A stretch of DNA of 45,563 nt from Candidatus Gastranaerophilales bacterium (GTDB taxonomy: Bacteria > Cyanobacteriota > Vampirovibrionia > Gastranaerophilales > Gastranaerophilaceae): positions 1-45,563 of the forward strand of contig CALUWH010000015.1 of the NCBI GenBank assembly GCA_944324435.1, read 5' to 3'. Shown in pieces: positions 1 through 45,563 of this stretch. Below the pieces are notes generated by a model. The model was not told where the DNA came from. It worked only from the letters and a program-made list of their open reading frames with translations, and ran no database searches. The first letter of the stretch is position 1, and each line of letters begins with the position of its first letter. The position numbers were made by a program, and so were the translations under genes.

Positions 1-70
1 CCGGCCCAATGTCTACGTGCGTAGCACATGTAACACAATATGTAGTTTGTTACGCTCAATGTAACATATC
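1..70. repeat. dispersed repeat E plus degenerate palindrome P (copy 1)
   Basis: Bases 1-44 repeat almost exactly at 25157-25201, with one base missing. The unit has a GC-rich stretch containing the small inverted repeat CTACG-TG-CGTAG, followed by ATGTAACACAATA. In the second copy that arm starts a perfect palindrome; here the right arm (43-55) is degraded, and another ATGTAACAT follows at 59-67. The window begins exactly at this repeat, so the true left edge cannot be seen. No transposase lies nearby. Function is unknown; it could be a small non-autonomous element or a REP-like hairpin. Confidence 0.7.
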
Positions 71-99
71 GAGTCGTGAAATTTGGTGACTAAGGGACC

Positions 100-480
100 G
101 CGTAATCAAGTGAGCAAGAGTGAATAGATTTTTGCGTGAAGGGTGAGGCGTGAAGGGTGAAGGGAACGTGTATCAAGTGACCAAGTGATCAGGTGACCAA
201 GTGATCAAGTTAGCAAGAGTGATTAGTGAATAGATTTAACTTCTTCTCAACCCCTCAACTCCTAAACCATAAACTACCCTTCAACTGTTCAACTATTCAA
301 CTTCTCAACCCCCATAACTTCTCCTAAACTTATAAACTACTCAACCTCTAAACCCTAAAACTACTTTTCAACTGTTCAACTGTTCAACTTATCAACCCTT
401 TATAACTTCTTCTAAACTTATAAACTCCTCAACTCCTCAACCCTAAAACTTCCCCTAAACCTCTCAACTTCTAAACCAAC
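100..480. repeat. modular simple-sequence repeat array, copy 1
   Basis: This gene-free stretch is built from short, drifting words in blocks. Block A (134-165) repeats GTGAAGGGTGAGGC-like words. Block B (175-220) repeats AAGTGATCAGGTGACC-like words. Block C (221-238) holds GATTAGTGAATAGATTT. Block D (239-478) repeats TTCTCAACC, CAACTGTTCAAC and CCTAAACC words with strong strand asymmetry. The same blocks occur at 24640-24890 (inverted) and 36915-37125. Block D faces the 3' end of the response-regulator gene that ends at 541. I see no reading frame, tRNA or CRISPR structure. Bases 481-540 show nothing recognisable. Confidence 0.85.
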
Positions 481-540
481 TCAATAGTGTTGTAATTATT
501 TCTTGAATTCATGCTTTTACTAATCGGTCGGATTTAACAA

Positions 541-1830
541 TTATTTGAATTGGCGAATTTTAACAAAATATTCAACCCACTGAATCAACTCTGAAATCTC
601 ATAAGGTTTCGGCAAATATAAATCTGCGCCGGAATTTAATACCAGAGTTTTATCGTGTACGGTTGTCGTTACAATAATTTTTGTATTAACAAAATTCTCC
701 AGATTTTTTAAGTATTGGCATAAATCAAGGCCTGACATGTCATCCCCACTGTCAAGAATAATTATTCCCGGCTGTTCAGCGCTTTTGGGGTCAAGGTTAT
801 CTATTACATCGTACCCTTGGAGCTCAAGAGTAGTACGGAGAAGCAAGGCAAGCGCTTCGTCAGGTTCTTGAATATATATTCCGGTGTTTACCCTTGGCTC
901 TACAATAGAATTTTCTCCGGCAAGTTTTATTCTGTCAATTGCATAATTTGAACCACTCGGAATTTTTGCAATTTTTTTTATTGACAGCAGCCTTGTCAGA
1001 AGCTCATCCACAGAAGAAATTGTCTCATAATTATCTATAATTCCTCCGATTAGAATAGAGACAAAATCCACTCTCATGCCAGCGTATCTGTCGCCCGTAA
1101 GCAGCATATACCCACGTTTTGCATCGGCTGAGGAGTAAAATTTAGGGGCTACCGTATCAAATGCAAAAGTCAAAAAAGCTGCCATTTTTTCCGCGCTGTA
1201 AGGGTTTGTAATAACAACAAAATTTGTTTCATCGAGTTGACCTATAAAATCAGCAGAATCCATAGTCGAACGAATTATTGCAATGAGAGTTTGGATTAAC
1301 TTGTCTCCGGCAACTTCCGAATAAACACTCTTATAATTTTCAAAATTTTCTACACCAAGAAGCAAAACCGCCGATTTGTTTGCAGTATTTAACAAACGTT
1401 TAAGATTTTTATGCACGTACTTTTTGTTAGGTAATAGGGTTTTTGAATCAAGATTATTTTCTATATCCCTTCTCAAATGAGCCTTTATGCGCATTTTAAA
1501 CTCATCAATATTAACCGGTTCGCTCAAAAAATCATCTGCGCCTCCTTCAAGAACTCTAATTCTGTCGGAAGCATCAGCCGACTTTGAAAGTCCTATTATG
1601 ACAGGCCTTGTATTGTATGTAAGCGTCCTTATTTTTTCACAAAATTCCGCGAGGTTTTCCTGTATACTGTCGGATATGATAATCATATCCGGCTCTGCCG
1701 CCTGAATTTCTTTCAAAGCATCTTTCAGCGTACGTGTTATTATAACACCGGTTTCGGAATCTTCAAGGCTCTTTTTGTACTTTGCAGGCATTTCCTTTCG
1801 TTTATCAATAATTAACACGCTTGAGAGCAT
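541..1830 (-). CDS. response regulator, REC - degenerate GGDEF - REC
   Basis: Cytoplasmic signalling protein of 429 residues. The N-terminal receiver domain (about 1-120) keeps a likely phospho-acceptor Asp54 but has SEPV where the conserved Lys-Pro is expected. The middle (about 130-300) follows a GGDEF-like pattern, but the catalytic signature reads GQLDETNF, so cyclase activity is unlikely. The C-terminal receiver (about 315-429) looks intact, with the EPD acidic pocket, IIILDSG around the acceptor Asp and LPKPY with the conserved Lys. The gene overlaps the upstream histidine kinase by 19 bases, and its Shine-Dalgarno GAGGAGG lies inside the kinase gene, so the two are translationally coupled. 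The kinase probably phosphorylates the C-terminal receiver. Output is unknown; no DNA-binding domain is visible. Confidence 0.85.
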   Translation of the reverse strand: MLSSVLIIDKRKEMPAKYKKSLEDSETGVIITRTLKDALKEIQAAEPDMIIISDSIQENLAEFCEKIRTLTYNTRPVIIGLSKSADASDRIRVLEGGADDFLSEPVNIDEFKMRIKAHLRRDIENNLDSKTLLPNKKYVHKNLKRLLNTANKSAVLLLGVENFENYKSVYSEVAGDKLIQTLIAIIRSTMDSADFIGQLDETNFVVITNPYSAEKMAAFLTFAFDTVAPKFYSSADAKRGYMLLTGDRYAGMRVDFVSILIGGIIDNYETISSVDELLTRLLSIKKIAKIPSGSNYAIDRIKLAGENSIVEPRVNTGIYIQEPDEALALLLRTTLELQGYDVIDNLDPKSAEQPGIIILDSGDDMSGLDLCQYLKNLENFVNTKIIVTTTVHDKTLVLNSGADLYLPKPYEISELIQWVEYFVKIRQFK

Positions 1831-2669
1831 TTTAGAGCGTCCTCCTCATTGTAGAATGGAAATCGTATCTCAAAAGTTGTTCCCTTGCCTTCCGTACTTT
1901 CAAAAGAGATTTGTCCCATCATACTTTTAACAAGTTTTTCTGTAATATAAAGCCCCAAACCATTGCCCTGGGTCGTACTTGTAAGATGGTTTTCAAGACG
2001 GCTAAACTTCTTGAACATTTTATTATAATCTTCTTTTTTAATTCCGATACCTTCATCTTTTATTTTTATTGAAATCAAGTTTTCATATATCTGTGTTGAT
2101 ATTGTAACGGTTTTACCGGAGTGAGAATATTTTGCAGCATTATCAATCAAATTTGTCATAATTTGTTGAAATTTGTCCTCATCAAGTCGCGCCGGCGGTA
2201 AGTTTTGTTTCAGCTCCAGATTAAAATGCCTTGTCTTATACTGTTCTACAAAGAGTGGTATTATTTTTTTGATTGTCTCGTTTACATCAACTTTCTTTAA
2301 AATAGCATTATCAGAACTCATTTTAGATACTGTCAAAACATTCTCGACAAGATGGATAAGTCTGTTCGATTGATCTTCAATGATTTTTATAAATTTCTTT
2401 TTACTTTCATCATCAATTTTATCCCACGAACTGAGCAGTGTTTGAGAAAATCCTCTTATACTGGTAAGAGGAGTTCTTAATTCGTGTGATACGGTAGATA
2501 TAAATTCATCTTGCATTGTGTTCATATAGTCTGTCTTTCGGTATATTACGAGAGTAAGGTAAAGCGTTGTAGATTGAGTGCTTTTGACTACGCTTTCAGC
2601 CCTGATTGGCCTCCGGAATGTGATAAAGCTATTAATACAACCCCAACCCCTTAAAACATTATTCCCCAT
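1812..2669 (-). CDS. soluble histidine kinase, short or truncated N-terminus
   Basis: Sensor kinase with all core boxes: H-box VSHELRTPLTSIRGF (His about 62), N-box NLIDNAAKYS, G1 DEGIGI and G2 GNGLGLYI. It should autophosphorylate on the H-box His and pass phosphate to the overlapping response regulator. No membrane segment or sensor domain is seen. About 48 residues before MNTMQDEF are not recognisable, although VIYRKTDYM resembles the decayed end of a PAS domain. The start is uncertain. The ATG at 2669 lies 12 bases after AGGAGGGG; two better-spaced ATGs (2679, 2673) lie in another frame that stops at once. An internal ATG near 2526 would give a bare kinase core. The Shine-Dalgarno sits in a strong hairpin (2672-2713). 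Confidence 0.85.
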   Translation of the reverse strand: MGNNVLRGWGCINSFITFRRPIRAESVVKSTQSTTLYLTLVIYRKTDYMNTMQDEFISTVSHELRTPLTSIRGFSQTLLSSWDKIDDESKKKFIKIIEDQSNRLIHLVENVLTVSKMSSDNAILKKVDVNETIKKIIPLFVEQYKTRHFNLELKQNLPPARLDEDKFQQIMTNLIDNAAKYSHSGKTVTISTQIYENLISIKIKDEGIGIKKEDYNKMFKKFSRLENHLTSTTQGNGLGLYITEKLVKSMMGQISFESTEGKGTTFEIRFPFYNEEDALKCSQAC

Positions 2670-2671
2670 CC

Positions 2672-2713
2672 ATGTACATCCCCTCCTGATTCAGGCAAGG
2701 AGAGGATGTACAT
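2672..2713 (-). promoter_or_regulatory. 16-bp hairpin burying the kinase Shine-Dalgarno
   Basis: Inverted repeat with arms 2672-2687 and 2698-2713 and a 10-base loop. Read as minus-strand RNA, all 16 pairs form with one G-U wobble. The 3' arm contains AGGAGGGG, the only good ribosome-binding site before the kinase, so the hairpin could gate kinase translation. It begins 17 bases after the PC4-like gene stop. No U-tract follows, so a simple terminator is less likely. Regulation is inferred. Confidence 0.6.
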
Positions 2714-2730
2714 TTAGGCTTTACTCAGAA

Positions 2731-2964
2731 CTACGCTTCTTGCATAAATTCTTTTTTTGCTTCTTCAATTGCATCTGACAATATATCAAGCTGATCAGGT
2801 GCAAAAGTTACGCCTTTTTTGGTCGGAAGCCAGGTTGCTCCGTCGTCTGTAGTATAGAATATTCTTAAATTAAAATAACTTTTTCCTCTGTATTCCGAAA
2901 TAGAAATTTGCAGCTGTTCAGTATCTGTTCTTTGAATACTAGCTAAAAGTTTTGAATCTGCCAT
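2731..2964 (-). CDS. PC4/p15-like single-stranded DNA-binding protein
   Basis: Protein of 77 residues similar to the bacterial PC4 (transcriptional coactivator p15, YdbC) family. The core YRGKSYFNLRIFY, then a DDGATWLPTKKGVTF turn and a C-terminal helix, match the family pattern of beta-sheet followed by amphipathic helix. Family members bind single-stranded DNA or RNA as dimers. I chose the ATG at 2964 because AGGAGGG lies 10 bases upstream; the longer open frame to 3036 runs back into the prepilin gene. It sits 22 bases after the prepilin stop, so the two are probably co-transcribed. The target is unknown. Confidence 0.8.
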   Translation of the reverse strand: MADSKLLASIQRTDTEQLQISISEYRGKSYFNLRIFYTTDDGATWLPTKKGVTFAPDQLDILSDAIEEAKKEFMQEA

Positions 2965-2986
2965 TTTATTATTACCCTCCTTTAAT

Positions 2987-3733
2987 TTAATAATTAACTT
3001 TCCATCCGTCTGCCATAACCCTTGCCGCACAAGCATATCCGTCTTTTACGTATCCTTCTTTGCAATCCGTTGTATATGAATCTTTTCCGTAAGGAACGAC
3101 TCTGCCGTTATTGAGAAGCTCGAATGCGAACAGATCTTTTCCAAAAGCGCTTTTTCCTTTATCATACCCGTCAACATCAATAAAGAGTTTGGCAATAACA
3201 AAATCCGGCTCTGACAAATCATCATCAGTTGCAGAATCACAGGCGTTTACAATATACACATTGGCCGGAATTTTAGCAAACTTATATTTTTTAGCCTTAC
3301 TAATATCTTCTGCATAAGCGCTTTGGGTACTTCCGTCGTATGTGTTGGAATCTGTTCCTATGGCGGTTGATTCCGTATCTGTAAGATCAAGTTCAGATAT
3401 AGCCCAATATGAAGGAGCTACATCTTCTATAGCTTCTGCAAAAGAATCTGTTCCGCTCTTGTCGGTTGTTGCATGCGGAATATCATCCAGACTGATTCCC
3501 CCGAGCGTATCTGTCGGAGTATCGCCGTTTTGTGTATACTCCATATTTGCAGTCTCAATAATTTTCCTGCATCCGAGTTCAATCTGCTCTACAGTTCTTG
3601 CAAGAGTGCTTCCCGTGTGTGCATTAGAAAATCTGGAAAACAAACCGGGAATAGTCAGTGCCGCAATTACGCCTATTATAGCCAATGAAAGCAGCACTTC
3701 TGCCAGCGTAAATCCGTTCAATCTTTTTTTCAT
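2987..3733 (-). CDS. type IV prepilin-like protein (class III signal)
   Basis: Secreted pilin or pseudopilin of 248 residues. Residues 1-31 form a prepilin leader: short positive MKKRLNG, cleavage G|F, then FTLAEVLLSLAIIGVIAALT with Glu at mature position 5 and a hydrophobic helix. A prepilin peptidase should cleave after Gly7 and methylate Phe8. The remainder is a Ser/Thr/Asp-rich globular domain with three Cys (NACDS, TDCKEG, YACAA), two of them near the C-terminus and able to form a disulfide loop. It is preceded by GGAGAG and an extended -10. No pilus assembly genes lie nearby, so it is an orphan subunit here. Whether it makes a pilus or a secretion pseudopilus cannot be told. Confidence 0.85.
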   Translation of the reverse strand: MKKRLNGFTLAEVLLSLAIIGVIAALTIPGLFSRFSNAHTGSTLARTVEQIELGCRKIIETANMEYTQNGDTPTDTLGGISLDDIPHATTDKSGTDSFAEAIEDVAPSYWAISELDLTDTESTAIGTDSNTYDGSTQSAYAEDISKAKKYKFAKIPANVYIVNACDSATDDDLSEPDFVIAKLFIDVDGYDKGKSAFGKDLFAFELLNNGRVVPYGKDSYTTDCKEGYVKDGYACAARVMADGWKVNY

Positions 3734-3759
3734 ATAAATCTCTCCATTTTTTACAATAA

Positions 3760-3768
3760 ATTATATCA
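3760..3768 (-). promoter_or_regulatory. extended -10 promoter for the prepilin gene
   Basis: On the minus strand TGATATAAT matches the extended -10 form TGnTATAAT, about 27 bases before the prepilin start. No convincing -35 is seen at 16-18 bases. The rest of the 3734-3855 gap holds nothing clear besides the small palindrome GAATGCATTC. Confidence 0.55.
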
Positions 3769-3855
3769 TGAGTTTGGAAAAAAGTTTATAGGTTTGTAAA
3801 TTGAGGAGAATGCATTCTGGTGTAATTTTACGATATACATAAATTCTTATTTGAT

Positions 3856-5205
3856 TTACCCCAGTTTTGATTTCAAAATTCTTGCCGCAGAAATCAAAAT
3901 ATCTATACTTGTGGAAAAAGGCGGAGCGTATGTAAGATCAACGTCCAGCAAATCCTCTACCGTCATTCCCCGGATTAAACCTACAGATATTGTATTGACT
4001 TTCTTATCCGCGTCTGTTGAACCTATTGCCTGTGCGCTTAAAATTTTATGAGAGCGCCTGTCTGCAACAAGTTTTAGAGTTACATTTTGAACTTCCGGCA
4101 TGTAACCGGCCTTATCTCTTTTTGTTATGACAATAGACACAGTATCAAAGCCAAGTTTTTGCGCCTCTTTCTCTGTCAAACCCGACATTGACATACTCAT
4201 TCCGCGATACCTTACAACCGCAGAGCCCAAAATTCCTTCAAAATCTTCAACACCGCCGCAAGCATTGATAGCGGCAATCCGACCTTCCTTGTTAGCTGTA
4301 GAACCCAGCGGTACCCACATTGGAGTATTTGATATCATATTAACCTTTTCGGCACAGTCACCGCAAGCGTAGATATCCGGAAGATTTGTTTCCATGCGGC
4401 TGTTTACTTTTATTGCGCCCGTTGTACCGATAGAAATTCCGGCCTCCTGTGCCATATTAACTACAGGTCGTACGCCTGCAGCTATAACAACCATGTCGGT
4501 CTCAAACCCCGAGCCCTTTGCGGTTACAACTCCGCGAATCCATTCTTCTCCTATAAATTCACTGACTATGTCGTCGTTGATTATTTTAACCAGATTTCCC
4601 GAATTTTCCAAAATATAGTTTTGTATCAGCGACGAAATATCTTCATCAAAAACCGGAAGTATAAAGGGCGCTTTCTCAACAAGGGTTACGTTTTTATCAT
4701 TCTTAACAAAAGCCTCTACAAGTTCTATTCCTATGTAACCGCCGCCAATTACTGTTATATTCTTTATATTATTCATTCGCTCACGGATTGCAATACCGTC
4801 TTCTATGCCTCTAAGAGTATAAATTCCTTTTAGCTCCCTGTTTTTAATATCCGGAATTACAGGTTCAGATCCTGTTGCGATAATTAACTTATCATATTCA
4901 ACAAACTGACAGCTGTTGTTTCTGATATTTTTTACAACAATTTTTTTATCGGCAGAAAGAATCTTTGTAACCAGACTTTCTATATGAACATGCACGCCGC
5001 TTTTTTCAAATTCTTCAATCGTCCTTACAATAAGCTTATGCCAGTCCTCAAAATCCCCTGCAATATAGTATGGAAGACCACAAGCAGAGTAGGAGACAAA
5101 TTCTTCTTGAGTATAAATATGGACTTCGGCATCCGGCAGAAGCCGTTTAGATTTGGCAGCAGCCTTTGCGCCTGCTGCAACACCGCCTATTATTATAATT
5201 CTCAT
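3856..5205 (-). CDS. CoA-disulfide reductase / NADH oxidase family flavoprotein
   Basis: Cytosolic FAD-dependent pyridine-nucleotide oxidoreductase of 449 residues, the usual length. An N-terminal FAD site IIIIGGVAAGAKAA is followed by SYSACGLPYYIAG with the single redox Cys42 typical of CoA-disulfide reductases and NADH oxidases (one Cys, not the CxxxxC of glutathione reductase). The second Rossmann site VIGGGYIGIE (about 152-161) binds NAD(P)H, IYACGDCAE closes the FAD site, and a dimerisation domain follows. Likely roles are reducing CoA disulfide, persulfide or O2. The family cannot be split further by eye. It lies 47 bases after rseP on the same strand. Confidence 0.85.
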   Translation of the reverse strand: MRIIIIGGVAAGAKAAAKSKRLLPDAEVHIYTQEEFVSYSACGLPYYIAGDFEDWHKLIVRTIEEFEKSGVHVHIESLVTKILSADKKIVVKNIRNNSCQFVEYDKLIIATGSEPVIPDIKNRELKGIYTLRGIEDGIAIRERMNNIKNITVIGGGYIGIELVEAFVKNDKNVTLVEKAPFILPVFDEDISSLIQNYILENSGNLVKIINDDIVSEFIGEEWIRGVVTAKGSGFETDMVVIAAGVRPVVNMAQEAGISIGTTGAIKVNSRMETNLPDIYACGDCAEKVNMISNTPMWVPLGSTANKEGRIAAINACGGVEDFEGILGSAVVRYRGMSMSMSGLTEKEAQKLGFDTVSIVITKRDKAGYMPEVQNVTLKLVADRRSHKILSAQAIGSTDADKKVNTISVGLIRGMTVEDLLDVDLTYAPPFSTSIDILISAARILKSKLG

Positions 5206-5252
5206 AATCGAATTATTGATAATTTTATCAACGAAAACAATTAGACAGAAGA

Positions 5253-6614
5253 TTATTTTCTGATAAGGAGCGTAATGTCGTTAAAGAGTACAAATATCAT
5301 TAAGATTATAAGAAGTGAGAAAAATACCGATGATATAATTTCAATAACTCTTTCATCGACCGGTCTTCCTATGATTTTTTCTATAATCAAAAATAATACA
5401 TGACCGCCGTCAAGAGCAGGTATAGGGAGAATATTTAAGATGGCGAGGTTTATGGATATTAAAGCAGCCAACAAAATTCCGGAGGATTTTCCGCTCTTTT
5501 CAATCATATCACCGCCGATTTTGGTAATAGCAACAACTCCATGCATGTCCTTGAGCGGAATGTTTCCGGTAAACAATTGGCCCAGAGAATACATCATAAG
5601 ATAAGTGTTATCCCACAAATACTTACAGCTTCCCTTAACAACTGACGGCAAACTGTTTGTTTGAATCATTGTTTGTTCATAAGCCAAGGCAATCCCTATG
5701 ACTCCACTTTCATCAGGATAAATCGGTTTAAGTTCTATTGTTTTCCCACCTCTTTCGACAATAAAATTCACCGGATGTACATCATTGGAAATGGCCTTTG
5801 CAACGTCATACATTGAATATTCTCCTGTTGAGGTGTAAACGGTTTTCCCTTCAATAAGCTTCTCCAGAGCTTTAATATGTTCGTCTATGGTGACTCCTTC
5901 CTTTTTGAAATATTTAGCGCCTTTGGCCGCATATTTATCCATTGTTATTACGTCACCTTCTGGCGTTTCGGGTAGTCTGATTGCAATGCCTGCAGGAATC
6001 GTTTCGTCTTTTGAAAGCCCTGGGTTTAAAGCCTTTAGTTTGTTAAAATTTTTGTCTATAGTCGCAATGGTAACTACACCGTTATTTTTGGCGCTATTTT
6101 TAATAATAGTTTGAAGAGAGTAAATGTTATTAATGTCACATCCGTTTGCATTTAGAATCCTGTCCCCTTTTTTAAGTCCAGACTCCCAAATACTTGCGTT
6201 TTTTGGAGCGCTAATTTCTGCTGCATAGACTTTATAATTGCCGGAGGGAAGTCTATGAGTCCATACGGCAACCAGCATTACCAGAGCTATCGCGCAAACA
6301 ACGTTTGCAATAACACCTGCCGTAACAACAATCAGCCGCTGCCATACCGGTTTATTAATAAATCGTTCCTCTGAATCCAACGGTAAAGCACAGTCCTTGT
6401 CATCATCAGGAAAAGAAACATAACCACCCAACAAAAAAGCATGGACAAGCACTTCTATGTCGCCGATTTTTGTCTTATACAAGGTAGGACCTATAGGGAG
6501 ACCAAATCCGAACTTATCCACTTTTATGCCGAAGGCGCGCGCTGCAAGGAAGTGCCCGGCTTCGTGCACTAAAATGAGTATACTTAACAATATAATCATA
6601 ATTACTATGGACAT
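5253..6614 (-). CDS. rseP: RIP metalloprotease RseP (site-2 protease)
   Basis: Intramembrane zinc protease of 453 residues. HEAGH at 17-21 in the first membrane helix supplies two zinc ligands and the catalytic Glu, and LPIPALDGGH (about 396-405) supplies the third ligand. A PDZ domain lies near 140-210, with a second partial PDZ-like segment before the last helices. In bacteria it cleaves anti-sigma factors or signal-peptide remnants. I use the ATG at 6614, preceded by GGGAGGG; the open frame extends 38 codons further but that part is low-complexity and lacks a ribosome site. In many bacteria rseP sits with dxr, cdsA or bamA; here it is beside the flavoenzyme instead. Confidence 0.93.
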   Translation of the reverse strand: MSIVIMIILLSILILVHEAGHFLAARAFGIKVDKFGFGLPIGPTLYKTKIGDIEVLVHAFLLGGYVSFPDDDKDCALPLDSEERFINKPVWQRLIVVTAGVIANVVCAIALVMLVAVWTHRLPSGNYKVYAAEISAPKNASIWESGLKKGDRILNANGCDINNIYSLQTIIKNSAKNNGVVTIATIDKNFNKLKALNPGLSKDETIPAGIAIRLPETPEGDVITMDKYAAKGAKYFKKEGVTIDEHIKALEKLIEGKTVYTSTGEYSMYDVAKAISNDVHPVNFIVERGGKTIELKPIYPDESGVIGIALAYEQTMIQTNSLPSVVKGSCKYLWDNTYLMMYSLGQLFTGNIPLKDMHGVVAITKIGGDMIEKSGKSSGILLAALISINLAILNILPIPALDGGHVLFLIIEKIIGRPVDERVIEIISSVFFSLLIILMIFVLFNDITLLIRK

Positions 6615-6742
6615 AAAACCCTCCCGTGTAATAACCTTATCAAATTTTAACATAAAATAAATGCTTTTGATATAATTTTGTGCTTTATAATACTCAATAA
6701 ATTTACAATTGTAAATTTTGATTAACAATAGCGTTTAAAGTG

Positions 6743-6778
6743 TTCACAATCAAAAATAAAACGTGTATTATAGATGTA
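6743..6778 (+). promoter_or_regulatory. sigma70-type promoter giving a probable leaderless mRNA
   Basis: TTCACA (6743-6748), a 17-base spacer and TATTAT (6766-6771) form a good promoter. The expected start of transcription, 6-8 bases after the -10, falls on the ATG at 6778. No Shine-Dalgarno precedes that ATG. The acyltransferase transcript is therefore probably leaderless. Confidence 0.6.
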
Positions 6779-7596
6779 TGATAAATTTAGAGGATTTGTA
6801 TTCGGAGGTTCCGCCGACAAAACTTAGAAACATCGATGAAAAGTTCCGTCCGGCGCAAACTTCTCCATTCTGGTTATGGGTGGCTGACAGGTTTTTCTAC
6901 GGTATGTTGGAGAATCGCTTTTACGCATTCCGATACAAAGGTGCTGAAAATTTTTATAAAAAAGATATTGATACGCCATTAATAATGTTTGCACCGCACA
7001 GCAACTGGTGGGACGGAATTGTAGGATATAATATCTGCAACAGAATATACAAAAAAGAAATCCGTCTTATGGTAGAAGAGCTTAACCGTTTTCCTCTGCT
7101 GAGCCGTGGTGGGGCGTTCAATGTAAATAAAAAGTCCGCACAGGCTTCTATGGAAGCTCTGAAATATTCTGTGGATGTATTAGGTGATTTAAATAATATT
7201 CTATATATTTTCCCTCAAGGTATTATTAAACCGCCAAACTATAGGCCCATTGAGTTTCAATCCGGACTTGCCTATATTGCGGAAAAAGCTGCAAAGAAAT
7301 ATGGCAAAGTGGCTCTTATGCCTATCGCCGTAAACTATATGTTTCTACGTGACAACAGACCGGAAGTTCTGGTCGAGATGGGAGAAATTATTGAGCTCCA
7401 CGGAGAAAAAACAAAAAGGAAAGAGTTTGCGGATATGCTGGCACATAGACTTGAAGCCCTTTGCGATAAACAAATAAAAGAAATCAGCCACGGTGATTTT
7501 CACGGATATGATACCCTGTTTCAAAGAAAATTAAAATGGTACAGAAGAATTGAACAAAGGCTCAAAAAGATAGAAGTAAAAGGGTCTGGAGTTTAA
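6778..7596 (+). CDS. 1-acylglycerol-3-phosphate acyltransferase-like protein
   Basis: Protein of 272 residues in the PlsC lysophospholipid acyltransferase superfamily, which moves an acyl chain to lysophosphatidate or another membrane acceptor. The catalytic motif H-x4-D appears as HSNWWD (His74, Asp79), and the block III equivalent is FPQGI near 145-149, where PlsC proteins usually have FPEGT. No clear membrane helix is present, so it may bind the membrane peripherally. The two Trp in the HX4D motif suggest a subgroup different from classical PlsC; related enzymes occur in carotenoid or glycolipid tailoring. The ATG at 6778 is chosen over the GTG at 6763 because the GTG lies inside the promoter. 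Confidence 0.75.
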   Translation: MINLEDLYSEVPPTKLRNIDEKFRPAQTSPFWLWVADRFFYGMLENRFYAFRYKGAENFYKKDIDTPLIMFAPHSNWWDGIVGYNICNRIYKKEIRLMVEELNRFPLLSRGGAFNVNKKSAQASMEALKYSVDVLGDLNNILYIFPQGIIKPPNYRPIEFQSGLAYIAEKAAKKYGKVALMPIAVNYMFLRDNRPEVLVEMGEIIELHGEKTKRKEFADMLAHRLEALCDKQIKEISHGDFHGYDTLFQRKLKWYRRIEQRLKKIEVKGSGV

Positions 7597-7710
7597 CTGC
7601 CGGACAGATTTTGGATAATCTTTCTCCATTTCCTATATTTAAAGGATTTCAAAGGAATAAAATTATAGTTTAATATAACATAGGATACTGGTATTTAATC
7701 GGAGATAATT

Positions 7711-8481
7711 ATGGATATTTTTGCAGTCATAGGACTGTTTTTCGGGATAACAATGATTCTTATCGGGCAAGCCATGGAGGGCGGTAATCTGGGACAGTTA
7801 CTGCAAATAACGGCAGCTTTTATTGTATTGGGCGGTACTACAGGTGCTATTATCCTGAGCTTTCCACCGCAAGTATTACTCGCGGCAGTTAAAATGGTAA
7901 AAGTTGTTTTTATGCCTCCAAAAGTAGATTTTAATGCTTTGATTACGGAGATTGGCGGATTTGCAACAAAAGCAAGAAAAGAAGGTATTATTTCGCTTGA
8001 AAAAGAGGCTAATAATGCCTCTGATTCACTTTTGACATTAGGACTTGGAGCTGTTGCAGATGGTACGGATCCGACTCTGGTCAGAGAAATGCTTGAAAAC
8101 CAGATTGAACGTTTTGAAAGCTACGTTAACAATGCGGCAAAAGTTTACGAATCTTTTGGCGGATATTCGCCTACACTGGGTATCATTGGCGCAGTTATGG
8201 GCTTAATTCAGGTTATGCAGAATTTGTCAGACCCCTCCAAGCTGGGAGCAGGTATTGCTGTTGCCTTTGTTGCTACAATATATGGTCTGTTTGCAGCTAA
8301 TCTGGTTATGATTCCTATCAGTACCAGAATTAAATTAATTTATCAAGATGTGTTTTTATACAAGAATATGATTCTTGAAGGGGTTTTAGCTATTCAGGCA
8401 GGTGAGAGCCCTGTTTTGATAGAAAGAAAACTTCATTCGTTTATTCTGGAAGATAACAAGGAAGAACAGGCTAATGGCTAG
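7711..8481 (+). CDS. motA: MotA stator / proton channel subunit
   Basis: Inner-membrane protein of 256 residues with four predicted helices. The cytoplasmic loop carries KARKEGIISLE, matching the conserved Arg/Glu rotor-contact region of MotA. GGYSPTLGIIGAVMGLI holds the conserved Pro and the third helix that lines the ion path. It follows the sequence CGGAGA and overlaps motB by 8 bases. Alone it could be read as a MotA/TolQ/ExbB protein, but the paired motB makes flagellar or gliding stator the best call. No other flagellar gene is in the window. Confidence 0.9.
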   Translation: MDIFAVIGLFFGITMILIGQAMEGGNLGQLLQITAAFIVLGGTTGAIILSFPPQVLLAAVKMVKVVFMPPKVDFNALITEIGGFATKARKEGIISLEKEANNASDSLLTLGLGAVADGTDPTLVREMLENQIERFESYVNNAAKVYESFGGYSPTLGIIGAVMGLIQVMQNLSDPSKLGAGIAVAFVATIYGLFAANLVMIPISTRIKLIYQDVFLYKNMILEGVLAIQAGESPVLIERKLHSFILEDNKEEQANG

Positions 8482-9553
8482 AAAACCTAAGCACGAAGAA
8501 CATGAAAACCTTGAAAGATGGCTTGTCTCATACGGAGACTTTATTACGCTGCTTTTCGCGACTTTCGTTGTTCTGTACGCACTTGCTCAGGTTGATGCAA
8601 CGGATTTTGCCCGTCTGGAAGAATCTCTGAAACAGGCTTTTAACCAAAATACCCTGTTTGACGGACAGCAGTCTGTGCTGGACGGAAGTGAGTCAATTTT
8701 TGACCAGCAGATGGCAAATTCTTTTATACCGAGTCTTATGCTGGAATATATTAGTCCAAAATACGAAGAAACATCCTTCAATGAAATTGAACAGACTATT
8801 CAGGACTTAACGGAAGCCGGTGAGTTGGAAGGAATTACGACAAAAATAACAGATAAAGGGCTTTTATTAACATTTGACGATAAATATCTGTTTGCGTCCG
8901 CATCCGCATATCTCGACAGTGACGCAAAAAAACTTCTGGACAAAGTTGGGGTGATAATTTGTAAGAAATTTGTACTACACGCAATGCGTGTTGAAGGGCA
9001 TACGGACAGTGAGCCCATAAGAAGTATGCAGTACCCTTCAAACTGGGAACTGTCGTCTGCAAGAGCATCTTCCGTTGTCAGATATTTGATTTCCCGTTTT
9101 AAATTTGCACCATCTCTTTTCAGTGCAATAGGGTATGCTGATACAAGACCTCTCGAAACCTCAATCTCTCCGAAAGACCCTGCAAATAGAAGGGTCGAAA
9201 TATTGATTATGAGGAATAAATATCGCAGAAATTTTGAGACAAGATACGACGGCACAATGAAACTTACAAAAGCGCAGCAAGAACAGATACAAAAACAACG
9301 TGCAGAAGTTATAAAGGCTATTGAAGGCGATTCAATTTCACCTGCAGCCCGAAAATTGTTAGAAGAAAACCACGCCCGAAGGTTAATTTCCGAACAGAAA
9401 AAGGAAAAGCTTTCCGATAAAAATATGGAGCTGTATATAAATATTGATAATGAGTCATTAAATAAAGAAGAGCATAATATAATGCCCGAGATTGAACGAA
9501 GAGTAATAAGGCTTGATTCAAAAATCCCTGAAGATGAGGATTTTGGTTTATGA
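8474..9553 (+). CDS. motB: MotB stator subunit with long C-terminal tail
   Basis: Single-pass membrane protein of 359 residues. LVSYGDFITLLFATFVVLYA contains the channel Asp22, and the following helix DFARLEESLKQAF looks like the plug. An OmpA-like peptidoglycan-binding domain occupies about 120-245, with VEGHTDSEPI, NWELSSARA and NRRVEILI. Residues about 246-359 form a charged Lys/Glu/Gln-rich tail beyond the usual end of MotB, of unknown function. It overlaps motA by 8 bases and the next gene by 4 bases (ATGA), so all three are coupled. Confidence 0.9.
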   Translation: MARKPKHEEHENLERWLVSYGDFITLLFATFVVLYALAQVDATDFARLEESLKQAFNQNTLFDGQQSVLDGSESIFDQQMANSFIPSLMLEYISPKYEETSFNEIEQTIQDLTEAGELEGITTKITDKGLLLTFDDKYLFASASAYLDSDAKKLLDKVGVIICKKFVLHAMRVEGHTDSEPIRSMQYPSNWELSSARASSVVRYLISRFKFAPSLFSAIGYADTRPLETSISPKDPANRRVEILIMRNKYRRNFETRYDGTMKLTKAQQEQIQKQRAEVIKAIEGDSISPAARKLLEENHARRLISEQKKEKLSDKNMELYINIDNESLNKEEHNIMPEIERRVIRLDSKIPEDEDFGL

Positions 9554-10152
9554 TAACACATCTTGTCGGATTATCCCTTGGTGCCGGCTCCTCTATAGAA
9601 AGCGGAGTTGCCGTGAAAGAAATCGCAACCGGAAAGTTAATTTATGTGGACAAACTATTTTCAATGAACGATGTTCAACTGTTCTTTGATAATTATGTTT
9701 CACTTAAAAATTCTATTATCTGCGTCTCTTTGCCCTGGGATAATACAATGCTGGAAGGAAAGTGGCGTGTATTATCAAAACCTTACCAGATGATTCAGAC
9801 AAATGAGAATCATTTTCTGAACAGAGATAACTGGACTCAAAGATTTTCGACAAGAGGGTGCGATTTATTCTTTTCACTTAAAAATCAGGGAGTTGACATT
9901 TGCAGGTTTGAAATATATTTAACCAGACAAAGATTTAACCTCTATTCAAACTATAAGGAACGCTCGTCTGCCGACTGCAAGTTTTTGCAATCTGCATTAA
10001 AGTTTGAATACGGCTATAACGAACTCCCTGTTAATATGATGCCGGTTGCTCAATTGGAAGCCATCGTTGGAATACTGTTAGCAGAAGAAAAACTTAAAAA
10101 TAATTCAAAAGAATTATTCAAATTCCATGAGCTGAGCGTAATTAATATCTAA
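9550..10152 (+). CDS. unknown protein coupled to motB
   Basis: Protein of 200 residues that I do not firmly recognise. It starts in an ATGA overlap with motB, so it is translated from the same message. The N-terminus (VGLSLGAGSSIESGVAVKE) and the strand pattern IICVSLPWDN resemble the RNase H-like fold seen in DUF429-type proteins, but this is a weak impression. No signal peptide or membrane helix is seen. It ends one base before the infB stop codon on the opposite strand. A role in motor control is suggested only by position. Confidence 0.7.
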   Translation: MITHLVGLSLGAGSSIESGVAVKEIATGKLIYVDKLFSMNDVQLFFDNYVSLKNSIICVSLPWDNTMLEGKWRVLSKPYQMIQTNENHFLNRDNWTQRFSTRGCDLFFSLKNQGVDICRFEIYLTRQRFNLYSNYKERSSADCKFLQSALKFEYGYNELPVNMMPVAQLEAIVGILLAEEKLKNNSKELFKFHELSVINI

Positions 10153-10153
10153 A

Positions 10154-12643
10154 CTATCCAAGTTCAGAACGTTCAATTTCTTGTTTTGTTGTAAATTTAA
10201 CGATGTCACCGACTTCAATATCGTTAAATTTGACAAAAGAAATACCGCATTCAAAACCTTGTGCAACTTCTTTAACGTCATCCTTAAAACGTTTAAGCTG
10301 GTCAACTGAGCCTTTGAAGATTTCTTTTCCGCCTCTTAAAATCGTCGCGGTATCATTTCTGTTAATTTTACCTTCTGTTACATAGCAGCCGGCAATTCTT
10401 TGGGTCTTACCAACCGTAAATATTTGTCTAATCTCAACCTGACCTGTAGCGACTTCCTTAACCTCAGGAGAAAGTAATGATATCATTGTTTTTTCCATAT
10501 CTTCAAGGATTTGATAAATAATATCGTATTTCTTGATAGTAACCCCTTCTCGTTCGGCAGCAGCAAGAGCGTTCGCATCTTCTTTTACCGTAAAGCCTAA
10601 AATCAGGGCGTTAGAAGCAGATGCGAGCATAACATCAGCCTCGGAAATATCGCCCACTCCGACGTGGATAATCTTGGTATTGATTTCTTTGGATTCAAAC
10701 TGCGCAATTGCTTGAGATACAGCCTCTGCAGCACCGTGAGTATTTGCCTTAATAATCAAATTCAATTGTACTGCGCCGTCATCAGCAGCGGATTCACGTC
10801 TCATGTGGGCCGGAAGCATTGCATCAAGACGCTTGTTGCGTTCTTTTTCTTTTCTCTTGTCAACAATTGCTTTCATTTCTTTTTCGTTCTTAACAACTTC
10901 AAAGAAATCTCCTGCGTTAGGAACTTCTGTCAAGCCCAGAACCTCAACCGGCGTTGAAGGCTCTGCTTTTTGGATTCTCTCGCCCGAATCTGATAAAAGC
11001 GCTCTAACTCTTCCGCAGGCAGTACCTACAACAATACAGTTACCTGTTCTGAGAGTTCCGTTTTGAACCAGAAGCGTTGCAACAGGCCCCTTACCTTTAT
11101 CAAGGTTAGCTTCAATTACAACACCTGTTGCTTCTGCCTTTGGATTAGCTTTCAAATCCTGAATTTCAGCAACTAAAAGAATATATTCCAAAAGTTCGTC
11201 AATACCTGTACCTTGAAGAGCCGATACATTAACGGTAATCGTATCGCCGCCCCAGGCTTCCGGCACAAGCCCATGTTCTGTTAACTGCTGCAAAATTCTA
11301 TCCGGATCGGCACCCGGTTTATCAATCTTGTTAACGGCAACAATAATCGGAACCTCTGCAGCTTTTGCGTGGCTGATTGCTTCTATTGTTTGAGGCATTA
11401 TACCGTCATCTGCCGCAACGACAAGAATTGCAATATCAGTAGCCTTTGCACCTCTTGCACGCATCTCCGTGAAAGCTTCGTGCCCGGGGGTGTCAACAAA
11501 TACGATTTTCTTTTCGTGTTTGTTATCAAGATAAACCGTATACGCACCGATTGACTGCGTTATGCCGCCGACCTCGGTTGCAACAATTTTATGCTTGGAG
11601 GCTCTAATGCTGTCAAGAAGTGTTGTTTTACCATGGTCTACGTGCCCCATTATACTTACAACCGGAGCGCGTTTCTTGAGAAGTTTTTTATCAACCTCCG
11701 TTAATGCTTTTTGTTTTTCTTCTTTTTCTAATTCTTCTTCAATATACGCATCAATATCCTCTTCCAAAACCTCAAGGTTATATTCCGCGCAGACTTTTTT
11801 AATAGTATCCACATCTATAAGCTGGTTAACCGTCGCCATAATCCCCTGAAACATAAGGAATTTAACAATCTCTGCAGGAGTTTTTTGAATTTTATCCGCA
11901 AGTTCACTTATTGTCATTGCGGAATTAACAACGATCTGCTTAACCTCTTCGACAGCTTCTTCTTTATGGACTTTTTTCTTATGCTTTTGAGCAGCAGCCT
12001 TTTCAAGAGAAATCATTTCCTGATCTTCTTTTTTAGAATTAAAATCCTTATCTTTGCGTCTCTGATCTGATTTCTTCTTAGAAGCCCCTCCTTTTCCTTC
12101 ATAAATTTCCTGAGGAATAATCCGTCTTTCTACGAGTTTTTTCTCGTGAACAGGTTTAGCAGTGGGCTTTTTATCCTTGGAATCAGTTTTTTCGCTCTCG
12201 GATTTTGCTGTCTTGGGCGGAGCCTTTCTTACAATCTCTATTCTTGATTGATTCTTAGGATATTCTATTTTGGTTCTTTCTACCCGAACAATAGGTTTTT
12301 CTGCCTTCTTAACCTCAGAAACCTTTTCTACTTTTTCCACCTTTTCTATTTTTTGAACTTTTTCAACTTTTTCAACCTTTTCTACCTTTGCTGCAGGTAT
12401 TGTTTCTTCTGTTCTCACCTCTTCGGCGGCAGGCTTTGCTTTTTTAACTACAAAAGCTTTTGGTTTTGCAGAACTCTTTTTCGGAAGAACGCCCAAATGT
12501 TCTTTAAGCTTGCGGATTTGAGTAGGAGTTACCGTATTAGAGTGCGACTTAACAAAAATATCTATTTCGCCAAACTTTTCTATAACTTCTTTGCTTGTCA
12601 TCCCTAATTCTTTTGCTAATTCACTAACTCTTATACTGTCCAT
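10154..12643 (-). CDS. infB: translation initiation factor IF-2
   Basis: GTPase of 829 residues that brings fMet-tRNA to the 30S subunit. It has an N-terminal IF2_N helix bundle ([15 protein letters not shown]), then a Lys/Glu-rich linker with KVEKVEK repeats at 86-108, and a second IF2_N domain near 240-300. The G domain shows GHVDHGKT (333-340), DTPGH (384-388) and NKID (438-441), followed by domains II, III and the C-terminal fMet-tRNA-binding domain. AAAGGA precedes the ATG. It lies 13 bases after ylxR. nusA, usually upstream, is absent here and prfA takes its place. Confidence 0.97.
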
Positions 12644-12656
12644 TCAAATTGTCCTT

Positions 12657-12920
12657 TCAAATTTTTGCTTCGTAAAACCTCTCAACCATTTTGTAAATTT
12701 CAGTTTTATCGAAGGCCGCGCTCGTTTTTAGCGCTCTGTTAAGTTTTGATTTCTTCAAAGCTTTATCAATACAACTTTGATTATAACAAAGATATACGGA
12801 TCTGCCAAATGTTACGGAATCCGGGTTTATTACTATGCTTCCGTCTTTGTAATTCTTCGTTATTTTTATCATTTCTTCCCGGTTCTTCATTTCATTACAG
12901 CCGGCGCATTTTCTTTGCAC
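12657..12920 (-). CDS. ylxR: YlxR family RNA-binding protein (DUF448)
   Basis: Small protein of 87 residues of the YlxR/RnpM family. The start MQRKCAGCNEMKNREEMIKI and FGRSVYLCYNQSCIDKA match the family pattern (usual GRGAYLC form). In Bacillus the homologue binds RNase P and affects RNA metabolism. It sits directly upstream of infB as usual. Its ATG shares one base with the prfA stop codon (TAATG), so translation is probably coupled. Confidence 0.9.
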   Translation of the reverse strand: MQRKCAGCNEMKNREEMIKITKNYKDGSIVINPDSVTFGRSVYLCYNQSCIDKALKKSKLNRALKTSAAFDKTEIYKMVERFYEAKI

Positions 12921-14002
12921 TAATTTACCTCTGCAAGTTTTTCCAGCTTTAATTTCTGGTCATATTCAGTCAACAGATCGATTAACTCATCAAGCTCACC
13001 GTCGATTACAGTCCAGACATTCAAGTTCTGGCCTATTCTGTGGTCGGTTAATCTTCCCTGCGGAAAGTTATATGTTCTGATACGTTCGCTTCTGTCGCCT
13101 GTTCCGACCTGTGAACGTCTCAAGTCCGTAATCTCTTTCATCTGTTTTTGAACTTCCATATCATAAAGCTTTGCTTTAAGAATCTGGAGCGCGCGTTCTT
13201 TGTTCTGGAGCTGTGAGCGTTCTTCCGTACAGAAAATCATAATTCCCGTAGGTTTATGGAATACTCGGGCTGCGGTTTCAACTTTATTAACGTTTTGACC
13301 GCCTGCACCTCCTGAACGGGCTGTTGTAATTTCAACATCATTCATATTGAGTTCCACTTCTACATCGTCAACCTCAGGCATAACGGCAACCGTTGCCGTC
13401 GAGGTGTGAACCCTGCCTTGAGATTCCGTCGCAGGAACTCTTTGAACTCTGTGAACGCCTGATTCGTATTTGAGTCTTGAATATATGCTGTCGCCTTTCA
13501 TTGAAATAATGACTTCTGAAACGCCGCCGGCTTCACATTCGGTTTTACTCAAAATCTGCGTCTGCCAGCCCTTTTTATCAGCGTATCTGAGATACATTCT
13601 CATAAGATCGCCTGCAAAAATATTGGCTTCATCTCCACCTGCGCCGCCTCTGATTTCAAGCATAATATCTTTATCATCCATCGGGTCTCTGGGGAGGAGA
13701 AGGACTTTCATCCTCTCTTCATACTCCGGGAGTTTTGCCTCATTTGCTTCCATTTCCGCTTTTAAAAAGCTTCTCATTTCTTCATCTTTTTCTTCATGAA
13801 TCATCTGTTTAGCTTCTTCTATTGCGTCGTTTGCATTTTTCCAGGCATAGTATAACTCAACTGTTTCTTCCATTGACTTTCTTTGTTTAGACAAGTCTCT
13901 GAATTTGTTATAATCTGCTATTACAGCAGGATCAGACAGAGTTTCTCCAAGTTCTTTATATTTTTTCTCTATCTGAATGATTTTATCTAACATATCTTTC
14001 AT
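12920..14002 (-). CDS. prfA: peptide chain release factor 1
   Basis: Class I release factor of 360 residues, the normal length. The stop-codon recognition tripeptide is PAT (190-192), marking RF1 (UAA/UAG) rather than RF2 (SPF). The catalytic GGQ lies at 234-236 in [16 protein letters not shown] precedes the ATG by about nine bases. It heads a prfA-ylxR-infB unit. The methyltransferase prmC, often next to prfA, is not in the window. Confidence 0.96.
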
Positions 14003-14097
14003 ATTTGTTAACCTCTTTAACTAAACTTTATCAAAAACATGCCTTATGGTAAACAACAAAATGTTTTCGACTGATTTTATACAATCGGAAACAAAAA

Positions 14098-14115
14098 AGC
14101 CTCCCTCGGGAGACT
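14098..14115 (-). terminator. intrinsic terminator after the ShlB-like gene
   Basis: On the minus strand AGTCTCCC and GGGAGGCT form a GC-rich hairpin followed by a run of six T. It lies about 20 bases after the porin stop codon and before prfA, separating the two transcripts. The plus strand also shows a T5 run, so it may work both ways. Confidence 0.8.
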
Positions 14116-14133
14116 TTTTATTAACATAATTGT

Positions 14134-15897
14134 TTACAATTTTTCAGGATTCCTCAACGGAATCAGTCTGTCCAAATCAGAGTTTACACTAAAGTAAAAT
14201 CTTGCTGTATTTTCTCCGTAAGAACGTCCGAGAGGGAAGCCTACGCCGATTTGTGCGGTAAGCCAATCAGTAAAGCTTATATATGTTCCAAAGCCTACTG
14301 CGTGTAAGAAGGATTCCGGATAGTTGTATATATTGTCATTTTCGCCTACCCAGCCCCAATCATAGAACACTGCAAGCCTTAATCTTTCATCTACCTTTGG
14401 CAGCCATCTGTTCAGGTAAGGAACAGGGAATCTGTATTCTACAGTACCTGTTACACCATAGTCACCGATTAATTCTGCAGGCTGGTATCCTCTTAATGTG
14501 TACGGGCCACCCATCTGCATTTGTTCTGCTGCGTACAAGCTGTTAGGTGAATATTGACCGTTAACCCTTATAATACCCATACTTCTTGCAAACAATCTTT
14601 GAACACGGGTTGCGCCGGCTGTAAATTTAACGAAAGTTGTATCCTGAATAGCTCCGTGTCCGTCACCGCCAAGACCGAAGTCAAATCCGAAGTTTCCAAT
14701 CCAACGACCATAATTATCATCGGTCATACCATATAAACCGGAACGCCATACGTTCAAGTTATATGTGGAAAGTCTTAACGGATTGCCTGCAATATTTGCA
14801 GATGTATTTGCGTTTACATAATCATATCCTGTATATGCTATCAAATCTGTTTTAGCAGTTTGAATCAAGGGCTGTGTTAATTTGAAGAAATAGCTTTGAG
14901 CATTACCTTTAACATTCAAAGGTTTGTATGGTCCGCCCAATCTTACGTGCGAATCTGAAAAGTCAAATGACAATCTGGTTCCGTATGATGAAACCGGAAG
15001 TGAATATCCTGCCATCCAGCCTGTAGCTCCGGATGAAAGTATTGTACCACCGTAAATCTTGTCACCCAAGCCAGTCAAGTTATCCATTCCAACGAGGAAT
15101 GAAACTCTTTGTGCACCGGTATAAGAACGACCGTAGTCATCATAAGAGAAGTTAAGGTTAACAGGGAATCTGTCGCGTACGTTCAAAGTAATTGCGGTAT
15201 TTTCTTCACCTTCCTGTTGTCTTTCAACTTCTGTCTGAACCTGAACATAGTCTTCACGGTTAATTTCTTTCATTGCTCTTTGAAGGTTTTTAGCGTTAAA
15301 TACGTCGCCTTCTCTAAGCCCTGCTTTACCCATAATAATATGGCGCAAGTACCATTCTCTGGTCCACTTTTCGCCTTCGATATTAAGTTCGCCGACTTTA
15401 CTTTCAACAATCTTAATTGTGGCAACCCCGTCTACAATTCTCTGTGGCGGAACAGTTGCGTATGATGTAAGATATCCTTTTGAACGATAGTAATTAGTTA
15501 CCTTTGAGCAGACTTCAAGAAGTTCATCAAAGAAGATATCTTCACCTAAAACTTCTAAACCCAGTTTTTCCAATTCTTCAGTAGGAATTTGTGTGTTACC
15601 TTCAAAATTTATCTTCTGCAAAAGGAAGTGAGGGTTATACAGAACACCTTCTCTTGCCTGATTCTCTTCTACAGAAGCATCATATATTTGTTCATCTTTT
15701 GTAACTTCATCAAAAGATTGAATATAACTCTTATCTATTTGATAATTATTAATCTGCTGCATATCTGTTTTGTTAAAGGAACCTGCATCATATCCCTGAA
15801 CTTGTGCAGGCAAAACAGTTCCCATAGGGTCAGCCATAACTTTATTCATTGTCAGCAGGCATAGAACAGCGAGCAAATAACTTATTTGTTTCTTCAT
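14134..15897 (-). CDS. ShlB/FhaC-type outer-membrane translocator (TpsB)
   Basis: Protein of 587 residues. MKKQISYLLAVLCLLTMN forms a signal peptide, probably cleaved after VMA. A POTRA_2 domain follows (LLQKINFEGNTQIPTEELE... YLTSYATVPPQ), then a second POTRA-like segment (KVGELNIEGEK) and a 16-strand barrel domain ending in SVNSDLDRL...L. The channel motif is LRGYQPAELIGDYG, equivalent to VRGY of Omp85/TpsB proteins. TpsB proteins export large TpsA partners, but no TpsA gene lies in the window. I use the ATG at 15897; the upstream in-frame ATG at 15924 has no ribosome site. It could instead be a TamA/BamA-like protein, though domain order favours ShlB. Confidence 0.85.
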   Translation of the reverse strand: MKKQISYLLAVLCLLTMNKVMADPMGTVLPAQVQGYDAGSFNKTDMQQINNYQIDKSYIQSFDEVTKDEQIYDASVEENQAREGVLYNPHFLLQKINFEGNTQIPTEELEKLGLEVLGEDIFFDELLEVCSKVTNYYRSKGYLTSYATVPPQRIVDGVATIKIVESKVGELNIEGEKWTREWYLRHIIMGKAGLREGDVFNAKNLQRAMKEINREDYVQVQTEVERQQEGEENTAITLNVRDRFPVNLNFSYDDYGRSYTGAQRVSFLVGMDNLTGLGDKIYGGTILSSGATGWMAGYSLPVSSYGTRLSFDFSDSHVRLGGPYKPLNVKGNAQSYFFKLTQPLIQTAKTDLIAYTGYDYVNANTSANIAGNPLRLSTYNLNVWRSGLYGMTDDNYGRWIGNFGFDFGLGGDGHGAIQDTTFVKFTAGATRVQRLFARSMGIIRVNGQYSPNSLYAAEQMQMGGPYTLRGYQPAELIGDYGVTGTVEYRFPVPYLNRWLPKVDERLRLAVFYDWGWVGENDNIYNYPESFLHAVGFGTYISFTDWLTAQIGVGFPLGRSYGENTARFYFSVNSDLDRLIPLRNPEKL

Positions 15898-16161
15898 CGT
15901 TTCCAAATTCCTAATTTTATTCAATTATTGGGTTATAATATAGTCTTTCATCTAACATTATATTTTAATTAAAAGCCTAAGACAAATTTTAATTGCCAGA
16001 TTGTTAAGAAATATTAACCGATTTTTTCTTTATTTTAACTTATTTATTACTTTTTGTAAAGATTTTTATATACTCCTGTTATATGATTTCCTGAATGTGG
16101 AATTACACTATATAGAGATATTTATAAAATTTTTACAAAAATTTACATAAAGGAGCAAAAT

Positions 16162-16467
16162 TTGATTCAAGCCGTTGGAGCAATAAGCCAATATTCGGAT
16201 CCGGAGTATTTGAGAATACTCAGGGAGCTTATGGCGCTTGGAATTACTCCGAGCGGAAATAAAGATACCGACAAAATGAAGCTTGAAAAAATAAGAACCG
16301 AATTAGTTCAAAAGATCCAGACAAAGCCGGAGGAGGAACAAAAACATGCTCTGCAGGTGCAACCGCTTGAAGCTGTCAAGGATACGCAGCAGGCTCGTTT
16401 GGAAGAAGAAAAACTAGGGGCAATGCAGATTTCCGAGTTAAACAAACTTTATTTTGGTCTGTTATAA
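16162..16467 (+). CDS. small unknown charged protein
   Basis: Protein of 101 residues that I do not recognise. AAAGGAG lies 7 bases before a TTG start. It is mostly helical and charged (KLEKIRTELVQKIQTKPEEEQK), without signal peptide or Cys. The 237-base region upstream is AT-rich with no clear motif. Good ribosome site and clean codon pattern make it likely real. No function is suggested by its neighbours. Confidence 0.65.
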   Translation: MIQAVGAISQYSDPEYLRILRELMALGITPSGNKDTDKMKLEKIRTELVQKIQTKPEEEQKHALQVQPLEAVKDTQQARLEEEKLGAMQISELNKLYFGLL

Positions 16468-16550
16468 ATTTTGAAAGATTTGTAGGCGCGTAACAGTTGC
16501 CTCCCCTAAGACGTCAAACCTATAGTCTTACTTACTAACCAAATACATTT

Positions 16551-16582
16551 CCCCCCATTATTTACCCCCATTATTTACCCCC
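16551..16582 (+). repeat. short direct repeat before the TPR gene
   Basis: The word CCCCCATTATTTA occurs twice in tandem, with a third CCCCC start following. The copies end just upstream of the promoter of the TPR gene and may be a replication-slippage product. Confidence 0.6.
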
Positions 16583-16594
16583 GTCTGTGGTGTG

Positions 16595-16603
16595 TGTTAT
16601 AAT
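16595..16603 (+). promoter_or_regulatory. extended -10 promoter for the TPR gene
   Basis: TGTTATAAT matches the extended -10 form. A weak -35, TTTACC (16574-16579), lies 18 bases away. The ATG follows after nine bases, so the transcript would have only about 2-4 leader bases. Confidence 0.6.
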
Positions 16604-16612
16604 CTTTAAGGT

Positions 16613-17677
16613 ATGAAACGATTTTTAAGAAAATTATTTTCCAAGGTTACACTCATCATACTTGTTTGCATTCTGGCATTACTGGTATTCTTTTTCTGGG
16701 GCTGGATTGAAAAACAGGCTATGAAAGTCAAGGGAATGTATTATATCTACAAAGGCGATCAGGCGTACTCTCAGGATAATATGGCAAAAACTCTGGATTA
16801 TTATAAAGAGGGTTTGAGGCTCTATCCGGAACACTATGAAGCCTGGTTTAACCTCGGAAATATATATGCGGTTTATGAGGACTACTATTCTGCTGTTGAT
16901 GCTTATGAACACGCGATTGAACATAACCCTAAATTCGTTATGGCAAGGATGAACCTCGGGATAGTTTATTCTGAGGATTTAGGATTCTTTGATGAAGCTA
17001 TTGAGCAATTTGATACAGTAACACAAATTAGGCTTCTTAAATTATGGATTCCTTTTGTTTACAGTAACGTTAAGAGCGTAAAAGGAAACAGAAGCCTTGC
17101 TTATTATAACAAGGGAGTTGCTCTTAGAAAAAAAGCCCTTTACCTTCCGCTTGAAAGAAAATATCTGGCTTACAAATATTTGGGAGAGGCAATAGAAGCT
17201 TATCAAAAATCAATAAAGATAATTAAGAAAAACTATGATGCTTACTACAATAAGGCTATTGCGCATCATTTGAGAGGTGAATACAGAGAAGCAGGGCTTG
17301 ATTACTGCAAAGCAATACAGCTTGAGCCGATGAAGTTCGAGGCTCATTACAACCTTGCTGTTTTGCTTAGAACTCTTAACAGATATCAGGATTCTATAAA
17401 AGAGTTAGAAAAAGCTGCTTTGCTTATTGTAGAATCACCGGATTCTACTCAATTGCAAACAACATATATTTTTAACCTTTTGAATGAAGTTTCAAGAAAA
17501 TTTATTACAAGCGATGAATATTACACGGAAAAACTGACGGAGGAGCCTGCCGGAAGCATCAGTTACACTTATGTGAACGGCAAAATCGTTCCGGATGAAG
17601 AGTTTGACAAAGCTATATTACAAAACTTTAAAACCTGCGCAGGGTTTGAGTATTTTAATGAGGATGATGAATATTAA
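16613..17677 (+). CDS. membrane-anchored TPR protein
   Basis: Protein of 354 residues. One membrane helix (about 13-31, VTLIILVCILALLVFFFWGW) anchors it with few residues inside. At least four TPR-like repeats follow, for example YSQDNMAKTLDYYKEGLRLYP, YEAWFNLGNIYAVYEDYYSA, YDAYYNKAIAHHLRGEYREA and FEAHYNLAVLLRTLNRYQDS. It is a protein-protein scaffold facing the periplasm or cell surface. It overlaps the GAF-GGDEF gene by one base (TAATG), so it may be linked to c-di-GMP signalling. Its mRNA is nearly leaderless. Partner is unknown. Confidence 0.85.
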   Translation: MKRFLRKLFSKVTLIILVCILALLVFFFWGWIEKQAMKVKGMYYIYKGDQAYSQDNMAKTLDYYKEGLRLYPEHYEAWFNLGNIYAVYEDYYSAVDAYEHAIEHNPKFVMARMNLGIVYSEDLGFFDEAIEQFDTVTQIRLLKLWIPFVYSNVKSVKGNRSLAYYNKGVALRKKALYLPLERKYLAYKYLGEAIEAYQKSIKIIKKNYDAYYNKAIAHHLRGEYREAGLDYCKAIQLEPMKFEAHYNLAVLLRTLNRYQDSIKELEKAALLIVESPDSTQLQTTYIFNLLNEVSRKFITSDEYYTEKLTEEPAGSISYTYVNGKIVPDEEFDKAILQNFKTCAGFEYFNEDDEY

Positions 17678-19080
17678 TGGAAAATAAACAACTGAAATTT
17701 TTATCAAATATTTCTGATGTATTAACAAGAGAGGTTGATATAACAGAGCTTTCCGAAAACTTAAAAGAACTTTTGGTACAGTATATTAATTCAAAATCCA
17801 TTGATATTTATGTTTATGATCCGGAATCCAACACTATGCGCAACTGCGCAAACAACTGGGATATTGTGGATGAAACTATAAACTCCGAGATTTACAGGGC
17901 CTTTGAGGATATTGAGGGGAATGATTTTGTAATAAATTCAAAGGCTTACAAGCTTCCTCATATAGTAGGTGATATCAGTATTAAAATAAGTTCGCTTTTT
18001 ATGCCTATAATAAAAAACGAAAGAGTGTTTGGCGTAATCAAAATTGAGTTTGGCGGCGAGACGCTTATTGACATGGAATTTCTGCATCTGATGAAAATAC
18101 TGGCGGCTCAGGTTTCTTTGAAACTTCAGAATATTGTTTTAAATGAGCAGTCAAAAATCAACGTAGAGTTTCATGATTCAATGAAAAATATTGCAAAAAT
18201 CATTGAAACACAATACGAGTTAAGCTACATTGTTCCGATTATCGGGGAAATGCTTGACAGGTTTATATCAGACCACTTGATATATGTATTTTTAAAACAG
18301 GATAATGAGTTTAAACTTGTATGGCCAAAGGCCTGTAATGACGAGAGGGTGTTTGAAACCTTAAAACAAGTCACTCCTGATATGGAATCTCTGCTTACGA
18401 ACAACGACAAGATTGGAGCATTCCCTCTTACATCAGATGGCGAAATTACAGGCTGCATTGTTGCAAGGAGTACGCTTGATAAACTCTCAAAAAGAGATGT
18501 AAGTTATCTGGAACAATTAACAAGACAGGCTTCAATTACAATCAACAGGGCAAATACTTATTCAAAAGTTCTGCAGTACGCCACATTGGATGCTCTGACT
18601 AACGTAAATAACAGACGTCAGTTTGAAATACGGCTCAGTCAGGAAATTGCAGAGGCAAAACGTCAGGGGAATCCGCTTTGTGCAATGATGATTGACATTG
18701 ATTTCTTTAAAAAAGTCAATGACACTTACGGTCACGCAAGCGGAGACGAGGTTTTAAGAAAAACAGCCTCTGTTATAAAAGAGCTTCTCAGAGAATCAGA
18801 TATTCCGTCAAGGTACGGCGGAGAAGAGTTTGCGGTGCTTCTTCCTTACACTCATATTGATGAAGCTCAAATTGTCGGCGAGCGTTTGAGAAAAGCGGTT
18901 GAAGCGTCGCCAATAAATGTTGACAATAAAACTATAAATGTCACAATAAGTATGGGACTGGCTGAATTTAGAATTGATGAAAACGGCGAAGAATTATTCC
19001 AAAGAGCGGATAAGGCTTTATATAAAGCCAAGGAAAGCGGAAGGAACAGGGTATGTATAGACAAAAGTGCAAAACTTTAG
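17677..19080 (+). CDS. diguanylate cyclase with GAF domains
   Basis: Cytosolic protein of 467 residues. Two GAF-like sensory regions (about 1-155 and 160-295) precede a GGDEF domain (about 300-462). The active site is RYGGEEF (GGEEF 381-385), and the product-inhibition I-site R372-E-S-D375 lies five residues before it, so it should make c-di-GMP from GTP and be feedback regulated. DIDFFKKVNDTYGH supplies the metal and base contacts. The ligand of the GAF domains is unknown. It is coupled to the TPR gene and overlaps tsaE by 28 bases. Confidence 0.92.
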   Translation: MENKQLKFLSNISDVLTREVDITELSENLKELLVQYINSKSIDIYVYDPESNTMRNCANNWDIVDETINSEIYRAFEDIEGNDFVINSKAYKLPHIVGDISIKISSLFMPIIKNERVFGVIKIEFGGETLIDMEFLHLMKILAAQVSLKLQNIVLNEQSKINVEFHDSMKNIAKIIETQYELSYIVPIIGEMLDRFISDHLIYVFLKQDNEFKLVWPKACNDERVFETLKQVTPDMESLLTNNDKIGAFPLTSDGEITGCIVARSTLDKLSKRDVSYLEQLTRQASITINRANTYSKVLQYATLDALTNVNNRRQFEIRLSQEIAEAKRQGNPLCAMMIDIDFFKKVNDTYGHASGDEVLRKTASVIKELLRESDIPSRYGGEEFAVLLPYTHIDEAQIVGERLRKAVEASPINVDNKTINVTISMGLAEFRIDENGEELFQRADKALYKAKESGRNRVCIDKSAKL

Positions 19081-19517
19081 ATGACACAAAAGCTTTAGCG
19101 TATAAGTTTGCAAAACTCGTTGAGAGAGACGGATGTTTTGTAAACCTTTTTGGAGAGATCGGGGCCGGAAAAACTGCTTTTGTAAAGCTGGTTGCAGAGG
19201 CTCTCGGAATTAAAGAAAAAGTTACAAGCCCGAGTTTTGTTATACTGAACGAATACCACAGCGCGTCTATACCTGTTTATCACTTTGATTTGTACAGGCT
19301 TGAACATGCCGGAATTAAAACAATTACGGATGAGCTTCGAGAATATTCTACAGGCAGAAAAATAACTTTTGTTGAATGGGCAGAGTTCTCTCAGGGTGAA
19401 CTTCCGTTTGAGAGGATTGAAATCAATGTAACTTATGATGACGATGACAGCCGAAATTATGAGTTTTCGTCTGTCGGAGAAAAGAATAAAAAAATTATAG
19501 AAGGATTAAAGAATTGA
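19053..19517 (+). CDS. tsaE: tRNA threonylcarbamoyladenosine protein TsaE
   Basis: ATPase of 154 residues needed with TsaB and TsaD to make t6A37 in ANN-decoding tRNAs. Walker A is GEIGAGKT (34-41), followed by VTSPSFVILNEY and HFDLYRLE, which are signature blocks of the family, and FVEWAE near 110. It starts inside the diguanylate cyclase gene and its last codon overlaps the TTG start of tsaB (TTGA). tsaD is not in the window. Confidence 0.95.
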   Translation: MYRQKCKTLDDTKALAYKFAKLVERDGCFVNLFGEIGAGKTAFVKLVAEALGIKEKVTSPSFVILNEYHSASIPVYHFDLYRLEHAGIKTITDELREYSTGRKITFVEWAEFSQGELPFERIEINVTYDDDDSRNYEFSSVGEKNKKIIEGLKN

Positions 19518-20128
19518 ATATACTGGCTTTTGACACATGTCTGGATAAAACATATATAACTCTGGCAAATAACGATAAGGTTGTAAAAAGTGAGGTAATT
19601 TTATCCGACGGAGAGAATTACCATTCTGCGTATCTGATTTCAACCATAGTAAAAATCCTGAAAGAGACAGGGCTTACGCCAAAGGATTTAGATATGGTTG
19701 CAACGGATATCGGGCCGGGAAGTTTTACCGGAATAAGAGCGTGTGTAACTGTTGCAAGAGTTTTGGCACAGCAGCTTGATATCAAGGCTGTGGGAGTTTC
19801 TTCGCTAGAGATTTTATCAAAAATTCTTGGCGGTGATGATTTGGTTGCGCTGGATGCAAGAAAAAATAAAGCCTATGTTTATGACGGTAAAATTTTAGGA
19901 GCAATAGAGCTGGAGGAAGCTGATAAAATAGTTAAAGGGCGCAAGCTCATTACTGACAACAGCTTGCTCGAAAGATTCAGCCAACATACGGATAAGGCTG
20001 TTTCATACCAGCAGGAAAATTATCCTATCGGAGAAATTTTAGCAAGGCTTGCTTTATCAAAACAAGAAACCGACTGGAAAAAATTAAAACCGCTTTATAT
20101 TCAGCCGCCTCCTGTTTTCGGACGATGA
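19514..20128 (+). CDS. tsaB: tRNA threonylcarbamoyladenosine protein TsaB
   Basis: ASKHA-fold scaffold of 204 residues, partner of TsaD. The start NILAFDTCLDKTYITLA and GPGSFTGIRACVTVARVLA are the family signatures. The start codon is TTG in a four-base overlap with tsaE. Its 3' end overlaps the convergent GNAT-like gene by 28 bases, so the two messages are antisense at their ends. The usual third neighbour rimI, a GNAT acetyltransferase, is missing here, while a GNAT-like protein is encoded on the opposite strand. Confidence 0.95.
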   Translation: MNILAFDTCLDKTYITLANNDKVVKSEVILSDGENYHSAYLISTIVKILKETGLTPKDLDMVATDIGPGSFTGIRACVTVARVLAQQLDIKAVGVSSLEILSKILGGDDLVALDARKNKAYVYDGKILGAIELEEADKIVKGRKLITDNSLLERFSQHTDKAVSYQQENYPIGEILARLALSKQETDWKKLKPLYIQPPPVFGR

Positions 20129-21537
20129 TACAGGGTTTCATAAACCGAAAGACGTTTTTTCAAATCTTCAAAGTCTTTTAGATACATATAAACCGGCTCA
20201 TGGGAATCTTTGGGAAGATTGTTTATGTTATGAGAAAACGGCTTAAATCCATATCTGAGGTACATAAGATATGGCGGCTTTTTAACACCGTTGTATCCTA
20301 GAGCTTTCACAAATACCGGCGCGCAATCTTTTTTTACAAGAAGTTTCATAAGTTCATAGCCGGCAATTTTTCCGGCATTGTTATAAACTTCGGGCTTATT
20401 ATTAAAAAAGCTGTTTATATAGGTGTAATATTTTGAATTCGCAACAATCTCATTTACTGTCGAATCATTTACTACATTGTTTTTTTCAATCCAGTTTTTT
20501 GATTCTCTGGTATTTAAAACAGAAAACTGAATTCCCGAAATCAAAGCATCTTCTTCTGATAAAATTCGATTTTTAGCCCCCTCATTCAATTCATTAAGCT
20601 CTTCTTTATTGAAACTTGGAGGAAAGTTAAAAGATTTATTTTTAAGCTTTGATACATCATATACCATAATATTATGGGATTTACCGAAATCAGAAAACAG
20701 AACTATCGCAGGAATATTCCTGCCGTCTTTTGTATTCACGGAAACATTATCGATAACAAGCCCCAGCCCGTTTATATAATCTCCTTGTTTATCCGAAACA
20801 GCTGGGGCAAAACAAAGAGCTTCCAAGTCTTTAGTAAAAACTCCTTTTTGTTTTTGCAGATTATTCAAGGCCTCATAAGAAACAGCAAGTTTCTTCATCC
20901 TGCAAAACTCTTTGTCAGAAAACCCTCCTGCAAAATCGGCATCTTTTCGAAGCAAAAAAGCATTCATCCTATCAAAGATTTCACTTTTTTTTAACAAAAT
21001 ATCTTCTATTTGAAATTTATTATATTTTTTCTCTTCTTTTTTTATACTCAACAAGTCACGGGTATTAAACTCGCCGGTAAGATTCAAAATTTTATCTTTT
21101 GGATGAACATACATACTCCCTTTGAGTATTGGATTTTGAAGAGCGTAATCCGTATCAAACCAATTGTAGTAAGGCGTCGGAGCAAGATTTGGATTATCTT
21201 TATTCTTTATTTTATTAATCGCATACAAAACAAGATTATCTTTCTTTATCTTCTTTTGTATAGAAGGAGTAAATTCTTCACGGTTTTGCGCAAGTTTAAG
21301 ACAATCATCAATATAGCGCTGTTTTAATGAATCCAAATCCTTACCATTCAATTTTTTAACCAGTTTATCAACCGCTTTCAAATCTTCTTTTGAATATCCT
21401 CCGGATACAGAGACAAGCTTTTGGTAAACATTTCTTTTGCTCATACTAAAAGTATCAGCAGGTATAGAAAAACTAAACCTTTTTACAATTCTGGTAATAA
21501 CATTTTGAAAATTTACCGGCAGAAACTGAACTTTCAT
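20101..21537 (-). CDS. unknown protein with GNAT-like C-terminus
   Basis: Protein of 478 residues from the ATG at 21537. The first 330 residues are Lys/Asn-rich and not recognised. The C-terminal part (about 380-478) resembles the end of a GNAT acetyltransferase: GYELMKLLVKKDCAPVFVKA, then YLMYLRYGFKPF (compare FYxKxGF) and VYMYLKD as the last strand. The acetyl-CoA loop is not obvious, so activity is uncertain. The N-terminus MKVQFLPVNFQNV resembles that of another unknown at 40044. The gene starts 90 bases from the RiPP precursor on the opposite strand, so their promoters are divergent and it may belong to that cluster. It overlaps tsaB tail to tail by 28 bases. Confidence 0.75.
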   Translation of the reverse strand: MKVQFLPVNFQNVITRIVKRFSFSIPADTFSMSKRNVYQKLVSVSGGYSKEDLKAVDKLVKKLNGKDLDSLKQRYIDDCLKLAQNREEFTPSIQKKIKKDNLVLYAINKIKNKDNPNLAPTPYYNWFDTDYALQNPILKGSMYVHPKDKILNLTGEFNTRDLLSIKKEEKKYNKFQIEDILLKKSEIFDRMNAFLLRKDADFAGGFSDKEFCRMKKLAVSYEALNNLQKQKGVFTKDLEALCFAPAVSDKQGDYINGLGLVIDNVSVNTKDGRNIPAIVLFSDFGKSHNIMVYDVSKLKNKSFNFPPSFNKEELNELNEGAKNRILSEEDALISGIQFSVLNTRESKNWIEKNNVVNDSTVNEIVANSKYYTYINSFFNNKPEVYNNAGKIAGYELMKLLVKKDCAPVFVKALGYNGVKKPPYLMYLRYGFKPFSHNINNLPKDSHEPVYMYLKDFEDLKKRLSVYETLYHRPKTGGG

Positions 21538-21575
21538 ACCTAACCTAAACCCACAAAATAATAAATTTGCTATTA

Positions 21576-21603
21576 TTGACACAAACTCTTTAACATGTAA
21601 AAT
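21576..21603 (+). promoter_or_regulatory. promoter of the RiPP operon
   Basis: A consensus -35 TTGACA (21576-21581), a 16-base spacer and TAAAAT (21598-21603) stand 24 bases before the precursor ATG. It is the best-formed -35 seen in the window. AAAGGAG (21613-21619) follows as ribosome site. It lies in the 90-base divergent gap shared with the GNAT-like gene. Confidence 0.75.
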
Positions 21604-21627
21604 CAAAAAGGAAAAAAGGAGTTTATT

Positions 21628-21855
21628 ATGTTTGTACCAAGAATTCAGACTAAACCTGCTGCATTTATGCCTATGCTGGACAAATCATCTGCCAAAGTAT
21701 CTGATGCAGCAAAAAAACTTAGTGAAGTAAAATTTGATATACTTCCTAAAAGGGCTGTAAGCGAGCCGCAGAAAGATTCTTTTGTAAGAAAATGTGCATA
21801 CGGTGATAATCCGTATGGCGATTGTTTTAGCCCATACGGTGGGTTTGTCTGCTAA
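21628..21855 (+). CDS. RiPP precursor peptide, Tyr-Gly and Cys-rich core
   Basis: Peptide of 75 residues, proposed as the substrate of the next two genes. Residues 1-55 form a Lys-rich helical leader without a signal peptide. The C-terminal core (about 56-75) reads CAYGDNPYGDCFSPYGGFVC and ends in Cys. It holds three Xaa-Tyr-Gly motifs (AYG 57-59, PYG 62-64, PYG 69-71), three Cys (56, 66, 75) and two YGD words. AAAGGAG lies 8 bases before the ATG. The stop shares one base with the ATG of the PqqD-like gene (TAATG). The RiPP call rests on context plus core composition; I recognise no named precursor family. Possible chemistry: Tyr-Gly splicing, Cys thioethers, or Tyr-Asp cyclophanes. Confidence 0.75.
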   Translation: MFVPRIQTKPAAFMPMLDKSSAKVSDAAKKLSEVKFDILPKRAVSEPQKDSFVRKCAYGDNPYGDCFSPYGGFVC

Positions 21856-22127
21856 TGAAACTTAAACTTGCAAAGTATACTTTAAAGAAATACGAGCCCA
21901 AACTGGGTTTGTATTTCTTTTATAATGCAAAAAATAAATCATTTTGGAATTGCGATTATCCGACAGGCTCTGTGATAAGTGCCTTTGATGGAACCATAAG
22001 CACTGATGAAGTCATTAGGATTCTCGCTTCTAATAATTCTGATTTTTCAAAAGCAGAATTTGAAGAAGTTTTTACGGAGATTTTCAACTTTCTTCTAAAA
22101 GAGGAGTTTCTTGTCTGTGTTGATTGA
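21855..22127 (+). CDS. PqqD-like RiPP recognition element protein
   Basis: Protein of 90 residues with the PqqD (RRE) pattern: N-terminal strands (YTLKKYEPKLGLYFFYNAKNKSFW), then TGSVISAFDGTISTDEVIRIL matching the family block in which Gly is followed by a helix and a D/T-E-V-I turn, and a final helix pair ending in LLKEEFLV. Such proteins form a winged helix that holds the leader peptide for the modifying enzyme. It is coupled to the precursor by TAATG and overlaps the radical SAM gene by up to 17 bases. The domain is free-standing, not fused to the enzyme. Confidence 0.85.
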   Translation: MKLKLAKYTLKKYEPKLGLYFFYNAKNKSFWNCDYPTGSVISAFDGTISTDEVIRILASNNSDFSKAEFEEVFTEIFNFLLKEEFLVCVD

Positions 22128-23331
22128 TAAAGAGTATGAAGAAGCAATAAGATTCTATCTTGATAAGATCTTAACCTCGCCGGATGATTTGAACGAAGCC
22201 AATGAAGACCGGCTGGATTTGAATGTCGTTAAGCCTTTTACAAAATATATCACCGACAAATCACCTGACAAATTTTTATTTTCAACCCCTATGTTTGCCT
22301 GGTGGAATTTAACATCTGCCTGCAATCTAAGGTGTGTACACTGCCTTTATAACGAAACCGAATACTCCGCTTCAGATGATTTAAACACGGAAGAAGCACT
22401 AAGAGTTGCAGACGAGCTCATTAACGATATGGGAATTGTAGAAGTCTTACTAAGCGGCGGCGAGATTTTCCTCAGAAACGATTTACTCAATATCGTTAAA
22501 AAGTTTAAAGATAACAACGTCGCAGTTAAGCTAATGACCAACGCCCTTTTGATACAAGATAATGATATTGAAACCCTGTCAGACCTGTTGAATCCATATA
22601 CTGATGTTGTGCAAATCAGCCTTGACGGAGCAACAGAAAAGACCTTTAAATCGATTAGACAAACCGATAACTTTGAGAAAATTACATCTAATATTAAAAA
22701 GCTTACGGAAAAAGGAATAAGAGTAACTGCCGTATGTACCGTAAACAAACTTAATATAAATGAGGTTATCGAAACATATAAACTTGCAGAAAAACTCGGG
22801 GTTACGGTTTTTTCCGCAGGGAAAACCGTCTGCTACAATGAAAGCCATAAAAAACTTATTGTACCTGCTAGAGAACTTATGATTCTTGCATCAAAACTCT
22901 TGAAAGAAGAATCCCAAACGTACCTAAAACTTGCTCTGTTTCAGTCTATAGAGTTATTGAATATACAGGAAGTTGAACAAATTATGCAGGAAGAAAAGTA
23001 CAAAAAAATTATTCAAAAATATACCATAGACCCTCCGCGCTCTTGTAACCTTCATGACAGGTTATGTATCTTCGCTGACGGTAATGTCTCAATGTGTCTG
23101 CACACAGACTGCGAAAACACCCTGCTCGGAAATGTTCGTAAAAATTCTCTTACAGAGATTTGGCAAAGAAGAGAAAAAAATATATTTTTTCAGCCAAGAC
23201 AGACAGAAAACATGCCCTGCAAAGACTGCAAATATAACAAAATCTGCAACAGCGGATGTATGGCAAAAGCTTACCTCAGATTCGGCACCATAAATATGCC
23301 GGAGCTTGAATGTAAACATTATCCCCAATAG
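22111..23331 (+). CDS. SPASM radical SAM peptide-modifying enzyme
   Basis: Enzyme of up to 406 residues. The radical SAM cluster motif is CNLRCVHC (Cys71, 75, 78), followed by LLSGGEIF (GGE motif for SAM) and VQISLDGATEKTF. The C-terminal SPASM region carries Cys312, 319, 329, 334, 370, 373, 379, 383 and 401, including PCKDCKYNKICNSGC, enough for two auxiliary 4Fe-4S clusters. Residues 1-60 are not recognised and could help bind leader. The start is uncertain: TTG 22111 is only 4 bases from GAGGAG, while GTG 22117 has 10-base spacing. SPASM enzymes act on ribosomal peptides (sactipeptides, ranthipeptides, cyclophanes, spliceotides); which reaction applies cannot be read directly. Confidence 0.92.
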   Translation: MSVLIDKEYEEAIRFYLDKILTSPDDLNEANEDRLDLNVVKPFTKYITDKSPDKFLFSTPMFAWWNLTSACNLRCVHCLYNETEYSASDDLNTEEALRVADELINDMGIVEVLLSGGEIFLRNDLLNIVKKFKDNNVAVKLMTNALLIQDNDIETLSDLLNPYTDVVQISLDGATEKTFKSIRQTDNFEKITSNIKKLTEKGIRVTAVCTVNKLNINEVIETYKLAEKLGVTVFSAGKTVCYNESHKKLIVPARELMILASKLLKEESQTYLKLALFQSIELLNIQEVEQIMQEEKYKKIIQKYTIDPPRSCNLHDRLCIFADGNVSMCLHTDCENTLLGNVRKNSLTEIWQRREKNIFFQPRQTENMPCKDCKYNKICNSGCMAKAYLRFGTINMPELECKHYPQ

Positions 23332-23385
23332 AATTATTGCTTATTTACTTTGCTTACGCTATCCTTATTATGTGAGGAGAAAGCA

Positions 23386-24639
23386 ATGACTGTTATAGAA
23401 AAAATTAATGAAATTAATGAAGTTGTTAAAGAAATTTTTGATTTTACACAAACTAACGAAACAATAAAGGCTGATTTTGACGAATATCTGGCTACAATAG
23501 GCGGAAGAAACATTTCACTTAATCAAATGGAGAAAATTTTCTTACCTTATATTTTCGAGCGGAAAATTAACCAGAAATCAATACTCGAAATGTTTAAGGA
23601 AGAAGCAAAAACAAAGAACGAAAAAATTCTTGAAAGCTTCCTGCATACTCAGGCATCAATTTTTGAAATAAAAAAGATTCTGAAAAACGGATTTGAACTC
23701 TATAATCTGATTAACGAAAAGACATACGCCGTACTTTCTCTTACAAAAATGACAAATTTCAGAGGTGTATACGCAGGTCAATACATAGTTGCAAGAATTT
23801 TTGAACTTGACGGAGAATATTACGTAATCGAAATTTCAAGCGTTCTTTCACACTCTCAGAAAGAAGAGGCTCTGAGATACGCCGTAATGAAACTTGTACA
23901 AACTCCAAGATTGCTATATTTGGATAATCCTGAAAAAGAAGAAGAGATTAAAACTACAATTGCGGATATGTACAGCAAATTTACCAAAGCCTTTGATAAA
24001 GACATAATCCTTACAACAAATAAACACGCAGATGATATCATCGGCGCGTTTAATGAAGGAGAAGAGGTCGATTTATCAGATAAAGGCTCTGATATTCAAA
24101 ACTACAAATTTTTCCACGTAAAAGAGCTTGATAACAATTACTCAAACTTTTTGGAAAATTCAATGGGCGGATTTGCTTCGCACAACGAGACCTATGATGT
24201 TGCAGTAATTTTTGACGAAAAGAACGGATTATATGCAATACCTTTCTACGAAACCTTCTGTAAAATTTTTGAGGACAAAAACGCAGTAGAAAACGCCAAA
24301 GCGTGTGTTGAGTATTTTCTCACAAATGATTCTATTCCAAATACTATACTGGAGCGCGTATCTACTCAATATCCGAATTTTATGGAAGTCATCAATGAGA
24401 TTATGGGTACAAATTATACGTTTGAGGAATTGATAAAGACATACAAATCCGAGTACCTGAAAAACAAGATATATTCTTCTGCGACGATTTTATTCTGTTC
24501 AAATGCGTTTTCGCAGATTTTTGATTACATATCAACACCAAAACCTCAGCCTCCAGTTATTACGCAGAAAGTAGGCAGAAATGATCCTTGTCCTTGCGGA
24601 AGCGGTAAGAAGTTCAAAAACTGCTGTGGGAGAGGTTAA
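23386..24639 (+). CDS. SEC-C motif protein
   Basis: Protein of 417 residues. Only the C-terminus is recognised: [19 protein letters not shown], the zinc-binding SEC-C motif found at the end of SecA and in many unrelated proteins, where it can bind SecB or ribosomes. The N-terminal 390 residues are helical and unknown. The ATG at 23386 follows GAGGAG by 6 bases; the open frame extends 12 codons upstream without support. It lies 54 bases after the radical SAM gene in the same direction, with no visible terminator between, so it could be co-transcribed with the RiPP genes. Repeat array 2 begins right at its stop codon. Confidence 0.75.
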
Positions 24640-24895
24640 GGGGTTGAATAGTTGAAGAGTAGTTTTAGGGTTGAGGAGTTGAGAAGAAGTTTTAGGGTTG
24701 AAGGGTTGAACAGTTGATAAGTTGAACAGTAGTTTTATGGTTTATAAGTTGAGAAGAAGTTAAAAATCTATTCACTATTCACCAATCACTATTCACTCTT
24801 GCTAACTTGTTCACCTGATCACTTGTTCACCTGATCACTTGATCACTTTAAACACGCTCCCTTCACGCCTCACACCTCACTAGAAACAAAAACCA
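24640..24895. repeat. modular simple-sequence repeat array, copy 2
   Basis: Same blocks as copy 1 but inverted on the plus strand. Reading away from the SEC-C stop codon: block D (24640-24761, GTTGAAGGGTTGAACAGTTG-like words, almost no C), block C (24765-24798, TATTCACTATTCACC), block B (24799-24848, CTTGTTCACCTGATCAC) and block A (24855-24882, CCCTTCACGCCTCAC). As in copy 1, block D touches the 3' end of the neighbouring gene and block A is followed by palindrome P. No reading frame runs through it. Confidence 0.85.
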
Positions 24896-24900
24896 CTCAC

Positions 24901-24928
24901 ATGTAACACAATACATATTGTGTTACAT
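24901..24928. repeat. palindrome P, perfect copy
   Basis: Perfect inverted repeat: ATGTAACACAATA (24901-24913), CA, TATTGTGTTACAT (24916-24928). The same 13-base arms recur at 25185-25212 with a TG spacer, and in damaged form at 28-55. It could be an operator, a REP-like hairpin or the end of a small element. Confidence 0.85.
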
Positions 24929-24989
24929 AAGAGCGCCTCGACATCCATGATACCATATATAACTGGGTTTGTGAAGAGGCGCTCTTTTT
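24929..24989 (+). terminator. large-loop hairpin with T-run, terminator or small RNA end
   Basis: Perfect 11-bp arms AAGAGCGCCTC (24929-24939) and GAGGCGCTCTT (24976-24986) enclose a 36-base loop and are followed by further T. It could end the SEC-C transcript after the array, or be the 3' end of a short RNA. The loop is longer than usual for intrinsic terminators. Bases 24990-25060 are AT-rich with nothing recognised. Confidence 0.55.
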
Positions 24990-25067
24990 GAAAAAACGAA
25001 AAATCTTCTCATTTTTGCTCAATTTTTATGAAATTTATTTTTTTCTGGAACTCTTGTAGTGTTTACC

Positions 25068-25156
25068 TTCCAGCCCAGCCCTCGCGTACAAGCCTGTAGC
25101 AGAAATTCTTAGGCGGACGTGGAATTTTAAAACTCTCTTGTAGTCTTACCAAGAAG
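25068..25156 (-). other. GC-richer patch with open minus frames, possible coding remnant
   Basis: This patch is clearly less AT-rich than its surroundings. On the minus strand a frame stays open from palindrome P2 to a stop at about 25068 (it includes RPPKNFCYRLVREGWAGR), and a second frame is also open. There is no ribosome site and the start would fall in the palindrome. I treat it as a remnant or element interior, not a gene. Confidence 0.35.
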
Positions 25157-25212
25157 CCGGCCCAATGTCTACGTGCGTAGCACCATGTAACACAATATGT
25201 ATTGTGTTACAT
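25157..25212. repeat. dispersed repeat E plus perfect palindrome P (copy 2)
   Basis: Bases 25157-25201 match window bases 1-44 apart from one extra C. The palindrome arms are 25185-25197 and 25200-25212. Its right end is 40 bases before the prepilin ATG, so it could hold or disturb the prepilin promoter. Same plus-strand orientation as copy 1. Confidence 0.8.
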
Positions 25213-25252
25213 TAACGCCAAATATACAAGACAGAAAGCGAGGAATAGTTTG

Positions 25253-26413
25253 ATGAGAAAACGCGGATTCACTTTAGCAGAGCTATTAATAGTTCTCGGA
25301 ATAGCAGGTGTTGTTGCGGCGGTAATACTCCCTGCAATAAACGGATTAATGCCGGATAAAACTAAGATTAATTATCTGAAAGTGTATGATGAACTCGGCA
25401 AGAACATCAAAGCCCTTACCTCAGATTCATCAATCTTTCCTGTTTTACTCAAAGAAGGAAGCACTGATATTGATGTAAGCAAGTATCCGCTTGTAAATAA
25501 CTCTCAGCCATTAAAGGCACCTTTTAATGATGATACAAAATATTCGGGAGACAATAAGCTTTGTAACTTGTTAGCGCATACGTTTGGCGCGGATTCTTGC
25601 AGTACAACTTCTTATCCTGATAAATCATCTTTCACAACATCAAACGGCATGGAGTGGTGGATAAGTCAGACAAAGAGAGAAATTGATACAGCAAGCAATA
25701 AGATAGCTTATCAGACAGACATATATGTAGATGTGGATTCTTCTAAGGAATCCTCTAACTGTATGTACGGCGAAGATGGCTGCAAACAACCTGACAGGTT
25801 TAAGTTTTTACTTGCGGCAGACGGGAGATTAGTGCCAGCTGACCCTGTCGGCGTACATTATATCAACACCAGAAAGAATTTACTCAAGAAGAAATTTGAG
25901 GCAGAAGGTGAAATCCTTGCGCTGCTCGATGATGACTTATTAAATAATGATTATCATTCATCTGAAGATAAAGAACAAGGCAGCAATAGCGGAGCTTCTA
26001 CCGGCAATAATTCCAATTCCGGCAATAATGAAGATGAAACAATTGAGCTTAAACCTGCAGATACAAGATGGCCCTGCCTCGGTGACTATAAATCAGAACT
26101 TGGGAAATTACACATGGTCTGTTTAGATACTCCTGACTATACTCACAATTATATAGCATACTTTCCGGAAGGAAAATTCTACAAAACTTCACCAAGAAAT
26201 CACTTAAAGTCGATTTTTGTAGATGACGGTGCCGGAGTGGTTTTGGATTACTTCCAAAGCTCTAAACTAAACTTTGGAAGTACAAGGGCAGAAGTAAAGG
26301 TCTATTATGATGTTTTTTATGTCTGTGCATCATATTGGGATGATGAATATGTATATTCTGGTACATCATGTTATGTAAATGATAAATATAAAGATTTTTT
26401 GATAGCAGCGTAG
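25253..26413 (+). CDS. type IV prepilin-like protein, frame ends at a T6 run
   Basis: Secreted pilin-like protein; 386 residues are readable. MRKRGFTLAELLIVLGIAGV is a class III prepilin leader with cleavage G|F and Glu at mature position 5. The domain that follows is Ser/Asn/Gly-rich, including a low-complexity linker near 253-265 (SNSGASTGNNSNSGNN), and contains several Cys that may form disulfides. GAGGAA lies 7 bases before the ATG. The frame ends YKDFLIAA just after TTTTTTG at 26395-26401. In the -1 frame coding continues smoothly to 26841. The stop is therefore probably not the original end: a lost T, programmed slippage, or an assembly error. Confidence 0.8.
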   Translation: MRKRGFTLAELLIVLGIAGVVAAVILPAINGLMPDKTKINYLKVYDELGKNIKALTSDSSIFPVLLKEGSTDIDVSKYPLVNNSQPLKAPFNDDTKYSGDNKLCNLLAHTFGADSCSTTSYPDKSSFTTSNGMEWWISQTKREIDTASNKIAYQTDIYVDVDSSKESSNCMYGEDGCKQPDRFKFLLAADGRLVPADPVGVHYINTRKNLLKKKFEAEGEILALLDDDLLNNDYHSSEDKEQGSNSGASTGNNSNSGNNEDETIELKPADTRWPCLGDYKSELGKLHMVCLDTPDYTHNYIAYFPEGKFYKTSPRNHLKSIFVDDGAGVVLDYFQSSKLNFGSTRAEVKVYYDVFYVCASYWDDEYVYSGTSCYVNDKYKDFLIAA

Positions 26414-26841
26414 TAGAATCAGGTTATAAAGGTACAAGGAATCGGCAGGACAGAGTACCATGGGGCTCTCCAAAATCAATCAAAGTGGATAACGTAGTGT
26501 ATGTACGTGACTGGCAGGAACCAATAGGAGTATTCACATTGAAACACGGTACCTTACTTAATATCACTCCCATTGCAGACCGTACAGTATTATACAATCC
26601 CCTAGAGAACATAAACTTTAATTTGGATGACCCAAATCTACAGTATTCAACTGTAAACTTACGATATTCTGGTGTAGAATCAAGATATGATTTGGAAAAT
26701 GTTTACATCCTTAGTCCAGATCCTGCTAAAACCTACTTCCCAGATTATTCTCCAAATTTGGAACAAGTTGCGGCCTGGGTATTAAATAAAGATATTAAAG
26801 ATGTTATTGGAACTGATTTTGTAAAAAATTCTTCATTTTAA
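26395..26841 (+). pseudogene. -1 frame continuation of the prepilin-like gene
   Basis: The -1 frame is open from the T6 run through DSSVVESGYKGTRNR and VVYVRDWQEPIGVFTLKHGT to a stop at 26839-26841, about 147 codons. It has normal amino-acid composition and no ribosome site of its own; a GTG at 26485 is the first candidate start and is poorly placed. TTTTTTG sits exactly in the X-XXY-YYZ register of a -1 slippery heptamer (GAT TTT TTG). Joining the two parts would give about 533 residues. It may be a decayed gene end, a phase-variable tract or a programmed frameshift. Confidence 0.65.
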
Positions 26842-26850
26842 TAAAGCTTA

Positions 26851-26885
26851 TAGGTAACGGTAAGCCCCAGCTTTACCGTTACCTA
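26851..26885. terminator. bidirectional hairpin between convergent genes
   Basis: Perfect 13-bp arms TAGGTAACGGTAA (26851-26863) and TTACCGTTACCTA (26873-26885) with a 9-base loop, between the prepilin remnant (plus) and hpt (minus). T-tracts are weak on both sides, so it is a stem that could block both RNA polymerases or protect 3' ends. Confidence 0.65.
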
Positions 26886-26888
26886 AGT

Positions 26889-27425
26889 TTATACAGCACC
26901 TTCGACATACCCTATGTACGGCAGGTTTCTATAATACCCGTCATAATCCAGCCCATAGCCGACAAGAAACTTATTGTCAACCTCAAATGCGTGATAATCA
27001 GGATTAATATCAACTTCCCTTTTTATCTTTTTATCAAGAAGGGCGCAGAATTTTAAGCTCTTTGTCTTGAAATTATGTCTGATAAAATCCATCAAAAACT
27101 TTGCAGTATGACCGGTGTCAATAATATCTTCGATTATTAATACATTTTTATTGTTCAAATCCGGAAGCGAAATATCAACCGCGTTGACCTTTCCTGTAGA
27201 AGAGAAGCCAGAACCGTAGCTTGAAAGGCGGATAAATTCCATTCTCAAAGGCATTTTCAAATGTTTTGATAAATCGACCATAAACATTACGGCTCCTTTG
27301 AGCACACAGATTAAATACAACTCCTCTTCTTGATATTCCTTATTCAACCTCTCTCCAAGCGCTTTTATCGCTCCTTGGATTTCGTCTTCTTTGAACAAAA
27401 CCTTCAAATCATTTTCCGTAATCAT
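26889..27425 (-). CDS. hpt: hypoxanthine phosphoribosyltransferase
   Basis: Purine salvage enzyme of 178 residues, the normal size, making IMP or GMP from hypoxanthine or guanine and PRPP. The PRPP motif is VLIIEDIIDTGHT (about 94-106), and LICVLKGAVMFM and RLSSYG are family blocks. AGGTGAT precedes the ATG. It follows tilS by 8 bases; the tilS-hpt pairing is common in bacteria. It is the last gene of the long minus-strand run starting at ftsY. Confidence 0.96.
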   Translation of the reverse strand: MITENDLKVLFKEDEIQGAIKALGERLNKEYQEEELYLICVLKGAVMFMVDLSKHLKMPLRMEFIRLSSYGSGFSSTGKVNAVDISLPDLNNKNVLIIEDIIDTGHTAKFLMDFIRHNFKTKSLKFCALLDKKIKREVDINPDYHAFEVDNKFLVGYGLDYDGYYRNLPYIGYVEGAV

Positions 27426-27433
27426 AAATCACC

Positions 27434-28774
27434 TCAGATAAATTCTATGACGTGGGTCGGAACACCTTTTACGCCTATTTTATCACTAATTCCAACACCT
27501 AAAACCCATAGGACTTCGTTTTCTTTACACAAAAGGAGTATATCGTCTCTGTTATGCCTTGGAACACCTTTGGAATTTAAATATTTTTTCAGCTTCATAG
27601 TTCCGCGCATACCAAAAGGCGTAATTATATCTCCGTCTCTTCGTGTTCTCAAGGTCAGCGGAAACTGAATGTTTGAAAAATCTGCGTACGCAAAATTTGA
27701 TGTTGATTCCGGAAATACAAAGAGGTCTTTTTCATTATGACGCCTTAGCGAGAATTTTTTACCATTAATCGGATATTCCCCGACAGACGGAATCAATATA
27801 TCAATAATTTCTTTTTCTTCAATATTTTTGCGCGGAATCTTTTCAACAAATTTTTCATCCGCATAAAGCCATTTTGCAGACGCGAGCGACATTGTACTTC
27901 CGTTTCGCTGATTAATATTGCTCTCTATAAACTCGTATATTTCGGAAATTTTCTTGAAATCGTAATCCAAATCAAGCTGCTGGATATATTCATGCAAAAG
28001 CCTTAATTTAACCGGCTTAGAAAGTTTTTTATACTCAGAAGAAATTATACGATCACCCTTAAAAACATTAGGTCTTATTGTTTTTAAGTATTCTTCAATA
28101 ATCTCATTTTCGCTTGTCGCAACCGCAGAAAGCGTATTAAGAGCATCTTTTACATTCTCATTAATTTTTTCAAGCGCAGGAATCACATTGAGCCGCAAAT
28201 AATTCCTTTTGTACGCAATATTAGAATTAGACGAATCATTATTAGGTGCAAGATTGTTTTCGTTACAATAATCCACAATTTCAGAGCGTCTTGTTGTCAA
28301 AAGCGGACGGTAAAAATAAAGCCGCTTTTCTGAAATCCCTTTTAGTCCTACAATTCCGGTTCCCTTTATAACCCTGTATAAAATAGTTTCTGCGTTATCA
28401 TCTTTGTTATGAGCAGTAAATACAGCATCCGCGTCAAACTCGTCGTAAGCTTCTTCAAAAAACTCATACCTTGCAATCCTAGCGTCGTTTTCTGTCTTTT
28501 TTAAACTTTTAGGCGCATTTTTCGTATAAAATTCCATCCCCTTAGCGCTTGCAAAAATCCTGCAGACTTCCTGCTCTTTTAAAGATTCTTCTCCGCGCCA
28601 ATTGTGGTTAAAATGAGCTGCAATCACCGTCATTTCAGTAAATTCAGGCAATGTTTTAATCTTAGATAAAATATCCAGAAGGCACATAGAATCATAACCG
28701 CCGGAAAATCCTACAATGATAGTCTTATCCTGCAGTTCGTATTTCCTCAAAAAATCTATTACGCGATTTATCAC
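27434..28774 (-). CDS. tilS: tRNA(Ile)-lysidine synthase TilS
   Basis: Essential enzyme of 446 residues that changes C34 of tRNA-Ile(CAU) to lysidine so it reads AUA. The PP-loop ATP motif is SGGYDS (24-29); AHNKDDNAET matches the family AHHxDDxxET block. The C-terminal region (about 370-446) fits the TilS C-terminal domain. The start is GTG, sharing one base with the stop of the upstream ClpN-repeat gene (TAGTG), which implies coupling. Confidence 0.94.
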   Translation of the reverse strand: MINRVIDFLRKYELQDKTIIVGFSGGYDSMCLLDILSKIKTLPEFTEMTVIAAHFNHNWRGEESLKEQEVCRIFASAKGMEFYTKNAPKSLKKTENDARIARYEFFEEAYDEFDADAVFTAHNKDDNAETILYRVIKGTGIVGLKGISEKRLYFYRPLLTTRRSEIVDYCNENNLAPNNDSSNSNIAYKRNYLRLNVIPALEKINENVKDALNTLSAVATSENEIIEEYLKTIRPNVFKGDRIISSEYKKLSKPVKLRLLHEYIQQLDLDYDFKKISEIYEFIESNINQRNGSTMSLASAKWLYADEKFVEKIPRKNIEEKEIIDILIPSVGEYPINGKKFSLRRHNEKDLFVFPESTSNFAYADFSNIQFPLTLRTRRDGDIITPFGMRGTMKLKKYLNSKGVPRHNRDDILLLCKENEVLWVLGVGISDKIGVKGVPTHVIEFI

Positions 28775-30111
28775 TATTTAATACCTTGAATACCATGTTT
28801 AATCTCAACGGCATCAACTCCAAGCTGGTTCAGAGCTTTCATAGCAAGTGAATTCGGCTCATCTAAAATTGCAAGAAGCAAATCAACCGCCTCAATTTTT
28901 TGTTTGTTGGATTTTTTTGCTGAAACCCAAGCCTTTTCCAGAACTCGTTTTGCACGGCTTGTAAAAGTTATTTCTTTATCAAAATACTCGTTTCCATACC
29001 CGACAAGGTTTTCTACAACAAGCCTTGCATCTTTCATTGTGATTTCCAAATCATTCAACACTTCAAAAGCAACGCTGGTGCCTTCCGCAATAATTCCAAG
29101 AAGAAACATCTCTGTTCCTACAATATTACGGCCAATACGCCTTGCCTCTTCTTTTGCAAGCTTCATTATTGTTAAAGTCTCCGGCATCTGTTTTTCAATC
29201 GGTTTTAAAATATCTGTCGATAATTCTTCGCTGTTTATCCCAAGAGACTTGATAATATCATAAGCCAGCCCTTTTTTGGTTTTCAAAATACTTAAAACAA
29301 TATGCTCGGGCGTAATCACGGAAGAGCCGAGTTCTTTTGCCGTTTGGAAAGCAGAATTCATCATCAAAAACGCGTTTGGTGTAAAAATAATTCTCTTTCC
29401 CTCATATTCAGCCTGTCTTGACTGCTGTTCTTGAAGCTTTTGTTCAAAAATTTCCGCATTAAGTCCGTATTTATTGATTGTTTTAACCAAATCTTTATCC
29501 GAAAACTCCAGTATAGAGGCCATAATTTGTTCCGTACCCAGAATCTCATATCCTGCAGCAGACAGTTTAGAAACAGCACTTTCTAAAACATCTTTCAATG
29601 CTTCGCCTTCATATACAGATTCAAAACTGCTGTTTTTATCCTCGTCATCTTCTGCCTCAGGGTGTTCAAGACGCTTAATCTTTCTCTGTACCAGTTTTGT
29701 TAGAATTTCTCTTGAATTATAAATGTCAAAACTGCAGCTTTTTAAAATTTCCTGAATATTTGGATTTTTATCAGTTATAACTGATAAGAACAAATGTTCA
29801 AAAAGAATATTTGTATTTCCGGATTTGCTTGCCAAATCCAGCGTATGTTTTAAAATATCCTTAACATCATGGCTGAACGGAATACTTGCGACTTTTTTAT
29901 TTGATTTTGTAACGCAAGATTCAATTTTTTTACGGACTAATTCTTCATTTACCCCGTACATCCTGAATAGTTTTAAAGATACGCCCTTAGCCTCTTTTAC
30001 AAGGGCAAGCAGAAGATGCTCCGGCAAAACCTCGGCACAAGACATCTCTTGAGCCAGCTTTTGCGACTCACTTACTACATTGACCGCCCTTTCCGTAAAC
30101 CGCTCAAACAA
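28774..30111 (-). CDS. tandem Clp N-domain protein without ATPase
   Basis: Protein of 445 residues. It starts like ClpC (MFERFTERAVNVVSESQKLA, LPEHLLLALVKEAKG) but never reaches an AAA+ domain; no Walker A is present. Clp_N-type repeats recur: about 1-150, a weak one at 165-235, TPNAFLMMNSAFQTAKELG...TPEHIVLSIL (about 245-315), and TIMKLAKEEARRIGRN...GTEMFLLGII with a last repeat to 445. Clp N-domains bind adaptors and substrates, so this may act as an adaptor or competitor for ClpC/ClpA, comparable to plastid ClpT. The start is TTG with GAGGAA upstream. It lies 2 bases after the DUF1292 gene. No full Clp ATPase is in the window. Confidence 0.82.
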   Translation of the reverse strand: MFERFTERAVNVVSESQKLAQEMSCAEVLPEHLLLALVKEAKGVSLKLFRMYGVNEELVRKKIESCVTKSNKKVASIPFSHDVKDILKHTLDLASKSGNTNILFEHLFLSVITDKNPNIQEILKSCSFDIYNSREILTKLVQRKIKRLEHPEAEDDEDKNSSFESVYEGEALKDVLESAVSKLSAAGYEILGTEQIMASILEFSDKDLVKTINKYGLNAEIFEQKLQEQQSRQAEYEGKRIIFTPNAFLMMNSAFQTAKELGSSVITPEHIVLSILKTKKGLAYDIIKSLGINSEELSTDILKPIEKQMPETLTIMKLAKEEARRIGRNIVGTEMFLLGIIAEGTSVAFEVLNDLEITMKDARLVVENLVGYGNEYFDKEITFTSRAKRVLEKAWVSAKKSNKQKIEAVDLLLAILDEPNSLAMKALNQLGVDAVEIKHGIQGIK

Positions 30112-30113
30112 AA

Positions 30114-30395
30114 TTATACTTCCTCTTCTTCGTCGTCTAAAGACTCAATATATTGACATACGCGGTTGAATTCGGCTTCATCATCAATATTTTGGAAATA
30201 GCCGTCATCACCTTCTTCTACGTACTCCATAACTATGACTTCCGCGTCTTCATCGTCTTCGCTTTCGCTCAGAGGCAGCAAAAGAGCATAAGTTTTTTCT
30301 TCAAAGTCAATGACGTCATAAATCTCACACTTTGTAAGCTGACCGTCTTCATCAATAATTTCTACGTAATTTTGTTCTTCTTCACTCATAATCAT
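30114..30395 (-). CDS. DUF1292 family small acidic protein
   Basis: Acidic protein of 93 residues (EEEQNYVEIIDEDGQ, EVIVMEYVEEGDDG, ending DDEEEEV) matching the DUF1292 pattern of Firmicutes and Cyanobacteria. Family members often follow ruvX/yqgF, as here, with a four-base ATGA overlap. Function is unknown. The highly acidic tail may affect where ribosomes restart for the next gene. Confidence 0.85.
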   Translation of the reverse strand: MIMSEEEQNYVEIIDEDGQLTKCEIYDVIDFEEKTYALLLPLSESEDDEDAEVIVMEYVEEGDDGYFQNIDDEAEFNRVCQYIESLDDEEEEV

Positions 30396-30790
30396 TTACC
30401 TAAATATTGTTCCAATATTACACAAGCACTTTCTATATCCACAAGTCCTTTATTTTTTCTAAAGTCTACCTTTCTTTCACGAAGCCTTTCTTCAGCCTCC
30501 TCGGAAGTTAGTCTTTCATCTTCTAATATTATATCAAAACCAGTAATTTTTTGTGAAAAATCTATACAATTCTTTGCTTGTCCCCCCAAAGAGCCGTCCA
30601 TGTTGACAGGGACTCCGACGACAATTTTTTCTACTCTGTTTTCTTTTGCAATTTTTATAATCTCTTCAATTGCCTTGCTTTCAGGTTCTCGGGAGATGCA
30701 GGAGTGCGGCACGGCAATTACCTGCAAAAAATCGCTCAAAGCTATACCTATACGCTTTGTGCCGACATCAAGCGCCATTACCTTATGCAT
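30392..30790 (-). CDS. ruvX: RuvX/YqgF Holliday junction resolvase-like protein
   Basis: RNase H-fold protein of 132 residues. MALDVGTKRIGIALSD carries the first catalytic Asp, VVGVPVNMDGS and LEDERLTS the second acidic block, and the last helix region KGLVDIESACVILEQYL the third Asp. The family is implicated in pre-16S rRNA 5' maturation and junction resolution. I prefer the ATG at 30790, six bases after GGTGGG, over the TTG at 30796. It overlaps the upstream HEAT-like gene by 8 bases. Confidence 0.92.
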   Translation of the reverse strand: MHKVMALDVGTKRIGIALSDFLQVIAVPHSCISREPESKAIEEIIKIAKENRVEKIVVGVPVNMDGSLGGQAKNCIDFSQKITGFDIILEDERLTSEEAEERLRERKVDFRKNKGLVDIESACVILEQYLGK

Positions 30791-32378
30791 TATCAACCCA
30801 CCTTGCTTCTATGCCGGAGATTATCATATCAAGCTGCAAAAGCTCAAAGTCATTGGACTTTGGAAACATTTTTTTCTCAAATATATTAGAAGTCTTGCGT
30901 TGATTTTTAAGCAAATAACGTTTCCCGACATAATACTCATAAATACTTTTTCTTATAATATTTGTTAAAAATGAGTAATTAGACCCCAGGGAATAAAATA
31001 TTTCAGCGAGTTCCTTATCTCCTTTAAGCATTCTCAGATATGCGGCAATATTAAATGTCACCAATTTATAAGCAAGTTCTTTTGCTGTATAAATAGAGTC
31101 AAAATGATCAGCAATGAATTTGTCCAAATCTACATCAAAATTGTTGTCCTTATACTCTTTAGATAACTTCTCAATAAATTCTTTAAATTCCGGAGTTGTA
31201 ATCTCGTCAAAAAACCAGTTTTGAACGTAATCATTCAAACACAGTTTATCAATATCTTTTTGATTCAACTCTTTTTTCTCAAGATAAAGTGCAGGTTTTT
31301 CCGGTTCTATATCGAGAAGAATGCTCTGCCAGCAGATATACTCATAAGGAACGGGCTCTCTGTTTATATGAGAGTTTTCTTCAGCCTGAGCAAGAAGGTA
31401 TTTAGCAACGCCTGCATTTATCTCATACTTTTCCTGATAATTATAAAACTTATCGACAATCTTATAGAAATCCTGCTCCGTCATGGAGTTAAACCCGAAT
31501 GCATCAAGAATGCCGTATCTCGGGTTAATCACGATTGCAAGAAACTGCAGCGAGCGGTTAGCGCGTATGCGTGAAAAGATTATTGCCATATTTCCATGCC
31601 CGTCAGGGAAGGATACATAAATTTTATAAGGCTTGGATTCTTTTAGAATATTTTTATAAAATTCTTCTGTTTTATCAACCCTTATCCCTGACATTTTAAG
31701 CTCGGATAACGCTTTATTTAATCGTCCCTGTAACTCTTCCGGTGCATAAATTTTTGCGTTCTCTATCGCATGATAAGCAAGCTGTGACTTTGAGTGTCCC
31801 AGAATTTCAAGCGCGGTATTTCCAATATCTGTTCCCATATAGTACAAAAATACCGGAATCAATATATTGGCAAGAGCGTCATTGGCATAATCTTCTTCAA
31901 GAGATTTTATGAGTATAATTTTGTCATTGTCGCTTATTGCGCTCAAAAAGTCCATAAAATCAATCTGTGCTTCAGGATTCATTATAGCAGTTTCAAGCAG
32001 CTCTTTTGTTTCTTTGTTAATGAGTTCATTAAACTGCTCAAAATATCCGCTTATAACATCGTAGTCAATTTTATTTCCCAAATCCTTGAGCATGTTAAAC
32101 GCAATCATTTTAACGTGGTCACTGTATTCCGGAGCCTTGATTACGTTCCAAAGCTCGTCATTCAAAGTATCTTTATCAATAAGTTCTGTTAAAAGCCAAC
32201 AGATAAGAAGCGCTTTTTGTTCAGGCGCATTAATCAATTCCTTAATCAGGACATCTAATACAGTCTTTTTATCGTCTATATTTTTTAAATCCGTAAGCAG
32301 TGATGCGTTAGGCTGCATAGAAGTTGATAAGGCCGTTAAAGTGGCAAGAATCTCCGCTTTTATTTGAATTTTATTCAT
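30783..32378 (-). CDS. unknown helical (HEAT-like) protein
   Basis: Cytosolic protein of 531 residues, not recognised. The first 230 residues look like an alpha-solenoid of short helical repeats (for example KALLICWLLTELIDKD, DHVKMIAFNMLKDLG, GNTALEILGHSKSQLAYHAI). The middle (about 245-310) has a small beta-rich part (YKIYVSFPDGHGNMAIIFSR, FLAIVINPRYGI). The C-terminal third is helical again. AAAGGA precedes the ATG. Position between the ClpX-finger gene and ruvX, with an 8-base overlap, places it in the conserved-looking minus-strand operon. Confidence 0.75.
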   Translation of the reverse strand: MNKIQIKAEILATLTALSTSMQPNASLLTDLKNIDDKKTVLDVLIKELINAPEQKALLICWLLTELIDKDTLNDELWNVIKAPEYSDHVKMIAFNMLKDLGNKIDYDVISGYFEQFNELINKETKELLETAIMNPEAQIDFMDFLSAISDNDKIILIKSLEEDYANDALANILIPVFLYYMGTDIGNTALEILGHSKSQLAYHAIENAKIYAPEELQGRLNKALSELKMSGIRVDKTEEFYKNILKESKPYKIYVSFPDGHGNMAIIFSRIRANRSLQFLAIVINPRYGILDAFGFNSMTEQDFYKIVDKFYNYQEKYEINAGVAKYLLAQAEENSHINREPVPYEYICWQSILLDIEPEKPALYLEKKELNQKDIDKLCLNDYVQNWFFDEITTPEFKEFIEKLSKEYKDNNFDVDLDKFIADHFDSIYTAKELAYKLVTFNIAAYLRMLKGDKELAEIFYSLGSNYSFLTNIIRKSIYEYYVGKRYLLKNQRKTSNIFEKKMFPKSNDFELLQLDMIISGIEARWVDNA

Positions 32379-32392
32379 ATAAAAATCCTTTC

Positions 32393-32674
32393 TTATCTTG
32401 CTTTACCCCAAAAGGCGTCCAGAATTTGCTGAGCCTCCGCAGAGAGCATCCTGTCATTTAAAATTAAATACTGAACAGCAATCATTGTGCACTCGGAACA
32501 AATATTTACCCCCGGGCCCTTGACCATTTTGATAACCTGAGTATTCGGTCTTCCGCAGAAACTGCAATATACAGGCTCTGAAATGCCTTCATGTTTATAG
32601 TGATGAGCCGGCTGTTCATTATTGCCGCGTTTTTTACCTCTTGCGCCCAATTTGACGACTTTTTCGTCTGACAT
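32393..32674 (-). CDS. stand-alone ClpX-type zinc-finger protein
   Basis: Protein of 93 residues. Residues about 38-70 read YCSFCGRPNTQVIKMVKG then NICSECTMIA, a C-x2-C...C-x2-C zinc-binding domain like the N-terminal finger of ClpX (CSFCGK...CDEC). No ATPase follows; after the finger comes only a short helix ending AFWGKAR. The ClpX finger dimerises and binds adaptors and substrates, so this could be a ClpX adaptor or a decoy. AAGGAGAG precedes the ATG at 32674; a longer frame to 32725 lacks support. It lies 53 bases after aroE. Confidence 0.82.
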   Translation of the reverse strand: MSDEKVVKLGARGKKRGNNEQPAHHYKHEGISEPVYCSFCGRPNTQVIKMVKGPGVNICSECTMIAVQYLILNDRMLSAEAQQILDAFWGKAR

Positions 32675-32727
32675 TACTCTCTCCTTATTTTTTACAATTG
32701 TAGCGCAAAAAACAGGTTTATGCAATC

Positions 32728-33567
32728 TTACAAAGCTTCCAGTGCTGCAATCTTCATTTTATCGGTATCAGGATTTTTTCCGGTCCAAATCCATAAAGCC
32801 CTCTCAGCCTGATAAATCAGCATATCAAGACCTCCTATAGTCTTTAAGCCTCTCTTTTGGGCTTCTTGAATCAAGACTGTTTTTGTCGGGTTGTATACAA
32901 TATCGTAAACGATTGTATCAGGAGATAATTTATCCAAATCACCTCTTTCCAATGGCATCTGGTCTGCCATAAATCCGCGCATTCCAATTGGTGTTGCATT
33001 TACAACTATCGACGTACCCTCAAGGCTTCTTATATTCTGTATTTGATAAACATTGAAAGTTATGTTCGGAAATTTTGCTCTGACATACTCTAATGTCTGT
33101 CTTGAGTTAATTATATTTCTTGTGTAAAAGTCTATCTCACTGACTCCGCGCTCGGCAAGTCCTACTACTGCAGCTCTTGCAGCGCCTCCTGTTCCAAGAA
33201 TACTTGCGTTTTTACCTCTCAAATCGACTTCGTCGGGAATTGCGCGCTTAAAGCCGTAAATATCTGTATTATATCCATGGAATGTTTTATCCTCCATGAC
33301 CTTAACTGTATTCACGCAGCCTGCTATATTTGCATAGTCGTCTATGTCATCGAGAAACAATGACATTGGAACTTTCAAAGGAATTGTTACATTAAAACCA
33401 TTATACCCGTTGGCCTTAATATACTTAATTCTATTTATTAACTCTTCCGGCGGAGTTTCCATAACATCGTAAGAACCGGCATCCCCGATACTTTCAAGCC
33501 CGGCCTTTTGAATTACTGCAGAAATCGAATGCCCTAAAGGAAATCCTATAATTCCTAATTTATACAT
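32728..33567 (-). CDS. aroE: shikimate dehydrogenase
   Basis: NADP-dependent enzyme of 279 residues converting 3-dehydroshikimate to shikimate in aromatic amino acid synthesis. GFPLGHSIS binds the substrate, NVTIPLKVPM has the catalytic Lys, GYNTDIYGF the substrate Asp, and ILGTGGAARAAV is the nucleotide loop. GLDMLIYQAERALWIWTG is the usual C-terminal block. It follows mutS2 by 11 bases with GTAGGAGAG as ribosome site. Confidence 0.95.
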   Translation of the reverse strand: MYKLGIIGFPLGHSISAVIQKAGLESIGDAGSYDVMETPPEELINRIKYIKANGYNGFNVTIPLKVPMSLFLDDIDDYANIAGCVNTVKVMEDKTFHGYNTDIYGFKRAIPDEVDLRGKNASILGTGGAARAAVVGLAERGVSEIDFYTRNIINSRQTLEYVRAKFPNITFNVYQIQNIRSLEGTSIVVNATPIGMRGFMADQMPLERGDLDKLSPDTIVYDIVYNPTKTVLIQEAQKRGLKTIGGLDMLIYQAERALWIWTGKNPDTDKMKIAALEAL

Positions 33568-33578
33568 AAACCTCTCTC

Positions 33579-35945
33579 CTACTTTATATCTATAACACTT
33601 ACTCCGTCTCCGCCTTCAGCATCTTCTCCCACACGATATTTAGCGACATAAGGGGACGTTGCGATAAAATCTCTTACTGCGGATTTTAGCGCCCCAGTTC
33701 CGTGCCCGTGGATTACATATACAGGAGATAAATTTGCAAGGCTTGCTTTATCCAGATATGCTTCCAAATCATCTAAAGCTTCTTCAACCCGTTCGCCTCT
33801 TAAATCCAATGTGTTTGAAATATCAATTTTTTTCAAGCTGAATGATGATTCTTTTTTCAGAGCACCGAGAGGCAGGTTAACTTTCTTTGCCAGCTGAGGA
33901 TTATAAACAGCAAGTTTATTTTTCTTAACTTTAGTCTTTATCATTCCCATCTGAATGTACAGAGCACCGCTTTTGTCAGGGAGTGACAAAACTGTTACCT
34001 GCTGATTCAAATCTTTTATCATAACTTTATCATTGACCTGAACTTCATCCCAATCAAGTTCCGTATACTGCTCTTTTTCTTCAAGAGAATGTAAATCGGA
34101 GCGGAAACCCTGTTCAAGTTTTGCTAAACGAGCGTAAGATCGTCTTGCTATTTTTTCGGATTTTTCACGTCTCAGCTCTGTCAGAATATCTTTTATTTCG
34201 CTCTTTGCGTCTTCAAGCTGGTTTTCAAACTTGTCTTTTATAATTTTTATTGTTTTTTTCTTTTCTTTCTTATGCTCGCTGAGTTCTTTTTCGTATTGTT
34301 TCTTTAACTCATCAGCCTCGGCGTTCAAACTTTCGGCCTCTCTAAGGTTTGAATCCAATTTTTGCTGTGTATCCTGTAACCTCTCAACAACAAGGCTTGA
34401 TGCGTCACGCTGGGTTATGAGAAGTTCTTTTGCCTCCCATACCATATCTTCTGGAAGTCCCAAGTTAGATGCAATGGAAATTGCATTACTCAATCCCGGA
34501 ATACCTATTATAAGCTTATATGTAGGAGACAAGGATTCCGTATCAAACTCTACACAAGCGTTTTTAAAGTATGAATCGGTATATTCCAGAGTCTTTAACT
34601 CGCCATAGTGGGTTGTAATAACCGACTGCGCCATCTTTTTGACGAATTCTTTTAATATGATTTCTGCAAGTACCGCGCCCTCTTGAGGGTCAGTTCCAGC
34701 GCAAAGCTCATCTATCAGAATAAAGGTTTCCGAGTCTGCAAGCTCTAAAATATCAATTACATTTTTCATGTGAGAAGAAAACGTTGACAAGTTCTGCAAA
34801 ATACTCTGCTCATCACCAATATCCGCCAGAACTTTCTCAAACGGGTAAATATGAGCTTCCGCACAAGGAAGAAAAAGCCCTGATTTCATCATCAAAATAA
34901 ATAATCCGACAGTCTTCAAAGCAACTGTTTTTCCGCCCGTATTTGACCCTGTAATAATTATGGATTTATACGATTCTCCTATTTCAAAGTCATTTTCAAC
35001 AATCTTTTCAACTCTGCCGATTAATAAAGGATGGCGCATCAAGTCTATCTTGATTGTCTTTTCGGAATTTACCTCAGGCTCTATAGCCTGAATCTTTACC
35101 GCATAGCGAGCTTTTGCAAAGTGAAAATCAATTTCTGATAAGAGTTTTTCTGTCTGGATTAATTTATCCATCTCTTTTCTTACCTGATTGCTTAGAACTG
35201 TTAGAATCCTAATAATTTCGGCGTAAATCTTAGATTTTAATTCCCGAATTTTATTGTTAATAGGAACAATCTGCGCAGGTTCAATATAAAAAGTTTTATT
35301 TGTCGCAGAAACATCGTGAACAATTCCTCCGATTTTACTCTTTGAAGAGGCTTTGACCTGAAAAACTATTCTATCATCCCTTACGGTGTAAATATTTTCC
35401 TGCAGATGTTTTTGGAACTCGGGCGAGTTCATCAACTCCTGAACTCGCTGTTTTAAATTTGCCTCGGTATCTCTCAGGGAAGCGTACAAACCTTTTAACT
35501 CGGAATTTGCATTCTGTTTTACCGTATAATTATCATCAAACGTATCAAGAATCTTATCTTCAAATTCTTTGTTTGAATACAAATCATTTGTCAGCTTGTG
35601 CATCAAGGCATCAAACGGCAAGTTTTCTTTTAAGAAATTTCTAACAAGCCTTGAAGTCCTCATTGTTTTTGCAATGTCAACAAGCTCCTCTTCGACAAAG
35701 TATTCATTTCTCTCCTGCAGTTTCTTAAAGTTCTGAATCTTTTCAATCGGAATATCTCTTGCCAAATCAAGAACATCTTTTGCCTCGCGTGTCATGATGA
35801 TTTGTGTCTGAATATCTTCTGTCCTAACGTAAGGTGTGAGGTCAAGACAAAGTTTTTTGGACTGTTCTGTTTTCGCAAAATTAGCGAGCTCAGCCAAAAT
35901 CTTATCGTATTCGAGAGCTTTTTGTGATTTTTGGACAATACTCAT
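33579..35945 (-). CDS. mutS2: endonuclease MutS2
   Basis: Protein of 788 residues, typical length. Walker A is GSNTGGKT (333-340), with FILIDELCAGTDPQEG as Walker B and STFSSHMKNV as the ABC-like signature. A coiled coil (about 520-620) and a KOW-like segment precede the C-terminal Smr nuclease domain (about 705-788; LDLRGERVEEAL and VYVIHGHGTGALK). MutS2 acts on recombination intermediates and, in Bacillus, on collided ribosomes. I choose the ATG at 35945, the conserved MSIVQKSQKALEYDKI start; the frame extends 11 codons upstream. Confidence 0.95.
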   Translation of the reverse strand: MSIVQKSQKALEYDKILAELANFAKTEQSKKLCLDLTPYVRTEDIQTQIIMTREAKDVLDLARDIPIEKIQNFKKLQERNEYFVEEELVDIAKTMRTSRLVRNFLKENLPFDALMHKLTNDLYSNKEFEDKILDTFDDNYTVKQNANSELKGLYASLRDTEANLKQRVQELMNSPEFQKHLQENIYTVRDDRIVFQVKASSKSKIGGIVHDVSATNKTFYIEPAQIVPINNKIRELKSKIYAEIIRILTVLSNQVRKEMDKLIQTEKLLSEIDFHFAKARYAVKIQAIEPEVNSEKTIKIDLMRHPLLIGRVEKIVENDFEIGESYKSIIITGSNTGGKTVALKTVGLFILMMKSGLFLPCAEAHIYPFEKVLADIGDEQSILQNLSTFSSHMKNVIDILELADSETFILIDELCAGTDPQEGAVLAEIILKEFVKKMAQSVITTHYGELKTLEYTDSYFKNACVEFDTESLSPTYKLIIGIPGLSNAISIASNLGLPEDMVWEAKELLITQRDASSLVVERLQDTQQKLDSNLREAESLNAEADELKKQYEKELSEHKKEKKKTIKIIKDKFENQLEDAKSEIKDILTELRREKSEKIARRSYARLAKLEQGFRSDLHSLEEKEQYTELDWDEVQVNDKVMIKDLNQQVTVLSLPDKSGALYIQMGMIKTKVKKNKLAVYNPQLAKKVNLPLGALKKESSFSLKKIDISNTLDLRGERVEEALDDLEAYLDKASLANLSPVYVIHGHGTGALKSAVRDFIATSPYVAKYRVGEDAEGGDGVSVIDIK

Positions 35946-36004
35946 TACAACCTGATTATAAAAAGAACAAAAAATCAAAGCAATATATAAAATAGTAATA
36001 TATT

Positions 36005-36907
36005 TTACTTGAATAAGGCCTGTATAAATTCTTTTGAATCAAAGTCCTTTAAGTCTTCCATTTTTTCGCCGACACCAACAAGTTTGACCGGCAGCCCCAA
36101 ATCTTTTGCAATTGCTAAAATTATTGCCCCTTTTGCAGAGCCGTCAAGCTTTGTAAGAGCAACTGATGTAAGATTAACACACTCTTTAAAAACTTTTGCC
36201 TGAGCAAGCCCGTTTTGTCCCGTATTGGCATCAATAACAAGGATACTTTCTCTTAATGATTCCGGCGCATTTTTATCTATTACATTTTTTATTTTAGAAA
36301 GTTCTTCCATCAGGTTAAACTTGTTCTGCAGTCTTCCTGCCGTATCTACAAGAATAACATCGTACTTTTCATTTCTCGCTTTTTGTATGGCCTCATAGAC
36401 TACAGATGCAGGATCCGCCTTATCTCGCCTTACAATATCAGCCCCTGAACGCTTAGACCAAATATCAACCTGTTCTTCTGCTGCAGCCCTGAATGTATCT
36501 CCGGCAGCAATAAGCACCCTTTTGCCTTCCTGCTTAAATCTGTATGCAAGCTTTCCGATAAGTGTTGTTTTGCCTGCTCCGTTTACGCCTGTTATAAAAT
36601 AGATATTTAATTCCCCGTCTTTGAACGCAATTTTTCCCGAGCCTGCTTCATCGAGTGTTTTCAAGAACTCGCTTTGTAAAAATTCCTTAACCTGAGAAGG
36701 CTTAATCTTGTTTTGTCCCCTCAATTTGTCAACAAGCTCCGACGCGTAATTCACACCCAAATCTGCGCTTATAAGCAAATCCTCCATATCATCAAGGACA
36801 AATTCCGAAAATTCTTCCTCCTCGGATACGGCATCCACAACATTCCCCACAAGTGCTTGTGCGGTTTTTGATACTGTATTTTTTAATTTATCGAAAAAGT
36901 TAAACAT
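36005..36907 (-). CDS. ftsY: signal recognition particle receptor FtsY
   Basis: SRP receptor GTPase of 300 residues, short form without the acidic A domain of E. coli. NG domain motifs: GVNGAGKT (107-114), DTFRAAAEEQ, DTAGRLQNK, TKLDGSAKG. It docks ribosome-SRP complexes at the membrane. No Shine-Dalgarno is visible before the ATG (AAAATAAAATT), and repeat array 3 lies immediately upstream, so its promoter must lie in or beyond the array. It appears to head the ten-gene minus-strand run to hpt. Confidence 0.95.
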   Translation of the reverse strand: MFNFFDKLKNTVSKTAQALVGNVVDAVSEEEEFSEFVLDDMEDLLISADLGVNYASELVDKLRGQNKIKPSQVKEFLQSEFLKTLDEAGSGKIAFKDGELNIYFITGVNGAGKTTLIGKLAYRFKQEGKRVLIAAGDTFRAAAEEQVDIWSKRSGADIVRRDKADPASVVYEAIQKARNEKYDVILVDTAGRLQNKFNLMEELSKIKNVIDKNAPESLRESILVIDANTGQNGLAQAKVFKECVNLTSVALTKLDGSAKGAIILAIAKDLGLPVKLVGVGEKMEDLKDFDSKEFIQALFK

Positions 36908-36914
36908 AATTTTA

Positions 36915-37125
36915 TTTTCAGTGACTAAGTGATCAGGTGACTAAGGTTTTTAGTGATTAGTGAATGGTGATTAGGGAATAGATATTGAATCTTCTTTTCA
37001 ACTGTTCAACCATATCGTGAAGTGTGAAGGGAGGTTTTTAGTGATTAGAGTTTATAACTTCTTCTAAACTCCTAAACCTATAAACTCATAAACTACTCTT
37101 CAACCTTTCAACTTTTCAACATAGA
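36915..37125. repeat. modular simple-sequence repeat array, copy 3
   Basis: Block words as in copies 1 and 2, more rearranged: B (36920-36945, GTGACTAAGTGATCAGG), C (36946-36985, AGTGATTAGTGAATGG), a short D piece (36990-37012, CAACTGTTCAACC), A (37015-37032, GTGAAGTGTGAAGGGAGG), C again and a long D (37048-37120, AACTTCTTCTAAACTCC). Block D again faces the 3' end of the neighbouring gene, here nusB. It separates nusB from ftsY; no frame or terminator hairpin is obvious. Confidence 0.85.
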
Positions 37126-37133
37126 GCCCCCCA

Positions 37134-37796
37134 TTAGCCGCGGAGACCGTTTTCCACTATTACCTTTGCTAAAATTCCGTTTACAAAAGAAGATGAATCC
37201 TCTGTAGAATATTTCTTTGCAAGTTCTACCGCTTCATCTACAACAACCTTAATCGGAGCCTTTTTGGTGTAAAGAAGCTCTGTTATTGCGATTCTCAAGA
37301 TATCTTTATCAATTTTTACAAGCCTTGAAATGTCCCAGCCGTTAGAATATTTTTGAATCTCAGCATCAATGGCTTCGTGATTAATTTTGAACTGCTCGGC
37401 GATTTCTACCGTATAATTTTTAACCTCGGATTGATTTTCCAGAGTTGCAAACTCAGCTATTTCCAGAGCCAAAACTGCTTTTTCCGCGACATCAAGCATT
37501 GTATCGACCTTCTGAATCATCTCGTCTGTCATAGGAATTTTAACAGGTTTATTCTTTGCCCCCATTGGTCTTGCAAGATTTGATTCATGCTCGGCCTCGT
37601 AGGTTTCTATAGAATCTTTGATATCAATCAAAGAACCAACTGTTAGTTTCAATTCCTCTGATGCTGAATTAGAAAGGATTCTGACAGATTTGAGCATTAT
37701 ATCTTCAAAATCTTTTCTTGAATATTTTGTAATTTCTTTATCAAACTGTGAAAATAATATTAACGCTAATTCTCTTGCTGCACGTCTTGCCTGCAT
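37134..37796 (-). CDS. nusB: transcription antitermination factor NusB
   Basis: RNA-binding helical protein of 220 residues, longer than the usual 130-160. QARRAARELALILFSQFDK is the conserved start, and the C-terminal half DISRLVKIDKDILRIAITEL, PIKVVVDEAVELAKKYS, FVNGILAKV matches the family closely. The extra length lies in the middle (about 45-120), a helical insertion. It works with NusA, NusE and NusG on rRNA transcription. AAGGAG precedes the ATG and an extended -10 (minus TGATATTAT, 37825-37833) lies upstream. Confidence 0.93.
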   Translation of the reverse strand: MQARRAARELALILFSQFDKEITKYSRKDFEDIMLKSVRILSNSASEELKLTVGSLIDIKDSIETYEAEHESNLARPMGAKNKPVKIPMTDEMIQKVDTMLDVAEKAVLALEIAEFATLENQSEVKNYTVEIAEQFKINHEAIDAEIQKYSNGWDISRLVKIDKDILRIAITELLYTKKAPIKVVVDEAVELAKKYSTEDSSSFVNGILAKVIVENGLRG

Positions 37797-37824
37797 ACAT
37801 TTATCTCCTTATATATTTTTTTTA

Positions 37825-37850
37825 ATAATATCATAAAAACATGTTATAAT
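37825..37850. promoter_or_regulatory. divergent extended -10 promoters for nusB and deoB
   Basis: Minus-strand TGATATTAT (37825-37833) serves nusB and plus-strand TGTTATAAT (37842-37850) serves deoB. They are only 8 bases apart, so each polymerase would cover the other site and firing should be mutually exclusive. Confidence 0.55.
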
Positions 37851-37866
37851 AAAACCGGAGGAACTT

Positions 37867-39048
37867 ATGAAAAAAAGAGCAATAATTATTGTCATAGATT
37901 CAATGGGAATCGGCGCAATGCCTGATTGTGAGGATTTTGGAGATATTAAAGAATGCAACACCTTAAAAAATGTCTGTGCGTTCAACCACGGACTAAATGT
38001 CCCCAATTTGTCTTCATTAGGTTTAGGTAATATTCAGGATTTTGAGGGTATAAATAAAACCTCATCGCCTTTGGGTCAATACGGAACTCTAGAAGAAAAA
38101 TCCAAAGGAAAAGACACTACAACAGGTCACTGGGAGATTGCAGGGCTTGTGTCGGAAAAACCTTTTTCAACATTCCCGAATGGTTTTCCAAAGGAACTTA
38201 TTGACAAATTTATTGCAGAAACCAATTGCGGCGGAGTTCTTGCAAATCGTCCGGCAAGCGGTACAGCTATTATTGAGGAGCTTAATGACGAACATCACAG
38301 AACAAAATATCCGATTGTTTACACTTCAGCTGACAGCGTATTCCAAATTGCAGTTGATACTGATATGATTCCGCTTGAAACATTATACAAATGGTGCGAG
38401 ATTGCCCGTCAACTTTTGGATGAAGGCGGATACAATACAGCGCGTGTTATTGCCCGTCCCTATAAAATTATTGACGGCAAACCTACAAGAATTTCTAAGG
38501 ACAGAAGAGATTATTCAATGAAACCGCCAAAAGCAACTGTACTTGATAAGGTTAAAAATGCAGGTGCTAAAGTTATCGGTATCGGGAAAATTGAAGATAT
38601 TTTCTCTAAAGCAGGAATTACTCACGCAATACACACAGGCTCTAACAAAGAAGGGCTTGAGCTTACTATAAAAGCCATTGAAGGGAGTCTCGATTTAGAC
38701 AAAATAAAATATGAAGGTGTAAATATAACAGATGATTCAAAAGAAATAATATTTACCAACCTTGTTGATACAGATATGCTGTTTGGTCACAGAAACAATG
38801 CAGAAGGTTACGGTAAAGCGATAGAGGAAATTGACGCTTATTTAACACAAATATTGCCTCTTATCGGAAAAGACGATTTATTAATAATCACTGCAGACCA
38901 CGGCTGCGATCCGACAGTCCCGGGCACAGACCACACAAGGGAAAAAGTGCCGGTATTATACTATTCTAAAGGTATAGAACCTAAGGATTTAGGAGTAACT
39001 ATCGGATTTGATTCGATTGCAAACAGAATATCCGATTGGTTATTTTAA
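37867..39048 (+). CDS. deoB: phosphopentomutase
   Basis: Metal-dependent mutase of 393 residues, normal length, interconverting (deoxy)ribose 1- and 5-phosphate in nucleoside breakdown. IIIVIDSMGIGAMPD has the first metal Asp, GKDTTTGHWEIAG the phospho-acceptor Thr loop, and VDTDMLFGHRNN and ITADHGCDPTVPGTDHTREKVP the remaining Mn ligands. GGAGG lies 5 bases before the ATG. The rest of the salvage set is absent, but hpt is in the window. Confidence 0.96.
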   Translation: MKKRAIIIVIDSMGIGAMPDCEDFGDIKECNTLKNVCAFNHGLNVPNLSSLGLGNIQDFEGINKTSSPLGQYGTLEEKSKGKDTTTGHWEIAGLVSEKPFSTFPNGFPKELIDKFIAETNCGGVLANRPASGTAIIEELNDEHHRTKYPIVYTSADSVFQIAVDTDMIPLETLYKWCEIARQLLDEGGYNTARVIARPYKIIDGKPTRISKDRRDYSMKPPKATVLDKVKNAGAKVIGIGKIEDIFSKAGITHAIHTGSNKEGLELTIKAIEGSLDLDKIKYEGVNITDDSKEIIFTNLVDTDMLFGHRNNAEGYGKAIEEIDAYLTQILPLIGKDDLLIITADHGCDPTVPGTDHTREKVPVLYYSKGIEPKDLGVTIGFDSIANRISDWLF

Positions 39049-39065
39049 TTTTTTGAATTTAAGTG

Positions 39066-39084
39066 TATAATAAAAAAGTATAAT
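39066..39084 (+). promoter_or_regulatory. two TATAAT boxes before the ferredoxin gene
   Basis: TATAAT occurs at 39066-39071 (preceded by TG) and 39079-39084, 52-70 bases upstream of the ferredoxin ATG. No matched -35 is clear. One or both may be used. Confidence 0.45.
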
Positions 39085-39135
39085 TTACCTGCCCTTGGTT
39101 TCCACCGGCAGATAGTACAAAAAAGGAGAATACAA

Positions 39136-39312
39136 ATGAACGTAACTATTGAAGATTCATGCATCGGATGCGGCGCTTGCGAATCAATTTGCGACGCAGT
39201 ATTTCACGTAGAAGACAAAGCAGAAGTTAACTCTTCTAATATCGCAGGAAACGAAGATTGTGTTAAAGAAGCAGCAGGCGCTTGCCCTGTTTCAGCAATC
39301 GTAGTTGGATAA
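39136..39312 (+). CDS. small 4Fe-4S ferredoxin, Thermotoga type
   Basis: Electron carrier of 58 residues. It reads MNVTIEDSCIGCGACESICD at the start. Cys9, Cys12, Cys15 and Cys50 (followed by Pro51) would bind one 4Fe-4S cluster. Cys19 and Cys42 sit where the Thermotoga maritima and Desulfovibrio single-cluster ferredoxins have a disulfide in place of the second cluster. AAAGGAG precedes the ATG. It has its own promoter and terminator and lies upstream of a radical SAM gene that needs electrons; pairing is plausible but unproven. It could also serve general fermentative electron flow. Confidence 0.93.
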   Translation: MNVTIEDSCIGCGACESICDAVFHVEDKAEVNSSNIAGNEDCVKEAAGACPVSAIVVG

Positions 39313-39336
39313 AATTTAATAATTTTTAATCACAGG

Positions 39337-39369
39337 CGAGCCTCATGTTTTATTGGGGCTCGTTTGTTG
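39337..39369 (+). terminator. intrinsic terminator after the ferredoxin gene
   Basis: Stem CGAGCCTC (39337-39344) pairs with GGGGCTCG (39355-39362, one U-G) and is followed by TTTGTTGT. It lies 24 bases after the ferredoxin stop. Confidence 0.8.
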
Positions 39370-39375
39370 TATAAT
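39368..39375 (+). promoter_or_regulatory. -10 box for the TatD-associated radical SAM gene
   Basis: TGTATAAT immediately after the ferredoxin terminator, 21 bases before the ATG, with GGGGG as ribosome site (39386-39390). No clear -35; it would overlap the terminator stem. Confidence 0.5.
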
Positions 39376-39396
39376 TTTTCTTAAAGGGGGTATGGA

Positions 39397-40026
39397 ATGT
39401 ATACACTTGTTTACTCAATAAATGAAGAAAAATCACCGGAGACTGTTTATGTTAATCTGACAAATGCCTGCACAAATTCCTGCATCTTTTGTTTAAGAGA
39501 GCAAAAAGACGATGTTTGCGGCTCAAATATGTGGCATGATGATAAATATACGCTTGAAGATATTATTGAGCAGTTCAATAAGTTTGTACCGACCCCGAAA
39601 CAGGTTGTATTCTGCGGATATGGAGAGCCTTTTTTGAAAAAAGATATGATGAAAGCTTTTGCCCAATATTTAAGAAAGAATCATCCTGAAATAAGAATCC
39701 GTGTTAATACAAACGGACACGCCAATGCAATATACAAAACAAATGTAGCAGAAGAATTTAAAGGATTAATTGATTCTGCATCAATCAGCCTGAACTCTTC
39801 AAATGCAGAGCAATACAACGAAATTTGCAATCCCAAAATAGAAAATGCGTATGAAGAAGTTAAAAAGTTTATAAAAGCTTGTACTAATGCCGGCATTGAA
39901 GTTACTGCAAGCGTTGTAACAGGTTTTGATAAAGAACACGAAATTGATGTTAAAAAGTGCAAGGAAATCGCAGAATCTCTTGGGGCAAAATTCAGAGACA
40001 GAGAATTCATTACTAACGGTTATTAA
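39397..40026 (+). CDS. radical SAM protein, TatD-associated type
   Basis: Enzyme of 209 residues, compact. VYVNLTNACTNSCIFCLRE carries the C-x3-C-x2-C cluster motif, FCGYGEPFL replaces the GGE SAM motif, and RVNTNGHAN and SASISLNSSN match later strands of the barrel. The YVNLTNxCTNxCxFC start is typical of the TatD family-associated radical SAM group, whose substrate is unknown. There is no SPASM or other extension. tatD itself is not seen next to it. The ferredoxin just upstream may supply electrons. Confidence 0.85.
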   Translation: MYTLVYSINEEKSPETVYVNLTNACTNSCIFCLREQKDDVCGSNMWHDDKYTLEDIIEQFNKFVPTPKQVVFCGYGEPFLKKDMMKAFAQYLRKNHPEIRIRVNTNGHANAIYKTNVAEEFKGLIDSASISLNSSNAEQYNEICNPKIENAYEEVKKFIKACTNAGIEVTASVVTGFDKEHEIDVKKCKEIAESLGAKFRDREFITNGY

Positions 40027-40043
40027 TTAGATGAGGAGTTAAA

Positions 40044-40526
40044 ATGAAAGTCCAACAAACAACTCAAACCCAATTCGCAGGCAAACACTACCTTAATCCC
40101 AATCAGATGAAGGGTATCAAAAACTTACTTACAAGAATGAATGCAGAGACCGTAACAAACAGGACTGAGACCTGGTTCAGCTCTACAATTACAAAAGAGC
40201 TTTCTTACAAGAAAAATAAAATTCGGTTTATAGACGGAAGAATGATTTTTGATAAAGTAGCGGACAATGAACAAATGCAGAGAGAAACCCTTTTTACATT
40301 AGGAAAAACCGAGCTTGTAATCAATAACAAAACCGGTGAAATAATTGATTGGGAAAAGCCGTTATTGACAGGCTGGAATAGGATTATGAAAAAGATTGAC
40401 AATTCTCTAAAAACCTTGAATGAGCAATACGATAATTCTGCTGTTGTGAAAAAGAAAAAAATTTCATTTGAAGGATTCACCAAGAAAGGTATTGAGATTC
40501 TGGAAAAGCTCAAAGGTAAACAGTAA
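40044..40526 (+). CDS. unknown lineage-type protein starting MKVQ
   Basis: Protein of 160 residues, not recognised. The N-terminus MKVQQTTQTQFAGKHYLNPN resembles many small unknown proteins of this lineage in having a short polar stretch followed by F-x-G. The rest is basic, with helices (GWNRIMKKIDNSLKTLNEQY) and a strand pair in the middle. GAGGAG lies 7 bases before the ATG. Its stop overlaps the maf start by one base (TAATG), so it is co-translated with maf. Confidence 0.75.
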   Translation: MKVQQTTQTQFAGKHYLNPNQMKGIKNLLTRMNAETVTNRTETWFSSTITKELSYKKNKIRFIDGRMIFDKVADNEQMQRETLFTLGKTELVINNKTGEIIDWEKPLLTGWNRIMKKIDNSLKTLNEQYDNSAVVKKKKISFEGFTKKGIEILEKLKGKQ

Positions 40527-41101
40527 TGACAAAACTCATTCTTGCATCAAATTCTCCGAGAAGAAAACAAATACTCAAAGATATGGGTCTAACCTTTGAG
40601 GTAATTCCGTCAAACTATGATGAGAAACTTGCAGACGACATTTTTTCTTATGAAAAAATTGAAGATTTGGCGACCCAAAAATGTCTGGATGTTGTAAGAC
40701 GAGCAGATAAAGATTCACTTGTGCTTGCAGCCGACACAGTGGTTGTTTTACACAACCGAATTTTAGGGAAACCGCATTCTAAAGAAGAAGCCTTTGAAAT
40801 GCTCAAATCTTTGCAAGGTGCAACGCATTCAGTTGTAACATCCACCTGTGGAATAAACACTCATACCAACCGTGCGGCCTTAATTTCAACGACAAGTTAT
40901 GTAAGATTCACCCCCTGGAGCGATGAAATGATTCATTATTATATAGACGAATTTAATCCGCTTGATAAGGCAGGAAGTTACGGAATACAAGAACTTCCTC
41001 CAAATTATATTGATAAATTTGAAGGAAGTTTTGAAAATATAGTCGGGCTGTCTCCGGAAGCTGTAGAAGCTATTCTGCAACAGCTACAGTATCTTCAGTA
41101 G
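40526..41101 (+). CDS. maf: Maf family nucleotide pyrophosphatase
   Basis: House-cleaning enzyme of 191 residues that hydrolyses non-canonical or modified nucleoside triphosphates (dTTP/UTP group). LILASNSPRRKQIL has the substrate-binding SxSPRR motif, VLAADTVVV the catalytic Asp, and DKAGSYGIQE the C-terminal signature. Its 3' end overlaps the convergent S1-domain gene by 32 bases. Confidence 0.94.
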   Translation: MTKLILASNSPRRKQILKDMGLTFEVIPSNYDEKLADDIFSYEKIEDLATQKCLDVVRRADKDSLVLAADTVVVLHNRILGKPHSKEEAFEMLKSLQGATHSVVTSTCGINTHTNRAALISTTSYVRFTPWSDEMIHYYIDEFNPLDKAGSYGIQELPPNYIDKFEGSFENIVGLSPEAVEAILQQLQYLQ

Positions 41102-42143
41102 GAAGACCTAATGAAATACGCTTGTCTTTTGGATTAAATTTAATAATTTTAGTATTAATCTTATCTCCAGCCTTTAGAATACAGCTGTTCTGGTTCTGGT
41201 ACTCAGCAAGAGCCGATTGTGGGAACAAAGCTTCAACTCCCGGCAGCACTTCAACAAAAGCGCCAAACGGTTTAATTCTTGTAATAATTCCCTCTTTAAC
41301 ATCTCCTTCTTTAAGCTCGGCTTCTGCTTGAATCCACGGATCAGGCTCGGTATTTTTAAGACTTAGGCTGATTCTCTGTTTATCTTTGTCAATATCAATA
41401 ATTTCAACATTAATTTCCTGACCGACTTTCAAAAGGTCAGTAGGATGTTCAACCCATTTCCAGGAAATTTGAGACAGAGGAAGCAGACAATCTACGCCGC
41501 CTACGTTCACAAAGGCTCCGAAGTCTGTTATTCTGACAACTTCACCTTTAACAATCTGTCCGACTTCAACCTGCGCAAACACGTTTTTACGAGTTTCAGC
41601 CATATTAGTTTCGTAAACTTTTTTATTAGACAAGATAAGGTTATTTTGTGCCTTATCAAGCGTCAATATTTTAACTTCAATCTTATCTCCCGGGTTACAA
41701 ATAGTTTCTCTTGCGCAGAGCTGACCTTGCGGAATAAAGCCTTGAACCCCTGATACATCAACAACCAGACCGCCTCTAACAATTTGTGAAACCACAACCG
41801 CAATAGTTTCATCGGCTTCCTTAACCTTTTCGAGTTCTTCCCAGGTATGTGCAAGATTAACTTTTTTGTAAGAGAGAATAAATCTTCCGTTTTCATCGCA
41901 ATCCTGAGTTATTAAAAATTCGTACTCGGTATTAAGCTCCAAAACATCTTCTGCTTTAGCTTTTCGATCCGATGAGATTTCATATTTCGGGACAAAGGCT
42001 CCGCATTTAGCCCCGATATCTACAATCACACCGTCAGCCTCAAAAGCGCAAACAACACCTTTTACGATATCGCCGCGTTTAAACTTGTAATCATACTTTT
42101 CTAAAAGAGCTTCGAAATCACCATCTGAATACTTCTCAACCAT
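41070..42143 (-). CDS. S1 RNA-binding domain protein (short bS1-like)
   Basis: Protein of 357 residues with four S1 domains: about 21-92 (GDIVKGVVCAFEADGVIVDIG), 100-175, 190-262 (GQIVKGEVVRITDFGAFVNVG) and 277-348 (GDVKEGIITRIKPFGAFVEVL). The third and fourth are the most canonical. Cyanobacterial and some other bS1 proteins have three or four domains rather than six, so this is probably the ribosomal protein bS1, but a regulatory S1 protein is possible; hence no symbol. AAAGGAG precedes the ATG at 42143; the frame runs 21 codons upstream without support. It ends in antisense overlap with maf. Confidence 0.88.
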   Translation of the reverse strand: MVEKYSDGDFEALLEKYDYKFKRGDIVKGVVCAFEADGVIVDIGAKCGAFVPKYEISSDRKAKAEDVLELNTEYEFLITQDCDENGRFILSYKKVNLAHTWEELEKVKEADETIAVVVSQIVRGGLVVDVSGVQGFIPQGQLCARETICNPGDKIEVKILTLDKAQNNLILSNKKVYETNMAETRKNVFAQVEVGQIVKGEVVRITDFGAFVNVGGVDCLLPLSQISWKWVEHPTDLLKVGQEINVEIIDIDKDKQRISLSLKNTEPDPWIQAEAELKEGDVKEGIITRIKPFGAFVEVLPGVEALFPQSALAEYQNQNSCILKAGDKINTKIIKFNPKDKRISLGLPTEDTVAVAE

Positions 42144-42257
42144 TTTGTATTCTCCTTTTTCTAATAAACACGAGGCAATTATACCATATTTAGCCGATTT
42201 CGGCAATAGCCGAATGGCGGAGCAGGGGGTAAATATTTAACTTTATTGGGCTTTACT

Positions 42258-43109
42258 TTAGGCAAAAACTTTAACGCAGTAAAGGCGGCCACTTTGAGCT
42301 TTCGCAACAGCAGAAAGCTTACCTTTATATGTTAATATAATAAGCCCGTTTTCTAAATCAGTATCCAACGGCATGCCATGCGAAACTCTTTCTTTTTCCG
42401 TTTCATTAAGCTCATATTTGGGGTAATCAAGATATTCAAGCGGAGAAAGAAGATTTACCTCAACATCTTGTATTGTCTTTAAATCTTCCAATTTTACAGC
42501 CCCTTCAGCAGAGAAGTCTCCTGCTTTAACCCTTGCGAGTTTAGCCAAAAAGCCGTAAGTACCAAGCGCTTCGCCCAAATCATTTGCAATCGAGCGGATA
42601 TAGGTGCCCTTTGAGCATTCAATGTAAAGCTCAAGAACTTTCATCTCCTCATCAAAGCTCAAAAGTCTAATCTCTTTTATTTCGACTTCTCTTGGCTGAA
42701 TATCAATCGCTTCACCGGCACGCGCATATTCATACAGTTTTTTGCCGTTAACCTTCAAGGCCGAATATATAGGAGGAGTTTGTAAGATTTTACCCTGAAA
42801 ACGTTCTATTGCTTTTTCCAATTCATAAGCTGAAACTCGCTTGTCGGAAGTTTTTACAACATCACCTTCAATATCATAAGTTGTTGTTGATTGACCAAGC
42901 TGGATAGTGCCAATATAGGCTTTATCATGGTTAAGGTATTCAATAAGCCGTGTTGCTTTTCCGATACAAACAGGCAGAACTCCTTCCGCAAACGGATCCA
43001 GAGTCCCTGTATGTCCGATTTGCTTAATTTTAGTCACACGTCTTAATATTGCAACCACATCGTGAGATGTTTTGCCTTTGGGTTTATAGACATTCAAAAA
43101 ACCGAACAT
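42258..43109 (-). CDS. truB: tRNA pseudouridine(55) synthase TruB
   Basis: Enzyme of 283 residues making pseudouridine 55 in the T loop of tRNAs. GHTGTLDPFAEGVLP holds catalytic Asp38; LNVYKPKGKTSHDVV, TYDIEGDV and CSKGTYIRSIANDLGE are family blocks. The C-terminal PUA-like part is short. It directly abuts rbfA, as in the common nusA-infB-rbfA-truB order, but infB lies 30 kb away. AAAGGTG is the ribosome site. Confidence 0.95.
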   Translation of the reverse strand: MFGFLNVYKPKGKTSHDVVAILRRVTKIKQIGHTGTLDPFAEGVLPVCIGKATRLIEYLNHDKAYIGTIQLGQSTTTYDIEGDVVKTSDKRVSAYELEKAIERFQGKILQTPPIYSALKVNGKKLYEYARAGEAIDIQPREVEIKEIRLLSFDEEMKVLELYIECSKGTYIRSIANDLGEALGTYGFLAKLARVKAGDFSAEGAVKLEDLKTIQDVEVNLLSPLEYLDYPKYELNETEKERVSHGMPLDTDLENGLIILTYKGKLSAVAKAQSGRLYCVKVFA

Positions 43110-43457
43110 TTATTTGATTTCACCTTTAGAAATTTTATCAATAAGGTCAAGCACTTTTGAGCCTTGCTCCAAACCGTCTGAAAATACGAATTTAATCTCC
43201 GGTGTTACTCTAAGCCTTATACGTTTCCCAACTTCATACCGAACTTTTCCGGTATTTTTTTCAATAATTTCTTTATCCTTTTCTACCTGTTCCGGTGTGC
43301 CGAAAACACTGTATATGACCTTTGCAAAAGAATTATCGTGAGAAACTTCCACATCAACTACGGAAACAACTCCTTCAAGTCCTCTGATTTCTTTTCTTAT
43401 AATATCTGATATGTCGCGCATTAATTCTTTTCTTACACGTTCATTTCTTAATGACAT
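43110..43457 (-). CDS. rbfA: ribosome-binding factor A
   Basis: KH-fold 30S maturation factor of 115 residues. NERVRKELMRDISDIIRKEI, VSVVDVEVSHDNSFAKVIYS and VGKRIRLRVTPEIKFVFSD are the conserved blocks. AAGGAGAT precedes the ATG. It heads the rbfA-truB pair behind an extended -10 promoter. Confidence 0.95.
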   Translation of the reverse strand: MSLRNERVRKELMRDISDIIRKEIRGLEGVVSVVDVEVSHDNSFAKVIYSVFGTPEQVEKDKEIIEKNTGKVRYEVGKRIRLRVTPEIKFVFSDGLEQGSKVLDLIDKISKGEIK

Positions 43458-43484
43458 TTTATCTCCTTAATTATATATGACTCT

Positions 43485-43511
43485 ATTATATCATGAACAG
43501 TCTGGTTGCAA
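43485..43511 (-). promoter_or_regulatory. promoter of rbfA-truB
   Basis: On the minus strand TTGCAA (43511-43506), a 15-base spacer and an extended -10 TGATATAAT ending at 43485. This lies about 28 bases before the rbfA ATG. Confidence 0.6.
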
Positions 43512-43529
43512 AATTATCACACGGAATAT

Positions 43530-43569
43530 TCTCTCCGGAGAGATTTAGTGTCAGCCAAGCAGATGCTTG
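43530..43569 (-). other. two palindromes between the GT39-like gene and rbfA
   Basis: A perfect 14-base palindrome TCTCTCCGGAGAGA (43530-43543) and an inverted repeat CAAGCA-GA-TGCTTG (43556-43569) lie downstream of the glycosyltransferase stop and upstream of the rbfA promoter. They could end the glycosyltransferase transcript, though no T-run follows, or be operator-like sites. Confidence 0.35.
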
Positions 43570-43592
43570 CTCTGATTGATGTGATTATGCCG

Positions 43593-45065
43593 CTAGTTTT
43601 TTAAATAAATCAGATAAGAGTCGCGCTCTTTTTTATAATAGAAGATTTGTTTATCTTTAAGCCACTCAAAAACATAAGGATATATTGGAGACGCAGCAAA
43701 ATCTTTTACCATATATATCCAAATTTTCTGCCCCTTTTTTATATTATCAAAGTATTCGTTGGATGATATCATTAAATAGACATTGTCGGTTTTAAAGTGC
43801 AAACTTGATGAGTAGAACAAATAACTGGAAGCAGATGCAGTGTTACTTAAAATAATATCATTTTGAGGATTGAATTTTTCTTTTAAAATACGCATTAAAT
43901 TTTTTGCTGAATGTGTATAAAAAAATTCACTATTTGTAATATCTTTAAAATAATTATAATTATATTGATAAAATCCTAGTACAAAACATAATAATGCAAG
44001 AACAAATGTATATGATTTAAATTTATAATAATCTAAAGGTTTGATAAACAATATTATAAGACACGGCGTAAAATATAATGCTACACGTCCGACAAATGGG
44101 TACAAATGTAATAACGAAGCCAAAAGAATCAGTCCTAACGTATATAAAATATATTTTGAAAAACAGTTTTTAGAAGAATTATCAAAAAAACAGAGCCCGG
44201 CCCCCCACAATAAAAGTCCAAGAGAAAAACAATTTATTATATTCGGATAAAAATTATACTTAAAGTTTGTTGTCAAAATTTGCAAAAATCCCCTAAGCGA
44301 GAAATCAAAAAAACCATCATTCCAGTAACCTGGAAATTCTTCTAATAAATTAACTTGTGAAGGATGAAGGTTAATAATATAATAAACAAACATTAATAAA
44401 CCGAAGGGAATAAAAATAGATACAAACCTGATATAAAACTCTCTTTTTTTTATATTGTTTATAAAATTCAGGATGCCCCAGCCTCCTATAAAAAATACCG
44501 CCGGAAGAGAGATAAATGGTATTAAAGAGATGGCAGCAGCAGTAATAACTGTTCGCTTTAGACTAAGTGAAGCAATATTCAACCTTGGCAAATAATATAA
44601 ACACAATAAGCATATCAATACATCGCTTGAATACTGTTTAAAAATAGCTGAAAAGGCTAGAAAAGGACGAATTAGGCTGAATATAAGTAATGCTAGCAAG
44701 ACAGAAACTTTCTTTTCAAAATACTGAGCCGTAATTTTATAAAAAACAAAAAGAGATGCTATACTGCAAACAAAAGGTATAAATTTTAAAATATATTCTT
44801 TGTAACCGAATAAATATGCTAAAAGTTTAGCTATAATTAAAAATATTGGTGGGGCAGATTGAGCTTCACCCAGAGGCAAAAATACCTGCCCGATATTCTT
44901 ACCCAAAAGTGTCAGTATTAATCTGCACTCATCATCTTCAAAGCTGCCATTGGACATAAAAAGATAAGTTCTGATTGATATTGCAAAAATAAAAATAACA
45001 GCTACGGCTAAATAGTACCAACTCTTTTTATCTATAAAGCTACTCGAATTTTCAAAAAATTTCAT
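43593..45065 (-). CDS. GT39-like polytopic membrane glycosyltransferase
   Basis: Membrane protein of 490 residues with roughly ten hydrophobic helices. The first outer loop has SFEDDECRL, the acidic pair typical of the GT-C fold (ArnT/PMT, GT39 family), which moves a sugar from a polyprenyl-phosphate donor. A periplasmic C-terminal part (about 395-490) has mixed strands and helices (NDIILSNTASASSYLFYSSS). Target and donor are unknown; surface polysaccharide, lipid or pilin are options. I use the ATG at 45065; the frame extends 46 codons upstream in unlikely sequence. No strong Shine-Dalgarno is seen. It is more AT-rich than its neighbours. Confidence 0.78.
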   Translation of the reverse strand: MKFFENSSSFIDKKSWYYLAVAVIFIFAISIRTYLFMSNGSFEDDECRLILTLLGKNIGQVFLPLGEAQSAPPIFLIIAKLLAYLFGYKEYILKFIPFVCSIASLFVFYKITAQYFEKKVSVLLALLIFSLIRPFLAFSAIFKQYSSDVLICLLCLYYLPRLNIASLSLKRTVITAAAISLIPFISLPAVFFIGGWGILNFINNIKKREFYIRFVSIFIPFGLLMFVYYIINLHPSQVNLLEEFPGYWNDGFFDFSLRGFLQILTTNFKYNFYPNIINCFSLGLLLWGAGLCFFDNSSKNCFSKYILYTLGLILLASLLHLYPFVGRVALYFTPCLIILFIKPLDYYKFKSYTFVLALLCFVLGFYQYNYNYFKDITNSEFFYTHSAKNLMRILKEKFNPQNDIILSNTASASSYLFYSSSLHFKTDNVYLMISSNEYFDNIKKGQKIWIYMVKDFAASPIYPYVFEWLKDKQIFYYKKERDSYLIYLKN

Positions 45066-45249
45066 ATTCTTTTTGTATATTAAATTCTCATATAAGTCAA
45101 TAAAAAGTGTGTTAATACATAATGTTCCAATAACAGAATGCTTTGACGCTTGCTTCCGGCAGCGACACGGGGAGAGGCTGAACCTGCCCAATAATTCTCC
45201 CAATCATTTACCCCTCGTTTGAATTTGTGTAAGTTATAATAATAAAAAA

Positions 45250-45323
45250 TCGGGATGACAGGATTCGAACCTGCGGCCCCCGCGACCCGAACACGGTGCG
45301 CTACCAAGCTGCGCTACATCCCG
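45250..45323 (-). tRNA. tRNA-Pro (anticodon CGG)
   Basis: Cloverleaf on the minus strand from 45323. The acceptor stem CGGGATG pairs with CATCCCG, the D arm contains GCGCAGCTTGGTAGCGC, and the anticodon stem CCGTG pairs with CGCGG (one U-G) around loop TTCGGGT with anticodon CGG (45289-45287). The T arm is GCAGGTTCGAATCCTGT. The discriminator is A at 45250; CCA is not encoded and a T6 run follows, which may terminate transcription. It reads CCG codons. Confidence 0.95.
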
Positions 45324-45563
45324 ATACAATATTCAATTTTCACTTTTTGGGCGCAGCTTGGTAGATATCTCTATACGGCTCGCCGAACATTCTGTTCGGA
45401 CTCGCCTTCCTCCGTTCGAAACAATACTTAATCGTTTCTCCGGAGTCCTTGCTACATCCCGATATAATATTTAATTTTTACTTTTGGGGCGCAGCTTGGT
45501 AGATATCTCTATACGGCTCGCCGAACATTCTGTTCGGACTCGCCTTCCTCCGTTCGAAACGAT
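45313..45563. repeat. 138-bp tandem repeat with tRNA-Pro-derived ends
   Basis: Unit 1 is 45313-45450 and unit 2 is 45451-45563, cut by the window edge; they differ at only a few positions. Each begins with GCTACATCCCGAT, which in unit 1 is the 5' end of the tRNA gene, and contains GCGCAGCTTGGTAG, the tRNA-Pro D arm in inverted orientation. Between lie several inverted repeats: CCGAACA-TTC-TGTTCGG, GGACTC...GAGTCC and CTCCG...CGGAG on the minus strand. The repeat lies upstream of the tRNA on its own strand, so it may be promoter-proximal leader, an element inserted beside a tRNA, or a family of structured RNA repeats. Confidence 0.8.

What the first reader, a model, noticed from the sequence alone, without database searches (positions are those of the whole stretch)
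21576..23331. Compact RiPP operon: precursor, PqqD-like RRE and SPASM radical SAM enzyme
Seen: a consensus promoter, a 75-residue peptide with a Tyr/Gly/Cys-rich tail, a 90-residue PqqD-like protein and a SPASM radical SAM enzyme, joined by one-base (TAATG) and up to 17-base overlaps. Known: PqqD-like proteins bind RiPP leaders for radical SAM enzymes such as PqqE. Inference: this makes a modified peptide. The precursor matches no family I recognise, and such operons are little studied in this lineage. The stop-start coupling of a precursor to its RRE is unusual, because precursors are normally made in excess.
Basis: partly seen in the sequence, partly recalled or inferred. Interest (0 to 1): 0.9.

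Follow-up and report, generated by a model that had tools for sequence, protein, structure and literature searches.

The report
Modified-peptide operon of gut bacteria
A small mobile gene cassette in an uncultured gut relative of the cyanobacteria encodes a short peptide, the helper protein and radical enzyme that almost certainly modify its cysteine-bearing tail, and a previously overlooked acetyltransferase-like partner gene that travels with such operons.

Summary
A 75-aa peptide (21628-21855), a 90-aa protein (21855-22127) and a SPASM radical SAM enzyme (22111-23331) lie behind a TTGACA-N16-TAAAAT promoter in a Candidatus Gastranaerophilales genome. The 90-aa protein folds as an RRE (AlphaFold2 pLDDT 96; best solved matches are RRE-leader complexes and PqqD). 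Every relative with readable flanks in this enzyme family (about 20 operons) has a small ORF at the expected place. The tails vary, but nearly all Cys residues lie in the last 25 residues, and in the window's clade the peptide ends in Cys. Tyr-Gly is not conserved, which argues against tyramine splicing as the family's reaction. The precursor is under purifying selection. So this is a new RiPP family, restricted in my sample to one family of gut Cyanobacteriota/Melainabacteria.

All 13 members found, in profile scans covering up to 366 genomes, lie beside such an operon (11 within 260 bp, two at ~1.9 kb). GNAT gene plus operon form a ~3.2-kb insert between tsaB and a SEC-C gene; five relatives have the empty site. 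The best guess for chemistry is a Cys-anchored thioether; the acceptor residue and the partner's role are undetermined.

The parts
20101..21537 (-). Divergent gene for a ~478-aa protein with a predicted C-terminal GNAT-fold domain (about residues 258-473) and a helical N-terminal part; co-inherited partner of the operon
   Evidence: Profile hits in 12 of 366 family genomes, all beside a precursor/RRE/rSAM operon; AlphaFold2 pLDDT 72.5, Foldseek and VIA matches are mostly GNATs
21572..21601 (-). Promoter-like site TTTACA-N18-AATAAT facing the GNAT-fold gene, overlapping the operon promoter
   Evidence: Consensus scan, 10/12; sequence kept in G011 and G027
21576..21603 (+). Operon promoter TTGACA-N16-TAAAAT
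   Evidence: Consensus scan, 11/12; identical in G011, hexamers kept in G027
21617..21621 (+). Ribosome-binding site AGGAG of the precursor
   Evidence: Sequence
21628..21855 (+). Precursor peptide, 75 aa
   Evidence: ORF; orthologues L035, L036, more distant L037, L038 (three copies), L074, L048; dN/dS 0.09-0.16; no Pfam or NCBIfam family
21793..21852 (+). Predicted core CAYGDNPYGDCFSPYGGFVC: basic-residue-free, acidic, three Cys, last residue Cys; follows Arg-Lys
   Evidence: Tail comparison; 10 synonymous and 3 nonsynonymous differences from G011 in codons 55-75
21855..22127 (+). RRE protein (PqqD-like), 90 aa
   Evidence: 8 of 13 homologues match Pfam PqqD, best 6.7e-6; predicted RRE fold
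22111..23331 (+). Radical SAM/SPASM peptide maturase, about 406 aa (start codon TTG 22111, GTG 22117 or TTG 22120)
   Evidence: Pfam Radical_SAM 1.2e-23 and SPASM 8.9e-10; conserved CX3CX2C, GGE and seven-Cys SPASM in 14 homologues
20129..23385 (.). Insert of about 3.26 kb (GNAT-fold gene plus operon) between tsaB and the SEC-C gene
   Evidence: tsaB and the SEC-C gene are adjacent (~70-110 bp apart) in G023, G022, G010, G005, G015

Best explanation
A four-gene RiPP locus carried as a mobile cassette. Shown: conserved precursor, RRE-fold protein (predicted), intact SPASM radical SAM enzyme, co-inherited GNAT-fold gene (predicted fold). Inferred: the RRE binds the precursor's leader (residues ~1-55) and hands it to the radical SAM enzyme, which abstracts hydrogen atoms in the 20-residue Cys-bearing core (CAYGDNPYGDCFSPYGGFVC) and installs one or more Cys-anchored thioether crosslinks, of the sactipeptide/ranthipeptide type. 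The leader is then cut near the Arg-Lys before the core by a protease not encoded here, and the GNAT-fold partner acylates the peptide, most simply at its new N-terminus since the core has no Lys, as tailoring or self-protection. Estimated: RiPP locus ~0.95; thioether as main chemistry ~0.5; GNAT acting on this peptide ~0.4.
For: Gene set recurs in ~20 related operons. Predicted RRE fold with TbiB1-leader, TfuB1-leader and PqqD as best solved matches. CX3CX2C, GGE and CX11GX4C / CX2CX5CX3C / C SPASM pattern conserved. Of all Cys in 23 precursors, 50 lie in the last 25 residues (of 575 positions) against 6 in the rest (of 1157), two of these six being the upstream core repeats of L080; in the window's clade 10 of 11 precursors end in Cys and the other has it penultimate. 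L080 carries three near-identical core repeats, the layout of a multi-core RiPP precursor. Purifying selection on the precursor, strongest in the core. GNAT-fold partner: 13 of 13 found copies beside such operons. StsB (thioether-forming) is among the three best NCBIfam models across the enzyme family.
Against: No mass spectrum, transcript or enzyme assay. No NCBIfam maturase model reaches its cut-off; the best are ScmE, mycofactocin and heme-synthase models, not thioether enzymes. CX3D (C56-D60 here) is not conserved and Cys-to-acid spacings are not clearly enriched over shuffles among independent representatives. Relatives L075b and L076b have a single Cys. The GNAT-fold domain lacks a clear canonical R/Q-x-x-G-x-G/A acyl-CoA motif and its 478 residues were modelled at only middling confidence. 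No protease, transporter or immunity gene nearby.
Confidence: 0.55

Rival explanations
1. Spliceotide-like: the radical SAM enzyme with its PqqD partner excises tyramine at the three X-Tyr-Gly sites (AYG, PYG, PYG), leaving alpha-keto-beta-amino acids, as PlpXY does in Pleurocapsa.
For: Three XYG in the window core and three in the relative L074, NYGDYGDTCGASYGDW; PlpXY acts on XYG, naturally MYG and LYG (PMC10533398); same gene logic (rSAM plus PqqD-like partner) in a sister lineage of the cyanobacteria.
Against: XYG is absent from the tails of the close relatives L037, L038 and L048 and of all sister clades; Tyr-Gly is no commoner than in shuffled tails; one of the three sites is Asp-Gly in G011 and G027; the PlpX-type model TIGR04103 scores 86.6 bits against a cut-off of 725; no Nif11-type leader was found by Pfam or NCBIfam.
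Confidence: 0.1
2. C-C or C-O crosslinking of aromatic side chains (Tyr/Trp/Phe) in the core, as in PqqE, daropeptide- or cyclophane-type enzymes, with Cys serving another purpose such as metal binding or a disulfide.
For: Tails are rich in Tyr/Trp/Phe; a trans-acting PqqD partner is shared with PqqE (PMC8326336); L075b and L076b have Trp and Tyr but one Cys.
Against: The position and kind of aromatic residue vary, while Cys is the one residue kind present in every tail and all but absent from the leaders; PqqE, DynA and WgkB models score far below cut-off.
Confidence: 0.25
3. The partner GNAT gene is not a tailoring enzyme but a resistance, regulatory or toxin-type acetyltransferase, so that the cassette acts as a competition or addiction module.
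For: Divergent from the operon with overlapping promoter-like sites in the window; GNAT-fold toxins and the tabtoxin resistance protein appear among fold matches; locus inserted as a cassette.
Against: Fold matches do not distinguish GNAT functions; in L040, L077 and L079 the gene is co-directional just upstream of the precursor, as expected of a biosynthetic gene too.
Confidence: 0.25
4. The 75-aa ORF is not a precursor: the enzyme and its PqqD-like partner act on another protein, and the ORF is a chance or regulatory leader.
For: No precursor family model matches.
Against: Small ORF with Cys-bearing tail at the same place in every relative with readable flanks; three copies in L038; three core repeats in L080; dN/dS 0.09-0.16.
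Confidence: 0.03

Closest known systems
Ranthipeptides/SCIFF (PapB-freyrasin) and sactipeptides (StsB, SkfB, AlbA, CteB)
   Same: SPASM radical SAM maturase, RRE, Cys-bearing core; the window core contains one CX3D (C56-D60), the PapB motif
   Different: RRE is a separate protein here (fused only in L075 and L076); CX3D not conserved; enzyme scores far below the curated cut-offs; no transporter or protease; GNAT-fold partner
Spliceotides (PlpA/PlpX/PlpY)
   Same: rSAM plus PqqD-like partner, XYG triplets in the window core
   Different: XYG not conserved among relatives; enzyme far below the TIGR04103 cut-off; no Nif11 leader detected
PQQ biosynthesis (PqqA/PqqD/PqqE)
   Same: short precursor, trans-acting PqqD chaperone, SPASM radical SAM enzyme
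   Different: no PqqB/C/F, no conserved Glu-x-x-x-Tyr core, PqqE model 83 bits against cut-off 381
SynChlorMet cassette (ScmD/ScmE/ScmF)
   Same: best NCBIfam models for the enzyme (ScmE, 133 bits) and for five RRE homologues (ScmD, best 4.5e-5)
   Different: far below cut-off 400; most operons here have a single rSAM enzyme
Selidamides and other GNAT-containing RiPP clusters (phaeornamide, PhaN)
   Same: a GNAT-superfamily enzyme beside a RiPP precursor
   Different: lanthipeptide/proteusin context, ornithine/Lys acylation; here no Lys in the core and the GNAT part is divergent and fused to a ~250-aa helical region

Membership tests
RiPP radical SAM/SPASM biosynthetic locus | Radical SAM CX3CX2C motif and SPASM cysteines for two auxiliary clusters | tested here: met
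   C71, C75, C78; C312, C329, C370, C373, C379, C383, C401 invariant in 14 homologues; Pfam hits
RiPP radical SAM/SPASM biosynthetic locus | Precursor gene with conserved leader and variable core beside the enzyme | tested here: met
   Small ORFs in all relatives with readable flanks; purifying selection
RiPP radical SAM/SPASM biosynthetic locus | RRE (domain or protein) | tested here: met
   Pfam PqqD in 8 of 13 homologues though not the window's own; RRE fold, Foldseek E 1.5e-4, prob 1.00 to TbiB1
RiPP radical SAM/SPASM biosynthetic locus | Peptide is post-translationally modified and released | not testable with these tools
   Needs expression and mass spectrometry
Ranthipeptide / sactipeptide | Cys-to-carbon thioether in the product | not testable with these tools
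   Cys conserved in tails, bond unknown
Ranthipeptide / sactipeptide | Repeated or conserved CX3D/E-type Cys-acceptor spacing (PapB type) | tested here: not met
   Spacing varies; no clear enrichment over shuffled tails among independent representatives
Spliceotide (PlpXY) | XYG sites conserved in the cores | tested here: not met
   Only in the window trio and L074; 3 of 23 tails against 2.7 expected
Spliceotide (PlpXY) | PlpX-type enzyme (NCBIfam TIGR04103) | tested here: not met
   86.6 bits, cut-off 725
PQQ (PqqE) | PqqE equivalog score and PqqBC/F neighbours | tested here: not met
   83.2 bits, cut-off 381; neighbours are GNAT-fold, tsaB, tsaE and SEC-C genes
SynChlorMet cassette (ScmE) | ScmE equivalog score | tested here: not met
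   132.9 bits, cut-off 400
GNAT superfamily (partner 20101-21537) | GNAT fold | tested here: met
   Top Foldseek matches are GNATs (best E 4.6e-4, prob 1.00); VIA Z up to 9.8 within residues 258-473; predicted model only, pLDDT 72.5
GNAT superfamily (partner 20101-21537) | Acyl-CoA motif R/Q-x-x-G-x-G/A | tested here: inconclusive
   A conserved (Y/F)xNA(G/S) stretch sits at the expected place but is not canonical; no Pfam GNAT hit

The most novel reading that the evidence does not exclude
The family performs a radical SAM reaction not yet described, centred on a C-terminal Cys, followed by acylation by a new class of GNAT-fold enzyme; the cassettes give an uncultured gut lineage a rapidly diversifying peptide used in competition or signalling.
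Probability: 0.15. Interest if true: 0.8.

Novelty: new variant of a known kind. Interest (0 to 1): 0.5.

Why it matters
Gastranaerophilales are uncultured gut members of the Cyanobacteriota/Melainabacteria group, and my paper searches turned up no RiPP described from them. The locus gives a minimal three-gene system that can be tested in E. coli, about 20 natural precursor variants to read the substrate rule from, and a co-inherited GNAT-fold gene that predicts an extra step or a self-protection function. The local replacement of the core between near-identical strains is a handle on how such peptides diversify.

Tried and rejected
Tyramine splicing as the family reaction: suggested by three XYG in the window core, rejected as a family-wide reaction because XYG is not conserved. 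CX3D/PapB rule: one CX3D here, not conserved and not clearly enriched. Shared LP motif in leaders: present in 11 of 23 precursors (sister clades; shuffle mean 1.9), but my pattern did not match the window clade. Profile search of the RRE family against PDB sequences gave only weak PqqD-type hits among chance hits; the fold search settled it. Wider distribution: 292 genomes across the phylum gave hits only in the same family; one scan of genome contigs with a single query found only two very close relatives; viral contigs gave only generic radical SAM proteins, 20-42% identical. Orphan precursors elsewhere: none beyond the known loci in 107 genomes.

Full report
Observation. The window lies in contig 15 of a 1.95-Mb genome. 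Two near-identical operons belong to named Candidatus Gastranaerophilales MAGs (97% and 90% enzyme identity). That order sits in the Cyanobacteriota/Melainabacteria group.

Enzyme. The 406-aa protein matches Pfam Radical_SAM and SPASM. In an alignment of 14 homologues the CX3CX2C and GGE motifs are invariant, as are the SPASM cysteines in the order CX11GX4C, CX2CX5CX3C and a final C. No NCBIfam maturase model reaches its curated cut-off; the best is ScmE at 132.9 bits against 400. It therefore belongs to no named maturase family in that library.

RRE. The 90-aa protein alone matches nothing, but 8 of 13 homologues match Pfam PqqD, and several match ScmD and PqqD in NCBIfam. AlphaFold2 with that alignment gives pLDDT 96.1. 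The best solved matches are TbiB1 with leader, TfuB1 with leader and PqqD, followed by TigE, CteB and, more weakly, SuiB.

Precursor. It matches no family. Relatives were collected by whole-genome searches and read for small ORFs. All with readable flanks have one directly before the RRE or the enzyme. L038 has three tandem copies, and L080 has three near-identical core repeats. Among the window, G011 and G027 the precursor has dN/dS 0.09-0.16. Across 23 precursors, 50 Cys lie in the last 25 residues (of 575 positions) and 6 in the rest (of 1157). In the window's enzyme clade (support 97/98), 10 of 11 precursors end in Cys and one has it penultimate. In most precursors a stretch free of Lys and Arg, usually acidic, follows a last basic residue; in the window it is CAYGDNPYGDCFSPYGGFVC after Arg-Lys. 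I read this as the core, with cleavage near that site; this is inference.

Two motifs that first caught the eye do not hold up across the family. Tyr-Gly occurs only in the window trio and L074, no more than in shuffled tails. Cys-to-acid spacings are not clearly enriched among independent representatives. The modification is thus not assigned; a Cys-anchored thioether is the most economical guess because Cys is present in every tail and nearly absent from the leaders.

An overlooked partner. A divergent gene at 20101-21537 (478 aa) starts 90 bp upstream of the precursor, and promoter-like sites of the two directions overlap. Searching 115 genomes with the single protein, 107 with a six-member profile, and 366 of the family with the profile gave hits in 6, 6 and 12 genomes, always beside a precursor/RRE/rSAM operon. 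Of the 13 pairs, 11 lie within 260 bp and two at about 1.9 kb, in differing orientations. Two biases apply: the profile was built from operon neighbours, and five of the family hits are weak and cover only the C-terminal part. Not every operon has it: L043, L044, L045, L039 and L042 do not, and several others are cut off by contig ends. The predicted model (pLDDT 72.5) shows a GNAT-fold C-terminal domain; a canonical acyl-CoA motif is not clear. Tailoring or self-protection are both open. GNAT enzymes do act in other RiPP pathways, for example selidamides (PMC9505594).

Mobility. In five genus members tsaB and the SEC-C gene are neighbours about 70-110 bp apart; in the window, G011 and G027 the GNAT-fold gene plus operon, about 3.26 kb, sit between them. 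In G030 the same divergent pair lies at another chromosomal site. Two other genomes carry different spacing at the same place, so it may be an insertion spot. No recombinase or flanking repeat was sought.

Core replacement. Between the window and G011, codons 55-75 of the precursor differ at 13 of 63 bases (10 synonymous, 3 not), against 58 of 1641 in the rest of the operon (Fisher p about 8e-7; the region was chosen after seeing the data). The amino-acid pattern is kept. Local exchange of the core is the simplest reading; a mixed metagenome assembly is a possible artefact.

Assessment. The finding is a genuine, previously unassigned RiPP family with a co-inherited GNAT-fold gene. The architecture (precursor, PqqD-like RRE, SPASM enzyme) is known; the precursor family, the partner and probably the product are new. 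Its chemistry, release, export and role are not shown.

Noticed in passing
G000 contig 21, 29306-30424 (L002, L043): A second operon of the same enzyme family in the same genome, with order precursor-enzyme-RRE and tail DRYCGSDFACSLLY; no GNAT-fold neighbour.
   Followed up: partly
L047, L049, L050, L051, L053, L054 (other genomes of the order): A separate family of ~343-aa radical SAM proteins; several lie beside proteins with repeated RYAGP motifs, probably another RiPP-like system.
   Followed up: no
window 21790-21852 versus L035: The core codons are far more diverged synonymously (dS about 1.9) than the rest of the operon (0.1-0.15); a perfect 7-bp inverted repeat CATACGG...CCGTATG lies in the window core.
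   Followed up: partly
L075 and L076 (G292, G348): RRE and radical SAM enzyme are fused in one ~525-aa protein, present twice in tandem, behind a single precursor ending in YRQC.
   Followed up: partly
L039 and L042 (G029, G003): Two different radical SAM enzymes flank one RRE gene behind a precursor with the tail motif WDGCGCEDWC.
   Followed up: no
L041:3045-4829 and L078:6536-8305: A ~590-aa protein with no Pfam match lies between operon and GNAT-fold gene in both genomes; possible further partner.
   Followed up: partly
many ORFs in L040, L043, L077-L083: Many proteins of this lineage begin with a short motif of the type M-x-I-x-x-I...F-x-G; precursors and GNAT-fold partners share its start. 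Meaning unknown.
   Followed up: no
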